Below are positions 1-64,000 of a DNA stretch of 64,000 bases, piece after piece. Source of the DNA: Tridacna crocea (taxonomy: Eukaryota; Mollusca; Bivalvia; Cardiida; Cardiidae). Below the pieces are notes generated by a model. The model saw nothing but the letters and a program-made list of their open reading frames with translations, made no database searches and was not told where the DNA came from. The DNA is taken from positions 6,833,501 through 6,897,500 of the forward strand of contig OX031060.1 in NCBI GenBank assembly GCA_943736015.1, written 5' to 3'. Positions within the stretch are counted from its first letter, which is position 1; each line of letters begins with the position of its first letter. A program made the translations under genes and the position numbers.

Positions 1-194
1 TCTGGTCCAAATTGAAAGCATTTGCAAATGACAAAATAAACGTGACTCAAAAGCGGAAACTTGACTTTGGAAGAGTTGAAAACATTGTGCGAATAGGAGA
101 AAATGCTGATAACCAGCATTTTCTCCTTTTCCTACAGTGCTTTCAGGAGGCTTCTTCCACGGGGTCGTAGAAACAGGGTTTGCTTGGTAAAGGG
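1..194 (-). mobile_element. palindromic TTAA MITE (family P), left end cut by window
   Basis: This is the first of about 14 copies of a short non-autonomous element. It has a central inverted repeat (gaaaatgctg/accagcattttc, flanked by complementary aggaga and tctcct arms). It ends in ggtaaaggg followed by TTAA at 195-198. The ends TTAA-CCCTTT / AAAGGG-TTAA are the pattern expected of piggyBac-type elements. The other terminus lies outside the window. No coding capacity. Confidence 0.8.
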
Positions 195-302
195 TTAAAC
201 AATCTAGTCATAGTCGGGACATCAAGCCCGAAGCTGTTCACTAAAGTTTTTCCCTGGTTCCTTTTTTCGTGGCACACTGCTATCTAAGTACAGTACTCTG
301 TA

Positions 303-447
303 GTGCACCGGTAGCTCAGCCGGTAGTGTAAAAGACTTGAGGACAACGGGTTTCTGGTTCGATCCTTGGCTCGGTCAATTTCTTTCCGAGGATTGATGAT
401 AGTCATTGTGACATGAATCATTCCTCTCTCAATTCAATTCAATTCAA
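303..447 (+). mobile_element. tRNA-derived SINE
   Basis: A tRNA-like polymerase III promoter is visible: an A box (tagctcagccgg, 312-323) and a perfect B box (ggttcgatcc, 356-365), 33 bases apart. A short body follows and then a tail of caatt repeats (about 430-447). The cloverleaf is not maintained, so this is a SINE head rather than a working tRNA gene. No clear target-site duplication was found. Confidence 0.65.
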
Positions 448-800
448 GAGGCTATGAGTCAATATTTATGAATGATGTTTTTCAAGCAATGTCATAATTG
501 AAAAACATATCATTCCTGGTACAATCGAGCGACACCATATTAATCAAGCATTATTTTCTACATGCACATGTATAAGACCCGGAAAAAAGTCTGCTTTATT
601 TGGATCGGGGTAATGTGCGAATGTGTGATAATGTGGGTAATGTGTGAGTTTACCAAAATAACGCTGAGCACTAAGCGCGACCCACTGACCGTTTACAGAC
701 AATGTATACCAAAATCAGACTACACAGAAAGCGCAGTCTGATCTTTGATCTACACAGTCCAATACGGACCAGTTTTCAATGAAAAAAAAAAATTGAAACA

Positions 801-890
801 GCAAAATTTCAATTTTTGAATAACGTGGAATGTGTCGTCTGCAAGTGCTTCAATTTGGTCAAGTCTAAAATTTTGTTATTAGGTAAAGGG
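801..890 (+). mobile_element. family P MITE, right-half fragment
   Basis: This fragment matches the right half of the family: gtcgtctgcaagtgcttcaa, then ggtcaagtctaaaattttgt, then ggtaaaggg and TTAA at 891-894. The palindromic centre is missing. The flanking stretches 448-800 and 891-1174 show no gene or other repeat that I recognise. Confidence 0.65.
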
Positions 891-1174
891 TTAATTACAT
901 AATTCCAAAAAGTTGCTTCTACCAAAGTGTGACACAATTAAGAAATTACTTTGATGCACCCACGCTTCTTAGGATTATTGTCGTTAAATCAGGTGTCAAA
1001 TTCATTATCATGTTTTCATACCAAGCGTGACTTAACACCCTTCGGCAGACACATTGCAACCGTAATACGCTTCAATTTATCCTTTCTTAACTGACCGATT
1101 AAAGAAGGAAAAGCATATACATGTAAACATAAAAAGTATTATTGTTAAAATTGGGAAATCGCCGACCAAAAATG

Positions 1175-1260
1175 CAACAACAACAACAACAACAACAACA
1201 ATAAACTTTATTTACACTCAGGTACCCAATCGCCGAGCAGAGTTGTCGTTCGTTACCTCA
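1175..1260 (-). mobile_element. antisense retroposon 3' end with (TTG)n tail
   Basis: Read on the minus strand, a short unique sequence ends gagtgtaaataaagtttat and then runs into TTG triplets (CAA repeats at 1175-1201 on the plus strand). A related tail (gggtgtaattaaaagtatg followed by TTG repeats) occurs at 62658-62690 on the plus strand. Two unlinked copies of a unique segment joined to the same triplet tail suggest a LINE or SINE 3' end. The parent family is not identifiable here. Confidence 0.45.
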
Positions 1261-2249
1261 CATACATCTCTGCGATGGGCTAAATGACAAGAATCTTGTC
1301 AAACCGAGGAAAAGATGTTTTGTTACTGTTTAACTGTTCCATATGTAAAATTGAAAGTTAGACAAAGGAAATATGATTCTGGATACATTATAGGTGCGTT
1401 CAAACTGATGAATTTACCTGTATAAAATGGAACTATTTTTTTCGAGCCTCTTCACTTTTGAGAATCTTACGCCGATTTTAACAAAAATGGCTGCACCTAT
1501 GAATGATGACAACTGAATTGACACACAGCTGGATTTAAGTTTGTACGATTAAAAATCAAGTAATCGTCCTTTAAAGATATTTAGGCTTTTCAGAAAATAC
1601 ATCTTTTGTTCATTTCCTATCACTAAGTCTGATTGGTCCCATGCTGTTTGAACAGCACACGAAACAATCGATATTGGTCTTTCTTTCACCGGCGTTTGTG
1701 TAGCCATTTTGAGTTATGGTCATGTGACAAAAATATGACGTAATGACGGACTACTTTCTGAGCCCATTACAGAGGTGAATGTAATGATCCGGAGTGCAAG
1801 AGAGTGTCAGGTACCATAGTACAACATGAGGAAATAAATATGTACATATTGATTTCATATTAATATTTAAGTTCCGGTTAATTCAGGAAGAGTGGGAGAA
1901 AGGTAGTAAAGTGTCTATGCTGGGAGGGTAAGATCTGTACGGTAATGTCTCACACAGTTCACGTGCGTGTTTTTAAATTAAATGGCAAAATTTAAACTAG
2001 TCAATCGTACAGTGATCCGTTAGGTATGCTTACAGTTAATGCTGGGATTGTGAGAAATATGAAAGGGATTTAGTTAACAGGTAAGTAACGGTATAGAAGA
2101 AATGTATCCACATGTAAACATTAAAAAAGTTCAATTCAAGAATATGTTTAGCTTTCGCATCATATTTACATGTATGTACATAACGTATGCCTTGAACATA
2201 AATGATAATAAAGATTTGTGTATTTACAAAACGACAGAACTCTAGAATA
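1261..2249. other. no gene recognised
   Basis: AT-rich sequence with only short open frames that lack any family motif. At about 1707-1750 there is a cluster of promoter-like words (gccattttga, catgtgac, tgacgtaa). They resemble YY1, E-box and CRE sites, but no transcript can be supported. Confidence 0.4.
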
Positions 2250-2360
2250 GTCCAAGCTAAACTTGCGGACGACAAAATAAAACATGATACAGGCCGAAAC
2301 CGGTGATTTAACCCTTTACCATACAATCCCAATTTTTAACAACACTGAAAGAGAGGTTTC
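2250..2360. mobile_element. family P MITE fragments
   Basis: Two pieces lie side by side. At 2250-2283 is the inner segment gtccaagctaaacttgcgga plus cgacaaaataaa. At 2312 a left terminus (ccctttaccatacaatccc) follows TTAA at 2308-2311. The palindromic core is absent, so these are decayed fragments. Confidence 0.5.
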
Positions 2361-2509
2361 TGAGAATATTCTTGGAAATATTGACAATGCAATTATAATA
2401 CGTTCGTTACTCTATTCCTTTTACAAAAATCAAGATGAAAATGTGACTGATAAAAAAAAATTAACGGGGCAAAAAAAAAAAAATTGTCAAACATTGTTCG
2501 AGTTCATGA

Positions 2510-2512
<3 letters not shown>

Positions 2513-2540
<28 letters not shown>

Positions 2541-2546
2541 CGGACA

Positions 2547-2587
<41 letters not shown>

Positions 2588-2609
2588 GGACAGAGGGAGA
2601 CAGGGAGAG
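2513..2609. repeat. (GA)n microsatellite
   Basis: Nearly pure GA dinucleotides interrupted twice by the same short word (cggacagaggga). The repeated interruption suggests local duplication of a GA block. Confidence 0.95.
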
Positions 2610-2845
2610 GATAAAAAAGGAGTGCCTTACTATCAGTAATAAGTTGCAGAGATTTTTTTTTTTTAAATCGTACATCAGTTAGATGGAACTAATAATGGTT
2701 TTGATAAATTTACACAAATTTCAGACCGGTGTATAGAATTTCCAAGACGTTAAAATTTAATAACAGCATTGCAGAAGATCACGCTGTTCTCCTTTTCCCA
2801 ATAGGTTTTCCAACCTTTCCAAATTAAGTTTCAGTTTCTGAGGCA

Positions 2846-2919
2846 CAATCAATCAATCAATCAATCAATTAATGTGTTAATCCGTCCGCCTGTCAATTAA
2901 TCAATCAATCAATCAATCA
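2846..2919. repeat. (AATC)n microsatellite, two blocks
   Basis: Two runs of the tetramer AATC/TCAA separated by about 25 bases containing tccgtccgcctg. Confidence 0.9.
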
Positions 2920-2981
2920 CTTTGTTTAAATTAGGCTCAATTCTTCGAAATCTGTGAGCTAGTCCAAGTTTTTATAAACTT

Positions 2982-3125
2982 GAGGCGACTTGTCTTCGAT
3001 GTGGGGCGAGTTGTCCCTTAATTTGGGGTGAGTTGTCTTCTAAATTTGGGGCGAGTTGTCTTGGGGCGAGTTTTTTGTGGGGCGAGTTGTCTTGGGGCGA
3101 GTTGTCTTTGGGGCGAGTTGTCTGT
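2982..3125. repeat. ~15-bp minisatellite abutting the satellite
   Basis: Degenerate repeats of ttggggcgagttgtc run up to the first 88-bp satellite unit. Spacing varies from 13 to about 28 bases. The array lies immediately outside the satellite boundary. Confidence 0.85.
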
Positions 3126-3132
3126 CATTCTC

Positions 3133-3502
3133 GCGGATCTACTCCCTTTAAAAACACAAGCCACATAGAACCCAAGGTGTATGTCCCAGTCTGCACCAAC
3201 CATACATTATAGAACCAAGCGCAGATCTAGTCCTTGTAAAAAACACAAGCCCCATAGAACCTCAGCTGTATGTCCCGCTCTGCAACAACCATATATTATA
3301 GACCCAGGTCGGATCTACTCCTTTTTAAAACACAACCCACATAGGACCTAAGCTGTATGTCCCGCTCTCCAAGAATGATTTATGAAAGAACCCAGTGCCG
3401 ATCTATTCCTTTTGAATTACAAGGCGCATAGAACCTAAACTGTATGTCCTTGTCTGCAACAAACATATATTATAGAACCAGGGGCGAATCTAGCCCTTTG
3501 AA
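3133..3502. repeat. 88-bp satellite, first block
   Basis: About four units sharing cggatctactcc, then aaaacacaa, then catagaacctaagctgtatg, then gcaacaaccatat, then tatagaaccc. Unit spacing is about 87-90 bases. This block is separated from the main array by a non-satellite insert at 3503-4062. Confidence 0.9.
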
Positions 3503-4062
3503 AGGTGGCCCTTCAGATTTTGGCACGAAAATTTTACAAAAGTGCAAAAAAATCATCCTTATACCCCCAAAGCCTTTTAATTTTCATTCATAAAAGCCCA
3601 GTAGTCGAAAACCGTCCGACAACACCAGAAATTAGAGATTTACTACGACCCAGGTTGACACCAACGGGAGACACACGCTATTTTTAGATAATCAATTCGC
3701 TCATTTACTTACAGGAATACACAGAAGAAGCTTCAAACATAGTGTCCGAAGAAGAGATTTTGGAAAATAATTATTACATGTTTGTTATGATAGGGAATTT
3801 AAGCGTTATGAGTCACGTGCCAGTCACTTGACATTCCCACAATGCTTTATTGATTTTTGGCGCAAAATCTAAAAATAGCTTAAGAGGCTACGTAGCCTTA
3901 AAATAGCTTAAGAGGCTACGTAGCCTTTTAAGGGAATACCATAATTTTTTTTTTTTAACTTTATGAATCTTAATTATTGATGATTTGTATTATTTTTTCA
4001 TATGAATTTCAATGATATATATATTTTTTAATTTGGTTTGATGTAAAAATTCTCAATACCCA
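3503..4062. other. non-satellite interruption with a 28-bp tandem duplication
   Basis: The first part shows no repeat and has one short open frame without motifs. At 3872-3899 and 3900-3927 a 28-bp segment is perfectly duplicated. Each copy contains the 14-base perfect palindrome aggctacgtagcct. The remainder is AT-rich. Confidence 0.6.
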
Positions 4063-7000
4063 CCTTTAAAAACACAAACCCTATAGAGCATAAGCTGTTT
4101 GTCCCGGTCTGCAACAACAATACATTATAGAACCAAGGGCGGATCTACTCCTTTTTAAAACACAACCCACTGTGATAGAACCTAAGCTGTATGCCCCTCT
4201 CTCCAAGAATGATTTATTAAAGAACCCGTGGCGGATCTACTCCTTTTTAAAACACAAGCCACATAGAACCTAAGCTGTATGTCCCGCTCTCCAAGAATGA
4301 TATATATCAAAGAACCCGGGGCTGATCTACTCCTTTTTAAAACACAACCCACATAGAATCTAAGCTGTATGTCTCGCTCTCAAAGAATGGTATATTAAAG
4401 AACCCGAGACGGATCTACTCCTTTTAACTTACAAGGTCAATAGAACCTAACCTGTATGTCCTTTCTGCAACAACCATACATTATAGAACCCGGGCAGATC
4501 TAGTCCTTTTAGAAACACAAGCCCTATAGAACCTAAACTGTATGTGCCTGGGCGAATCTACTCCTTTTAGAAACACAAGCCCTATAGAACCTAAGCTGTA
4601 GGCCTATGTCCCGGTCTGCAACAACAATACATTATAGAACCCAGGGCGGATCTACTTTTTTTTGAAACACAACCCACATAGAACCTGAACTGTATGTCCC
4701 GCTCTCCAAGATTGGTTTATTAAAGAACCCGGGGCGGATCTACTCCTATATTGAATTACAAGGTGCATAGAACCTCACCTGTATGTCCTTGTCTGCAACA
4801 AACATATATTTTAAACCCTGGGCGGATCTAGTCCTTTTAAAAACACAAGCCCTATAGAACCTAAACTATATGTCCTTGTCTGCAACAACCATATATTATA
4901 AACCCCTGGCGGATCTAGTCCTTTTAGAAACACAAGGCCTATGGAACCTAAGCGATATGTGCCTGTCTGCAACAACAATACATTATAGAAGCCAGGGCGG
5001 ATCTACTCCTTTTTAAAACACAACCCACATAGAACCTAAGCTGTATGTCCTTGTCTACAACAACAATACATTATAGAACCCAGGGCGGATCTACTCCTTT
5101 TTAAAACACAAGCCCTACAGAACCTAAGCTGTATGTCCTTGTCTGCAACAACCATATATTATAAACCCAGGGCGGATCTACTCCTTTTTAAAACACAAGC
5201 CCTATAGAACCTAAGCTGTATGTCCTTGTCTACAACAACCATATATTACAAACCCCGGGCGGATCTAGTCTTCTTAAAACACAAGCCCTATAGAACCTAA
5301 GCTGTATGTCCCAGTCCGCAACAACAATACATAATAGAACCCAGGTCGGATCTACTCCTTTTTAAAACACAACCCACATAGAACCTAAGCTGTATGTCCC
5401 GCTCTCCAAGAATGATATACCAAACAACCCGGGGCGGATCTACTCCTTTTTAAAACACAACCCACATAGAACCTTTTGAAGCTGTATGTCCCGATCTTTA
5501 AGAATGATTTATTAAAGAACCCAGGGCGGATCTACTCTTTTTTAAAACACAACCCACATAGAACCTTTTGAAGCTGTATGTCCCGCTCTCCAAGAATGAT
5601 ATACTAAAGAACCCGGGTCGGATCTACTCCTTTTAGATTTCAAGGCGCATAGAACTTAAACTGTATGTCCTGGTCTACAACAACCATATATTATAAAACC
5701 GAGGCAGATCTAGTCTTTTTAAAACACAACCAACATAGAACATAAGCTGTATGTCCCGCTCTTCAAGAATGATTTATTAAAGAACCCGGGGCGGATCTAC
5801 TCCTTTTAAATTACAAGGCGCATAGAACCTAAACTGAATGTCCTTGTCTACAACAACCATATATTATAAACCCAGGGCAGACTAGTCCTTTTAGAAACAC
5901 AAGCCCTATGGAACCTAAGCTGTATGTCTCGGTCCGCAACAAGAATACATTATAGAACCCACATAGAACTTAAACTGTATGTCCCGCTCTCCAAGAATGA
6001 TATATTAAAGAACCCGGGGCGGATCTACTCCTTTTAAAAAGACAAACCACATAGAACCTAAACTGTATGTCCCGCTCTGCAAGAGCCATATATTAAAGAA
6101 CCCTGGGCGGATCTACTCCTTTTAACTTTCAAGGCGCATAGAACCTAAACTGTATGTCCTTCTCCGCAACAACCGTATATTACAAACCCAGGGCGGATCT
6201 AGTCCTTTTAAAAACACAAGCTCCATAGAACCTAAACTGTATGTCCTTGTCTACAACAACCATATATTATAAAGCCCAGGCGGATCTAGTCTTTTTAGAA
6301 ACACAACTGCTATAGAACCTAAGCTGTATGTGCCTGTCTGCAACAGCAATACGTTATAGAACCTATAGGGCGGATCTACTCCTTCTTAAAACACATCCTA
6401 CATAGAACCTAAGCTGTATGTCCCGCTCTCCAAGAATGATTTATTAAAGAACCCTGGCAGATCTACTCCTTTTAAATTAAAAGGCGCATAGAACCTAAGC
6501 TGTATGTCATTGACTGCTGCAACCCTATATCATAAACCCAGGGCGGATCTAGTCTTTTTAGAAACACAAGCCCTATAGAACCTAAGCTGTATGAGCCTAT
6601 CTGCAACAACCATATATCATAAACCCCGGGCGGATTTAGTCCTTTTAAAAACACAAGCCCTATAGAACCTAAGCTGTATGTCCCGGTTTGTAACAACCAT
6701 ATATTATAAACCCCGGGCGGATCTACTCCTTTTTTTAAAACACAACCCACATAGAACGTAAGCTGTATGTTCCGCTCTCTAAGATTGATTTATTAAAAAA
6801 CCCGGGGCGGATCTACTCCTTTTAAATTACAAGGCGCATAGAACCTAAGCTGTATGTCCCGCTCTTCAAGAATGATTTATTAAAGAACCCGGGACGGATC
6901 TACTCCTTTTAAATTACAAGGCGCATAGAACCTAAGCTGTGTGTCCTTGTCTGCAACAACCATATATTATAAACCCTGGGCGGATCTACTCCTTTTTAAA

Positions 7001-9648
7001 ACACAACCCACATAGAACCTAAGCTGTATGTCCTTGTCTACAACAACCATATATTATAAGCCCCTGGCAGATCTAGTCTTTTTAAAACATAAGGCCTATA
7101 GAACCTAAGCTGTATATGCCAGTCCGCAACAAGAATACATTATAGAACCCAAGGCGGATCTACTCCTTTTTAAAACATAACCCACATAGAACCTAAGCTG
7201 TATGTCCCGCTCTCCAAGAATGATATACTAAAGAACCCGGGGCGGATCTACTCCTTTTAAAAAGACAAACCACATAGAACCTAAGCTGTATGTCCTTGTC
7301 TGCAACAACCATATATTGTAAACACCGGGCAGATCTAGTCCTTTTAGAAACACAAGGCCTATGGAACCTAAGCTATATGTGCCTGTTTGCAACACAATAC
7401 ATTATAGAACCCAGGGCGGATCTACTCCTTTTTAAAACACAACCCACATAGAACCTCAGTTGTATGTCCCAGTCCCAAACAACAATACATTATAGAACCC
7501 AGGGCGGATCCACTCCTTCTTAAAACACAAGCCCTATAGAACCTAAGCTGTATGTCCTTGTCTGCAACAACCATATATTATAAACCCAGGGCGGATCTAC
7601 TCCTTCTTAAAACACAAGCCCTATAGAACCTAAGCTGTATGTCCTTGTCTGCAACGACCATACATTATAGAACCCAGGGCGGATCTACTCTTTTTTAAAA
7701 CACAACCCACATAGAACCCAAGCTGTATGTCCTTGTCTACAACAACCATACATTATAGAACCCGGGGCGGATCTACTCCTTTTTAAAACACAAGCCCTAT
7801 AGAACCTAAGTTGTATGTCCTTGTCTACAACAACCATACATTATAGAACCCAGGGCGGATTTACTACTTTTTAAAACACAAGCCCTACAGAACCTAAGCT
7901 GTATGTCCTTGTCAGCAACAACCATATATTATAAACCCAGGGCGGATCTACTCCTTTTTCAAACACAAGCCCTAAAGAACCTAAGCTGTATGTCCTTGTC
8001 TGCAACAACCATATATTATAAACCCCTGGCGGATCTAGTCTTTTTAAAACACAAGCCCTACAGAACCTAAGCTGTATGTCCTTGTCTGCAACAACCATAT
8101 ATTATAAACCCCTGGCGGATCTAGTCTTTTTCAAACACAAGCCCTACAGAACCTAAGCTGTATGTCCTTGTCAGCAACAAGCATATATTACAAACCCAGG
8201 GCGGATCTACTCCTTTTTAAAACACAAGCCCTATAGAACCTAAGCTGTATGTCCTTGTCTGCAACAACCATATATTACAAACCCAGGGCGGATCTACTCC
8301 TTTTTAAAACACAAGCCCTATAGAACCTAAGCTGTATGTCCTTGTCTGCAACAACCATATATTACAAACCCAGGGCGGATCTACTCCTTTTTAAAACACA
8401 AGCCCTACAGAACCTAAGCTGTATGTCCTTGTCCACAACAACCATATATTATAGAACCCAGGGCGGATCTACTCCTTTTAAAAACACGAGCCCTAAAGAA
8501 CCTAAGTTGTATGTCCAGGTCTGCAACAACCATGTATTATAAACCCAGGACGGATCTAGTCCTTTTAAAAACACAAGCCATTTAGAACCTAAGCTGTATG
8601 TCCCAGTCCAAAACAAGAATACATTATAGAACCTAGGGCGGATCTACTCCTTTTTAAAACACAACCAACTGTATGTCCCGCTCTCCAAGAATGATATATT
8701 AAAGAACCCGGGGCGGATCTACTCTTTTTAAAAAGACAAACCACATAGAACCTAAACTGTATGTCCCCCTCTCCAAGAATGATGTATTTAAGAACCCGGG
8801 GCGGATCTACTCCTTTTAACTTTCAAGGCGCATAGAACCTAAACTGTATGTCCTTCTCTGCAACAACGGTATATTACAAACCCAGGGTGGATCTAGTCCT
8901 TTTAAAAACACAAGCTTCATAGAACCTAAACTGTATGTCCTTGTCTTCAACAACCATATATTATAAAGCCCAGGCGGATCTAGTCTTTTTAAAACACAAC
9001 CCACATAGAACCTAAGCTGTATGTCCCGCTCTTCAAGAATGATTTATTAAAGAACCCGGGGCGGATCTCGTCTTTTTAAATTACAAGGCGCATAGAACAT
9101 AAGCCGTATGTCCTTGTCTGCAACAACCATATATTATAAGCCCCGGGTTGATCTAGTCCTTTAAAAAACACAAGCCCTATAGAACCATATATTACAAACC
9201 CAGGGCAGATCTAGTCCTTTTAGAAACACAAGCCCTATAGAACCTAAGCTGTATGTCCCGGTCCGCAACAACAATATATTATAGAACCCAGGGCGGATCT
9301 ACTCCTTTTAAAAACACAACCCACATAGAACCTAAGCTGTATGCCCCGCTCTGCAAGAATGATATACTAAAGAACCCGGGGCGGATCTACTCCTTTTGAA
9401 AACCCAACCGACATACGACCTAAGCTGTATGTCCCGCTCTGCAACAACAATATATTAGAGATATTATAGAACCCGGGCCGGATCTACTCCTTTTAAACAA
9501 CAAAAGCCCCATATAACTTTTAAGGTGTATGTCCCGGTCTGCAACACCCACGCATAATATAAACCCAGGTCAGATCTACTCCTTTTAAAAAACACAAGCC
9601 CCATAGAACCTAAGCTGTATGTCCCGCTCTGCAACAGCCATATATTAA
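4063..9648. repeat. 88-bp satellite, main array
   Basis: Roughly 60 tandem units, 87-88 bp in most cases. There are at least two recurrent variants. One carries cttgtctgcaacaaccata and ends tataaaccc. The other carries cgctctccaagaatgat and ends attaaagaacccgggg. The variants are interspersed, not segregated into blocks. Because many units are 87 bp (29 codons), the minus strand stays open over several consecutive units, but this is a by-product of the period. GC content is slightly higher than the surroundings. Confidence 0.95.
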
Positions 9649-9868
9649 CCCTTTCCCAAACAGCAAATTTTTGACCAGACCAAATTGAAAGCATTTTGCA
9701 GGTGACAAATTAACAGTTGCTAAAAAGATTATTTTCTATATGATATGGTAGAAAACATTGTGGGAAAAGGAGAATTTGCTGGTTACCAGCATTTTTTCCT
9801 TTTCCCACAATGTTTTCAAAAGGTTTCTATTTCTGACCCGTAAAAACCAGGGCTTGTTTGGGAAAGGG
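9649..9868 (-). mobile_element. family P MITE inserted in the satellite
   Basis: A complete 220-bp copy with termini ccctttcccaaac and gtttgggaaaggg, flanked by TTAA at 9645-9648 and 9869-9872. Removing the element and one TTAA restores the uninterrupted satellite word catatattaaagaaccc, seen elsewhere in the array (for example near 6086-6103). The insertion site, the duplication and the empty site are therefore all visible in one sequence. Confidence 0.92.
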
Positions 9869-11119
9869 TTAAAGAACCCAGGGCGGATCTACTCTTTTTA
9901 AAAACACAAGTCACATACAACATAAGCTGTATGTCCCGCTCTGCAACAGCCATATATTATCGAACCCGGGGTGGATCTAGTCCTTTTAAACAACAAAAGC
10001 CCCATATAACTTAAGGAGTATGTCCCGGTCTGCAACAACCACATATTATATAAACCCAGGGCGGATCTACTCCTTTTAAAAAACACAAGCCACATAGAAC
10101 CTAAGCTGTATGTTCCGCTCTGCAACAGCCATATATTATAGAACTCCGGGCAGATCTACTCTTTTAAATAACAAAAGGCCCATATAACCTAAGCTGTATG
10201 TCCCGCTCTGCAACAGCCATATATTATAGAAACCGGGGCGGATCTACTCCTTTTAAACAACAAAAGCCCTGTATAAACCTAAGCTGTATGTCCCGGTCTG
10301 CAACAAATATATATATTAGAACCCAGGGCGGATTAACTTCTTTTAAAAACGCAAGCCCTATAGAACCTAAGCTGTATGTCCCAGTCTGCAACAACCATAT
10401 ATTATAGAACCCAGGGCAGTTCTACTTCTTTTAAAAACGCAAGCCCGATAGAACCTAATCTGTATGTCCCGGTCTGCAACAAATATATATAATAGAATCC
10501 AGGTCGGACCTACTTCTTTTAAATCACAAGCCGCATAGAACCTAAGCTATATGTTCTCGTCTGCAACAACCATATATTAAAAACCCATGGCGGATCTTCT
10601 TCTTTTAGAAACACAAGCCCCATAGAACCTAAGCTGTATGTCCCGGTCTGCAACAACTATATTTCATAGAACCCGGGGCGGATCTACTCGTTTAAAGAAC
10701 ATAAGCCCTATAGAACCTAAGCTGTATGTTCCGGTCAGCAACAACCGTAGATTATAGAATCCAGGGGTGATTTACTCGTTTTAAATCTTAAGGTGCATAG
10801 AACCTAAGCTGTATGTCCTTGTCTACAACAACCATATATTATAAACCCAGGACGGATCTAGTCCTTTTAGAAACACAAGGCCTATAGAACCTAAGATGTA
10901 TGTCCTGGTCCGCAACAACAATACATTATAGAACCCACGGCGGATCTACTCCTTTTTAAAAAACAACCCACATAGAACCTAAGCTGTATGTCCCGCTCTC
11001 CAAGAATGATATATTAAAGAACCCGGGGCGGATCTACTCCTTTTAAAAAGACAAACCACATAGAACCTAAGCTGTATGTCCCGTTCTGCAAGAGCCATAT
11101 ATTAAAGAACCCTGGGCGG
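9869..11119. repeat. 88-bp satellite, third block
   Basis: About 14 further units in the same orientation, ending inside a unit at accctgggcgg. Several units carry the variant tttaaacaacaaaagcccca, which is not prominent in the main block. Confidence 0.92.
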
Positions 11120-11182
11120 TATAAAATTCCAGGGGGGGGGGGAGGGGGGTCCGGAAACCCCCCCCCCCCCCCGGTAGGGCAT
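11120..11182. other. G-run/C-run hairpin at the satellite orientation switch
   Basis: A run of 11 G, an A and 6 G is followed by tccggaaa and a run of about 15 C. The two runs are complementary, so one strand can form a hairpin, and the G-rich strand could form a quadruplex. Satellite units before this point read in one direction and those after it in the other. Confidence 0.75.
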
Positions 11183-11346
11183 GTGTTTTAAAAGGAGTCC
11201 ATCCGCCATGGGTTCTATATAATATATTGTTGTTGCACACCGGAAGATACAGCTTAGGTTCTATAGGGTTTGTGTTAATAATATATGGTTGTTGCAGGCA
11301 AGGACATACAGCTTAGCTTCTATGCGGCTTGTGATTTAAAAGGAAT
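11183..11346. repeat. 88-bp satellite, reversed units
   Basis: About two units read as the reverse complement of the main array: ttttaaaaggagtccatccg, gggttctatataat, ttgttgttgcac, cagcttaggttctatagggt. They begin right after the G/C hairpin. Confidence 0.9.
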
Positions 11347-11600
11347 TTTGGCAAAAATGTGGTTATCAGATTCGTGAAATGGTACTGTTTTGATATTGCA
11401 CAGCATTTACATGTATGTAAAATACAGTCATTGAAAAAAGGTTCTAAATGTGGAGACCTCCTCATGGTTAGAACGGGAAACGTTGACTTTTCTTGTAAAC
11501 GGCTTACATCCACTGAAATCAGGAAATCAAAGTATCTTATAATAAGACGAGTGCGTTTTAGGTGGGACCCCCCCTCTTGAGAAAGATATCTGGATCCGCG
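11347..11600. other. no gene recognised
   Basis: Unique-looking sequence with overlapping short open frames on both strands and no motif. It lies between reversed satellite units and an inverted-repeat element. Confidence 0.4.
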
Positions 11601-11633
11601 CATGCCTACTTTAGGGCGCATTGATACAACGCA

Positions 11634-11767
11634 TAAGGTGTATGTCCTCGTTTTCACTTCATTTTACCCGAGGCGGTCGGAATTCAGACATAGCCCACCA
11701 GCACAGGCTATGTCTGAATTCCGACCGATTCGGGTAAAATGAATTGAAAACGAGGGCATACACCTTA
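11634..11767. repeat. 134-bp near-perfect hairpin
   Basis: The arms 11634-11695 and 11706-11767 are about 62 bp each and almost perfectly complementary (taaggtgtatgtcctcgttt at the outer end, cggaattcagacatagcc at the inner end), with a 10-base loop. The length and low divergence suggest recent formation. Confidence 0.9.
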
Positions 11768-11768
11768 G

Positions 11769-12007
11769 GTAGCAGTACACGGTTGTCGGCTAAACTCGTC
11801 TCGGTCCGCCGTATGCCGACCTGATCTTCCTCAAACAAAGGTCTATTTAGTCAGCCTGAAATTATAAGGAGCACTTAAATGCAACAGCACAACCCTAATT
11901 CTTTAGATTTTATCAATAAATCATGTTCAACTTGTGAAATATTGATATCAATGATCAATATAAGCAAGTGACATGGTCGGAAAAAAACTGAAAAAAAATG
12001 CCATTTT
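11769..12007. repeat. ~240-bp segment, copy 1 of 2
   Basis: It runs from gtagcagtacacggttgtcg to aaaaaaatgccatttt and is repeated in the same orientation at 13150-13391 with scattered substitutions. No open frame is conserved between the copies. Confidence 0.85.
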
Positions 12008-12460
12008 AGCCTATATTCCAAAATTCACAAAATCCAAACCCAGGAAGCTAGCCTGAAAAAGCCAAGCTGAATTGAAACTCCAAACAACACATAATCTGGG
12101 GATGAAAGCCAAAATAGCACATTACCATGCCGTTTTTCCGCAATCTTTCGTGCCCTGACCCTACCCTTGTTTTTCTCCGCTAAAAACAGCCGCTTGCTCC
12201 ATGACCCCTCACTTTCGCATTTAGGGTCAAAACCATAGAACAAAGAAGGAAAGGTCATGACCCCCTGTTTCACATACAAAACAAATCATTCTTTTCCTTA
12301 ATCTAACACAATTCATGGGTGTAATAACTACTCTTCTTATCAAAATTGCATTAAAAACCTACCTTACTCACTTATTTCTATTTTTGACCCTGGCCAATTC
12401 GAAGCAAACTGTTTACTTGTGCCTTATGCATTGTATCAATGCGCCCTAAAGTAGGGCATG

Positions 12461-12504
12461 TGTTTTAAAAGGAGTCCAACCGCCATGGGTTCTATAATAT
12501 ATAG
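12461..12504. repeat. 88-bp satellite, reversed remnant split by a foldback element
   Basis: Half of a reversed unit (ttttaaaaggagtccaaccg, gggttctataatatat). The other half resumes at about 12833 after the foldback element and its AT-rich flank. Confidence 0.8.
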
Positions 12505-12660
12505 AGGATAATCAACTGGTTATTTTTGATATGAAAAATATCTCACGAGGATGCGTTGTTAGGCGTTGAAAGAACGAGTGCGCAGCACGAGTTTTTTAAC
12601 GCCTTACGACGCATCCGAGTGAAATATTTTTCATATAAAAAATAACCAGTTAATTATTCT
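12505..12660. mobile_element. foldback (hairpin) element
   Basis: The arms 12505-12567 and 12597-12660 are inverted copies: ggataatcaactggttattt outer, gatgcgttgttaggcgtt inner. The loop contains gagtgcgcagcacgag. It interrupts a reversed satellite unit together with the AT-rich stretch 12661-12832, in which I see no gene. The loop resembles that of the foldback at 40034-40188. Confidence 0.75.
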
Positions 12661-12832
12661 ATTTATTATATACTTATTAACATTATTATTTCTAATTAAC
12701 ACTATCTATAAGTGCTTAATGAAAAAAAAGTAGTTCCTAAATTACGGAAGGAAGTGAAAGTGAAAGTTGATAACGTCACTAGTGATGATATCAAAATTTA
12801 TTACACTGGGAAATTCCAGGATTTCACTGCTA

Positions 12833-13093
12833 GGTATATAATAAATTGTTGTTGCACACCGGGAGATACAGTTTAGATTCTATAGGGCTTGTGTTAATAA
12901 TATATAGTTGATGCAGGTAAGGACATACAGCTTAGGTTCTATGCAGCTTGTGATGTAAAAGGAGTAGATTCGCCCCGGTTTCTATAATATATCTTTGTTG
13001 CAGACCGGGACATACAGATTATAGGTTCTATCGGGCTTGCGGTTTTAAAATAAGTAGATCCTCCCTGGGTTCTATAATATATGGTTGTTGAAA
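12833..13093. repeat. 88-bp satellite, reversed units
   Basis: About three reversed units, with ttgttgttgcacaccgggag, cagcttaggttctatgcagc and cctgggttctataatatatg. This is the last trace of the satellite in the window. Confidence 0.88.
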
Positions 13094-13149
13094 TGCGGCC
13101 ATTCAAACGCCATCAATGATCAAGGTAAGGTCGGTAGGCCTAAAGTAAA

Positions 13150-13391
13150 GTAGCAGTACACGGCTGTCGGCTAAACTCGTTTCGGTCAGCCATATGCCGA
13201 ACTGAACTTCCTCAAACAAAGGTCTATATAGTCAGCCTGAAATTATAAGGAGCACTTAAATGCAACGACACAATCCTAATTCTTTAGATTTTAAATCTTT
13301 AAATCATATTCAGCTTGGGAAATAGTGATATCAGTGATCAATATAAGCAAGTGACATAGTCGGAAAAAAACTGAAAAAAATTGCCATTTTT
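13150..13391. repeat. ~240-bp segment, copy 2 of 2
   Basis: Direct repeat of 11769-12007, lying just outside the last reversed satellite unit. The stretch 13392-13620 beyond it is AT-rich and shows nothing recognisable. Confidence 0.85.
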
Positions 13392-13620
13392 AATTTTGCA
13401 CCTTACATCTTCTTTTTCTGCATATCATTATTACTATTTTATGTAAGCTATAGATGTACAGAGATAAATGATAAGTTTGAAAATCATGGAAACTGAGTGC
13501 CTATGTCATAAAATACTGCCGATAATAGATGTTTATTAAAACACGGAACGGGGCGAAACGGAACAAAAACAGAACACATGAAATAATACAATTATTTATA
13601 AATTAATGATCTTCCACTAG

Positions 13621-14530
13621 TTCCAGACGTCGAAAACAGTTTCAAATTATTTGCAAATGACAATAAGCTTTATTCAGTGGTTGATTCACTGACTTGAAAG
13701 TAAAGAAGACTTACAAACGGACAAAAATAACCTAAGTCAGATGACTGGCTATTGACTTTCAATAAAATAAAATGTAAACATATGCACTTTGGAACAAAAT
13801 GTCATAGCGATTATAAAATTGAAAACGAAACCATAAAACAGAAACCAAAGAGAAGGATTTGGGCACAGGAATTTGATATTTTATAACCAAAATAAATTAT
13901 AAAATGTATAAAAAAAATCTGTCCTATATAATATAAACAGTGTTTATACTATATTGGGGAGATTTTTTTTTTTTTTATACTTTATCATTTATTTTGGTTA
14001 TAGAATGTCAAGTTCCTGTGATTTGGGCATAAGATTTCATCGACAACAAACTTAATTTCCAGGACCATATCAACATACAAATTAAACAAGCAATTCATCT
14101 TGAATACGCGTCAGTAATATGGTCATCTATCTATAAAAAAGATGCAATACTGCTTGAAATGTACAAAGAAGAGCAACTAGAATGTTAAGGTATCTGAGAA
14201 ATAAAAATTATACTGAAAGATTAAAGGAACTGGGCCTTCCAACAGTAGGATACAGACGGGAAAGAGCTGATCCTATACAAAGTTATAAATTACTAAATAA
14301 TATTGATCAGACATCAATTAATTTTCTGAAAATCAGATACTCAAGTTCTACAAGAGGTAAACTTAAGTTATACAAAGAGAGATTTAACACAGAAACTAGG
14401 TGAAATACATTCAGCTGTAGGATAGTTAAACACCTGGAATAATCTACCGCAAAGAGCTGTAGATCTATGCACCCACACTAAATTCCTTTAAATCCATATT
14501 GAATAGTCAATGGGTATAGCCGATAATAAA
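13621..14530 (+). pseudogene. CR1/L2-like LINE reverse transcriptase, C-terminal fragment
   Basis: Broken reading frames recover the end of a non-LTR RT. Near 13650 is a degenerate active-site region with N in place of D in the FADD-type motif. A segment near 13730-13790 corresponds to the usual palm-to-thumb stretch (DWLLTFN-like). A segment of the KDLGI type at about 13853 is split by a 155-bp MITE. After the MITE, 14182-14403 is open and reads YRRERADPIQSYKLLNNID, a signature of the C-terminus of CR1/L2-type RTs. It continues to about 14510 in other frames. There is no endonuclease or 5' part, so this is a truncated, long-dead copy. Confidence 0.8.
13865..14019. mobile_element. 155-bp MULE-like MITE in the LINE relic
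   Basis: Ends are acaggaa and ttcctgt, with inverted repeats of more than 50 bp (ttataaccaaaataaat mirrored near 13991-14005). The 9-bp duplication gatttgggc lies at 13856-13864 and 14020-14028. Excision restores the LINE reading frame (Lys-Asp-Leu-Gly-Ile), which confirms the boundaries. Long inverted repeats plus a 9-bp duplication fit Mutator-like elements. Confidence 0.88.
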
Positions 14531-14639
14531 TTCAAAGCTAGATGTTATGATTAAATGTATATCTAACTTGTTAAATCCTTGTTCATGAAAGAACAAAAAA
14601 GCTTAATGAAGTGGATTCTAGGTGGAGAAAATGTAGGTG

Positions 14640-15433
14640 TGATGAAAATATTGTTTTCAAAAGTTATCTTCCCTGATTCGAAGTACTTACGCCATTTATC
14701 TCTTCTGCAGAGCAATTTATGTCAAAGCTAGTCTAAAAGGTACAGCGTCAATCTTTTATCAATCTATACTGATTTCATTCATAGTTTTCATATAGCTTTA
14801 TCTTAAATGATACCAAACTATTTCATTTTTGAGTATTTCCGTCAATCTTTCTATATTATTTTTCTCTGCATCGGTAGACGCTCATTAGAAAAGGTAAGAA
14901 ACCAGATCGAGCATTCGAGAGGTACAGGCGCTTTATGTTTCTAGTACAACGCAAGGAATCACCTGACCTGGGGTATCACGTGACCTGTAGTATTTAAACG
15001 CTGATTTCAGTGTTACGCAAATGTCCGGACTTGGTAAGTGGTAAAGAAGGCAAGTGATGAAAGTGCTCAGCATTATTGCAATGCAGAAGCACTTTCAAAA
15101 CTAGCTCTGTGCCGCCACCCCAAGTCAATATAATTAGTGTGCAGGGGGTAGCTATAAATCTAGTATCCAGTGGTCGAAGTAATAAAGAGTTGCCTTTTCT
15201 ATTCTACTTTTTATTATTCTATCTCTTGATTCGTATATAATTAATAGATAATTCTGGGGAAACAAGCCTTATCATCAACTGATATCATCGTTTAATCATT
15301 TTTCACATTTCTAGGTGATTTTATATGAAGTGAGTTCTGGCAAAGCAGCCAGCACTACATGTGTTGTTCTATTGTTCAACCCCAACTATTTCAAAAGTCG
15401 TTTTATTGAGGAAACGCTCAGGAATACGTTACA
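14640..15433 (+). repeat. Gypsy 5' LTR
   Basis: Begins TGATGAAAAT, where homology with the 3' LTR starts, and ends TTACA just before the primer site, about 794 bp. It contains a TATA-like word (tatttaaac, 14991) and a poly(A) signal (aataaa, 15181-15186). The first ~150 bp match 33802-33947 with a handful of differences, including a four-base insertion near 14688, which indicates an old insertion. Confidence 0.8.
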
Positions 15434-15437
15434 AATT

Positions 15438-15454
15438 TGGTGTCAGAAGTGGGA
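15438..15454 (+). promoter_or_regulatory. Gypsy primer binding site
   Basis: tggtgtcagaagtggga lies four bases after the LTR end. This word is the standard minus-strand primer site of many invertebrate Ty3/Gypsy elements, usually assigned to a leucine tRNA. Its placement fixes the LTR boundary. Confidence 0.85.
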
Positions 15455-15501
15455 TTTTCATTATAACAATCACCAGTTATAACTTACCCAAAGTACCTCA
15501 A

Positions 15502-17200
15502 CATGGATAATGAATCTATGGACGAGCACATGCGCAGCTTGGATGTCAAATTAAGTCGCCTTCAGGCTCAAACAGAAATATCTAGACTTCAGAACGAAAT
15601 TTCTCTGCTGGAACAAAACATCTTCGCAAACCAAGGATACTAACTCCACTTTGTTCGTTATGTACCTTGGCCGCTCGCCTCTTTAAAAATCGAAACACCC
15701 GCTGCGCCACCTGTCGAATATCACGAGTTGCGTAACCTTTGCTGATGTTATTTCTGACAAATCAAAATGCTCGTAATAAAATTGGTTGGTTATGCATCAA
15801 ATATGGCTGCGCTTTCGGATTCATCACACCAAAACAAGACGAACAGACGCAATCATTTGGCTATGGAACCCGTCCTAATACTTCACATAATTGATCGTAA
15901 ACAAAAAAAAAAACTCACTAAATATCGATCGTCTACTCTTTTTTGGCAAATTTCGTCACAAACACGACAACTTTCGTTTTTGATGGGCGCCGCCATTATT
16001 GTTTTCTGTTTTGCGAAAGATTTCTTGTTACGGATGGTTTGATTGGACGCGATGGGTTTTGATCGCATCCAATGAAAAGGCGCAGCGGGAGCTTCGATTT
16101 TTAAAGAGGCGAGCGGCCAAGGGTACTACCCTAGTATCCTTGGCTTGCGAAGTTGGAACAAAAGTGTTTGAGTCTAAATGAAAGGCCTCATAGCTTAAAA
16201 AAAGAGCCAAAAGTCGGCTTTTAGAAGACAAAAGCTTGAATCCAGGGAGCAAGATAGATCTAGTATGATTAGCAAAAACCCTCCGATTTTGCCTCCGGTG
16301 ATAAAACAAGAACCTTGGGCTGAGGATTATGAGGCCGGAGACACTAGGCATTTATTATAAAGGTCTCAAAGGCCCATTTTCTTCCACCCCAAGTTGACAT
16401 CGAGGGAAAGGTTTCAACAGGCCTCTAATCAAAGTGCTATAGTTCCTGGAGGCATCAAAATGAAACCCGCCACGTACGATAGGACAAGTTCATGGAATGA
16501 CTATAAGGCTCATTTCGAAGCATGTTGTCGGATAAATAATTGCACCGAGGAAGAGAAAGGTCTTTATTTGTCTGTTTCCTTGCGTGGACAGGCACAGGGT
16601 ATCTTGAGTAACATGGCAGAGGAATCCTACAGCTTTGATCAGTTGATGAGTGCCTTGAAAGAAAGATTTGCACCTCTAATCAACCGAGTTATATAGGGCC
16701 CAGCTTCGGGAAAGGTGACAAAAGGCTACAGAATCATTGTCGGAAATGGCACAAGACATTCGTAGGTTAACTAACCTTGCCTATCCGTCTGCACCTATTG
16801 ATGTAAGAGATGTTTTAGCCAATGAACAATTTATTGATTCTCTGGTAAGTTCAGAAATGTGGCGTAGAGTCAAGCAGGCAAGACCGCTTGACTTGAATTA
16901 TGCAGTAAGGCATGCTTTATAGCTTGAGGCTTTTGTGAGATCTGAGGAGAAAATAACAGAGGGTAAGGGATACCTTTACGCTGTATCTGAACCAAGTTCC
17001 TCCGGGCTGGATCAGGTCGTTTCGGAAATTAAGCAGTTAAAACAAGATATGTCAGATATGAAACATGGTTCGGAAAGTTTGAAAGAATATAGGGATGGTT
17101 GGCAAAAGGGGCAAAGATACCATACCAATAGATCTGGCAACCAGACCAGCTACAGAAAAGCTTGCTACATTATGTGGTTCATTTTCTCATCTGAAACGGT
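15502..17200 (+). pseudogene. gag: Gypsy gag, interrupted and frameshifted
   Basis: The ATG at 15502 opens a coiled-coil-like N-terminus (leucine heptads, residues 13-40). It is broken after codon 39 by the MULE-like MITE at 15619-16154. The body resumes at about 16390 with the conserved capsid region: a KPATYD motif, a WNDYKAHFEACCRINN stretch and LSVSLRGQAQGIL. Next is QDIRRLTNLAYPSAPIDVR at 16746. A frameshift lies near 16690, a TAG at 16920-16922, and another frame change near 17100. The nucleocapsid knuckle is degenerate: only a SHLKRSCPENN remnant is visible near 17190, and its first cysteines are altered. The protein would pack element RNA into particles. As it stands it cannot be made. 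Confidence 0.85.
15619..16154. mobile_element. MULE-like MITE (CATCTTCGC family), copy 1
   Basis: Ends catcttcgcaaaccaagg and ccttggcttgcgaagtt, with subterminal inverted repeats (ggccgctcgcctctttaaaa mirrored near 16095-16125). The 9-bp duplication ggaacaaaa is at 15610-15618 and 16155-16163. It interrupts gag. Its interior differs from copies 2 and 3, so it is a distinct subfamily sharing the same termini. The short frames inside lack transposase motifs. Confidence 0.9.
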
Positions 17201-17229
17201 CTTGTCCTGAAAATAATAAAGGTCCGAAA

Positions 17230-17703
17230 AACGATGTTTCAGAGGCACAGAGTGTCAATTACACGAGTCCAAAAGGATCTAGGTTGTTCCTTATTGCATC
17301 TGTAAACGATGTCAATTTAGAGTATTTGATTGACACCGGGGCAACAGTTTCCATTATTTTACCCATAATATGGAATATGCTGGATGCCTCTGTCTTACAC
17401 AAATTTGATCAGGACATATATATAGTGTCTGCTTCAGGAACTCCTTTAGATGTCTTGAGAAAGACTGAGGTTGTCTTACAAATTATGGGCTTGAATTGCA
17501 CTTCTACAGTGATCATTGCAGAGATAGATGGAATACTTGGCTTCGACTTTTTTAAGTCTCACAATGTTGTTACGGATATTGCAAATACTATTTTGACCAT
17601 AAATGGTGCAAAATATAGTCTGCATACAGCTGGCAAGATTGGCTGTTTCCGAGTCATTACTCAAGAGTAGGTTCTGTTAAGACCAAGAACAGAAACTATA
17701 GTC
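17230..17703 (+). pseudogene. Gypsy retropepsin domain
   Basis: Open from 17095 to a TAG at 17668-17670. The aspartic protease signature appears as LIDTGATVSI, at about 17326-17355, after FLIASVNDVNLEY. A flap-like segment and an ILGFDFFKSH motif (about 17531) complete the usual retropepsin order. It would mature the Gag-Pol polyprotein. The active-site DTG is intact, but the flanking frames are broken. Confidence 0.82.
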
Positions 17704-18620
17704 TTGAATAAGGTTGATGGGAGCCATATGCTTAAAAAGGGTGGAGCTTACCTCGTTGAACCATCTGAAAAACTATTAAGAAATACTGAAAGTCTTGTTG
17801 CAAGGTCATTGGTGGAAGCTAACTCCTCTGTACCTGTGAGAATCATGAATCTCTCGCATGAAGACCAGATCTTTCATGTCAGGACAAATATAGCGACACT
17901 GAGTTCTGTTACCAAACTACACAAGTCGGGTTGGAAACCTGGGCCAGAAAGCAGGTTACCTGAACGTTTAGTTGGGTTGATCGAGAGAAGCACTGAGGGC
18001 ATGTCTGAAGACAATCGTAAACAAGTAATCACCCTACTCCGAAAGCATAGCAAAGTGCTTTCAAAATCAGATGAAGATCTGGGTCGAACAGGCATAGTTC
18101 GACACAGAATTTCAACTGAAAACACGTCTCCAATTAAACAACGGCTACGTCGAGTTCTCACAATCCCTCCAGTGAAGTTGAAGCCCAGATCAATAACATT
18201 CTAGAAAAAGATGTCATCGATCCATCCAGTAGTCCATGGGCTAGTAGAATTGTATTAGTACAGAAAAAAGATGGCAGCCGGCACTTCTGTGTGGATTATA
18301 GGAAACTTAATGATGTAACTATAAAGGACGCATATCCTTTACCAAGAATCGATGATAGCTTGGACCAGTTGGCTGGTTCAAGATGGTTTTCTAGTTTAGA
18401 CCTTAATTCAGGGTACTAGCAAGTCTAGGTCGACACTGCATTTGTGACTAGACAAGGATTATATCAGTTCAAGGTCATTCCATTTGGCCTCTGTAACGCA
18501 CCAGTCACGTTTGAGCGCCTGATGGAGACAGTTTTGGCTAGCTTGCATTGGCAAATATGCCTGATATACCTTGATGATATAATTGTTATTGGAAAAACTT
18601 TCGAAAATATGTATCAGAAC
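17704..18620 (+). pseudogene. Gypsy reverse transcriptase, N-terminal part
   Basis: The linker and fingers are open from 17704 to about 18160. A frame change near 18165 follows. The RT core then reads in the new frame: a SPWASRIVLVQKKDG stretch, FCVDYRKLND, and the palm motif ending in YLDD at 18567-18578. Two TAG codons at 18417 and 18426 fall where this class normally has Trp and an acidic residue (the GYWQVE-type motif), so they look like simple point mutations. The frame is then cut by a hAT element at 18621. The YLDD catalytic pair is preserved even though the gene is dead. Confidence 0.88.
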
Positions 18621-19954
18621 TAGGGATGGCAACGGTTAACCGGTTAACCGGGTAACCGATCGAATGACCGATTAACTGGTTAGGAAATTGGTAACCGGTT
18701 AACCGGAAACAAATATAGGCCTATATTATCAAAAGTTTACCAAAATAATCATTATAACAAAAAAATACAAAGTTAACTTTGCCGGTTCTGACAACCAAAA
18801 CTGCATCATACGCACATCCAATGTCGCCAAGACGCGGCGAAGGTGTGATATACAGTTTGACATGTCTGTGCAATGTTAAACGTTGTTAATTCGCTAATTA
18901 GTCACCAGTGTCCGATAATAAACAATCAAACACTTGTCCTCTTTGGATCAAAGTAACTGGCTTATCGTAATTGATTTGCTTGGATTTTTTCATTAAGTAC
19001 CCTCCCCTAATCAAATATATGCATGGATTGACCAATCAGAACAGAACAGAATCAACGTAAGAGGGATTGAAATTTATAAAGTCAATCAATCTGTGTTCAA
19101 GCAGGCATAGCGGTTTCTCTTCGTTCTTTATCACTTCGATAAGTATTTTCGAAAATCATAGTGTAGTGCAGAGGCTTTGAATTTGGGAGAGTCTAAAATT
19201 TAAACCTGTTGTTTGGGTGATGGCTAACACCCGATCATCTAGCGATAGCCGCTTTGTTTGACGATCAATAACCATACCATCATCTGTATGATTCTGTTTG
19301 TAGATTTTTTGAAGTTGTAAATAGCAGTGATCCCACTAAGTTTTTCTTTTGATGCAGCACTAAAGTCTGTTAATAATATATCTATGGAAATTTACTGCTT
19401 AAAATCATTAAAAAGCTAAAAGACGATCTGAAGTGACAACGTCGAAAGGAACATTTTGTTCTGCCATGGGTTTCCGTGTTTCTTGCATCGAGCATTTTTT
19501 CATGTGTTTTAATTTATGGACAGGTATTTCCGCCTGATTTGACAATAATTTATCAAAATGGGTAGCAAGTAACTTCAAATCCTGGTATTTTACGCAAGTT
19601 AAGCAGATTCTTTTTTTTTTCTTTCCAACGTGAGGTCTCACGTGAAACCAAAATTTTTTTACGTGAATTTCAGTTCTATTAGGTGATTTACGCTATAATT
19701 TACGTAGTGGAAACACTGAAATGGCCTGATAATTTCTAGTCCTCTATAGAAAACATTGTGGGAAAATGATTTTATTGCCGAGAGGGTGGGAGATCGTCTT
19801 TTGCGCTAAAGTACAGAAATAGTAAACATGTTGACATATCGAGCAGGTACCTTCATCTTAAATGTTTTTACATGGTCGTTCGGTTAACCGGTTAACCGAT
19901 CGAAAGATTGAACTGTTAACCGGTTAGCAAGTTTACTAACCGTTGCCATCCCTA
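18621..19954. mobile_element. 1.33-kb non-autonomous hAT element
   Basis: Termini tagggatggcaacgg and ccgttgccatcccta, followed inside by repeated ggttaaccggttaaccg words. The 8-bp duplication atcagaac is at 18613-18620 and 19955-19962. These are the hallmarks of hAT elements. The ends are rich in the short palindrome ggttaacc, forming subterminal repeats. One minus-strand frame (19408-19641) is open but shows no dimerisation or transposase motif, so I treat the element as non-autonomous. Confidence 0.9.
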
Positions 19955-20850
19955 ATCAGAACCTTGATCTAGTTCTACAGAGGCTAGGGGAAGCGGGGCT
20001 GAAACTTAAACCCAAAAAATGCCATTTGTTTTAACATAAGGTAGAATTTCTAGGACACGTAGTTTCTGAAGAAGGTATTAGTACAAACCCGAAGAAAATC
20101 GATTGTGTTCGCGAATGGCCATTGCCATCAAATATTAAGGAAGTACGGTCATTTTTGGGATTATGCAGTTACTACCGGAGGTTCATAGAAAACTTCTCCA
20201 AAATAGCCAAGCCTCTGTTTAAGGTGTCTGAAAAGAATGTAAAATTTGACTGGGATGAGAAGTGTGAGAACGCCTTCAGCGCACTTGCGAAAATGTTGAC
20301 CGAAAGCCTAGTACTGTCCCACTCAGACTTCTCTAACAGCTTTATTCTTGAAACTGATGCATGTAATGATTCCATCGGAGCAGTTATTTCACAGAAGATT
20401 CAGGACAAAGAAGTTGTAATAGCATATGCAAGCAGGACTTTGACAAAGTCTGAACGCAAATATTGTGTGACCCGCAAAGAAATGCTTGCACTGGTACACT
20501 TAGTGAAATACTTCAGGCATTATCTTATTGGAAAGCCATTTCTTGTCCGAACAGACCATGGGTCTTTGCGATGGTTAATGAACTTTAAAAACCCTGAGGG
20601 GCAAGTTGCTAGATGGTTGGAAACCTTATCATCCTATAACTTCAGTATTGAGCATCGTCCTGGGCGTCGCTATGGGAACGCAGACGGGATTAGCAGGATC
20701 CCTTTCAGGCAGTGTGGCCGTAGCGAAGCAGTGGAAGAAATTCAAACTCATAGAATCTTACCTATGAATTCATTTCAATGCGGAGAGAAAATTTCAAGTA
20801 GGGATTTAAATCTTCCATTGCAAGATGCTCAAGACGCAAATCAAGATATT
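19955..20850 (+). pseudogene. Gypsy RT thumb and RNase H
   Basis: The frame resumes after the hAT element with LGEAGLKLKPKKCHLF, a TAA at about 20032, and EFLGHVVSEEG. It is then open from 20122 onward. KEVRSFLGLCSYYRRFIENF is the classic RT-connection motif. The RNase H-like domain follows: ILETDACNDSIGAVISQ, IAYASRTLTKSERKYCVTRK, ALVHLVKYFRHYLIGK, RTDHGSLRWLMNFKNPEGQ, and ends with IEHRPGRRYGNADGISR. The open frame stops at the LINE inserted at 20851. The catalytic acidic residues of the RNase H fold appear retained. Confidence 0.9.
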
Positions 20851-21440
20851 GCCCCCAGCTGGGCGGGGGGATAGAAATAGCTCAGCTGTCGCACTATAGA
20901 AGGGGTAAGACCCCCCCACTGTGCCTGCCTGTTTGCCGTAGGCTGCAACTCGTGTCGTTTGATGACGGGATCCTGGTGGTTGAGTGGATTCAGAGCTCGG
21001 CCCTTTGATAGCTTTGTTTACACAACACACCACTTCGGCCTTGAACTGAACTAAACGAGGGGTCAGAAAGGCCCGTTCTGATCAACCGGCTGGTCGCGCC
21101 GTGCCCTAGGGTGTTTCTTTTTGTTTACTTTCACACATACATACACAGATACACCATTTCTCTGTCATCAGTTTCTGTATGTCAATACCCTAGAAGGCGG
21201 TGGCTCATGGGCTAATCGGGTGAAAGCTTGGTGTTTGATTGACACTTGTAAATGCCTAAAGACAGTCTATGCTTGGTATGACATTCTGCGGGCCTACATT
21301 TGTCCAGTCTAGCCCTTTCACTTTGAGTATATCACCGATGTATCCTTGTCATGATCTGAGTTAGGTTTCCCCAGATCATGTCCCCTTGTTGGGCTCCGAG
21401 GCGGGTGGGGAGCATCGGTGATGAATATTTAACAACAACT
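20851..21440 (+). promoter_or_regulatory. LINE copy 1 5' UTR
   Basis: A GC-rich start (gcccccagctgggcgggg) is followed by tgatgacgggatcctggtgg and, further on, gaaggcggtggctcatgggc. The last two are also present in copy 2. Full-length LINEs carry an internal promoter here, but no specific promoter element can be pointed out. The open frame at 21378 starts upstream of the conserved ATG at 21441 and is probably not used. Confidence 0.6.
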
Positions 21441-22943
21441 ATGGCTTCTCAAAAAAAGGCCAAGCGTGTACTCTCCGACTCAGATTCGGAATCAGAATAC
21501 TCAAGACCTTCAACAACATTTGCTCGCTTTTTAGTTATTGAAGCTATTGACTCTTCTAAACCAGTTACAAAACTCTCACCTTTTATCATTGAAAAATCTA
21601 TCTCTTCAATATTAGGCACACCAAAATCTGTTAAAAAACTTAAAAATGAAACCTTACTTGTTGAGTGCTACTCGCAACAACAAGTCAGAAACCTGCTTGG
21701 ACATAAGAAACTTTTCAATCTTGATGTCAAAATCTTTCCCCACAAGACCCTTAATACCTCCAAGGGAGTCATTAGATGCAAAGAATTAAGCTACTGTGAC
21801 TCCTTGGAGGAAATCAAATCAAACCTCAAAAACCAGGCTGTGTCTGATGTGAAAAGAATTTCAGTTCTCAGAAATGGCATTCGTAGAGATACACATACAT
21901 ACATCTTGACATTCTCTACGCCAACTCTGCCTACATCTGTTAAAGTTGGATTTCAATCGGTTAAGGTCGATGTTTATGTGCCTAATCCGTTGCGCTGTTA
22001 TAGATGCCAACGGTACGGACATCATGAAAGTAATTGAAGAAGCACACCTGTTTGTCCCAGGTGTGCTTTTGAAGGCGAAGACCATGACCAAAAGACTTGC
22101 AATAACCCCCCTCTCTGTGTCAATTGCAAGTCCTCTCATCCTACCTTTTCCAAAGAATGTTCTGTTTGGAAAGATGAGAAAGAAATCCTCTCAGTCAAGT
22201 TTAAGGAGAATGTTACCTTCTTGGAAGCCAGGAAAACAGTTGAAAAACGCAGGTCTGATCAGGCTTTGTTGAGCAAAAGCACAACCTATGCAAATGTTGC
22301 TTCTCCTTTGCCTGCAAATGGACATTGTCCAACCTGCGAACTGTTGGCCAAAAAACTTCTCCAAAAGTTTCCTGAAATGACTGATGAACTGAAAGCTCTC
22401 ATCCCAAATGTCCAAGTTGCAACACCTTCTACTCAGACTCGGCCTGCATCTGAAACAAATAAAACTTCTTCTGTACCCTCAAAACCCACAAATTCTCAAA
22501 GTACCTCTTCACAAAAAACCTCAAAACCATCTACCTCCTCACAAAATATCTCTTCGAAAAAAGCTTCAAAAGCATCTGCCCCTTCACAACAGACACCAAA
22601 GAAACCACAACCTACATCTTCACAGCCTACAACCAAATCCAACGTCACATCTAAAGACAATCCTAATCATACACCCCGACCTCCAAAAAGGTCTTCTTCC
22701 AAATCCAAACCACAAACTAAAGATAACCAAGGATCTTGTGAAATCACAGTGAAAGTAAATGATCCTGTCCCTACCTCCAACAGATTTTCGGAGCTAGAGG
22801 ACATGGATGCAGATACAGAAAATTTGGAAGGTGAGGTTTCAGATTCAGAAGCCTCTATCTGGTCCACTTCCAAAGATCTTTGGAACAAGGATTTTGACGC
22901 GTGGCAATCATCCAAAGCCGAGACATCTATAATTAAATCTTAA
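21441..22943 (+). pseudogene. LINE copy 1 ORF1 (RNA-binding, zinc knuckles), one nonsense codon
   Basis: Starts ATGGCTTCTCAAAAAAAGGC, matching copy 2. An N-terminal acidic/serine patch is followed by a globular region (KLSPFIIEKSISSILGTPKS) and a CCHC zone. A single TGA at 22035-22037 replaces the fourth zinc ligand (Cys) of the first knuckle (CYRCQRYGHHESN then stop). The frame continues unbroken to TAA at 22941, through the other two knuckles and a Ser/Pro/Lys-rich tail. ORF1 proteins coat the LINE RNA. As read, this copy makes only the first ~198 residues. The change from TGC/TGT to TGA is one base, so it could also be a polymorphism or assembly error. ORF2 begins 15 bases after the stop. 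Confidence 0.88.
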
Positions 22944-22958
22944 CCAGTCTATTTTAAA

Positions 22959-25900
22959 ATGCACTGGTTTACGGCCTCGTTTTTTACTTTAGTCTTTATA
23001 CTTTCCTCATGCACTATGGATTCCATAATCCAGTGGAATTGTCGAGGTCTGAAGTCAAACTTTGACGAACTTTCACTTTTAATCAATGAGCACAAACCAG
23101 TTGCTGTTTGTCTGCAAGAAACCTTCCTTAAACGGGAGGATGATATCACCATCAAATATCATTCTGTTTACAACAAGATTTTTATCGAAGGTGAAAAAGC
23201 CAGAGGAGGTGTTTCTATTATTGTAAACAACAACATTCCTCACAAAGTTATTTCTTTAAATACAAACCTGCAAGCTGTTGCTGTCAGGTTATCTATACAC
23301 AGTGCTGTTACACTGTGTTCTTTATATCTCCCGCCAAGCATACCCATCAATGAGACCAATCTGAATGATCTCATTTCACAATTGCCATCCCCCTATATTC
23401 TTGCTGGGGACTTTAATGGTCACAATGTTATGTGGGGTTGCAATGACACCAACCAGAGAGGTCTCCAGTTGGAGAACTTCATTTCGAACAACTCTCTGTC
23501 TTTCATGAATGATAACAAATCCAAAACCTACTTGCATCCGGCAACTGGATCTTACTCGTCCATTGATTTAACATTATGCAGCCCAGTCTTACTTCCCAAC
23601 TTTACTTGGAAAGTGACTGAGGATTTGTGTGGAAGTGATCACTTCCCCATTATCTTTTCATCTACACAACCGTCCAGCAGTGTACGACCGCAGAAATGGA
23701 AGCTTTCCAAAGCCAATTGGAATAAATTTGAAACCCTATGTGAACAGACCATTACACATGATAAATTTGGAAATTGCGATGATCCTGCAAAACTTTTTAC
23801 TTCCCTATTAATTGATGCAGCTAAACAGTCCGTCCCTCAGACCTCGACAAACCCAAAACGACCTGACAAACCTTGGTACAATGATGATTGTAAACAGGCT
23901 GTCAGAGACAGAAAACAGGCCCTTAGAAAATTTAATCTCAGGCCTACCAAAGACAATCTTAACTTATTCCGTATTTCCAGGGCAAAAGCCCGTCGTACCA
24001 TTAAAGAAAATAAGCGCAAGGCCTGGAGACAATATGTCTCCAAGTTGAATAGTAGAACTACTACTAAAAAAACCTGGGATATGATCAGAAAGATCAATGG
24101 CAAAGGCCAATCCCCTCTTAATCACCTTGAAGTTAACAATACTTCATTGGAATCTCCCCAGGATATAGCTGATGCTCTTGCTGACACCTTTTGCAAAAAG
24201 TCTTCCTCTGCAAACTATTCAGAAAAGTTTCAGAGGAATAAAGCTAGAGAAAAAAAGAAAAAGCTTAATTTCAAGTCTTCGAATTCAGAGCATTATAATA
24301 AACTCTTCACTTTTAAAGAATTAAAATCTGCTCTGAATAAAGCTCATGATTCTTCTCCTGGTCCAGATAAAGTTCATTACCAGTTTTTAAAACACTTACC
24401 TTTTACTTCCCTCTCAGTTTTACTTGATATTTTTAATGATATCTGGCAGTCAGGTGATTTTCCTGCATCCTGGCGGGAGGCACTTGTCATTCCTATCCCA
24501 AAACCTGGCAAAGATGCTAGTGACCCGGCTAACTATCGGCCAATAGCTCTTACTAGTTGTCTCTGCAAGACCCTAGAACGTATGGTCAACGACAGGCTTG
24601 TCTGGTTTTTAGAAAAACACCACCTCATTGTTGATGTACAGAGTGGATTTCGTCGCCAGCGCGGCACCATAGATCATCTTGTCCGCTTTGAAACCTTTGT
24701 TAGAGAAGCCTTTATTAATAGACAGCATGTAGTATCTGTCTTTTTCGACCTTGAAAGCGCTTACGATACAACTTGGAAATACGGAATTATGAAAGACTTG
24801 CATGACTTTGGTCTTCGAGGCCGTCTTCCTCTTTTTATTTCAACCTTCTTGGATGAACGTCTTTTCCGCGTCCGAGTTGGTAATACTGTCTCGGGAGCCC
24901 GTGAACAGGAGATGGGTGTACCCCAAGGATGTATTCTCTCTGTTACACTTTTCAGTGTAAAAATAAACAGTATAGTTAAAGCTATCTGTCCTGGTGTAGA
25001 CTGTTCCCTCTATGTTGATGACTTCGTTATATGCTTCAGATCTCGAAATATGAATATTATTGAGAGACAACTTCAGCAATGTCTCAACAAATTGCAAACA
25101 TGGTCTGATGAAAATGGCTTCAGATTTTCAAAATCCAAAACTAAGTGCATGCACCTCTGTAATCTACGAGGTGTTCACCCAGATCCTGAACTGTATTTGG
25201 ACAAAACTAAAATTGAAGTCGTTTCTGAGTTTAAATTTCTTGGAGTCATCTTTGACAGAAAGCTTTCTTTCCTTCCTCACATCACTGCACTTAAAAAGAA
25301 GTGCAAGAAGGCTCTTAATCTTCTTAAGGTTGTGGCTCATTCTGAATGGGGAGCAGACCGTAAAGTCCTCTTGCGGCTTTATCGGTCTTTAGTTCGCTCC
25401 AAGTTAGACTATGGATCTGTTGTATACGGATCGGCCCGTAAATCCTATCTGAAAATTCTCGATTCTATACACCACGAAGGTCTGCGTCTTGTACTTGGAG
25501 CTTTCAGAACTTCTCCCGTCAACAGTCTCTATGTTGAGGCTAATGAACCTTCCCTTTCTTACAGGAGAGAAAAACTCTCACTTCAATATATTTTAAAACT
25601 TAAGTCGAATCGTTTTAATCCAACTCATAACGTTGTCTTTAAACCTGAATATAAACGTCTTTTTGAAAGGAAACCAAATGTTATTCCTCCATTTGGTATC
25701 CGCATGGAGCCCATTGTAGATAACCTTGGCATAGACACCGAGTCTATTGCCGACTATAAAATCTCTGAAATCCCTCCATGGACACTAAACAGTGCAGAAT
25801 TCAGATTTGACCTTGCATCTGACAAAAAGTCTGTCACGGATAGAACTGTATTTCATGCTAGATACAACGAGATAAAGGAGCATTATTTTTCCTTCAAACC

Positions 25901-26693
25901 CATCTATACAGATGGATCTAAAGAAGGCAATTCTGTAGCAGCTGCCGCTGTTTATGGACAAAGGAGCTTAAAATGCCGCCTTCCAAACAACTCCTCTATC
26001 TTCTCTGCTGAAATTAAAGCAGTAGATTTTGCCCTTAATCTAGTTGAAAGTTCTAATTCCAACCGTTTTATTATCTTTTCAGACTCTTTGTCAACATTAC
26101 AGGCCCTTTCAAATCAACGACTTGAGAATCCTTTAATCTGCAGTTTACTTGAAAGGATCTCACAAATTTCTTCTAAGAATAGACTGGTGTTCTGCTGGCT
26201 TCCAAGTCATGTAGGCATCAAAGGCAATGAAAATGCCGATAGGTCTGCCAAATCTGCACTTAACCTTCCCATTTCAGATTTTAAAGTTCCACACACTGAT
26301 TTTAAATCCTCCGTTTTATCACGTATCCAATCTTCTTGGCAATCCCAGTGGGATGCTGATATTTTCAATAAACTGCATTCAGTTAAACCATCCCTTGGTG
26401 AATGGTATCCCGTTTACAGATCTGTTCGTCGAGAAGAAGTGATAATTGCACGACTTCGAATTGGCCATTCACGCATCACACATTCCTGGCTCTTGACAAG
26501 AGATGATGCCCCTGAATGTATACCATGCAATGCAACCTTTTCTGTAAAACATATCCTACTAGATTGCATTGACTTTCAGCCAGTTCGTTCAAAATATTTC
26601 AACGTTGATAGTTTGAAAAATCTTTTTGATTCTGTCAGTGTTGAATCTATTATCGCTTTCATAAAGGAGATTGGCATTTACAATAAACTGTGA
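22959..26693 (+). CDS. LINE copy 1 ORF2: endonuclease, reverse transcriptase, RNase H
   Basis: An intact 1244-residue frame. The start may be Met20 (MDSIIQWNCRG), where the endonuclease fold begins. The first 19 residues are hydrophobic and could be untranslated. APE-type endonuclease at about 21-235: N27, QE at 53-54, GDFNG at 150-154, and SDH at 226-228. RT at about 505-765: PIPKPGKDASDPANYRPIAL, FFDLESAYD at 595-603, GVPQGCILS at 653-661, and YVDD at 685-688. RNase H at about 981-1100: D985 in YTDGS, E1018, D1042, D1094. A C-terminal CCHC (C1187, C1190, H1198, C1203) follows. The protein nicks the target and reverse-transcribes its own RNA. It is separated from ORF1 by 15 bases, so it is probably made by reinitiation. 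All catalytic residues are present. Confidence 0.95.
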   Translation: MHWFTASFFTLVFILSSCTMDSIIQWNCRGLKSNFDELSLLINEHKPVAVCLQETFLKREDDITIKYHSVYNKIFIEGEKARGGVSIIVNNNIPHKVISLNTNLQAVAVRLSIHSAVTLCSLYLPPSIPINETNLNDLISQLPSPYILAGDFNGHNVMWGCNDTNQRGLQLENFISNNSLSFMNDNKSKTYLHPATGSYSSIDLTLCSPVLLPNFTWKVTEDLCGSDHFPIIFSSTQPSSSVRPQKWKLSKANWNKFETLCEQTITHDKFGNCDDPAKLFTSLLIDAAKQSVPQTSTNPKRPDKPWYNDDCKQAVRDRKQALRKFNLRPTKDNLNLFRISRAKARRTIKENKRKAWRQYVSKLNSRTTTKKTWDMIRKINGKGQSPLNHLEVNNTSLESPQDIADALADTFCKKSSSANYSEKFQRNKAREKKKKLNFKSSNSEHYNKLFTFKELKSALNKAHDSSPGPDKVHYQFLKHLPFTSLSVLLDIFNDIWQSGDFPASWREALVIPIPKPGKDASDPANYRPIALTSCLCKTLERMVNDRLVWFLEKHHLIVDVQSGFRRQRGTIDHLVRFETFVREAFINRQHVVSVFFDLESAYDTTWKYGIMKDLHDFGLRGRLPLFISTFLDERLFRVRVGNTVSGAREQEMGVPQGCILSVTLFSVKINSIVKAICPGVDCSLYVDDFVICFRSRNMNIIERQLQQCLNKLQTWSDENGFRFSKSKTKCMHLCNLRGVHPDPELYLDKTKIEVVSEFKFLGVIFDRKLSFLPHITALKKKCKKALNLLKVVAHSEWGADRKVLLRLYRSLVRSKLDYGSVVYGSARKSYLKILDSIHHEGLRLVLGAFRTSPVNSLYVEANEPSLSYRREKLSLQYILKLKSNRFNPTHNVVFKPEYKRLFERKPNVIPPFGIRMEPIVDNLGIDTESIADYKISEIPPWTLNSAEFRFDLASDKKSVTDRTVFHARYNEIKEHYFSFKPIYTDGSKEGNSVAAAAVYGQRSLKCRLPNNSSIFSAEIKAVDFALNLVESSNSNRFIIFSDSLSTLQALSNQRLENPLICSLLERISQISSKNRLVFCWLPSHVGIKGNENADRSAKSALNLPISDFKVPHTDFKSSVLSRIQSSWQSQWDADIFNKLHSVKPSLGEWYPVYRSVRREEVIIARLRIGHSRITHSWLLTRDDAPECIPCNATFSVKHILLDCIDFQPVRSKYFNVDSLKNLFDSVSVESIIAFIKEIGIYNKL

Positions 26694-27270
26694 TATTTAC
26701 TCTGGAGTTTCTTACCCATCTTTTTACAACATTCTTTGCTTCATTAATATTAAGTTTGCATCTCCTTAATGGGAGGATTGGCTCTCTTGGAGACATCTTA
26801 TCTCATTGGAGACAGGACCTCTTTAATGGGAGTATCTTATCCCATTGGAGGCCCCAATCTTTATCACTTTTAACCTCATTTCCAAGGAAAAACAATATTA
26901 TCAATCTTACCTTTTAACCTAAAGCTTTGGAGTAGGCAGGGACACCCAGCCACTCAATATCATATTTTATGCACATTATAAATGACACATTTTTTTTTCA
27001 TTTAAAAAACTTCTTTTTATCAAACCAGCACTGAGTTTAAACCTTTTTATCACATTCTTAAATCTTATCATTTAAAACTTTTGAGTATATAGGGATTGCC
27101 CTGTAACTCGATGATGCCCTTTATGCATTAAATTTTCTTAATTCAATTCTTTTATTGTCATTCAAACTTTATTCAGTTTAAACAACTCCACGTTTATCTA
27201 TCTTTTAACATAGATATGCGCGCTAAATGACCAAAGTTGTCGATGCGCCATAAAACAACATTCATTCATT
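26694..27270 (+). other. LINE copy 1 3' UTR
   Basis: About 577 bases ending aagttgtcgatgcgccataa, aacaa and cattcattcatt. Regularly spaced words (cttaatgggaggattgg, ctcattggaga, ttaatgggagtatc) form short direct repeats at about 26764-26850. The last ~60 bases resemble the tail of the SINE at 33077-33559 and are probably the region recognised by the RT. Confidence 0.75.
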
Positions 27271-27531
27271 CAAATCAAGATATTTCAAAGGTCAAACAAT
27301 GGTTAAGGGATAGTAAAAGGCCGGACCAGGAAGAGATTAGTGGAGAAAGTTTCTTTCTAAAGGCTCTATGGAATCAGTGGGAGCGGCTCAGTAAAGTTGA
27401 TGGGTTACTCATGAGGAAATGGGATGTCTTAGGAACATCAATTACGAATTGGCAAGCAGTTGTCCCATTGTCATTAAGGAGGGAGGTCCTGAAGTACTGC
27501 CATGATGTAAATGCATCCGGTCATCTTGGGG
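27271..27531 (+). pseudogene. Gypsy integrase N-terminal zinc-binding region
   Basis: Continuation of the Gypsy frame after the LINE: DISKVKQWLRDSKRPDQEEI, then LRREVLKYCHDVNASGHLGV, which holds the two histidines of the HHCC integrase finger. It is cut by a SINE after 27531. The two cysteines follow on the other side at about 27890. Confidence 0.85.
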
Positions 27532-27800
27532 TTGGTTGGTTGGTTGTATGGAGTTTAACGCCACTTTAACAGCTAAGGTCATATCATGGCGGTCGGTGAC
27601 GCACATGTGTTTCCTGGCTTTCTCACACCGGTACTAACACAACTTTCCTTCCAAAGCCACCGACTACTTTTCTCACATGCTTCAGCAGAAGTGAGAAGCG
27701 AAAATATGCCGGAAAGAAAGTTTGCCTCAACCGGGTATCGAACTCACAACCACCAGGTCATGAGTCCGACACGATCACCACTGAGCCACCCGGACGGGCC
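27532..27800 (-). mobile_element. tRNA-derived SINE, antisense
   Basis: On the minus strand the right end starts with a tRNA-like head (gtggctcagtggtgatcg as A box, gagttcgataccc as B box). The element ends in a ccaacc repeat tail, seen as ggttggttggttg at 27531-27543. An 11-12 bp duplication tcatcttgggg is at 27521-27531 and 27801-27811. It interrupts the integrase zinc finger. Confidence 0.85.
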
Positions 27801-27811
27801 TCATCTTGGGG

Positions 27812-28273
27812 TAAAGAAGACTCTGAATGGAATCTGACTAAGGTTCTACTGGCCTGGCCTACAAAATGATGTCAAAAACTATATTGCAGGATGTCAGGCA
27901 TATTTGAAGCGCAAAGCTCCAATACCAAAAGTTAAGTCTCCCATGCGAATTTATCCAAGTGGTTATCCTATGGAGAGAATCGTCGTGGATATTCTGGGAG
28001 AGCTGCCTCTAACCGAAAGAGATAATAAGTATATTCTAGTAGTCTCAGACTACTTTACTAAATGGACTAAGAGTTTTTCGATGACGAATATCATATAATT
28101 GTAACAGAAATAATTGCTAAGTTTGGGGTTCCTAGAATAATATACATTCTGACCAAGGACGAGAGTTTGAAAGTGAACTCTTTCGTGAAATATGTCAGCT
28201 TTTATAGATTAACAAGACAAGAACAACACCGTGTCATCCTCAATCAGGTGGTATGGTAGAACGTTTTAATAGA
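27812..28273 (+). pseudogene. Gypsy integrase catalytic core, decayed
   Basis: Contains the second half of the zinc finger (YWPGLQNDVKNYIAGCQAY, one cysteine visible). The DDE core starts at about 27960: MERIVVDILGELPL with the first catalytic Asp, and YILVVSDYFTKWT. After 28098 the frame shifts repeatedly. A late segment, CHPQSGGMVERFN (about 28230-28270), carries the conserved Glu. The frame is then interrupted at 28274 by a 3.4-kb insertion. Confidence 0.83.
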
Positions 28274-28672
28274 CCTGTACGAACTATGACGAGCACGTGA
28301 GTGCACATTAGAAGACGAGCTCTTTGCGAGGGAAAATCTCAAACAGATCGGGAAAAAAGTCACCGTTTACATAGGCGTAGCAAAGCATGGGAAATTGTAC
28401 TTTGAAAGCCCTGTACATTTATATATAATTCATGCTTAGATTCAGTTAATATGCGTTAATCTGAAATTAACTCAGTAAACATGTAATAAACATTAAATGA
28501 ACTCTACAATATTTATCCTTGACACTCACACATAAACTCAAGTGATTAAGTACATTAGGCTAAATTATGGAGCTACCAGATTTAATTGTACACGAGAAGC
28601 TTCGTTAAATTCATAAACACAAATAGATCTGATTAAATAAACGTCTGTGCAAATCAATCCTGCTATGGCTAT

Positions 28673-28975
28673 CAGGACATTTGCCCCCTGAACATCTGCC
28701 CCCGGACTTTTGCCCCCGTAGGACACCTGCCCCCTGGACATCTGCCCCGGGCATTTGCCCCCGTAGGACATCTGCACCCTGGACATCTGCCACCCGGACA
28801 TTTGCCCCCGTAGAACATCTGCCCCCGTAGGACATTTGCCCCACGGACATTTGCCCCCTGGACATCTGTCCCCAGGACATTCGCCTCCTTAAGACATCCC
28901 CTCCTGGACATTTGCCCTGGTAGGACATCTGGCCCTGGATATTTGCCCCCGTAGGACAACTGCCTCCTGGAAAAC
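28673..28975. repeat. GGACATTTGCCCC minisatellite, forward array
   Basis: Variants of ggacatttgcccccgta and ggacatctgccccctg repeat every 14-19 bases. The minus-strand open frames here (peptide words such as GGQMSRGQMS) are by-products of the repeat. The same motif appears reversed at 29311-29565. Confidence 0.92.
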
Positions 28976-29310
28976 GATAAGCCTCTTCTAAATGATGTTG
29001 AAGAACTAATAACATCCTGAATGTTGCTTTATTTTTCTTAAAAAAAAAACGTTTTTTTATCGGGGTTAACAGCAGGCGTGCCAGATGAGTAAGTGACTCT
29101 TTAGTTATCTTACTGGAAGTTTGATATTAAAAACTGAAATCAATCAATCAGCCGAAGATTTTCAACAAAATAGCACTTAACGATACAACAGCTGAGAGGT
29201 CTTTTTCATAGTGCCGGTCAAAATTACCATGTACAATATACGTGTATATCTCAAAGTTGCTTTTAGAGATTGTCCCTTAAAGGAGCTAGACGTCCAAGTT
29301 GTAAACAAAC

Positions 29311-29565
29311 TGGGGGGGGGGGGGGGACAGATGTCCAGGGGGCACATGTCCTAAGGGGGCACATGTCCGGGGGGCACATGTCTGGGGGCACATGTCCTGG
29401 GGGGGGCACATGTCCTAAGGGGGCAGATATCTGGGGGGCAGATGTCCTAGGTTGGCAGATGTCCGGGGGGCAAACGTCCAGGTGGCAGGTGTCCTAAGGG
29501 GGCAAAAGTCCGGGGGCAGAAGTCCAAAGGGCAGAAGTCCGGGGGGCAAATGTCCTAGAGTAACT
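29311..29565. repeat. GGACATTTGCCCC minisatellite, reversed array
   Basis: The array runs as gggggcacatgtcctaaggg and similar words, the reverse complement of the array at 28673-28975, and starts with a run of about 16 G. The two arrays enclose about 335 bases, giving a foldback structure whose arms are tandem repeats. Confidence 0.92.
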
Positions 29566-30070
29566 GGTATTGAAATCTATTTACTACATTACTGTATTTT
29601 TCTGGTTAACTGATATGATGCAAGGTTGGCTTGCTCGTGCATCGAGCATACATAGGCTATGCCTATTTTTTTCTTCGTGTAAGGTTATGGCAAAAAAAAA
29701 TGTTCTCAGTAACGAACTCAAAAGTTGAAATAAGTTAGAATGAGACATTGCTCATTCTGAGGTCATACATATCCCAACAAAGAAAATTGGTCTGCATGTT
29801 GCAGAACATCAGGAAGAATTTGGACCAACTGCTTAACGGTGCTAGTGACCTTACAACCACGGGTTCAGTTTCCTAAGGGTATCAGAGACCTTATAGATAC
29901 GGTCCTTTAAAAAGCTTCCGATCGGTATCTTAAAAGCTAGTTAAAATGATTACTGCTCAAGATAACGAAGATACAAAGACTTCAAAGGCAAACAGTGTAA
30001 TTACCAGCTCCCCCATTTCTTTGATTTGATGATTCCATTTGACAGAAGGATTTTTGAGCCTGATCAACAT

Positions 30071-30607
30071 CATCTTCGCAAACCAATGGTGACGATCCAC
30101 TACGCCGCTCTACTCTTGGCGGATCGAACTTGATTTCAACATTCTCGCGATACGCATTTTTATTGGTTGCAGCCAGCTCTAACTGCTCGAATAAAATTGC
30201 TCGTAGCTTTTCATTTTTGATAAAAATAGAACAAAACCTTTCAAATAAAAATAGGTAATAAACTTGGATACCTCCGTGGATATGTGCAGGATCCGTAATG
30301 ATTTATTACCGAAAAGAAGGAGACGAACAATATTTATAGAAAGTTTAAATGTAACTAATCAGTTATCGGAGGTTTTAGGCTATATTCCAGCACCTGACGA
30401 TGGAATGTCAGATTATTGCTACATGTTGAATTATTGTATTCGTAAGCAGTTGTAAAATGATATTTGATTAGCTATCAGAAATATGATGTAAATGGGGATA
30501 ATAACCAGCATCCAATAGGAGGGCGTATATCACGGGAATCTTGAAATCGGGCTCGATCCGCCAAGGTAAGATCCACGTAGTGATCGTAACCTTGGCTCGC
30601 GAAGATG
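30071..30607. mobile_element. MULE-like MITE (CATCTTCGC family), copy 2
   Basis: 537 bp, ends catcttcgcaaacca and ggctcgcgaagatg, with a perfect 9-bp duplication gatcaacat at 30062-30070 and 30608-30616. Subterminal words such as acgatccactacg and cgtagtgatcgt mirror each other. The interior is closely related to copy 3 at 40245-40800. A small open frame (30264-30455) lacks motifs and is not kept open in copy 3. Confidence 0.92.
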
Positions 30608-31653
30608 GATCAACATAGCTTGATGATATATTTTTTTGTTTCAAAACTAGAAATCTGTAAATATTTGATATTTGACTGCTTTCGGATGCTGTTCTGTAAT
30701 ACTGATGATTTAAAAAAAACGAGGACTTAGGTACAGTTTCTCATATTCAATGATTACTCGACCTGATTTGATTTTTCAACTCGAGAATAAACAAACAGCT
30801 ATATCAATCAGCCGAATATAGATTACAAAAATAAAGATGCGAAGGCTTATCAGTCTCATCCTAAGCCTTTACAGGGGATTATTTAGTTTTTATGCTACAA
30901 GCAAACAAATCTTGCAGAATTCAGATAAATACAGCGAGATGTATTTTTCTTTGCAGTTATGTACAATCATACAATGCCCAATTTTATTCCATGAAGATGT
31001 GCATTTCGGGTGTTTGAATATGAGGATGATCATTTAGCAGTCAGTAACTCTAATTTTATTACATCAGATATAATGTCATCATAACGTTATCATACTGATT
31101 TGAATACAAATCTTCGTAATCAACGCGTTATTGATCATGTGACAGTGCCACAGATCTTTGTGAAACTCTCTCGCGAAATCTAAAGTTGCCCTAAAAGACT
31201 ACGTAACCAATTAAAGATACTTTCCTTTTTTTCTTTGTTTCTTCTTTACCAATCACTTGCCAGCTATTGGCTTACTGAGTGGTTATTTGTTATTGTTTTG
31301 CATGGACTATTTTAGTAGACATTGGGCATGTTTAAAAGCGAAAAATTTGTATTTGGAGATTATTCACCACTTTCTCCTTTTCAAGCAAAGTTTGCCTAAA
31401 AATCAAATAGAATTATGAAAAGGACGCTTGACTGCATCTAAGCCTTTCAGGTTTATACTTATGTTGGTCCACGTTCAAGGAAAACAGGTAGAAATGGGGT
31501 AAATAAAATACCAACTCTAGTCGTATCTATTTAGTAGATGTAAATTGACAATAACATTTTGCTTGGCCTTTTTTGCATTTTGCCCAAATAGGTTGAGAGC
31601 GCCACCTCATCGAGTCTGCAACTCACTGTCGACGTCAAAAGTTCTCGTACAGG

Positions 31654-33060
31654 TCTATTAAAACACGGATACGATGCTCAGTATGTATGCAGAGGAGAGC
31701 CAAAACGATTGGGATCATAATCTCCCTTATGTTATGATGGCATATAGATCCGCACAGCATGAATCAACTAGTCACCAAACATGCTCATGCTTGGCAGGGA
31801 GACATTTACGCCTCTTGAGCTCATGTATGAGATACCTGTGACGATAAAAACAATTCCAACTTCCCAAGCAATCAGTGGGTTTGGGAGCTTCAGGAGGCTC
31901 TTGAATCAGCCCATTCTTTGGTGCGTCGCAACACAAGCCAGGAGATGCGAAGACAAAAAAAATATCATGATAGCAAAGTAACCTAAAACCAGTTTGGCAA
32001 AGGTGATCAGGTATATGTTTTTTTTTTTTCCGGTCAAGAAAGTTGGGTGTGCTTCCAAGCTGACCTCATACTGGCGAGGCCCTTACCGGATAGTTGAAAA
32101 GGTATCAGATATTTTATATAAAGTTTCTTGTGGAAGGGCTGGTTCGAACCAAATCATACATATAGATAGAATTAAAAAGGCAAACATACAAGTTCTGAGC
32201 AACGAATATGACTGTGAACAAGTGCTCAATGGTTCTGATTTGGATTCTAATTTCAAAATCTTCCCATCCTCAGAAGGGCAGGAAGAATATGCTTCTGAGA
32301 CAGAGATAGAGTATAATAACTCAGAAGTCTTACAAAGTACATTTGGTCGAAGAAGACAGAAACCAGTATGGCCCAAAGACTATGTGTTTTCTCTTTTCAT
32401 GTCAAACATGCCCAATCTGAAGCAAACACCAAGAATGGACCCCCTTTGCTTTGACTGCAAAACACGAATACGTGCAGATGAGTATTCAGAGCATACAAAG
32501 ACCTGCTGGGGTTAACGATTTTCCTGTAAACCATGCGATAAGACTTTCAAAGAGGCCCTGTACCTTAAGAGACACATGAAAAAATTCCATCAAGATCAGA
32601 AGAACATGGAAAGTGTTAGTGAAGCTACCTAGGAAACAAGTAGCACGGATACTCAAGACTACGGACAAGACGATCAGGAGTCGTCTGATGAAGAGTGGGT
32701 CGAGGACCTACAAATTGATCTAGTATCTGAAAGTGGAACCGTAGATGACTTTCTGGAGGGTAGAACCTTTAGAAAGCCAACATCCCCTGATCCTGTAAAG
32801 ATTTCAGCTCCGAAGAGGACAAAAGTTGTTGTGCCTAAGGTGGTAGAAGCAGACACAAAAGCCCCTGATGAGAGCAAAATCAAACTCAGCTTCAGTTCAA
32901 AAGCTGCAGAGGGATCAAAGGTTACACAAAAGTTTACACTTCGTGAAAACGATGAAACTGTGATGGAGACTGTTGTTGCGAGGACAGAGAGTTTTCGTCT
33001 GGGTAATTTTGAATTTGGACTTCAGGAGTCAGTCCCAAATACTAAATGAATCAAACCAGA
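31654..33060 (+). pseudogene. Gypsy integrase C-terminus with zinc-finger tail
   Basis: Resumes the integrase (MLSMYAEESQNDWDHNLPYV near 31674, then a LMLGRETFTPLELMYEIP segment after a frame change). From 31994 one frame runs to the TGA ending at 33049 with two stops (TAA 32513, TAG 32630). It holds the end of integrase (KLTSYWRGPYRIVEKVSD, IIHIDRIKK), an acidic stretch, then a CCHC finger at 32447-32506 (C-x2-C-x11-H-x3-C) and a canonical C2H2 finger at 32525-32590 (C-x2-C-x12-H-x4-H). About 150 further residues follow, acidic and then Lys/Thr-rich. The fingers probably bind nucleic acid. A zinc-finger extension after integrase is not part of the standard Gypsy plan. Confidence 0.82.
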
Positions 33061-33076
33061 GGATGTGGTTTTCAGA

Positions 33077-33559
33077 ATGAATGAATGAATGAATAGTGTT
33101 TTAAGGCCCGTCGACAACTTGGGTCATATTGGGCGCACTTACAATAATGTTAGGTGAAAATAACATACATGTCGAACAACACAAGACAAAGATGATAAAT
33201 GAGGAATGGATGAAACACAAAATGATGCCCCTTTTGTCGCCTTTTACGACATGCATGCTGTCACTTTTGTTCCGCCAGATGAAATGGCAGATGTGACGAT
33301 CGCGGGACTGCAGTGGTTTATTCTTATACCCCCGATTAAACCACACGGGGTCCCACAGGCCAATTGATTCCCATTCCAAACCCTATTTACACTGAGAAAA
33401 AAATATAGGATTTGGAATAAGAACTACCCAGCCTGCTGCAATCCTACGAATTACGAGGAAAGCAGCCGTTTGTCTCTAATTTTAGTCGCCTTCTACGACA
33501 TGCCATAGAGAAAGGCCGAGGTCCTATTCTATACAATAAAAACCCCCGGGACCCCACGG
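33077..33559 (-). mobile_element. dimeric SINE-like retroposon with LINE-like tail
   Basis: 483 bp flanked by a 16-bp duplication (ggatgtggttttcaga) at 33061-33076 and 33560-33575. Read on the minus strand, it contains two related units. Each has a gggaccccg-type start, a gggggt plus tagaata-like segment and a gcatgtcgta(g/a)aaggcgac block. It ends in aagttgtcgacgggccttaa, aacac and (ATTC)n. The final ~60 bases resemble the 3' end of the LINEs in this window. No tRNA-type promoter is obvious, so the origin of the head is unknown. Confidence 0.8.
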
Positions 33560-33575
33560 GGATGTGGTTTTCAGA

Positions 33576-33801
33576 TGTGTAGATGGAAATCTTCAGGTGG
33601 AGATCAGGCATATGTAATATGTGATGCCAGTGTGAACTAAAGTTTTATTTATTATTATGGTGTTATAATTTGGATGGTTTTGTATCGTTTATTTCTCAAA
33701 GCAGATGGCTTGTTGAATAAAGAGTTCGTTAATTATGTTCAGTCACCTTTTGTGTTTGTCTAATCCAGTCAGGACGACTGAACCCGGAGGCGTGGGTAAC
33801 G
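33576..33801 (+). other. Gypsy 3' untranslated region before the LTR
   Basis: Non-coding sequence between the end of pol and the 3' LTR, ending in a purine-rich stretch (ggaggcgtggg, 33786-33796) suited to act as the polypurine tract. Confidence 0.6.
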
Positions 33802-33947
33802 TGATGAAAATGTTGATTTCAAAAGTTATCTCCCCTGATTCGAAGTACGCCATTTATCTCTTCTGCAGAGCAATTTATGTCAAAGCTAGTCAAAAAGGTA
33901 CAGCATCAATCTTTTATCAATCTAAACTGATTTCATTCATAGTTTCA
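33802..33947 (+). repeat. Gypsy 3' LTR, truncated
   Basis: Only the first ~146 bp of the LTR remain, from tgatgaaaatgttgatttca to cattcatagtttcat. Similarity to the 5' LTR stops abruptly, so the LTR's right part and the flanking duplication are lost. Confidence 0.85.
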
Positions 33948-34189
33948 TTATTATCATATCTCCATTTACAGGAGCACTCTTAACATATTTTACTAAGGCC
34001 GCGCTTAGACAGACTGACCAGAACCATCGTCTGCAACTGTAGGGCTATTGAATGGTCTGTTGTGGTCTGTAATAAACGCACATTCCAAGTTTGGACTGTT
34101 TTAGTTCCTCTTTTAGCTCATTTATGTACAATAAATATAAAATTGGTGAAATTTTACTTCCTCACTAGCACCTTGCTCATTATTTATGA

Positions 34190-34960
34190 CATCTGACTGA
34201 CGAATCCCGTTTTTGACTCGACTACTCATACAGCTATACAAACTGATGATAATTGTTTTAACAATTTGGCTATCAATACAGTATTAAATTAACTTGAAAA
34301 AAAAGGCCGTCGTGCCAGACTCTGTAAAAGGCCTGTCTAGCATCAATAATTCTGTCTAGCAAGTAACAAACATTTATGAGCTTTGTTGTGGTTCTCTTCG
34401 GCATTAACAATACTTTCTTTCACCGCTGGTGATGTCATCAAACAACCCGACTGAGACTGAAACCCACCTTGCTGTATACTTATCGTGTTGAAAACAGTTT
34501 TTTTTTTATTCCGTTTCAAAATAATACCCTAAAAAACTTTAAGTATAGCTGGACTCAAAGTGATAGCTCTGTAGTTTGAAGAATCATCCTTACGTCTGCG
34601 ACCACTCGTGTGTAGTGGAACTATTACACCTTTGTGTAAATCGGGCGGTACGTGACAGTGAGTAAGCATGGCAGCAACGGTCTGTAGTAATATTTTACCA
34701 CCGTATTTCAGGTGCCCATGCTATACTGAATCCTGTCCGCACATTTTACCCAATTTGCAGGTTTTGATTGTTTCTACTGTTTCCTCAGCAGTTACTTTTT
34801 CCGTGCTGTTCACCTAATTGGCATTTAAAAATTCAGAAACGCCATGGTCGACACAGTTTTTTCAAACGTTATTGTACCGCTGAGTACTAGACGCTGTATA
34901 AAGTTCGTTGAAATGATTCTCCTATTGTCTGGTTACATAGCCGCGGTATCTCTTCTGTAC
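34190..34960 (-). pseudogene. LINE reverse transcriptase relic, antisense
   Basis: Minus-strand fragments read HLKYGGKILLQTV, then HKGVIVPLHTSGRRRKDD and SNYRAITLSP, the fingers region of a non-LTR RT. Upstream on that strand is a CGQDS remnant of the GPD-type motif. Further along (34360-34420) is a degraded palm segment with the EENHNKAHKCLLLA pattern. Stops and frameshifts abound. No endonuclease or 3' end was found. The neighbouring 33948-34189 and 34961-35440 hold nothing recognisable. Confidence 0.75.
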
Positions 34961-35440
34961 CAGGAGTAGATGATTTTTTTTCGGCGACGGGGTAATAAAG
35001 ACCAGAACAGATTTCGATCTTCTTTAAACTGTTCACTGGGTAAATTTCTAAATTAGTCTATCAAATTATTGTACTGTTGTGCCGTTTACAGTGAGAGGTT
35101 AACGGTATATCACGGTTTCATTGAAATTAAACAAGGTACACAACCATTTGATCAAGCAAAACACTTCGGGCGAAAAAGCCAATATTATAGGTGTGAACCT
35201 TCCATATCTTGGTTGTTCTATGCACATCTGCATAAAATGGAAAGTGTCGTTAAAAAGTCGAAACAGCTCACAGTCCTTTGCTATGCGAAGACCTTCGCTT
35301 TGCATTTAATGTAATAATGCAATATAGACGACGGAGTGTCTAACTATTTAGAATACATAGATACGGTAACTGATTTATTTTAATTTTCCAACTTGGCCAT
35401 CCATATAATGTAAAATATAAGATGGTCGCCCACATGATAT

Positions 35441-36023
35441 GGACAAGGTTTTTCTAAGATTTTGCCGAGTGACCTGTATTTTGATCCACCGTGACAAAAA
35501 TTATCACGTGTCTAAAATATCATCAAGACAAACACTCCAAAAACGTGGTCTCCAGACAGCACAGAAGGTTTTTCTACTATTTGGCCCGAGGGATGGGGTG
35601 GGGGGGGGGAGAGGGGGGCTACGTTTCGAACCAATTTCACACGAATCTGAGATATCGTCGAAACAAATATTCTTACCAAGTTCAAGGGTATCAGACTGAA
35701 AATGTGGCATATGAACATAGTTTTTTTAAGGTTTATCCCTGTGACGTACTTTTTGTCTTGACGTGACCCGATTTCATACATGTATAAGGTATCATTGAGA
35801 CGAATACTCTGACCTACTTTCACGAGTATCTGCTCGAAAACGTGGTCTCTTGGATGCCCATGACGCTTTTCTAAGATTTGGCCAAGTGACCTACTTTTTT
35901 ACCCAACATGTCCGAATTTGAAGCGAATCTAAGATATCGTCAAGACAAATATTCTGAATAATTTTTATGCATCAGGCTGAAAATATGGCCTATGTACACA
36001 ACGTTTTTATTTATTTATTTTTG
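35441..36023. repeat. old ~145-bp tandem array, left part
   Basis: Degenerate units sharing ggtttttctaagatttggcc, gtgacctactttttg, gatatcgtcaagacaaata and gaaaa-gtgg(t/c)ct. A G-rich stretch (35594-35616) interrupts one unit. The array continues at 37610 after a younger element. Confidence 0.75.
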
Positions 36024-37609
36024 TTAGCTCACCTGAGCACGAAGTGCTCAGAGTAAGCTATTGTGATAGTGCTGTGTCCGGCGTCCGGCGTGCGTCGTCC
36101 GTCATCAACTTTTACCTTGTGTACGCTCTAGAGGCCACATTTTCAGTCCGATACTCATGAAAGTTGGTCAGGATGTTTGCCTAAATGAAATCTCGGACGA
36201 GTTCGAAAATGGGTGATGTCGGGTCAAAAACTAGGTCACTAGGTTAAATCTTAGAAAAACCTTGTATACGCTCCAGAGGCCACATTTTCTGTCGGATACT
36301 CATGAAAGTTGGTCAGAATGTTTGGCTGGATGATATCTCAAAAGCGCTCGAAAATGGGTCATGTGTGGTCAAAAACTAAGTCACTGGGTCAAATTTTAGA
36401 AAAACCTTGTGTACGCGCTAGAGGCCACATTTTCAGTCTGATACTCATGAAAGTTGGTCAGAATGTTTGCCTCGATGAAATCTCGGACGAGTTCAAAAAT
36501 AGGTCATGTCGAGTCAAAAACTAGGTCACTAGGTCAAATCTTAGAAAAACTTTGTGTACGCTCTAGAGGCCACATTTTCAGACCAAAACTCTTGAAAGTT
36601 GGTCAGATTATTTGCCTTGATGAAACTCGGACGAGTTTGAAAATGGATCATTTCGGGCCAAAAACTAGGTCACTAGGTCAAATCTTAGAAAACCATTGTA
36701 TACGCTCTAGAGGCCACATTTTCAGTCCAAAATTCTAGAAAGTTGGTCGGATTATTTGCCTGAATAATATCTCAAACGAGTTTGAAAATGGGTCATGTGG
36801 AGTCAAAAACTAGGTCACCAGGTCAAATGTTAGGAAAACCTTTTGTACGCTCTAGAGGCCACATTTTCAGTCCAAAACTCTTGTAAATTAGTCAGAATAT
36901 TTGCCTTGATGACATCTCAGACGAGTTCGAAAATGGGTCACGTCGGGTCAAAAACTAGGTCACCAGGTCAAATCTTAAATAAACCTTATATATGCTCTGG
37001 ATGCCACATTTTCAGTCCAACACTCTTGAAAATTGGTCAGAATCTTTGCCTCGATAATATCTTCGACGGGTCTGAAAATGGGTCATGTTGGGTCAAAAAC
37101 TAGGTCAATAGGTCAAATGTTATAAAAACCTTGTGTATGCTCTGGAGGACACATTTTCAGTCTGCTACTCCTAAAACTTGTTCATAATATTTGTCCTGGT
37201 GATACCTTGAATGAGTTTGAAAATGGGTCATATGGAGTCAAAAACTAGGTCAATGGGTCAAATATTAGAAAAACCTTGTGTACACTCTAGAGGCCACATT
37301 TTCTGCCTGATACTCTTCAAACTTAGTCAGAATATTTGTTTTGGTGATGTCTCAAAAGAGTTTGATAATGGGTAATTGTCGGGTCAAAAACTACTGAAAT
37401 CTTAGAAATACCTTTCGTACGCTGTAGAGGCCATATTTTCAGTCCAATACTCATGAAACTTGGTCAGAATGTTTGTCTTATTGATATCTCAAAAGTGTTT
37501 GATGATGGGTAATGTCTGATAAAAAACTAGGTCACTGAGAAACTAGATGGTTCATGTTTGGTCAATAGACTCAGGTGAGCGATTTCAGGGCCATCATGGT
37601 CCTCTTGTT
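36024..37609. mobile_element. hairpin-ended element with internal tandem repeats (Helentron/HINE-like?)
   Basis: The left end is ttagctcacctgagcac, with a perfect hairpin (ctgagcac-gaa-gtgctcag, 36033-36051). The right end carries the inverted word caggtgagc (37572-37580) and then ccatcatggtcctcttgtt. Between them are about 10 direct units of ~144 bp. On the minus strand the terminus reads hairpin, gtgag, ctaa, resembling a Helitron 3' end (hairpin then CTRR). The other end lacks a canonical TC start. A HINE-type (Helentron-derived) element with core tandem repeats is the best guess. No coding capacity. Confidence 0.55.
36110..37550. repeat. ~144-bp tandem repeats inside the element
   Basis: Units begin cttgtgtacgctctagaggc and continue cacattttcagtc, tgaaagttggtcagaat, gatatctc, gaaaatgggtcatgt, gtcaaaaactaggtcac. 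Starts recur near 36118, 36265, 36410, 36553, 36698 and onward. The inner units are the most alike. Open frames across them are period artefacts. Confidence 0.92.
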
Positions 37610-38190
37610 TTGGTAGTTAGCCCAGAGTCCTACTTTTTGTCCTGACGTTACCTGATTTCATACATTTATGAAATATTATCAAGATAAATACTCTGACTTA
37701 CTTTCATGAGTATCTACTCGAAAATGTGCTCTCTACAGTGCACACAAGGTTTTTCATAGAATATTGGCTCATTGACCTTATTGAACTAACATGGCTCGAT
37801 TTCTCTCTTGTCAGAGATTTTATAAAAACAGGCATTTTGATTAAGTTCTTTAAAATGTATGTGGCTGCTAATATTGCCTGTAGACTGCACACAAGGTTTT
37901 GTTTGTTTGTTTGGTTTTTAATTTGACCATTCGACGTACTTTTTGACCAGATACTACCTTATTTCGAACTTGTAAATGAAGTCATCAAGACAAGCACTCT
38001 GATAATAATTCAAGAATATCTGGCTGAAATGTGGCCTACAGAGTGTACACAAGTTTTTTCTATGATATGGCCCAGTGACCTACTTTTGGCCCAATATGAT
38101 TCTATTTCTTCCTTGCCCAAGATCTCATTAATAAAAATATTCTGATTATTGTTATGTAGATAAGTTACAGTGACCTGTTTTCAGAATAGT
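37610..38190. repeat. old ~145-bp tandem array, right part
   Basis: Continuation of the degenerate array at 35441-36023 (cctactttttgtcctgacgt, gcacacaaggtttt, gtcatcaagacaagcactct), showing that the younger element inserted into it. Confidence 0.7.
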
Positions 38191-39030
38191 CTAGAAGCAC
38201 GAAGAACATTTATTAGTTTTTCCCTTGTGGTTTTTTTTTAGAAACAGGTTGCTAGTAGATAAGCTGTTTACTAATGTTTACTAATCAATGATGTCATCTT
38301 TCTAGAAAAGACTAATCTAGAATTTTCCAAAGCTGATATAAATAGGAGTGACTTATTTGGTGATGTGGATTTTGAAGTTTGACTTGTGGCTTTGTGGATA
38401 TAGAATTAATGTAAAGTGTTGGATTTAACTTGGGATTTACATCGGCGAGTTGGAATTATCTTTCTATTAAACAGATTGCTCATATCTACTTCAAAATTAA
38501 CATATTGTTAATTTAAGTTTTAGGAACCAGAAATTTTATTCTTTTTGTAATCAAAACATAATTCTTAATTTTGAGGGACTTATTTTATTTCTTATTCTAA
38601 GATTAGAATTGAGAAGATTTCATTCAAACTTAACTCCTAGTGTGCTCTTTTCTCTATGTTCATGAATAAATATTGTTACTTGTTAAACGCTTGTTGCTGG
38701 TTTTCTTTCTCCTTACGTTCATGGGCCTTATCGGCTTTTTTATTTATAATGTTTTTCATTATTTCATTTTCTAATATTATAGGCCCCTGACATCGAAATA
38801 GTTCTCACTACGTTCCAAAGGTTTTTTTTTTTTTTTTTTTTTCAACTGAGCTGCAACACCATTATAAGAAATTGCTATCAAAATAGCTCCATCAGAACCA
38901 AAGCAGAATTTTTTTTTTTTTCAGACTAAAATTTTGCCGTTTGGTAAAGAGTTAGAATAAGTTTTGTGCACAGTATTAGTGTATATTGCTACCTTTTGTG
39001 ATAATGATGATTCGAGGAGGCGAGTAAGTT
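38191..39030. other. no gene recognised; LTR-like words
   Basis: AT-rich. A TATA-like word (gatataaatag, about 38334) and an aataaatattg about 320 bases later would suit a solo LTR, but no TG...CA boundaries or target duplication could be set. Long T-runs lie at about 38820-38842. Confidence 0.3.
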
Positions 39031-39310
39031 ATTTCTTCGACGTTGATGGGTGGTTTTGAAACGCCGCAATCAATCATTGCGTAGGTCTAAGCACCATTTC
39101 TTTTGAACTTTTAAATTGAGATTTAATTTAGATATTTCACTTTTATACATATGCATATATATCCCACCTACGACAATCGAAGGTGAACTATTTAAATCAA
39201 ATTTTACCTTAAGAGTTCAAGATCAACTACAAACATCGAGGAATCGGTACGTCACCGGGATGATTGATTGCAGGGGGCGTTTCAAAACCATCCATGAACG
39301 TCGAAGAAAT
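39031..39310. mobile_element. 280-bp foldback element
   Basis: Outer arms atttcttcgacgttgatggg and ccatgaacgtcgaagaaat are inverted copies over about 47 bp (ggttttgaaacgcc continues them). Inner segments (tttgaacttttaaattgaga against ttaccttaagagttcaaga) also pair. The open frame from 39116 has no motif. The following 39311-40033 shows no gene. Confidence 0.8.
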
Positions 39311-40033
39311 CCTCATTATTGCATAAAACGTGCCTTTTCGGGCCATTATAAGCATGTATTAACGGGTAAAAATCGGGCGGATAACGGGAGAAAACGTGTA
39401 TTAATCAGTAAATTCACGCGCCGTTAACGCCCGGGTTTGTACTATGAATATCCTCGATTCGGGCCTACCTTGTAAACAACGTTTGTCCTTGTCAGATTTT
39501 CCCTAGACTCCGACCATCAAACTGTAGGAATTCGTACCATATTCAATCCTTTTCATGGCATGTCTTTGATGATATTAGTACACCACAAACAAACCTTTGC
39601 ACAGAATCTTAGTCTAATCGAGATCTGAACAAAAATTCACCCGTGAAATGTACTCTAAACCAGCTACATCCCACCCACTTTTTAACGTGATCGGTCCTCC
39701 TCGCTTGATGTATATCGAACCCTCTGTCGCCTTCAGTTACAGAAATTTATATCCACGCATTCATCCTAGTTGTAATCGTCCAAATGTGTGCAAGTTTATT
39801 CCACATAAGTCCAGTGTGTATTAAAAATCAATAAAAGTGTATTTACAGCGAGAGAATCAAAACTGGCATACAGGACTAACGGCCCTTTCCTAATCGTAAC
39901 AAAAACTTCTTCGCCGACTTCCGGTTTTGACCCATTTGCGTCCAGTACATTTGAAATTCGCTTATTTGCATTTCTATGGAAATATTTTTGCTATCTGTGC
40001 AAATTATTGCTAGAATACCTTTAATTTATGCAA

Positions 40034-40188
40034 TAATAGCGTAAATTCACGTTTTTTTCGGTCGTTAACATTTGCAGAGGCCCTCAAAATACTTAAACAC
40101 CCTCGTGCTTCGCACTCGGGCGTTAAAGCATTTTTCGGGCCTCTGCGAATGTTAACGACCTCAAAAACGTGAATTAACCCTATATTAT
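40034..40188. mobile_element. 155-bp foldback element
   Basis: Arms taatagcgtaaattcacg, cggtcgttaacatttgcaga and their mirror images pair over about 65 bases. The loop holds ctcgtgcttcgcactcgggc, itself palindromic and similar to the loop of the foldback at 12505-12660. Confidence 0.82.
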
Positions 40189-40244
40189 GACAATGGGCAG
40201 CTGGTGTGTATAGTAGGGTCACTTTTTACATGCCCTGTCTAGTT

Positions 40245-40800
40245 CATCTTCGCAAGCCAAGGGTGGCGATCCACTACGCTACTCTACCCTTGGCGGATCG
40301 AGCTTGATTTTTACATTCTCGCGACACGCATTTTCATTGGTTGCAGCCAGCTCTAACTGTACGAATCAAATCGCTCGTAGCATTTCATTTTTGATTAAAA
40401 TAGAACAGGGTCGTGACCTTTCGAATAAAAATAGAAGGTAACTTTACATGGATAACTCCGTGGATGTGCACAGTATCTGTAATGATTTATTACCAAATAA
40501 ACATAGACAAACACTATTTACAGAAAGTTTCAGTGTGACCAATCAATTATCGGTGGTTTTAAGCTATATTCCGGCACCCTACGATGGTATGTCGAAGTAC
40601 GTTTGTGGTTATTGATTCATGTTGAATTATTGTATTCGTAAGCGGTTTGTAAAACGATATTTCATTAGCTACCAGAAATATGATGTAATGGGGGATAACA
40701 GCCAGCATCCAATAGGGGGTGTATCACGGGAATCTCAAAATCGGGCTCGATCCGCTAGATAAGATCCACGTAGTGATCGTAACCTTTGCTCGCGAAGATA
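40245..40800. mobile_element. MULE-like MITE (CATCTTCGC family), copy 3
   Basis: 556 bp, ends catcttcgcaagccaagg and gctcgcgaagata, with flanking tgtctagtt (40236-40244) and tgtctattt (40801-40809), an 8/9 match. The interior parallels copy 2 (gatccactacg, ggttgcagccagctctaact, gatccacgtagtgatcgtaa). It lacks coding motifs. Confidence 0.88.
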
Positions 40801-41132
40801 TGTCTATTTGGTCAGTCTGCATTTACCTGTGTTCTGCTTGATCGATCATTTCCCTCCAATCAATCACATGATTTTTTTTTAAATTTTTCATTCAGTCTTT
40901 CAGCTGTTAACTTTGGAAGCCATTATTGTCTTTTAGACCAGAATTTATTGTGGAAAAGGAAAAGTACTGGATGTAAGTTACCTTTTTTGCATGGTTTTCC
41001 CATGATTCTCAAGTCTTACCTTTTTCATGAAGATTTTCGAAGTCTTTTAATTATTTGATCAGTTTACCGTTAACAGTTGTTCCCATCTTTCTTTGATCCA
41101 GAGTATTTCCTTTGTGTATTTTGGCCATTTTA
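40801..41132. other. no gene recognised
   Basis: AT-rich sequence between a MULE-like MITE and LINE copy 2. The open frame from 40786 starts inside the MITE and has no family signature. Confidence 0.4.
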
Positions 41133-41777
41133 CCCCCCCCCCCCCCCCCCCAGCCGGGTAGGGGGAATAGAAAAAATCCCGGTTGTAGTCCTGCAGAGTG
41201 GTAAAACCCCACCGAAAAGGACCTGCCCGTTTGCCGTGGGCTTGCGACCCGTGTCGCCTGATGACGGGATCCTGGTGGTTGAGTGACATCAGGGATTGGC
41301 TAGGCCCTGTACTTACAACACACCACTTTGGCCCAAAGTTGGGCTAAACGGGAGGTCAGGAAGGCCCGTCCTGATCAATCGGCTGGTCATGCCTTGCCCT
41401 AGGACATCTGATATACTCTTTCTTTTACATCCTTTTCTCAGTTAAATTTACCATCTTCTCCACATTCTAATCCTACATAAGTATATCACACTCTTTCAGA
41501 TGTTGTATTTCTTATTTAGCCCTAGAAGGCGGTGGCTCATGGGTCAATCGGGTGAAAGTTTTTTGGTATTTGGCTGACATTTGTAAACTCTCAATGATCG
41601 TCTAAGCTTGGTAGGACTTTCTGCGAGAATGCATCTGTCCAGTCTAGCCCTTTCATACCGAGTATACCATTGATGTATCCCTGTCATGGTCTGCGAATGG
41701 GTTTTCCCCAGACCATGTCCCCTCGTTGGGCTCCATGGCGGGTGGGGAACATCGGTGGTGAAACTTAAAACACAAAC

Positions 41778-43286
41778 ATGGCATCCCAAAAAAAGGCCAA
41801 GCTCAATGAAAGCAAGCGCCCCCTTTCAGACAGTGACTCTGAAACAGAAACTTCACTTCCTTCATCTTATCAATCTCCACGTTTTATTGTTATCCAATCT
41901 CAAGATCATTCAAAACCTATAACTAAACTCTCTCCATTCATTATAGAAAAACAAATCTCTAGTATCCTTGGTACACCAAAATCAGTTAAAAAACTTAAAG
42001 ACCAGACCCTACTAGTTGAATGTTTTACAAATCAACAAGTACTGAATCTTTTAAAAAAGACCAAGTTTTTTGACATAGACGTTAAAATTTTTCCTCATCC
42101 TTCACTTAATTCTTGTAAAGGAGTAATTAGATGCAAAGAGCTTGCATACTGCGACTCCTTACAAGAAATTAAAGACAATCTAAAACAACAAGGTGTATCC
42201 GATGTTCAGCGGATTTCTGTACGCAGAGATGGAGAACAGAGACTGACACATACATACATTTTAACATTTTCTTCGCCTATTCTTCCAACCTCTATCAAGA
42301 TAGGCTTCCAAGTAGTCAAAGTAGATGTGTATGTGCCGAACCCCTTGCGATGCTTTAAGTGCCAGCGGTACGGCCATCACATCAGTAAATGTCCGAACCA
42401 AGAAACATGCTCAAAATGTGCTCATCAAGGACCTGACCATGACAGTACTACTTGTTCAAATCCTCCTTTCTGCATTAATTGCAAATCTGCACACTCTACT
42501 TTTTCAAGAGAGTGTCCAGTATGGAAGGAAGAAAAAGAAATTCTTTCTATTAAATATAACAATAATGTTACCTTTCCAGAGGCAAGGAAAATATTTGAAC
42601 AACGCAAGAAAACCTCTTCTGGTCCTAGTTATGCAGGTGTTGTTGGCTTGTCAACTGAAAAGGACGACTGCAGCACTTGTAAAATTCTTGCGAAAGTTCT
42701 ACTTCAAAAATTTCCTGATGTAGCTTCTGAACTGAAAGAACTTCTTCCTCCATCCACCTTGTCCAAACTAATTCCTGACTCTCCATCTGTATCTAAAACA
42801 AACACAACCTCTTCGGCATCCTCAAAACCCACAAACTCTCAAAATAGTTCGTCTCAAAAAACTTCAAAGCCATCTACACCTTCACAAAATTCTTCACGGA
42901 AAACTCCAAAGCCATCTACCTCTTCACAACCACCTCCTAAGAAACCACAACCTCCATCTTCACAGTCTACAACAAAACCTAACGTCTCATCCAAGGATAA
43001 CAATCCCAATCATACACCCCGACCTCCTAAAAGGTCTTCTTCCAAATCTAAACCACAATCTAAAGATAACCAAGGATCTTGTGAGATCACAGTCAAAGTA
43101 AATGATCCTGTCCCTACCTCCAACAGATTTTCGGAGCTAGAGGACATGGACGCAGATACTGAAAATCTGGAAGGTGAGGTTTCAGATTCAGAAGCCTCTA
43201 TCTGGTCCACTTCCAAAGATCTTTGGAACAGGGATTTTGACGCGTGGCAATCGTCCAAAGCCGAGACATCTGTAATTAAATCTTAA
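41778..43286 (+). CDS. LINE copy 2 ORF1: RNA-binding protein with three zinc knuckles
   Basis: 502 residues. Residues 1-35 are Lys then Ser/acidic-rich. Residues 36-190 form a globular region ending VKVDVYVPNPLR, probably an RRM-like fold by analogy with other ORF1 proteins. Knuckle 1 is C192, C195, H200, C205. Knuckle 2 is C211, C214, H221, C226. Knuckle 3 is C232, C235, H239, C246 with a non-standard spacing. Residues 340-450 are a Ser/Thr/Pro/Lys-rich linker with repeated SSQ and KPST words. The last 50 residues are acidic and identical or nearly so in copy 1. It likely coats the LINE RNA in ribonucleoprotein particles. The ATG is chosen because it aligns with copy 1. ORF2 starts 15 bases after the stop. 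Confidence 0.93.
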   Translation: MASQKKAKLNESKRPLSDSDSETETSLPSSYQSPRFIVIQSQDHSKPITKLSPFIIEKQISSILGTPKSVKKLKDQTLLVECFTNQQVLNLLKKTKFFDIDVKIFPHPSLNSCKGVIRCKELAYCDSLQEIKDNLKQQGVSDVQRISVRRDGEQRLTHTYILTFSSPILPTSIKIGFQVVKVDVYVPNPLRCFKCQRYGHHISKCPNQETCSKCAHQGPDHDSTTCSNPPFCINCKSAHSTFSRECPVWKEEKEILSIKYNNNVTFPEARKIFEQRKKTSSGPSYAGVVGLSTEKDDCSTCKILAKVLLQKFPDVASELKELLPPSTLSKLIPDSPSVSKTNTTSSASSKPTNSQNSSSQKTSKPSTPSQNSSRKTPKPSTSSQPPPKKPQPPSSQSTTKPNVSSKDNNPNHTPRPPKRSSSKSKPQSKDNQGSCEITVKVNDPVPTSNRFSELEDMDADTENLEGEVSDSEASIWSTSKDLWNRDFDAWQSSKAETSVIKS

Positions 43287-43301
43287 CCAGTCTATTTTAA
43301 A

Positions 43302-46300
43302 ATGCATTGGTTTACGGCCTCGTTTTTTACTTTAGTCTTTATACTTTCCTCATACACTATGGATACCATAATCCAATGGAATTGTCGAGGTCTGAAGTCA
43401 AACTTTGACGAACTTTCACTTTTAATCAATGAGCACAAACCAGTTGCTGTTTGTCTGCAAGAAACCTTCCTTAAACGGGAGGATGATATCACTATCAAAT
43501 ATCATTCTGTTTACAACAAGTTTTTTACCGAAGGTGAAAAAGCCAGAGGAGGTGTTTCTATTATTGTAAACAACAACATTCCTCACAAAGTTATCTCTTT
43601 AAATACAAACCTGCAAGCTGTTGCTGTCAGGTTATCTATACACAATGCTGTTACACTGTGTTCTTTATATCTCCCGCCAAGCATACCTATCAATGAGACC
43701 AATCTGAATGATCTCATTTCACAATTGCCATCCCCCTATATTCTTGCTGGGGACTTTAATGGTCACAATGTTATGTGGGGTTGCAATGACACCAACCAGG
43801 GAGGTCTCCAGTTGGAGAACTTCATTTCGAACAACTCTCTGTCTTTCATGAATGATAACAAATCCAAAACCTACTTGCATCCAGCAACTGGATCTTACTC
43901 TTCCATTGATTTAACATTATGCAGCCCAGTCTTACTTCCCAATTTTACTTGGAAAGTGACTGAGGATTTATGTGGAAGTGATCACTTCCCCATTATCTTT
44001 TCATGTACACAACCGTCCAGCAGTGTACGACCGCAGAAATGGAAGCTTTCCAAAGCCAATTGGAATAAATTTGAAACCCTATGTGAACAGACCATTACAC
44101 ATGATAAGTTTGGAAATTGCGATGATCCTGCAAAACTTTTCACTTCCCTATTAATTGATGCAGCTGAAAAGTCCGTCCCTCAGACCTCGGCAAACCCAAA
44201 ACGACCTGACAAGCCTTGGTACAATGATGATTGTAAACAGGCTGTCAGAGACAGAAAACAGGCCCTTAGAAAATTTAATCTCAGGCCTACCAAAGACAAT
44301 CTTAACTTATTCCGTATTTCCAGGGCAAAAGCCCGTCGTACCATTAAAGAAAGTAAGCGCAAGGCCTGGAGACAATATGTCTCTAATTTGAATAGTAGAA
44401 CTACTACTAAAAAAACCTGGGATATGATCAGAAAGATCAATGGCAAAGGCCAGACCCCTGTTAGTCACCTTGAGGTTAACAATACTTCGTTGGAATCTCC
44501 CCAGGATATTGCTGATGCTCTTGCTAACACCTTTTGCAAAAAGTCTTCCTCTGCAAACTATTCAGAAAAGTTTCAGAGGAATAAAGCTAGAGAAGAAAAG
44601 AAAAAGCTTAATTTCAAGTCTTCGAATTCAGAGCATTATAATAAACTCTTCACTTTTAAAGAATTAAAATCTGCTCTGAATAAAGCTCATGATTCTTCTC
44701 CTGGCCCAGATAAAGTCCATTACCAGTTTTTAAAACACTTACCTTTTACTTCCCTCTCAGTTTTACTTGATATTTTTAATGATATCTGGCAGTCAGGTGT
44801 TTTTCCTGCATCCTGGCGGGAGGCACTTGTCATTCCTATCCCAAAACCTGGCAAAGATGCTAGTGACCCGGCTAACTATCGGCCAATAGCTCTTACTAGT
44901 TGTCTCTGCAAGACCCTAGAACGTATGGTCAACGACAGACTTGTCTGGTTTTTAGAGAAGAACAACCTCATCGTTGATGTACAGAGTGGGTTTCGTCGCC
45001 AGCGCGGCACCATAGATCATCTTGTCCGCTTTGAAACCTTTGTCAGAGAAGCCTTTATTAATAGACAGCATGTAGTATCTGTCTTTTTCGACCTTGAAAG
45101 CGCTTACGATACAACTTGGAAATACGGAATTCTGAAAGACTTGCATGACTTTGGTCTTCGAGGCCGTCTTCCTCTTTTTATTTCAGCCTTCTTGGATGAA
45201 CGTCTTTTCCGTGTCCGAGTTGGTAATACTGTCTCGGGAGCCCGTGAACAGGAGATGGGTGTACCCCAAGGATGTATTCTCTCTGTTACACTTTTCAGTG
45301 TGAAAATAAACAGTATAGTCAAAGCTATCTGTCCTGGTGTAGACTGTTCCCTCTATGTTGATGACTTCGTCATATGCTTCAGATCTCGAAATATGAACAT
45401 TATTGAGAGACAACTTCAGCAATGTCTCAACAAATTGCAAACATGGTCTGATGAAAATGGCTTCAAATTTTCAAAGTCCAAAACTAAGTGCATGCACCTC
45501 TGTAATCTACGAGGTGTTCATCCAGATCCTGAACTTTATCTGGACAAAACTAAAATTGAAGTCGTTTCTGAGTTTAAATTTCTTGGAGTCATCTTTGACA
45601 GAAAGCTTTCTTTCCTTCCTCACATCACTGCACTTAAAAAGAAGTGCAAGAAGGCTCTTAATCTTCTTAAGGTTGTGGCTCATTCTGAATGGGGAGCAGA
45701 CCGTAAAGTCCTCTTGCGGCTTTATCGATCTTTAGTTCGCTCCAAGTTAGACTATGGATCTGTTGTATACGGATCGGCCCGTAAATCCTATCTGAAAATT
45801 CTCGATTCTATACACCACGAAGGTCTGCGTCTTATACTTGGAGCTTTCAGAACTTCTCCCGTCAATAGTCTCTATGTTGAGGCTAATGAACCTTCCCTTT
45901 CTTACAGGAGAGAAAAACTCTCACTTCAATATATTTTAAAACTGAAGTCGAATCGTTTTAATCCAACTCATAACGTTGTCTTTAAACCTGAATATAAATC
46001 TCTTTTTGAAAGGAAACCAAATGTTATTCCTCCATTTGGTATCCGCATGGAGCCCATTGTAGATAACCTTGGCATAGACACTGAGTCTATTGCCGACTAT
46101 AAAATCTCTGATATCCCTCCATGGACACTAAACAGTGCAGAATTCAGATTTGACCTTGCATCTGACAAAAAGTCTGTCACGGATAGAACTGTATTTCATG
46201 CTAGATACAACGAGATAAAGGAACATTATTTTTCCTTCAAACCCATCTATACAGATGGATCTAAAGAAGGCAATTCTGTAGCAGCTGCCGCTGTTTATGG

Positions 46301-47036
46301 ACAAAGAAGCTTAAAATGCCGCCTTCCAAACAATTCCTCTATCTTCTCTGCTGAAATTAAAGCAGTAGATCTGGCCCTTAATCTAGTTGAAAGTTCTAAT
46401 TCCAACCGTTTTATTATCTTTTCAGACTCTTTGTCAACATTACAGGCCCTTTCAAATCAACGACTTGAGAATCCTTTAATCTGCAGTTTACTTGAAAGGA
46501 TCTCACAAATTTCTTCTAAGAATAGATTGGTGTTCTGCTGGCTTCCAAGTCATGTAGGCATCAAAGGCAATGAAAATGCCGATAGGTCTGCCAAATCTGC
46601 ACTTAACCTTCCCATTTCAGATTTTAAAGTTCCACACACTGATTTTAAAGCCTCCGTTTTATCACATATCCAATCTTCTTGGCAATCCCAGTGGGATGCT
46701 GATATTTTCAATAAACTGCATTCAGTTAAACCATCCCTTGGTGAATGGTATCCCGTTTACAGATCCGTTCGTCGAGAAGAAGTGATAATTGCACGACTTC
46801 GAATTGGCCATTCACGCGTCACACATTCCTGGCTCTTGACAAGAGATGATGCCCCTGAATGTATACCATGCAATGCAACCTTTTCTGTAAAACATATCCT
46901 ACTAGATTGCATTGACTTTCAGCCAGTTCGTTCAAAATATTTCAACGTCCATAGTTTGAAAAATCTTTTTGATTCTGTCAGCGTTGAATCTATTATCGCT
47001 TTCATAAAGGAGATTGGCATTTACAATAAACTGTGA
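43302..47036 (+). CDS. LINE copy 2 ORF2: endonuclease, reverse transcriptase, RNase H
   Basis: An intact 1244-residue frame differing from copy 1 at about 31 positions by eye, none at catalytic residues. Layout: APE-type endonuclease (about 21-235, SDH at 226-228), a basic linker (about 305-375, rich in Arg/Lys), RT (about 505-765, FFDLESAYD, YVDD at 685-688), a thumb region, RNase H (D985, E1018, D1042, D1094) and a CCHC at 1187-1203. The RNase H after RT is a mark of the I superfamily. Met20 (MDTIIQWNCRG) is the more likely start, because the endonuclease fold begins there. The enzyme acts at the genomic target, nicking DNA and priming cDNA synthesis. Confidence 0.95.
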   Translation: MHWFTASFFTLVFILSSYTMDTIIQWNCRGLKSNFDELSLLINEHKPVAVCLQETFLKREDDITIKYHSVYNKFFTEGEKARGGVSIIVNNNIPHKVISLNTNLQAVAVRLSIHNAVTLCSLYLPPSIPINETNLNDLISQLPSPYILAGDFNGHNVMWGCNDTNQGGLQLENFISNNSLSFMNDNKSKTYLHPATGSYSSIDLTLCSPVLLPNFTWKVTEDLCGSDHFPIIFSCTQPSSSVRPQKWKLSKANWNKFETLCEQTITHDKFGNCDDPAKLFTSLLIDAAEKSVPQTSANPKRPDKPWYNDDCKQAVRDRKQALRKFNLRPTKDNLNLFRISRAKARRTIKESKRKAWRQYVSNLNSRTTTKKTWDMIRKINGKGQTPVSHLEVNNTSLESPQDIADALANTFCKKSSSANYSEKFQRNKAREEKKKLNFKSSNSEHYNKLFTFKELKSALNKAHDSSPGPDKVHYQFLKHLPFTSLSVLLDIFNDIWQSGVFPASWREALVIPIPKPGKDASDPANYRPIALTSCLCKTLERMVNDRLVWFLEKNNLIVDVQSGFRRQRGTIDHLVRFETFVREAFINRQHVVSVFFDLESAYDTTWKYGILKDLHDFGLRGRLPLFISAFLDERLFRVRVGNTVSGAREQEMGVPQGCILSVTLFSVKINSIVKAICPGVDCSLYVDDFVICFRSRNMNIIERQLQQCLNKLQTWSDENGFKFSKSKTKCMHLCNLRGVHPDPELYLDKTKIEVVSEFKFLGVIFDRKLSFLPHITALKKKCKKALNLLKVVAHSEWGADRKVLLRLYRSLVRSKLDYGSVVYGSARKSYLKILDSIHHEGLRLILGAFRTSPVNSLYVEANEPSLSYRREKLSLQYILKLKSNRFNPTHNVVFKPEYKSLFERKPNVIPPFGIRMEPIVDNLGIDTESIADYKISDIPPWTLNSAEFRFDLASDKKSVTDRTVFHARYNEIKEHYFSFKPIYTDGSKEGNSVAAAAVYGQRSLKCRLPNNSSIFSAEIKAVDLALNLVESSNSNRFIIFSDSLSTLQALSNQRLENPLICSLLERISQISSKNRLVFCWLPSHVGIKGNENADRSAKSALNLPISDFKVPHTDFKASVLSHIQSSWQSQWDADIFNKLHSVKPSLGEWYPVYRSVRREEVIIARLRIGHSRVTHSWLLTRDDAPECIPCNATFSVKHILLDCIDFQPVRSKYFNVHSLKNLFDSVSVESIIAFIKEIGIYNKL

Positions 47037-47695
47037 TATTTACTCTTGAGTTTCTTACCCATCTTTTTACAACATTCTTTACTTCATTAATATTCAGTTT
47101 GCATCTCCTTAATGGGAGGATTAGCCCTCTTGGGGGCATCTTATCTCATTGGAGACAGGACCTCTTTAATGGGAGTATTTGATCCCATTGGAGGCTCCAA
47201 TCTTTACCAGTTTTAACCTCATTTCCAAGGAAAAACAATATTATCAGTCTTGCCTTTTAATCTAAAACTGTTGAGTAGGCAGGGAATGCCCAGCCACTCA
47301 ATATCATATTTTATGCACATTATAAATGACACATATTTCTTTTTCATTTAAAAAAACTTCTTTTTATCAAACCAGCATTGAGTTTAAACCTTTTTATCAC
47401 ATTCTTAAATCTTATCATTTAAAACTTTTGAGTATATAGGGATTGCCCTGTAACTTGATAATGCCCTTTATGCATTCCTCTTAATTCAGTTCTTATCATT
47501 TAAAACATTTGAGTATATAGGGATTGCCCTGTAACTCGATGATGCCCTTTATGCATTAAATTTTCTTAATTCAATTCTTTTATTGTCATTCAAACTTTAT
47601 TCAGTTTAAACAACTCCACGTTTATTATCTTTTAACATAGATATGCGCGCTAAATGACCAAAGTTGTCGATGCGCCATAAAACAACATACATTCA
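47037..47695 (+). other. LINE copy 2 3' UTR with a 66-bp tandem duplication
   Basis: Equivalent to the 3' UTR of copy 1. A segment (cttatcatttaaaac to ctttatgcatt) is present twice, at 47411-47476 and 47492-47556, but once in copy 1. The final tail aagttgtcgatgcgccataa plus acattcat is shared with copy 1. Confidence 0.85.
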
Positions 47696-47708
47696 TTTGG
47701 CCATTTTA

Positions 47709-48312
47709 ACCAGTTTCTTATCTTTCTCTAGCCTGCACATCTTTTATTAATGTTTTCAGCACTAGCAGTCACTGAGAAAGCAGAGAGAGATAGATAGCAT
47801 ATATACTTACCACCCTGTGTAGCGTGAATTCGCTAGTTCCCCAAATTGGTAACGATATGGATTGTATTTGTTGTTTGTTAGAAATTGGAAATTCTTAGAT
47901 TTGATAATTGTCATTTTTGTTAGACTGAACTTAGCTTAAGATAAGATGAGTTCACTTCAGAGTTTGTTAACCATTTGTACAGTTTACATTCAGAACCATG
48001 TTTTGTTTTGTATTGTTTTGCATCTTTGCTTGTTTGCTTATCTAAGGGTAACGGATTTGTATGTCAGCAACTGACATAATAATCCTTTACAGCCTTAAAC
48101 TGTGATTGCATAAATGTGACTGAAATTATTCATTTATTATTCTTTTGTGTTATCTTACTTTTGCTACATTGTATTCCTTAGTATTGTTTCTACATACCTT
48201 TTCTGTATGAAGTCATTCATACTCTGAAGTAAGGTGAATAAATGATGAACTTGAAAGAAACTTACTTGTCATTTTCCTCAACCTCCAAAAAGAACCCAAC
48301 ATAAACCTTTAA
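47709..48312. other. no gene recognised
   Basis: AT-rich. Near its end, tgaagtaaggtgaataaatg (about 48225-48244) resembles the 3' end of a transcript or retroposon with a poly(A) signal, but no body could be assigned. Confidence 0.4.
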
Positions 48313-48517
48313 CCCATTACCACAGAATCCATACTTTTGACGCCCCTGAAAACACTGTAGGAAAAGGAGAAAATGCTGGTAACCAGCATTTTCTCCTTTT
48401 CCCTCAGTGTTTTCTACCCTTTCCAGAACAAATTTCAATTTTTCAGTCACCTTTATTTTGTCGTCTGCAAATGCTTTCAATTTCAACCAGACTAAAATTT
48501 TGTCGTGTGGTAAAGAG
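48313..48517 (+). mobile_element. family P MITE
   Basis: Complete 205-bp copy between TTAA at 48309-48312 and 48518-48521. Termini cccattacc and ggtaaagag, central palindrome gaaaatgctggtaaccagca. Adjacent 48522-48695 holds no recognised feature. Confidence 0.88.
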
Positions 48518-48705
48518 TTAAAAAGGCAAGAACCCGCCCCTGCAATATGTGCAATATACACTACTAACGGTACAGGTAAGGATCAAACTGCAAAGACTGG
48601 ACTGATACTTGATACATCAGTATATATCGCCAAATAATTTTCAAGATATTTTTGCGGAATCAACTTGACATTGCAACATTTGGATCAGATAAGCGGACTG
48701 GAAAA

Positions 48706-49043
48706 CATTATCTCCCGCTAGATGGCATTCTATAAATACTCATCTATCTAATTTGGGCATCCCGGGTACAGAACCGAACCACTTTCCTACGCCACAACCG
48801 TTTCTTTGAAAAATAAACGTTTAGTCAATAAAACGCTACCTCGTGCGATTCACTCAACTATGATCAGCAGTTTAGAGTAATCTGGGGTTAAAACAGTCCT
48901 GATTTTTCCTCAAACGTATTGATAAAAAACATTTTCTCCATTGCCACTTTATCAACTCAATACAGTATGTCCGATATCGGGGAGAGTGATGCGTCATATA
49001 AGACAGGTCGAATCTTCGAAGAATATGACATGCGCAGACAACG
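48706..49043 (-). mobile_element. MULE-like MITE (CGTTGTCTGCGC family), copy A1
   Basis: 338 bp, ends cattatctcccgc and gcgcagacaacg, which are imperfect inverted repeats. The 10-bp flanks gactggaaaa (48696-48705) and gactagaaaa (49044-49053) match 9/10. It shares its body (catatgacgcatcactagcc-type words, gtgcgattcact, ctgatcatag) with copies at 50268 and 58296. Confidence 0.85.
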
Positions 49044-49204
49044 GACTAGAAAATGCAGAGGTGGCGCTCAGTCGGGCGTATAAGCGATTTATTCAATAAG
49101 ATATCTTCTCCCTTTGTCTAGATCTCACATTCACAGTCGATCGACCGGAAATGGAAGATAAGCAGACGACAAGACAAGAGGGGCTGCGTACTTGGAGCTT
49201 ATTA

Positions 49205-51904
49205 GAGATTTCTAGCTTTTACGGTTCACGATAGACGGAGACGGCCGGTGAGCATTTCAGGGGGTTATCTCAGCATATTTGTTGAGGAAAATTTAAGGCC
49301 AGACGAATTTCCTTCTTGTTTAGTTTTCACGAACCATTGTAAATATTCAGATTCAGAGGAAGTGCAAACAACGAGACAGCGTAGCAGTTGCGAAACTTTA
49401 TTTTTACATAAGACAAATTTATCGATCAGAACAATAATTTTCTTTGCAATAATGCATGCAAATGCATTTCAATTGGTTATTCTTGTAACATGCGTATCGC
49501 AGCTGCTGAAGTTTTGCATGCATTATATCCCTACATGCAGAGAAAGACGTAAAGTTTAAAACCAAATTGTACAAACAAGAAAGGTCCAAACAGGACCGAG
49601 ATGTTCTACAGAATTCCTGTGCACCTTTGAAGACTAATGAGTGAAATGATGAACAGATCAGAAACGTGAAAAACTCGGGAATTAGAAAACAACAGGTTGG
49701 GGACGTTTTCAGTTCACCGCACTTCCGTCCTTGACAGAGATGGTATTTTCAATTTCATCAGGAGTTCTTTCAGGGCGGTAAAGTGCTCCTTTCCAGATTT
49801 TTTTCACCATAATAGATCGAACTACATGCGACCTTAATGCAAGCATTGTACATAAGCGATAAAACGAACACTACCCTTACATATGGCCTACAAGTTTGCA
49901 TAGCACGCTTTGCCTACCTTTTGGCTATTTCTTAGTGCATCCGTATCCTCAGTGGTGTTAGTTTTTGGCGTAACTGAATGTGCTGGCTTTTGATCTACTT
50001 TTTGGTACTGGTATAAAATGAATGACTAGAAATTTGTGATTGGTAAAAAATAAAAAAAAAGTTTATTCTATTGCCTATTTGCTGGCAAATATATACGTAG
50101 CAAAGGGCTGCCTGCTTGAAAACTTTCGCACTGCAAACAGAAAGTTTGACTTGCCGGCATTATTTCCACCTTCCACGTGTTTTTGTACTCCACGTGTGGT
50201 GATTGTAACATAATATGCACGGGCTCTCCGAACGCTCATTCTCTTTTAGATGAACATGTGTTTTTTTCGTTGTCTGCGCATGTCATATTCTTCGAAGATT
50301 TGACTGTCTTATATGACGCATTACTAGCCCTGAAAGCGAGCTGACTGTAATATTACGCTCTATAAAGTAGCAATGGAGAAAATAGCTTTTATCAGTACGT
50401 TCGAGGAGAAATGAGACCTGCTTTAGCTCCAGATTTCTCTAAACTGCTGATCATAGCAGAGTGAATCGCACGAGGTAGCGTTTTATTGAGTAAACCTTTA
50501 TTTTAGTTTTAAATTTAAAGTAACGGTTGCCGCATAGTAAAGTGGTTCGGCTCTGTACCCAGGATACCCAAATTAGATGGATGAGTATTTATAGAATGCC
50601 ATCTAGCGGGAGATAATGGTGTTTTTTTCTTCTTTTGACTGGAGGGGCATCTAGAAGCGGTAGTTGATTTATCGCTTTAATTCTTTTTCTTTCAAAAGCA
50701 AATCAAAATTTAAAGAAAATCAAATACAATAATCACAAAATTTGAAGAGAAACCTCGCCTTTTTATCCCCCTTCCATTAAATGCATCTGCGCCTTGCCCC
50801 TTGTCTGTCATAAACGTGATTTTTCCCTGTATTTTTTTTTAAACTATAAGCTACAACAATCCTATTCGGTTAAACTTTTTTAATACCCCTCTGTCAGATG
50901 ACCACTCGTATGTATGTCCCTAGAATTAATCCGACCTCTGCATAACCCTATATAAATTTCAAGACTTGTCCTAATTATTTTCGTCAGTTTTCTTTTTTTC
51001 ACATTTGTTCCTTTTGACTGACTTGTTTCTTTACCAAATTTTCATTTACAATGCATGTTGTTTCTGTTTATGACCGGAAAGACACTTTCTTCTCTACATA
51101 CTAGCCCGAAATTTATTTATTGCATGTTTTTTTAAAAATATTTTTGGTATTACTGAAGACCTTATTCTGTGTCCGTTAAACAAAAGGGAATGGCCGAAGC
51201 CAAGTTGTGAGAACTTGTAGCCAGACCCTTTTGCTTTATTTGGATAAATACTGTCTTTGTTATGTAGAAAACAATGTATAAAATTTGTAACAAAATATGT
51301 TTAAACTAAATATTGCGAGATATTGAGGACGCTTACAATGAAAGAAATGTATTTTTCTTTTCTAGCGTCCCTTTACTAGATGTATCTAAGTCTGGAGTAT
51401 GACAGTTACATTTATACTTCCCATGTTTCACCTACGTTTGAAAAAAGCCTGTCGTTTGGCCAGAGAATTGTGGTTGGGTTGCCATGAGGGTTTCCCGGAA
51501 CAAAATTCCTGAAGCCGTGGGGCCCATCGATCGAATCTAACATGAAATTAATCGTCCGAAAAAATGAACCTCAGGAGCAGTTTTATTCGGGACATTGACA
51601 TTACTATACAATCCATAGACAGAACATTGTTGACGGTCATGGTACCATATGATCCAAACGTAGTGGATTTCTGGATCAGCAAAATGATGTCTAGCAAAAT
51701 CGTCTGTTAGCTGGGATAGGTGTTGATTGATCATTTACTGATTAGTGCGTTTTGCTTGCCGATAAGATTTATCCGAATCATCACACAACGACACCGTACA
51801 CGGCTTCCCAAAATCGCCGTAAACAAGTTAAAAGTTTGAGATGACCCCTGATTTGGGTGCAAGTTCGTCTCCATCAACCGTGAACCGTAAAAGCTAGAAA
51901 TCTC
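49205..51904. mobile_element. 2.7-kb TIR element, TA-flanked
   Basis: Inverted ends gagatttctagcttttacgg and ttcacg extend imperfectly to about 75 bp (cagggggttatctca against its mirror). TA lies on both sides (49203-49204, 51905-51906), as for Tc1/mariner-type elements, though no transposase is visible. An open frame at 49248-49559 (103 codons) and another on the minus strand (51537-51734) lack motifs. It contains the MITE at 50268-50618. Otherwise the interior shows nothing recognisable. Confidence 0.6.
50268..50618 (+). mobile_element. MULE-like MITE (CGTTGTCTGCGC family), copy A2
   Basis: 351 bp, from cgttgtctgcgcatgtcata to gcgggagataatg, flanked by a perfect 10-bp repeat (gtg plus seven T) at 50258-50267 and 50619-50628. 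It lies in the opposite orientation to copy A1 and inside the 2.7-kb TIR element. Confidence 0.88.
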
Positions 51905-52412
51905 TATTTCGATGATTAATGATGGTCGCTGTGAGAGGATTCATAAATCTCTCAAGTGAACATAGTTTTGGGGATGTTTCCTTGTACACACAAGTTTACG
52001 TGGGAAAGTAGCTATTGTAGGAGTATATAGACTATATCTACCTTCCTAAGTGACTGCAGATAAAATGGTTGTACATGTACTAAGAATTTGGAACTAGATC
52101 TTGTGAGGGGACTGGCTGAAAGTCTGTATTAATGCAGGAAACTTGTAGCTAATATATAATTATACGTGATAGATGTACATAGATTAGTATGTAGATGTAG
52201 TAACTGCGAAAGAACCATGCAATTAGGAAAAAAAATTGCAGCGATTCAAGTGTTACTGAAATGTATGTAGTCAAGCATATCGAGTAAAGTAAAACCTTTA
52301 TCGATTGGTTACTAAATAAAGACTACAGTTACCGTTAGGTAAGGGCCCGTCATCGACTGGTTGGTAATTTCCTGCCATATTTATTCACTGTGCTGGATAC
52401 CACCAATACGAA
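51905..52412. other. no gene recognised
   Basis: AT-rich sequence without open frames of note or repeats identified in this window. Confidence 0.4.
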
Positions 52413-52690
52413 CCAGCCGTTATAGCTCAGTAGGTAGAGCGTAGGACTTGTGAACATAATGTCCTACAGGTTGTAGGTTCGAATCCCCGGCTGGCGCACT
52501 AAAATTACTGGTAGTCTTTCGGATGAGACATTAAACCGACGTCCCGTGTAATGGTGCTATACGCCGAGCACGTTAAAGAACCAGGCGAAGCTCCAAGTAG
52601 TTTCGACCTGTATCCTTGCACTATCCCCCGTAACAACTAACCATCTTCTGGGGGCGTCGCTCAGATGTGCAACCGGTAGCGACGATAAAT
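52413..52690 (+). mobile_element. tRNA-derived SINE with a conserved central domain
   Basis: Head with A box (tagctcagtaggtagagc) and B box (ggttcgaatcc, 52476-52486). An acceptor-like pairing (ccagccg/cggctgg) remains but the T-stem is broken. The body contains tcggatgagacattaaaccg followed by acgtcccgtgt, and later gcacgttaaagaacc, words widely seen in invertebrate SINEs with a shared central domain (possibly the Meta type, from memory). It ends near aataaaaggaaataac. Confidence 0.75.
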
Positions 52691-52819
52691 AAAAGGAAAT
52701 AACAAACCAACCAATACGAAATGGAGTAGGTACGAAATGATCTTATTAAGAAATGACTTGAAGCCGAGTAAACAGTATGGCTGCTTATGCAGCGCTACTA
52801 CAAATAAAAGGTATATACA

Positions 52820-53003
52820 TTTTTTTCGGTGAAAGATCGAATTTATTTCATCGAATGGACACCATCCGTAATATTTTCACTCTTTTTTTTTTCGGTGAAA
52901 GATCGAAATTTATTTCATCGAGTGGACACTGTGCCACTCGTGAAAATATTACCGATGGTGTCCACTCGATGAAATAAATTTCGATTTTTCACCGCAAAAA
53001 AAA
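52820..53003. mobile_element. foldback element with an internal repeat
   Basis: The left arm (tttttcggtgaaagatcgaa, ttatttcatcgaatggacac, taatattttcac) pairs with the right arm ending tttttcaccgcaaaaaaaa. The left arm is partly repeated in direct orientation at about 52890-52935, giving two alternative hairpins. Confidence 0.8.
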
Positions 53004-54015
53004 CCCCAAATATTCTTTTTCATGCTTTTGACCCTTTCTGGGAGCAGCTTTATCAAAATCCGGTACAGTTCTTTTCTCTATTCCCCGTGGCGTACCCCTC
53101 CCGCATAGTAACGCATTACTACAAATAGAACTTACGTCAAGCGCGGGAATTGTAAGGAAAATTACGTCATATTTCCATCTGCTTGTGAGGCACACGCAAT
53201 TAACCTGGGCAACAAGAACATGAAAATCGGTATTTTCACTGGTGCTACCAATGTAAGATCGAAAACTATTTTCACCGCTATTTCTCGATATCCTACCGGA
53301 AAGCATGAAATGATAAACAATATTCACGAAATTACATATGACGAAATGTACATTTACAATTCACGAAGTACGACGTTGGAAATCTTATGAAATGAAGTTA
53401 ACGTCGGAACAAATGTTTCTTTTTTTTTTTCCACGTAATCTCCTTACAATTAATGCGACGCACTTCTCATGTCTAGAATTCCGCTGCTTATATACGGAAG
53501 CGTACCAGGTATCAAGAAATGATCAATCTATTTTACATTCAAAGTAAGTTCACTTCCAGAAAATATCCTTTAGTTCATGGGGGCCAGTTCTGGAGAGTAT
53601 GAAGATGAACGTGGGTTTCAAAGCCGATGTGGGACCAGTCCGATGAGCTGCCAGGAGCTTTATGAATAAGGATAACAGCAGACAAATCCTGCATCAGTCT
53701 CTTTTCATGTAACAATTGAACCAAATAAATGCAACTCGATAGTCGGCTTCTAACACCGTTAACATTGTGACAATTTTGACTAAAGAATTGTTTTTGTAAA
53801 ATCTCTTCGGCAATTATCTTTACGCATTACTTTGCAAAAATGTTAATCTAGAGGATGATATCTGAAAATCTGATTAACTTCCTATGTAAATGGGCCGTAA
53901 AACAGCAAGAATTCGCGTGTTCATCATACAACCGCCGTGCATCTGAGCCATGCTCTAGCAAACGTGTGTGCAGTGTGCATGGACTTCTGATACTCCATTT
54001 GTCTATCAAGGGACT
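53004..54015. other. no gene recognised
   Basis: Open frames of about 110 and 69 codons on opposite strands (52989-53327, 53338-53547) have no motif or conserved counterpart. Nothing else stands out. Confidence 0.4.
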
Positions 54016-54163
54016 GTAACGAAATTTTCACTATCGGACACTGTTGCTATAAATAGTACATTGAGGGATTCCCTCTGTATCCTATAAAGTCAGACTTACT
54101 AAAAACGATATAGAGGGAGTCATCAATGTGCTATTTATAGAAAGAGTGATGATGAAAATTTGA
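54016..54163. mobile_element. ~148-bp hairpin element
   Basis: Arms gctataaatagtacattgag with gggattccctctgtatc and their mirror (gatatagagggagtcatcaa, tgtgctatttatag) pair over about 34 bases. Looser outer pairing (gaaattttcacta against tgatgaaaattt) extends the stem. Confidence 0.7.
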
Positions 54164-55030
54164 ACCTATATTCCGTGATATACGGGCGATTCACCAATGT
54201 CTATAAAGTTCTATGATCGACCATGGACAATTTAAGTAGCCCGTAATAGACCAACAAAGCCTGTGGTGTGTGTTTGTGTGTGGATACATCTCCGTGATGC
54301 TTGCTACTAAGTAAGTCATCACATAATTAGGGATCCATTGAGCTCATTTTGTTTAACAAACGACTTTGAACAGATCTTCAGATAAACTGGTCTGTTAACA
54401 GAAAATACTTTTATAGCTGAAATTTCGATCCATATTGATCAGCCTCCACAGACTGCTAAGGCTGACCTGGATCGATAAGTTTTGCAGATGCAGGTAAGAT
54501 CTGTGTAATGGAAAACAGCTATTTCCACTATAATATCATCCTGCAATATTAGCTATAATTAAAAATGAGTATTATTGAATTACTTTCACCGATTCATTTT
54601 TTCCCATTTTTTTTCCTTCTTTAAATTACCATTTATAAATCTAAAACCACTATATTCTCATTTCAAAAAGAGATAATAATTACCTCCCTTTTCAGAAAAC
54701 TAACAAAAGTATCAAAAAATAATTTCAAGATAGACATAAACGGAATTTCTGATCCGTTAGAAATGTGCAAAAATATTATTTCTGCATAAATCCTTATTTA
54801 TCCTTATTTATCAACCAATTAGAATTTTCACCGGAAGTGCATTACACAGGTCTTACCTTAACCCATTTTCACAGAGCATGGCTCATTTCTATAGATTGAT
54901 CCTTGAGCTCGTAAACCGGCTTTTACTGGACAACACAATCTTATGAATACTTGTGTACTTGTCCAAGTTACAAGCAAATGAAGACGACATACTAAATTTC
55001 ATTCAAATTACGGAATTCGTTTTAGGCTAT
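54164..55030. other. no gene recognised
   Basis: AT-rich sequence. A short tandem word (tccttatttatccttattta, about 54790) is the only local structure. Confidence 0.4.
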
Positions 55031-55125
55031 TAAAACGGTTGGAAGACTTTGTGGGACAAAAAGAAAATGCTGGTTACCGGCATTTTCAACTTTTTCTAAA
55101 AATGTTTTCAAAAATCCTATTTCCA
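55031..55125. mobile_element. family P MITE, degraded core
   Basis: The palindromic core survives (gaaaatgctggttaccggca) with decayed arms and no intact termini. Confidence 0.6.
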
Positions 55126-56268
55126 CAGGGCCATTGATACACATGGTTGTGTGGTATTTATAAGCTTATAAAATTATGATTTTGATTGTCAAGGGAATCT
55201 GTCAATTCGCATACTGTTTTTGTTTGAAATGTGACCGACCTATACCATGGTAAAGGGCGTACCTGTAGGCCCTAGATCTAGATCTAAGTGATGTGTTATT
55301 AACTAATGTAACAAAAAATCAGCCTAACAATCAAGAGTTTTCCACGACATAGATCTAGTTCCCCAACACAAATTGTCCAAATGTCATTTTCATAAAAACT
55401 CCAGTTCACTTTGCTTGTGGATAAAGTGACCTGCTACTAAAATGAGTAGACGAAGATTCTTGTAGGGTAACTATCTGTTCCCTGGTCATAGCCAAGGTCA
55501 AGAGGCCAATGATTTCTTCATCACACTGAATCGCAGTCGCCTTGTCACGGTTTACGTATTTCTTTAACCATAACCTGCATCTTGTCTGTAACACTTTATT
55601 AGATTACTTGAAGTAATCTCAGAATATATGCTGCCCCATTACGAAGCCCAGCTGAAGACAATGTGCGATAATTAATCACTGCCAATCATCCAATTACACG
55701 TTGACGGGTCTATAATTGCAGTCATGGCGCAAGCTGGAGTGCAGCATACGTCTTGTTTATGAAATTTCTGTACCTTAACAGTGGAAACAAAGGAAGTAAC
55801 TTTAACTGTACGGAAAATACGTGGGATCTAAATATAGAACAGGGAATACCGTTCCTGTACACTTGAGTAAATTCATTGTTTACTTCGCTTATCTTTTACG
55901 TTCTAATCAATTTTCAATACTGGTATTACTTGAGAAACTTCGATATTACGGGAAAGTAGTCTAATTTTATGAATTTTGACAAATTCTACCATAAATACGA
56001 AAAGTAACAAGCGAAAGTTGCCTACATTTTGCTTTCCGAACTGTGGGGGAAAAATGGATCAAAGTACCTTCTACACTTATGACAAATTAGCTGTCGCATC
56101 GCATGGAAAAAAATCAAAAGGGGCTCAAAGCAATATAAAACACGTAAAATTCTTCTAACGTCAAGCAAAATCCTTGTAACAAAGCGACAATGAACATGAA
56201 TTGGTCGACCGACTAGTCTTGTTACGGTTCAAACTTACCAACACTAATATAACAATGGCTTGTATGAA
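55126..56268. other. no gene recognised
   Basis: Only short open frames (62 codons on the minus strand, 60 on the plus strand) without motifs, and no repeat shared with the rest of the window. Confidence 0.4.
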
Positions 56269-56499
56269 GCGAAAAGGGGCATTCGGAAACATATAGGCCT
56301 GCCTATTTACAAGCGTGAAGTGCCGCCTTGGATTAGCCTGCGAAATCCACGCAGACTAATCGGAAATGGCACTTTCCGACTACAGTAGATTTTGTGCTAC
56401 AGCAGTCTTGCACAAAACTAAAACAGAAAGTGTGTTTCGGATTACCCTGCGCGGATCCGAGACGACACTTTCAACAAATATCCGAATGCCCCTTTTCGC
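56269..56499. mobile_element. 231-bp TIR MITE
   Basis: A perfect 19-bp inverted repeat (gcgaaaaggggcattcgga) at both ends and subterminal words typical of a palindromic family (gattagcctgcgaaatccac, agactaatcggaaatggcac). A target duplication was not evident. Confidence 0.82.
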
Positions 56500-56529
56500 G
56501 TGTTGAAGGCTTTCAGACGCATTCGGATC

Positions 56530-56714
56530 TGCTGACGCCATTTGAATTGAATGTTGGTTAAAAGATGGAATTTGCCTTCGTTAGGGTAGAAAACATTGTA
56601 GCAAACAGATAAATTGCTGGCCACCACAATTTTCTCCTTTTCCCCACAATGTTTTCAAAAGCTCTCCTCATCACTGTCGTGAAAACATCCATCCATACGT
56701 TGATTGGTGAAAGG
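56530..56714. mobile_element. family P MITE, diverged
   Basis: Right end ggtgaaagg followed by TTAA at 56715-56718. The core is eroded (aaattgctggccaccacaat) but the arm ttctccttttccccacaatg is clear. Confidence 0.7.
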
Positions 56715-56854
56715 TTAACATGCAGGTCCGTAGGGGTTGGGGTGGGGCTCAGTCCCCCCAATAATTTTGAAAATCATAGTAACTAAAATATGAGATTTTA
56801 GTGCAGTACAACAACCATGCAAAAAATCTTGGTATTTGGAAATTAGCCCATTAG

Positions 56855-56873
56855 CCCCCCCCCCCCCCCCCCC
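56855..56873. repeat. poly(C) tract
   Basis: 19 consecutive C bases, not attached to a recognisable element. A tract of the same length starts LINE copy 2. Confidence 0.9.
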
Positions 56874-57045
56874 TCCTTACCCATCTTGAAATGCTTCCTA
56901 CGTGCCTGAATATGGGAGTGTAGTACTCGAATAAATCTCACTACATCTGACAACATTTCAAATGGTCAAAGGACTTTTCTCGTTACGAACGCAAATTGAT
57001 ACGATACATGTGCCAAATGTTACGTTTTTTCTTTACTCTTTCAGT

Positions 57046-57430
57046 CTTTACCAAACAACATTGTTTTAGACTCGTCAAAATTGGAGGCATCTGCACACGA
57101 CCAAATAAATGAGACTCAAAACTTGAAATTTATCTTGGGAAGAGTAGAAAACAATGAGGGGAAAGGAGAAAATGCTGGTTACCAGCATTTTCTCATTTTC
57201 CCATAATGTTTTCAAAAGGACTTCTTTTTCAGGATTGTCCAAATTGGAGGCATCTGCAGACGACAGAATTAACGTGACTCAAAAATTGAGATTTGTTTTT
57301 GGGAAGGGTAGAAAACATTGTGGGAAAAGGAGAAAATGCTGGTTACCAGCATTTTCTCCTTTTCCCACAATGTTTTTAAAAAGGACTTCTTTTTCAGGGT
57401 TGTGAAAGCCAGGGATTGTTTGGGAAAGAT
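57046..57430. mobile_element. family P MITE, tandem dimer
   Basis: Two complete palindromic cores (near 57165-57200 and 57325-57365) lie in the same orientation, joined by caggattgtccaaattggag. The outer ends resemble family termini (ctttaccaaacaac, tttgggaaaga). Confidence 0.82.
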
Positions 57431-57805
57431 TTTTAAAGTGGTTTGATCAAGCTGAAAAAAAGGTTTTCAGCAGTGGTAACTATACATCTATGCACTGAGA
57501 TTAGGCCAGGGATATAGTAAAGTTGAAGCTGAATTATTATTAGTCTAAATTTTCATCTCTTCATCTTTATTTTGCGATGTAGCTAAATGCCCTGGCTTTT
57601 GATATACTTCTTGGTGCTGATAAATAATGAATAGTTGGTAATTTTGTTTTTTGGTCAAAAATGTGTACATGTTTTTTTTTTTTCAGCGAGCCCCTTCTGC
57701 CATATAAAAATTTGCTTGCGCATTTATAAAACCCCTATTTACTAACGTTACTATCGCTGATGGATACGGCGGGGCGTTGATCAACATCATCGTAAAATCA
57801 ATATA

Positions 57806-57935
57806 ACTCTTTACCACACAATTTCGACTTTTAACAAACTCAAGAAAAAAACCTCTTGAAAACACTGTACATATATAGGAAAAGGAGCATATGCTGGTAA
57901 CCAGCATTTTCTCCTTTTTAGACAATTTCGATTTT
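57806..57935. mobile_element. family P MITE, right part lost
   Basis: Left end ctctttaccacacaatttcg, core gctggtaaccagcattttct, then similarity stops after gacaatttcg. The stretches 57431-57805 and 57936-58295 have no gene. 57590-57640 (ctggcttttgatatacttct) resembles 49985-50020. Confidence 0.65.
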
Positions 57936-58613
57936 TGGTCCTTTTTTTTTTTTAATTCAATACGAGTATGTTTATGCATAGGCGTCATCCAATAGGGTTG
58001 AACTGGCCACCGTTGTATACCTATACACGTAGTAGTATCAGGGGCGGTAACCAGTCTACCAATAGGGTCTGTAAGTCTCGTCACGTGACCGCGAGAGTTC
58101 ATCACTTCCGGGATCTACCGTAAATTTATCGCCTTTTCATCACAGTATGCAGAGAGATACACGAAGCAATTACGAATGATGAAGTAAGATTTAAAAAGTC
58201 CGAGCGATTTGAAAATTTCAGTAATCGATCAGAGAACGATATGTGACTATGAATACTCCACAGTAAAGAACAGATAGTGTTCAGCGCAGGTAAACCGTTG
58301 TCTGCGCATGTCATATTCTTCGAAGATTCGACTGTCTTATATGACGCATCACTACTAGCCCCGAAAGCGGGCTGACTGTAAATATTACCCTCTATAAGGT
58401 AGCAATGTTGAAAATAGCTTTTACGTATCAATACATTTGAGGAGAAATGAGACCTGCTTTAGCAACAGTTTTCTCTAAACTGGTGATCATAGTTGAGTAA
58501 ATTGCACGAGGTAGCGTTTTATTGGATAAACCATGCTTTTTTTTTTGCTTTAAATTCAAAGTAACGGTTGTAGCATAGGAAAGTGGTTCGGTTCTGTACC
58601 CAGGATGCCAATA

Positions 58614-60290
58614 CATGGATCCGTGGCGAAAAGATAAACCGACTACCTTAGTTACTGTTGCCAAGGTCTCACAAACAAACGTAGTCAATACATATACAGT
58701 ATAGCAGATAGGCTACTTAAATCGTGCTTTCATGACTGTTTCTCTCAATAAAATTCCGGAAAAAGTATTTTAATCATATATTTCTATCGATGATAAATTC
58801 TCAGTAAGAAATTTAAAGATGCTTTACTAATTTACATACGGAGATGTATTAAAAGGGCGAATTACGGGGGCGACGTACATTGTAACAAATTTACATGTTT
58901 AAACAAAAATTTGAACATATAAAAAACATCAACAAATCCCCGTTTTGCCAGAGAATAATAGAATTAACGATACTTATTGCTTTCGTTGGGCTAGTAAAGT
59001 CATCTCAGCATCAAATCAAATTAAATAACACTGAATTACAAACCTTTCGAAAAGTTTATAGAATGTCTGAATGTACAGAGGGGTTTAAGTTAATGAAAAA
59101 TTTTCATATCAGGTTAACGGGAAAAGGGTTGTCTGATGGATTATAAAATGCGTTTAGTGTGTTGTCAATTAAGAAAATTGTTAATATCAATGACGGTAGT
59201 ATATGATATACTGATGACAACGGGTGGTCAAGTTGATCGGGGCGGCAAATTGTGTTGCAATCAAACACACTTCTTATCAAATTAACAGTTTACCAACACA
59301 CCCTTTGTGCTAATGTGCAGATGTGCTAATCCATTTGAACTCGTCACCAAATGACAAAATTTTTAGAGCAATCCAAATTCAAATATTTGCAGACAACAAA
59401 ATAAATGATTCAAAAATTGAAATTTGTTTTTGAAAGAGCGCAAAACACAGTGAGAAAAGGATAAAATGAATGTTACAAGCATTTTCTCCTTTCTCCGCAA
59501 TGCTTTTAAAAGCTTTCTACGGGTCGTTAAAACCCGTTATGTGGTAAACGGTTGAAACAGGTAAGTCAAGAGAAAAATGTCCATGTTCCACCAGATCAGA
59601 AGTTAGACTTTTTTTAAAATTGACATATACTCCTAGTGAGGAAGAACTACACGTCAAAGTGCTTATTGTAATCAGCAGGTACTTTAAATCCAAGAATAAA
59701 CATCATGTAATTTGCAATCTGATCTATATCTACACATCAGAGATCGTATATACGATCCCAGTGCACATTCAGCATATTCTTTATGCACCATGGGTTAAAA
59801 TTAATGTCAAATTGAAACATTTGTGACAAGTAACGCGGCCACTTTTTGGATGTGCATAGGTTATTGAACAAGGTTAATATTCAAGTAAAAGTATTTTATT
59901 TTTATTAATACTTCATATAGGTCTGCTTTTACCTTTGTTTTACAGTTTTCTCTTTCAGAGAGGAAAAATTACAGAATACTTTAAATTAATCTATTATCCA
60001 GCGCTGATTAGCTCTTTGCACAAGTTCAAATTTTCAGTAATCATCACAATTTAAACTTTTTTATAGCCTCTGCGTGATCTCACGTCATCGGTACACGTTC
60101 GCAAAGCACATTTTGTAAGGTTTTTTTTTAATTCAAACGTCAAAAACACAACATAAATAAAGAGAATTGCATTCTTCTAACGTTAACAGTCGTTTATTTG
60201 TGAGCCGAAATAGCAGAAACCAAGGTAGGACATCGGGTAGAATAAATGCGATGTCCTGATTGGTCAAATATCGATTTCCACGGATCCATG
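58614..60290. mobile_element. 1.68-kb TA-flanked insertion
   Basis: Perfect 13-bp inverted ends catggatccgtgg, with TA at 58612-58613 and 60291-60292. The size and TA fit a Tc1/mariner-type element, but no transposase frame is present. It contains a family P MITE at 59346-59551. The rest shows only short frames (58895-59146, 59620-59826) without motifs. Confidence 0.7.
59346..59551 (-). mobile_element. family P MITE, diverged
   Basis: Recognisable from accaaatgacaaaattttta, the core atgaatgttacaagcatttt and the end ggtaaacggttgaa, where TTGA replaces TTAA. Confidence 0.68.
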
Positions 60291-60751
60291 TATACCAGAT
60301 AGATGAGTATTTATAGAATGCCATCTAGCGGGAGATAATGCAGGTAAACAGGTTGATGGTTCAACCTACTTTCGGTTTCGTATTCAAAAGAATTATGCTT
60401 TTTTGACGGAGTTAAACTAGATGAATCACGCTTCTTTCACAAAACTACAGCTATGTGAAGGCATAAAATGAAAGCATAAGTACGAAGCAAGACGTTTTAA
60501 AACAGATATTTATAGATCTAGTTGTAATCCTCAATTTGCCGAGGGCGATCGCACAGACCTACGTTGAGCCGCTGTTAATTTCAGCCTTTGGTAACATTCA
60601 AGTATTTTTAAGACAGCCACTCCAGTATTGTGTTTTCAAATATCAAACATAAGAGAGTTCAGATTCAAGATCAGGCTGCATGTTCATTGCAGTCTGAAAT
60701 CGATCGACACTTTGCTGAAAAGTGTGTAGTTATCTTCTTAGCACAAGACAG

Positions 60752-60975
60752 AATCTTTGACTGGTCCAAATTAAAAGGATTTGCAGATGACAATTAATGC
60801 CGTATAGAATAAAGATCTAGTACTCAAATGATGGAAATTTATTTGAGTGGGTATAGAAACTATTATTGGAAAAGGAGAAAATGCTGGTTACCAGCATTTA
60901 ATCCTTTTCCTACAATGTTTTCATAAGGCTTCCTCCGAGTCTTTAAAAATCAGGATTGTGTCGTAAAGGATTTTG
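60752..60975 (-). mobile_element. family P MITE
   Basis: tggtccaaattaaaaggatt, core gaaaatgctggttaccagca, arm tccttttcctacaatg and end cgtaaaggattt. TTAA is not intact at either end. The preceding 60350-60751 holds no recognised feature. Confidence 0.72.
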
Positions 60976-61141
60976 CTTGGGATGCGGTCAAAACGTACCC
61001 AAAAAATAAGTCAAAACGTACCCAAAAGTTAAGTCAAAACGTACCCAAAATTTAAGTCAAAACGTACCTAAAGTTAAAATTTTCTTTGAAATAATTTCAG
61101 TGTTAGTTATAGATTAAAAGCTTCATGTATCTTGCCTTTTA

Positions 61142-61364
61142 CTCATTACCAAACGACAAAATTTGAGGCTTGTCCAAATCGAAAGCATTTGCAGACGATA
61201 AAATAAAAGTGACTGAAAATTTGAAATTTGTTTTGTGAAGGGCAGAAAACATTGTGGGAAAAGGAGAAAATGCTGGTTACCAGCATTTTCTCCTTTTCCC
61301 ACAATGTTTTCAAAAGGCTTCTTTCTCAGGGGCATCAAAAGTAGGTATTGTGTGGTAATGGGTT
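61142..61364 (-). mobile_element. family P MITE, well preserved
   Basis: The palindromic core is perfect for about 66 bases (gaaaacattgtgggaaaagg to its mirror). The right end ggtaatggg is followed by TTAA at 61365-61368. The left end ctcattaccaaacgac is preceded by a TTTA. Confidence 0.88.
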
Positions 61365-61784
61365 AAGGATGTTTTAACTCCAAACTCGCTTTAATATCAT
61401 TTTAATTCTTTAAAAATGATGCATGGTTTCAATCCTACATTACATTCAATTATGGGTGATGTGTTTATGTCAGGACTAATAAGATGTAACAAACTAGTTG
61501 TCATTAACATTTTTATTTTCATAAAAGATGATTTACAAGCATTTGTACACAATGTTACATGTATAGTATTAATTATATCCCTCCATCCCCGTTTCAAAGT
61601 TAACAAAAAAATGAGTTAAATCTAGTCAATTTAAGTTTAAAATGAAAATCTTCAATGATATACATTTAGTTGAACTTTTTTTTTTCACCCACAAAAAGTA
61701 CAGGTTACCTTTAATTACACAATCTGTAGTATTTACAATCCTTCTGAAAAAAAAAAAAAAAATAGCTTTTTACAACCTTGTAAC

Positions 61785-61897
61785 AACTTCCTCCCTTTTC
61801 TCACAATGTTTTTTACCCTTCAAAGCCTTATATTATAACTGTTGTTTGCAAATGTTTTCAATCTGTAAGAGTCCAAGATTTTATTGATTGGTAAAGA
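61785..61897 (+). mobile_element. family P MITE, right half
   Basis: cttttctcacaatg, ttgtttgcaaatgttttcaa, agtccaagattttat and ggtaaagag followed by TTAA. The left half is missing. Confidence 0.7.
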
Positions 61898-62657
61898 GTT
61901 AAGCTTACCATATTTTTCAGTGCAGAATATATCTTTTAATATTCCCCCTCTTAAAAAATGTTAATACTTTCATTAACTGATTAATTGTGAAAATAGTTTT
62001 ACTTGTAATGATAAGAAGGTGTAACCAAGTCACCGCTCATAAACAACAGAATCTTTTACTTATCCATGTTCAGGGAATTTCCTGATGATAAAAATGTTAC
62101 AAAGAAGAACTTCCAAAGTGAAGAAAAAGAAACTACGAAAAAAAAATCCTCCAGAGCATTTAATGAAATTTTAAAAAAAATCAACCCTTCAGTTTTTCAT
62201 AAAAAGCAAACTGTCTCTCAAATCATCAATATTTTTTACAAAGCATTCAAATATATAATCAGGTAATATACAGCAGCTTTAATACCACTGTGAATAATTA
62301 ATCAGTTCACCACATAAATATAGTTTATTACACTCTTTTGGGGTGTGAAAATTGCAGCTTTTGTTATCCAAACAATGTAATCAATGTATCTCATTTTTAT
62401 AAAAGTGCTAATTCTTATGAATAATTTTTTTCTGATTTTTTTTTTATGGATAAAATATATATTAATAATGATGGATAACTATATTGATGTATCTGATGCT
62501 TTTTCCCTAATGTCAATTGTATTTGCCTAAAAAGAGAGATAAACACACTGTTATTTTATCATGAAACGTTTGATAGACTTAGCTACATGTTCGTCGTCTT
62601 TTATATTTTCATGTAGTACTATTATTATGTATATTGCCCTTATTGTATACCATGTAT

Positions 62658-62690
62658 ACCTGGGTGTAATTAAAAGTATGTTGTTGTTGT
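62658..62690 (+). mobile_element. retroposon 3' end with (TTG)n tail
   Basis: cctgggtgtaattaaaagta followed by TTG triplets, the sense counterpart of 1175-1260. The body upstream is not assignable. Confidence 0.45.
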
Positions 62691-63131
62691 TGTAGCTACA
62701 TGTTCTGTGATATTCTTCATATTTGTTTTAATCATGTCAGGCAAATTTGAAATAAAGCACAATCAAAAATTATCATCATCAACATGGTGAAAACAATATT
62801 TCTAGTAATTTGTGGAAAGATGGAAGATAAAAACACTATAAAAATAATGGGTACATTTTGACTTCACATTGGGTACGTTTTGACTCCACTTGGGTACGTT
62901 TTGACTTCAGTTGGGTACGTTTTGACTCCACGTGGGTACGTTTTGACTTGGGTACGTTTTGGTTTGGGTACGTTTTGACTGTAAACCTTTTGCTTCACTG
63001 GCCAAGGGTTATTTAAGAAGAATGCAATATGCTTGTTCCACTATGCACACTGAATATTAGTGTTGTGTATAGTACTTTGGAAAGATACCCATGACTAATT
63101 GCACTAACTGGCACATGAATGAAATGTTTAA

Positions 63132-63513
63132 CCCTTTACCTGTAAAGAAGACAATTTATGAAAACATTATGGAAATAGGAGAAAATACTGGTAACCAGCA
63201 TGTCTTCCTTTTCTCAGGGTATTTTCAACCCATCCAAAAATGAATTTCAATTTTTTAGCCACTCTTACTTTTTTGTCTACTAGTCCTTTCAATTTGTACA
63301 AGTCATTTACCCTAGTACTTTCAAGGAAGAAGCCTTTTGATAACATTGTGGGTAAAGGAGAAAATGCTGGTAACCAGCATTTTCTCCCTTTTCCACAATG
63401 TTTTCTACTCATTCAAAGACAAATTCCATCCTTCCAAGTTCCAGCCACATTTAAATTGTTGTTTCCAAATGTTTTCAGTTGGACAAGTCTAGGATCTGTC
63501 CTGTGATAAAGCA
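63132..63513 (+). mobile_element. family P MITE, tandem dimer
   Basis: TTAA at 63128-63131 and 63514-63517 bound two palindromic cores (tactggtaaccagcatg and gctggtaaccagcatttt) in the same orientation. This is a second independent dimer of the family. Beyond it, 63518-64000 shows nothing recognisable. Confidence 0.82.
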
Positions 63514-64000
63514 TTAAGCATTTTTGCTCTGGTTGGCTAAAAACTTCTATTCAAAAGTACTATACATGTATTTACAAACATCTCTTACTAATATACTTTC
63601 AGAGCTTTCTCCTGGTAGAAGAATGACACTAAAAAGGAACCATGACTGCAAGACAACTGCACATTACAGGGACCACATATTATGCAATGGTGTTCTCATA
63701 TATGTATAATTGGACATGCAGTCATTTAAACATTTAATTAAAGAAAAATAGTACTATAGCAGTAATGTTCTTTGTTTACCATCTTTGCACCGCAAAGAAG
63801 TTCATGCTAATATTTACCGGTACTGTTCAATAGTTAAAAGGGTATTTAAATCCTAACGAGAAATGACTGAAAAATATTGTGACCAAATATGCAATTGCTC
63901 ACAGTTAGCAATATCTATTTGTGACAATGTTTTCATCTCAATCTTTCAATTATTTTTCTCCAGTTGCCTCAGATTTTATCTAGTGTTAAAAGTAAAGTTA

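Follow-up and report, generated by a model that had tools for sequence, protein, structure and literature searches.

The closest described systems to the element considered here are the SINE-LINE pairs in which a short dispersed element has the same 3' end as a LINE (PMC3747384, Table 1). CR1 and RTE are given as the predominant partners in that review, most of the SINE heads in its Table 1 are derived from tRNA, and one pair with an I-clade LINE (Gecko) and one with a Vingi LINE are listed. LINEs of the I superfamily are rarely reported as SINE partners. Gecko, with the I-clade LINEs of Aedes (PMC3747384), and SINE3-1_TC, with the I clade in Tribolium (PMC7245038), resemble the present case in having a partner LINE within the I group, although Gecko has a tRNA promoter (PMC3747384) and SINE3-1_TC is 5S-derived (PMC3272025), features not recognised here; both come from other animals, and Nimb, the clade to which the LINEs described below probably belong, forms its own clade within the I group. 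Zebrafish Nimb-2_DR, to which these LINEs are likened by description rather than by sequence, belongs to the Nimb clade of the I group and has an ORF1 and an ORF2, with 11 of 30 inserts at full length and target-site duplications of 10-15 bp, peaking at 12-13 bp (PMC4245944), in agreement with the lengths found here. The available text of that report mentions no SINE partner of Nimb-2_DR, and no Nimb-partnered SINE was found described in the titles and abstract openings of the open-licence literature. EhLSINE of Entamoeba and SINEX of Chlamydomonas carry a LINE tail and have their promoter listed as unknown (PMC3747384), as here, but differ from the present element in host and LINE clade. The V, Meta, Deu and MIR SINEs of bivalves, including RUDI, are possibly from the same host group; those curated in PMC10294476 required a tRNA-related head, which was not found here, and they are set apart on this description only. 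According to a paper of 2023, just three of the eight families of bivalve SINEs had a known LINE donor (PMC10294476).

The locus analysed here lies in a stretch of 64,000 nucleotides, referred to below as the window, in which the following features were assigned.

20851..27270, plus strand: window LINE copy 1 (family N1), with duplication CAAATCAAGATATT; ORF2 open over 1244 aa, ORF1 region over two listed frames
27213..27264, plus strand: tail of LINE copy 1 (N1), a homologue of the SINE tail (blastn)
33061..33076, no strand: target-site duplication on the 3' side, an exact 16 bp of which at least 13 are certain
33077..33562, minus strand: SINE-like element, young subfamily A, full length (genome copies and duplications compared)
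33077..33090, minus strand: ATTC/CATT terminal repeats at the 3' end, read from the sequence
33091..33142, minus strand: putatively LINE-derived tail GTAAGTGCGCCC...AAAACACTATTC, with 3/56 mismatches to LINE-B1 and 13/56 to the window LINE
33106..33134, minus strand: predicted stem-loop with outer stem GCCC/GGGC, inner stem UGAC/GUCG and 7-nt loop CCAAGUU (minimum free energy (MFE) folds)
33368..33423, minus strand: long body hairpin, arms 33368-33386 and 33405-33423 (84% complementary), also obtained from the fold
33481..33503, minus strand: first copy of the internal repeat GCATGTCGTAGAAGGCGACTAAA; second copy at 33232-33254, 91% identical
33560..33575, no strand: 5' target-site duplication, ambiguously overlapping the first 3 bases of the element
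41133..47695, plus strand: window LINE copy 2 (N1), with ORF1 of 502 aa, ORF2 of 1244 aa and duplication TTTGGCCATTTTA
47640..47691, plus strand: tail of LINE copy 2 (N1), a homologue of the SINE tail (blastn)

Like the pairs of PMC3747384 Table 1, the element is short and dispersed and shares its 3' end with a LINE; here the SINE and the LINE also both end in the same short repeats. It is unlike most of those pairs in that the LINE is of the I superfamily and no head was recognised. The element is about 486 bp long and, on the minus strand, runs from TCCCCGTGGGG at 33562 to the CATT/ATTC repeats. A preliminary description had placed it at 33077-33559; the element itself proved real, whereas its 5' end has been moved to 33562. 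Since other copies begin these 3 bases earlier, 3 of the 16 duplicated bases are ambiguous and the duplication is of 13-16 bp.

Copies of the element were sought in the genome assembly (1.05 Gb, 31 contigs). The best 40 of 2,574 first-look candidates show 97-100% identity and lie on many contigs and, on this sequence evidence, the window copy is a member of a young family. A motif from the SINE body occurs 1,012 times in the genome; no copy of the SINE motif was found in prokaryote assemblies and none of the SINE tail in viral contigs. Full-length copies form two subfamilies with consensuses 2.9% apart. Subfamily A (n=8), which includes the window copy, lies 0.4-1.4% from its consensus and the older subfamily B (n=19) 0.4-4.4%, in comparisons that include a few flanking bases and exclude one copy of 81% identity (L021). 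It had been foreseen that the tail similarity might fade to background in a SINE consensus, but the consensuses of both subfamilies retain the tail, and the genome contains 1,440 instances of the exact tail pattern and 0 of a reversed control pattern. On one 77-Mb contig (C1), 50 of 70 body-motif matches are followed by the exact tail, five more by a looser tail pattern (matched up by eye) and a further one (L095) by a tail that varies at one base, leaving 14 of the 70 without assignment. The stem-loop pattern is present in 25 of 27 full-length copies; because the tail itself served to fetch 18 of these 27, this count is biased, and the figure from body motifs on C1 is the fairer one. One copy, L033, ends in a run of A in place of the CATT repeats (at about 1524-1550), yet has a 13-bp duplication.

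The 16-bp duplication of the window copy had been read as fitting a LINE-type insertion, and the wider set of copies bears this out. Duplications of 8-16 bp (median 13) flank 22 of the 23 full-length copies that begin at position 1, reaching at least 11 bp in 21 of them. When flanks were swapped among copies only 3 of 506 combinations reached 8 bp and none of the 506 reached 11 bp. No duplication was found at L005, nor at L021, which begins at position 3. Copies truncated at the 5' end, a set of 13 from which two LINE loci and one duplicate row had been excluded, have duplications in 12 cases, four of these with one mismatch (6/156 with swapped flanks); L012 is the truncated copy at which none was found. 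At L022, little beyond the tail alone has been inserted. Duplications together with 5' truncation are the marks that would be expected of target-primed reverse transcription starting in the tail. The element is short, dispersed and non-autonomous, with target-site duplications.

The preliminary description had noted a resemblance of the tail to the 3' termini of the two window LINEs, and this was confirmed by blastn against the window: SINE positions 423-478 match 27217-27272 (84% over 56 nt, E 2.2e-10) and positions 423-476 match 47644-47697 (81% over 54 nt, E 1.2e-8), with further matches, among those listed, at E 0.03 or worse. It had also taken these two LINEs as the partner, a choice that a better match to another LINE family would count against, and such a family was found. 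Over 56 positions, representative tails of subfamilies B and A have 1 and 3 mismatches to LINE-B1 as against 12 and 13 to the window LINE N1, and subfamily B has 0 mismatches to LINE-B1 within the 35-nt stem-loop core. All eight other LINE tails compared are worse than that of LINE-B1, those of B2 to B5 being intermediate and that of B6 equal to N1. The tail core AGTTGTCGACGGGCC is present in all 30 of the best-scoring LINE-B1 loci, and each of 20 LINE-B copies of greater divergence has the tail or a variant of it. N1 is therefore retained only as a rival partner, and the likely lender of the enzyme, to judge from the tails, is probably LINE-B1, a relative of the two window LINEs. As LINE-B1 is related to the window LINE (62% aa identity in ORF2), the proposal that the SINE parasitises a resident LINE survives with a different partner: tail sharing, duplications and the implied dependence on a LINE enzyme are well supported at the level of sequence, while the named partner is probably the wrong one.

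The census of C1 gives a view of what carries such a tail. There are 78 exact tails, 50 after a SINE body motif and 28 not; these figures are for the exact pattern, and a looser pattern lists further C1 tails beyond them. Thirteen of the 28 are of window-LINE type by their letters, six of them in fetched loci (L013, L015, L016, L017, L023 and L025) and seven by letters only. The other 15, judged from fetched sequence, comprise 11 SINE copies with an altered or missing body, two LINE-B1 copies, one window-type LINE (L098) and the tail-only L022. A tandem pair of LINE-B1 tails, the second following a short truncated 3'UTR, was observed at L052 (2859-3024).

The ORF2 of LINE copy 2 has Pfam matches to endonuclease, reverse transcriptase (RT) and RNase H. 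Its ORF1 is without a Pfam match, and a CX2CX4HX4C knuckle was read from it directly. This combination of ORF2 domains with a CCHC-bearing ORF1 is what we take to define the I superfamily, to which N1 would then belong. A PDB search of ORF2 gave human L1 ORF2 as the best match, which is not informative as to clade. N1 is probably Nimb-like, Nimb being preferred because it and Ingi are the named I-superfamily clades across molluscs, beside one further, unknown clade (PMC10294476). One copy each of LINE-B1 and N1 compared over ORF2 gave, besides the overall figure, 61% aa identity in the endonuclease-to-RT stretch and 76% in the RT. In some copies of LINE-B1 the ORF2 frame is open over 1248-1273 aa; divergence from the LINE-B1 consensus is 1.9-3.6%, with the nearest pair 0.07% apart. 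The open frames and this close pair suggest that LINE-B1 has probably been active recently. The insertion site of LINE copy 1 lies within a frame resembling Ty3/gypsy RT/RNase H (20122-20874; identified by eye), and copy 2 starts with a run of 19 C (41133-41151), longer than that of copy 1.

The reading that we favour, with a probability of roughly 0.7, is of a non-autonomous SINE-like retrotransposon whose tail would come from, and whose copying would be performed by, the LINE-B lineage of I-superfamily, probably Nimb-like, LINEs. In this model the last ~55 nt before the SINE repeats would derive from the LINE-B 3' end, having passed from LINE to SINE, and the LINE-B ORF2 enzyme would recognise a stem-loop common to both tails, nick the target DNA and prime at the ATTC/CATT repeats, producing duplications of ~13 bp on insertion. 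It is preferred on account of the near-identical tails with no similarity detected upstream, the LINE-type duplications, which extend to truncated copies, the low divergence among copies of both SINE and LINE, and the open LINE-B ORF2 frames.

The lack of upstream similarity also bears on whether the element might simply be an internally deleted LINE with no body of its own. Such derivatives are known (PMC6740152), and an element that ends in a LINE tail and has no recognised Pol III head would not look out of place among them. The body, however, has no significant similarity to the 5' regions of N1 or B1, the LINE regions with which it was compared, and over the 160 nt before the tail the alignment with the LINE-B1 3'UTR is at the level of shuffled sequence (its score was reached by 105 and 92 of 300 shuffles in two copies). 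What looked in some blast matches like similarity with the LINE-B 3'UTR before the tail was at this level. The sole match to the LINE-B1 locus L089 is weak (E 4e-4), in reverse orientation, and falls outside the LINE, upstream of its 5' end. An origin by internal deletion is therefore regarded as improbable. More remote still is convergence or chance as the source of the tail similarity: the stretch concerned is short, with simple repeats at its end, but the tail of the older subfamily differs from that of LINE-B1 at 1 of 56 positions, and the stem-loop pattern has 1,608 genome matches as against 0 for the reversed control, so that we attach almost no likelihood to it.

The tails are predicted to fold with an outer stem of GCCC/GGGC (GCGC/GCGC in N1) enclosing UGAC/GUCG and a 7-nt loop. 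All 7 MFE folds computed for tails contain the outer core, and 6 of them also form the inner stem; in the fold of the whole element the stem-loop is present in the MFE structure, and the centroid retains the outer stem only. A shared predicted stem had been put forward as a mark of partnership and is indeed common to the SINE and LINE tails, but its statistical support is weak: the energy is not below that of shuffles (z -1.5 to 0.0), and covariation is confined to one double compensatory pair (C-G to G-C in N1) with a score reached by 168 of 500 column shuffles. Sliding the partner columns lowers pairing from 95.9% to 23-56%, a test that lends weak support because the structure was derived from the same sequences. 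The truncated N1 copy L098 has an A-U pair where the stem varies; this was not accepted as additional covariation, since only two genome matches have that A, one of them unpaired, and both positions lie in CpG sites.

The predicted loop is CCAAGUU in the young SINE, CAAAGUU in N1 and CUAAGUU in B1, so that the young SINE is one base from each, while the loop of subfamily B is identical to that of B1. In the L2 LINEs of fish (zebrafish), PMC4176376 reports that ORF2 binds its cognate stem-loop, which is required, and that the loop is recognised strictly whereas swaps of the stem are tolerated. If, by analogy, this mode of recognition carries over to the present LINEs, it would cut both ways for a scheme in which the tail came from LINE-B and N1, the LINE of the window, now mobilises the SINE through the stem-loop architecture common to both. 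Tolerance of stem swaps and a loop one base away would allow for this, but a strict reading of the loop would not favour it, given that the older subfamily has exactly the B1 loop, and outside the loop the SINE tail is far closer to B1 than to N1.

Genomic distribution is what keeps mobilisation by N1 in contention. LINE-B is clustered, with 72 of the best 112 scored ORF2 matches in C2:5.0-12.8 Mb (a block on a second contig amounting to 0.7% of the genome). N1 is dispersed and not enriched there (2 of its 111 best-scored matches) and appears recent, these 111 being at 97-100% aa identity and including many 1249-aa frames. The SINE is dispersed in the same way: none of its best 40 copies is in the block, and the body motif, at least 5 matches in the 7.8 Mb of the block against at least 70 in the 77 Mb of C1, is present there without being enriched. 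The contrast between LINE-B clustering and SINE dispersal is not predicted by a common enzyme alone. If LINE-B is the source of the enzyme, either its long copies have been lost elsewhere or N1 does part of the work, and for this reason current mobilisation by N1, unlikely as we consider it, is given appreciably more credit than internal deletion. Several families are represented among the LINE-B matches in the block, with identities as low as ~57%, and many of these matches have an open ORF2.

With LINE-B still preferred as the source of tail and enzyme, the head of the element stands as its unusual part. ARAGORN found no tRNA genes in the window, and an Rfam search to E 5 returned six matches, all to microRNA families and below the gathering score, with none to tRNA, 5S or 7SL. 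No B box was found in the SINE with up to three mismatches, and one exact A-box-like string is present at consensus position 222. These searches (ARAGORN, Rfam and boxes) thus yielded no tRNA, 5S or 7SL head, and no Pol III-derived head with an internal promoter, although a strongly diverged head could escape detection. A Pol III origin of the element is accordingly doubtful. The preliminary label of SINE is borne out by the short length, dispersal, duplications and LINE tail, but is only partly earned since no Pol III-type head was found. Taken together, the sequence comparisons show a real SINE-like element with an unusual head, which most likely parasitises LINEs of the LINE-B type.

How such an element is transcribed becomes a separate question when there is no Pol III head. 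In animals, Pol III terminates at stretches of at least four T. Of 27 SINE copies, 26 have seven or more consecutive T in the loop of the body hairpin (the exception, L033, has five) and, were this rule to hold here, Pol III would terminate ahead of the tail; another polymerase, presumably Pol II, is thereby suggested as the one that transcribes the element.

In the window copy the T7 run (33397-33403) is in the loop of the long body hairpin. The RNA of the whole element is predicted to be strongly structured (MFE -160.8, z -5.45, none of 100 shuffles as stable). One tentative idea, which we think rather doubtful as it stands, is that a structured non-coding RNA of non-Pol III origin was captured by the tail of a Nimb-type LINE, giving an undescribed kind of SINE-like mobile family; two LINE families whose stem pairs mirror each other (C-G versus G-C) would then compete for this one parasite or share it. 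The genome in any case offers, side by side, SINE subfamilies of low divergence and several LINE families with a common predicted stem-loop; because the LINE families differ at a few positions of loop and stem, tail recognition by the enzyme should be directly testable.

The internal repeat motif GTCGTAAGAGGCGAC and two similar variants returned no mention in a text search of the literature. Within the body the two GCATGTCGTARAAGGCGAC copies (33232-33254 and 33481-33503, 91% identical) are 249 bp apart and each is preceded by a GTGGG-rich stretch, such that the SINE body has the appearance of a diverged dimer.
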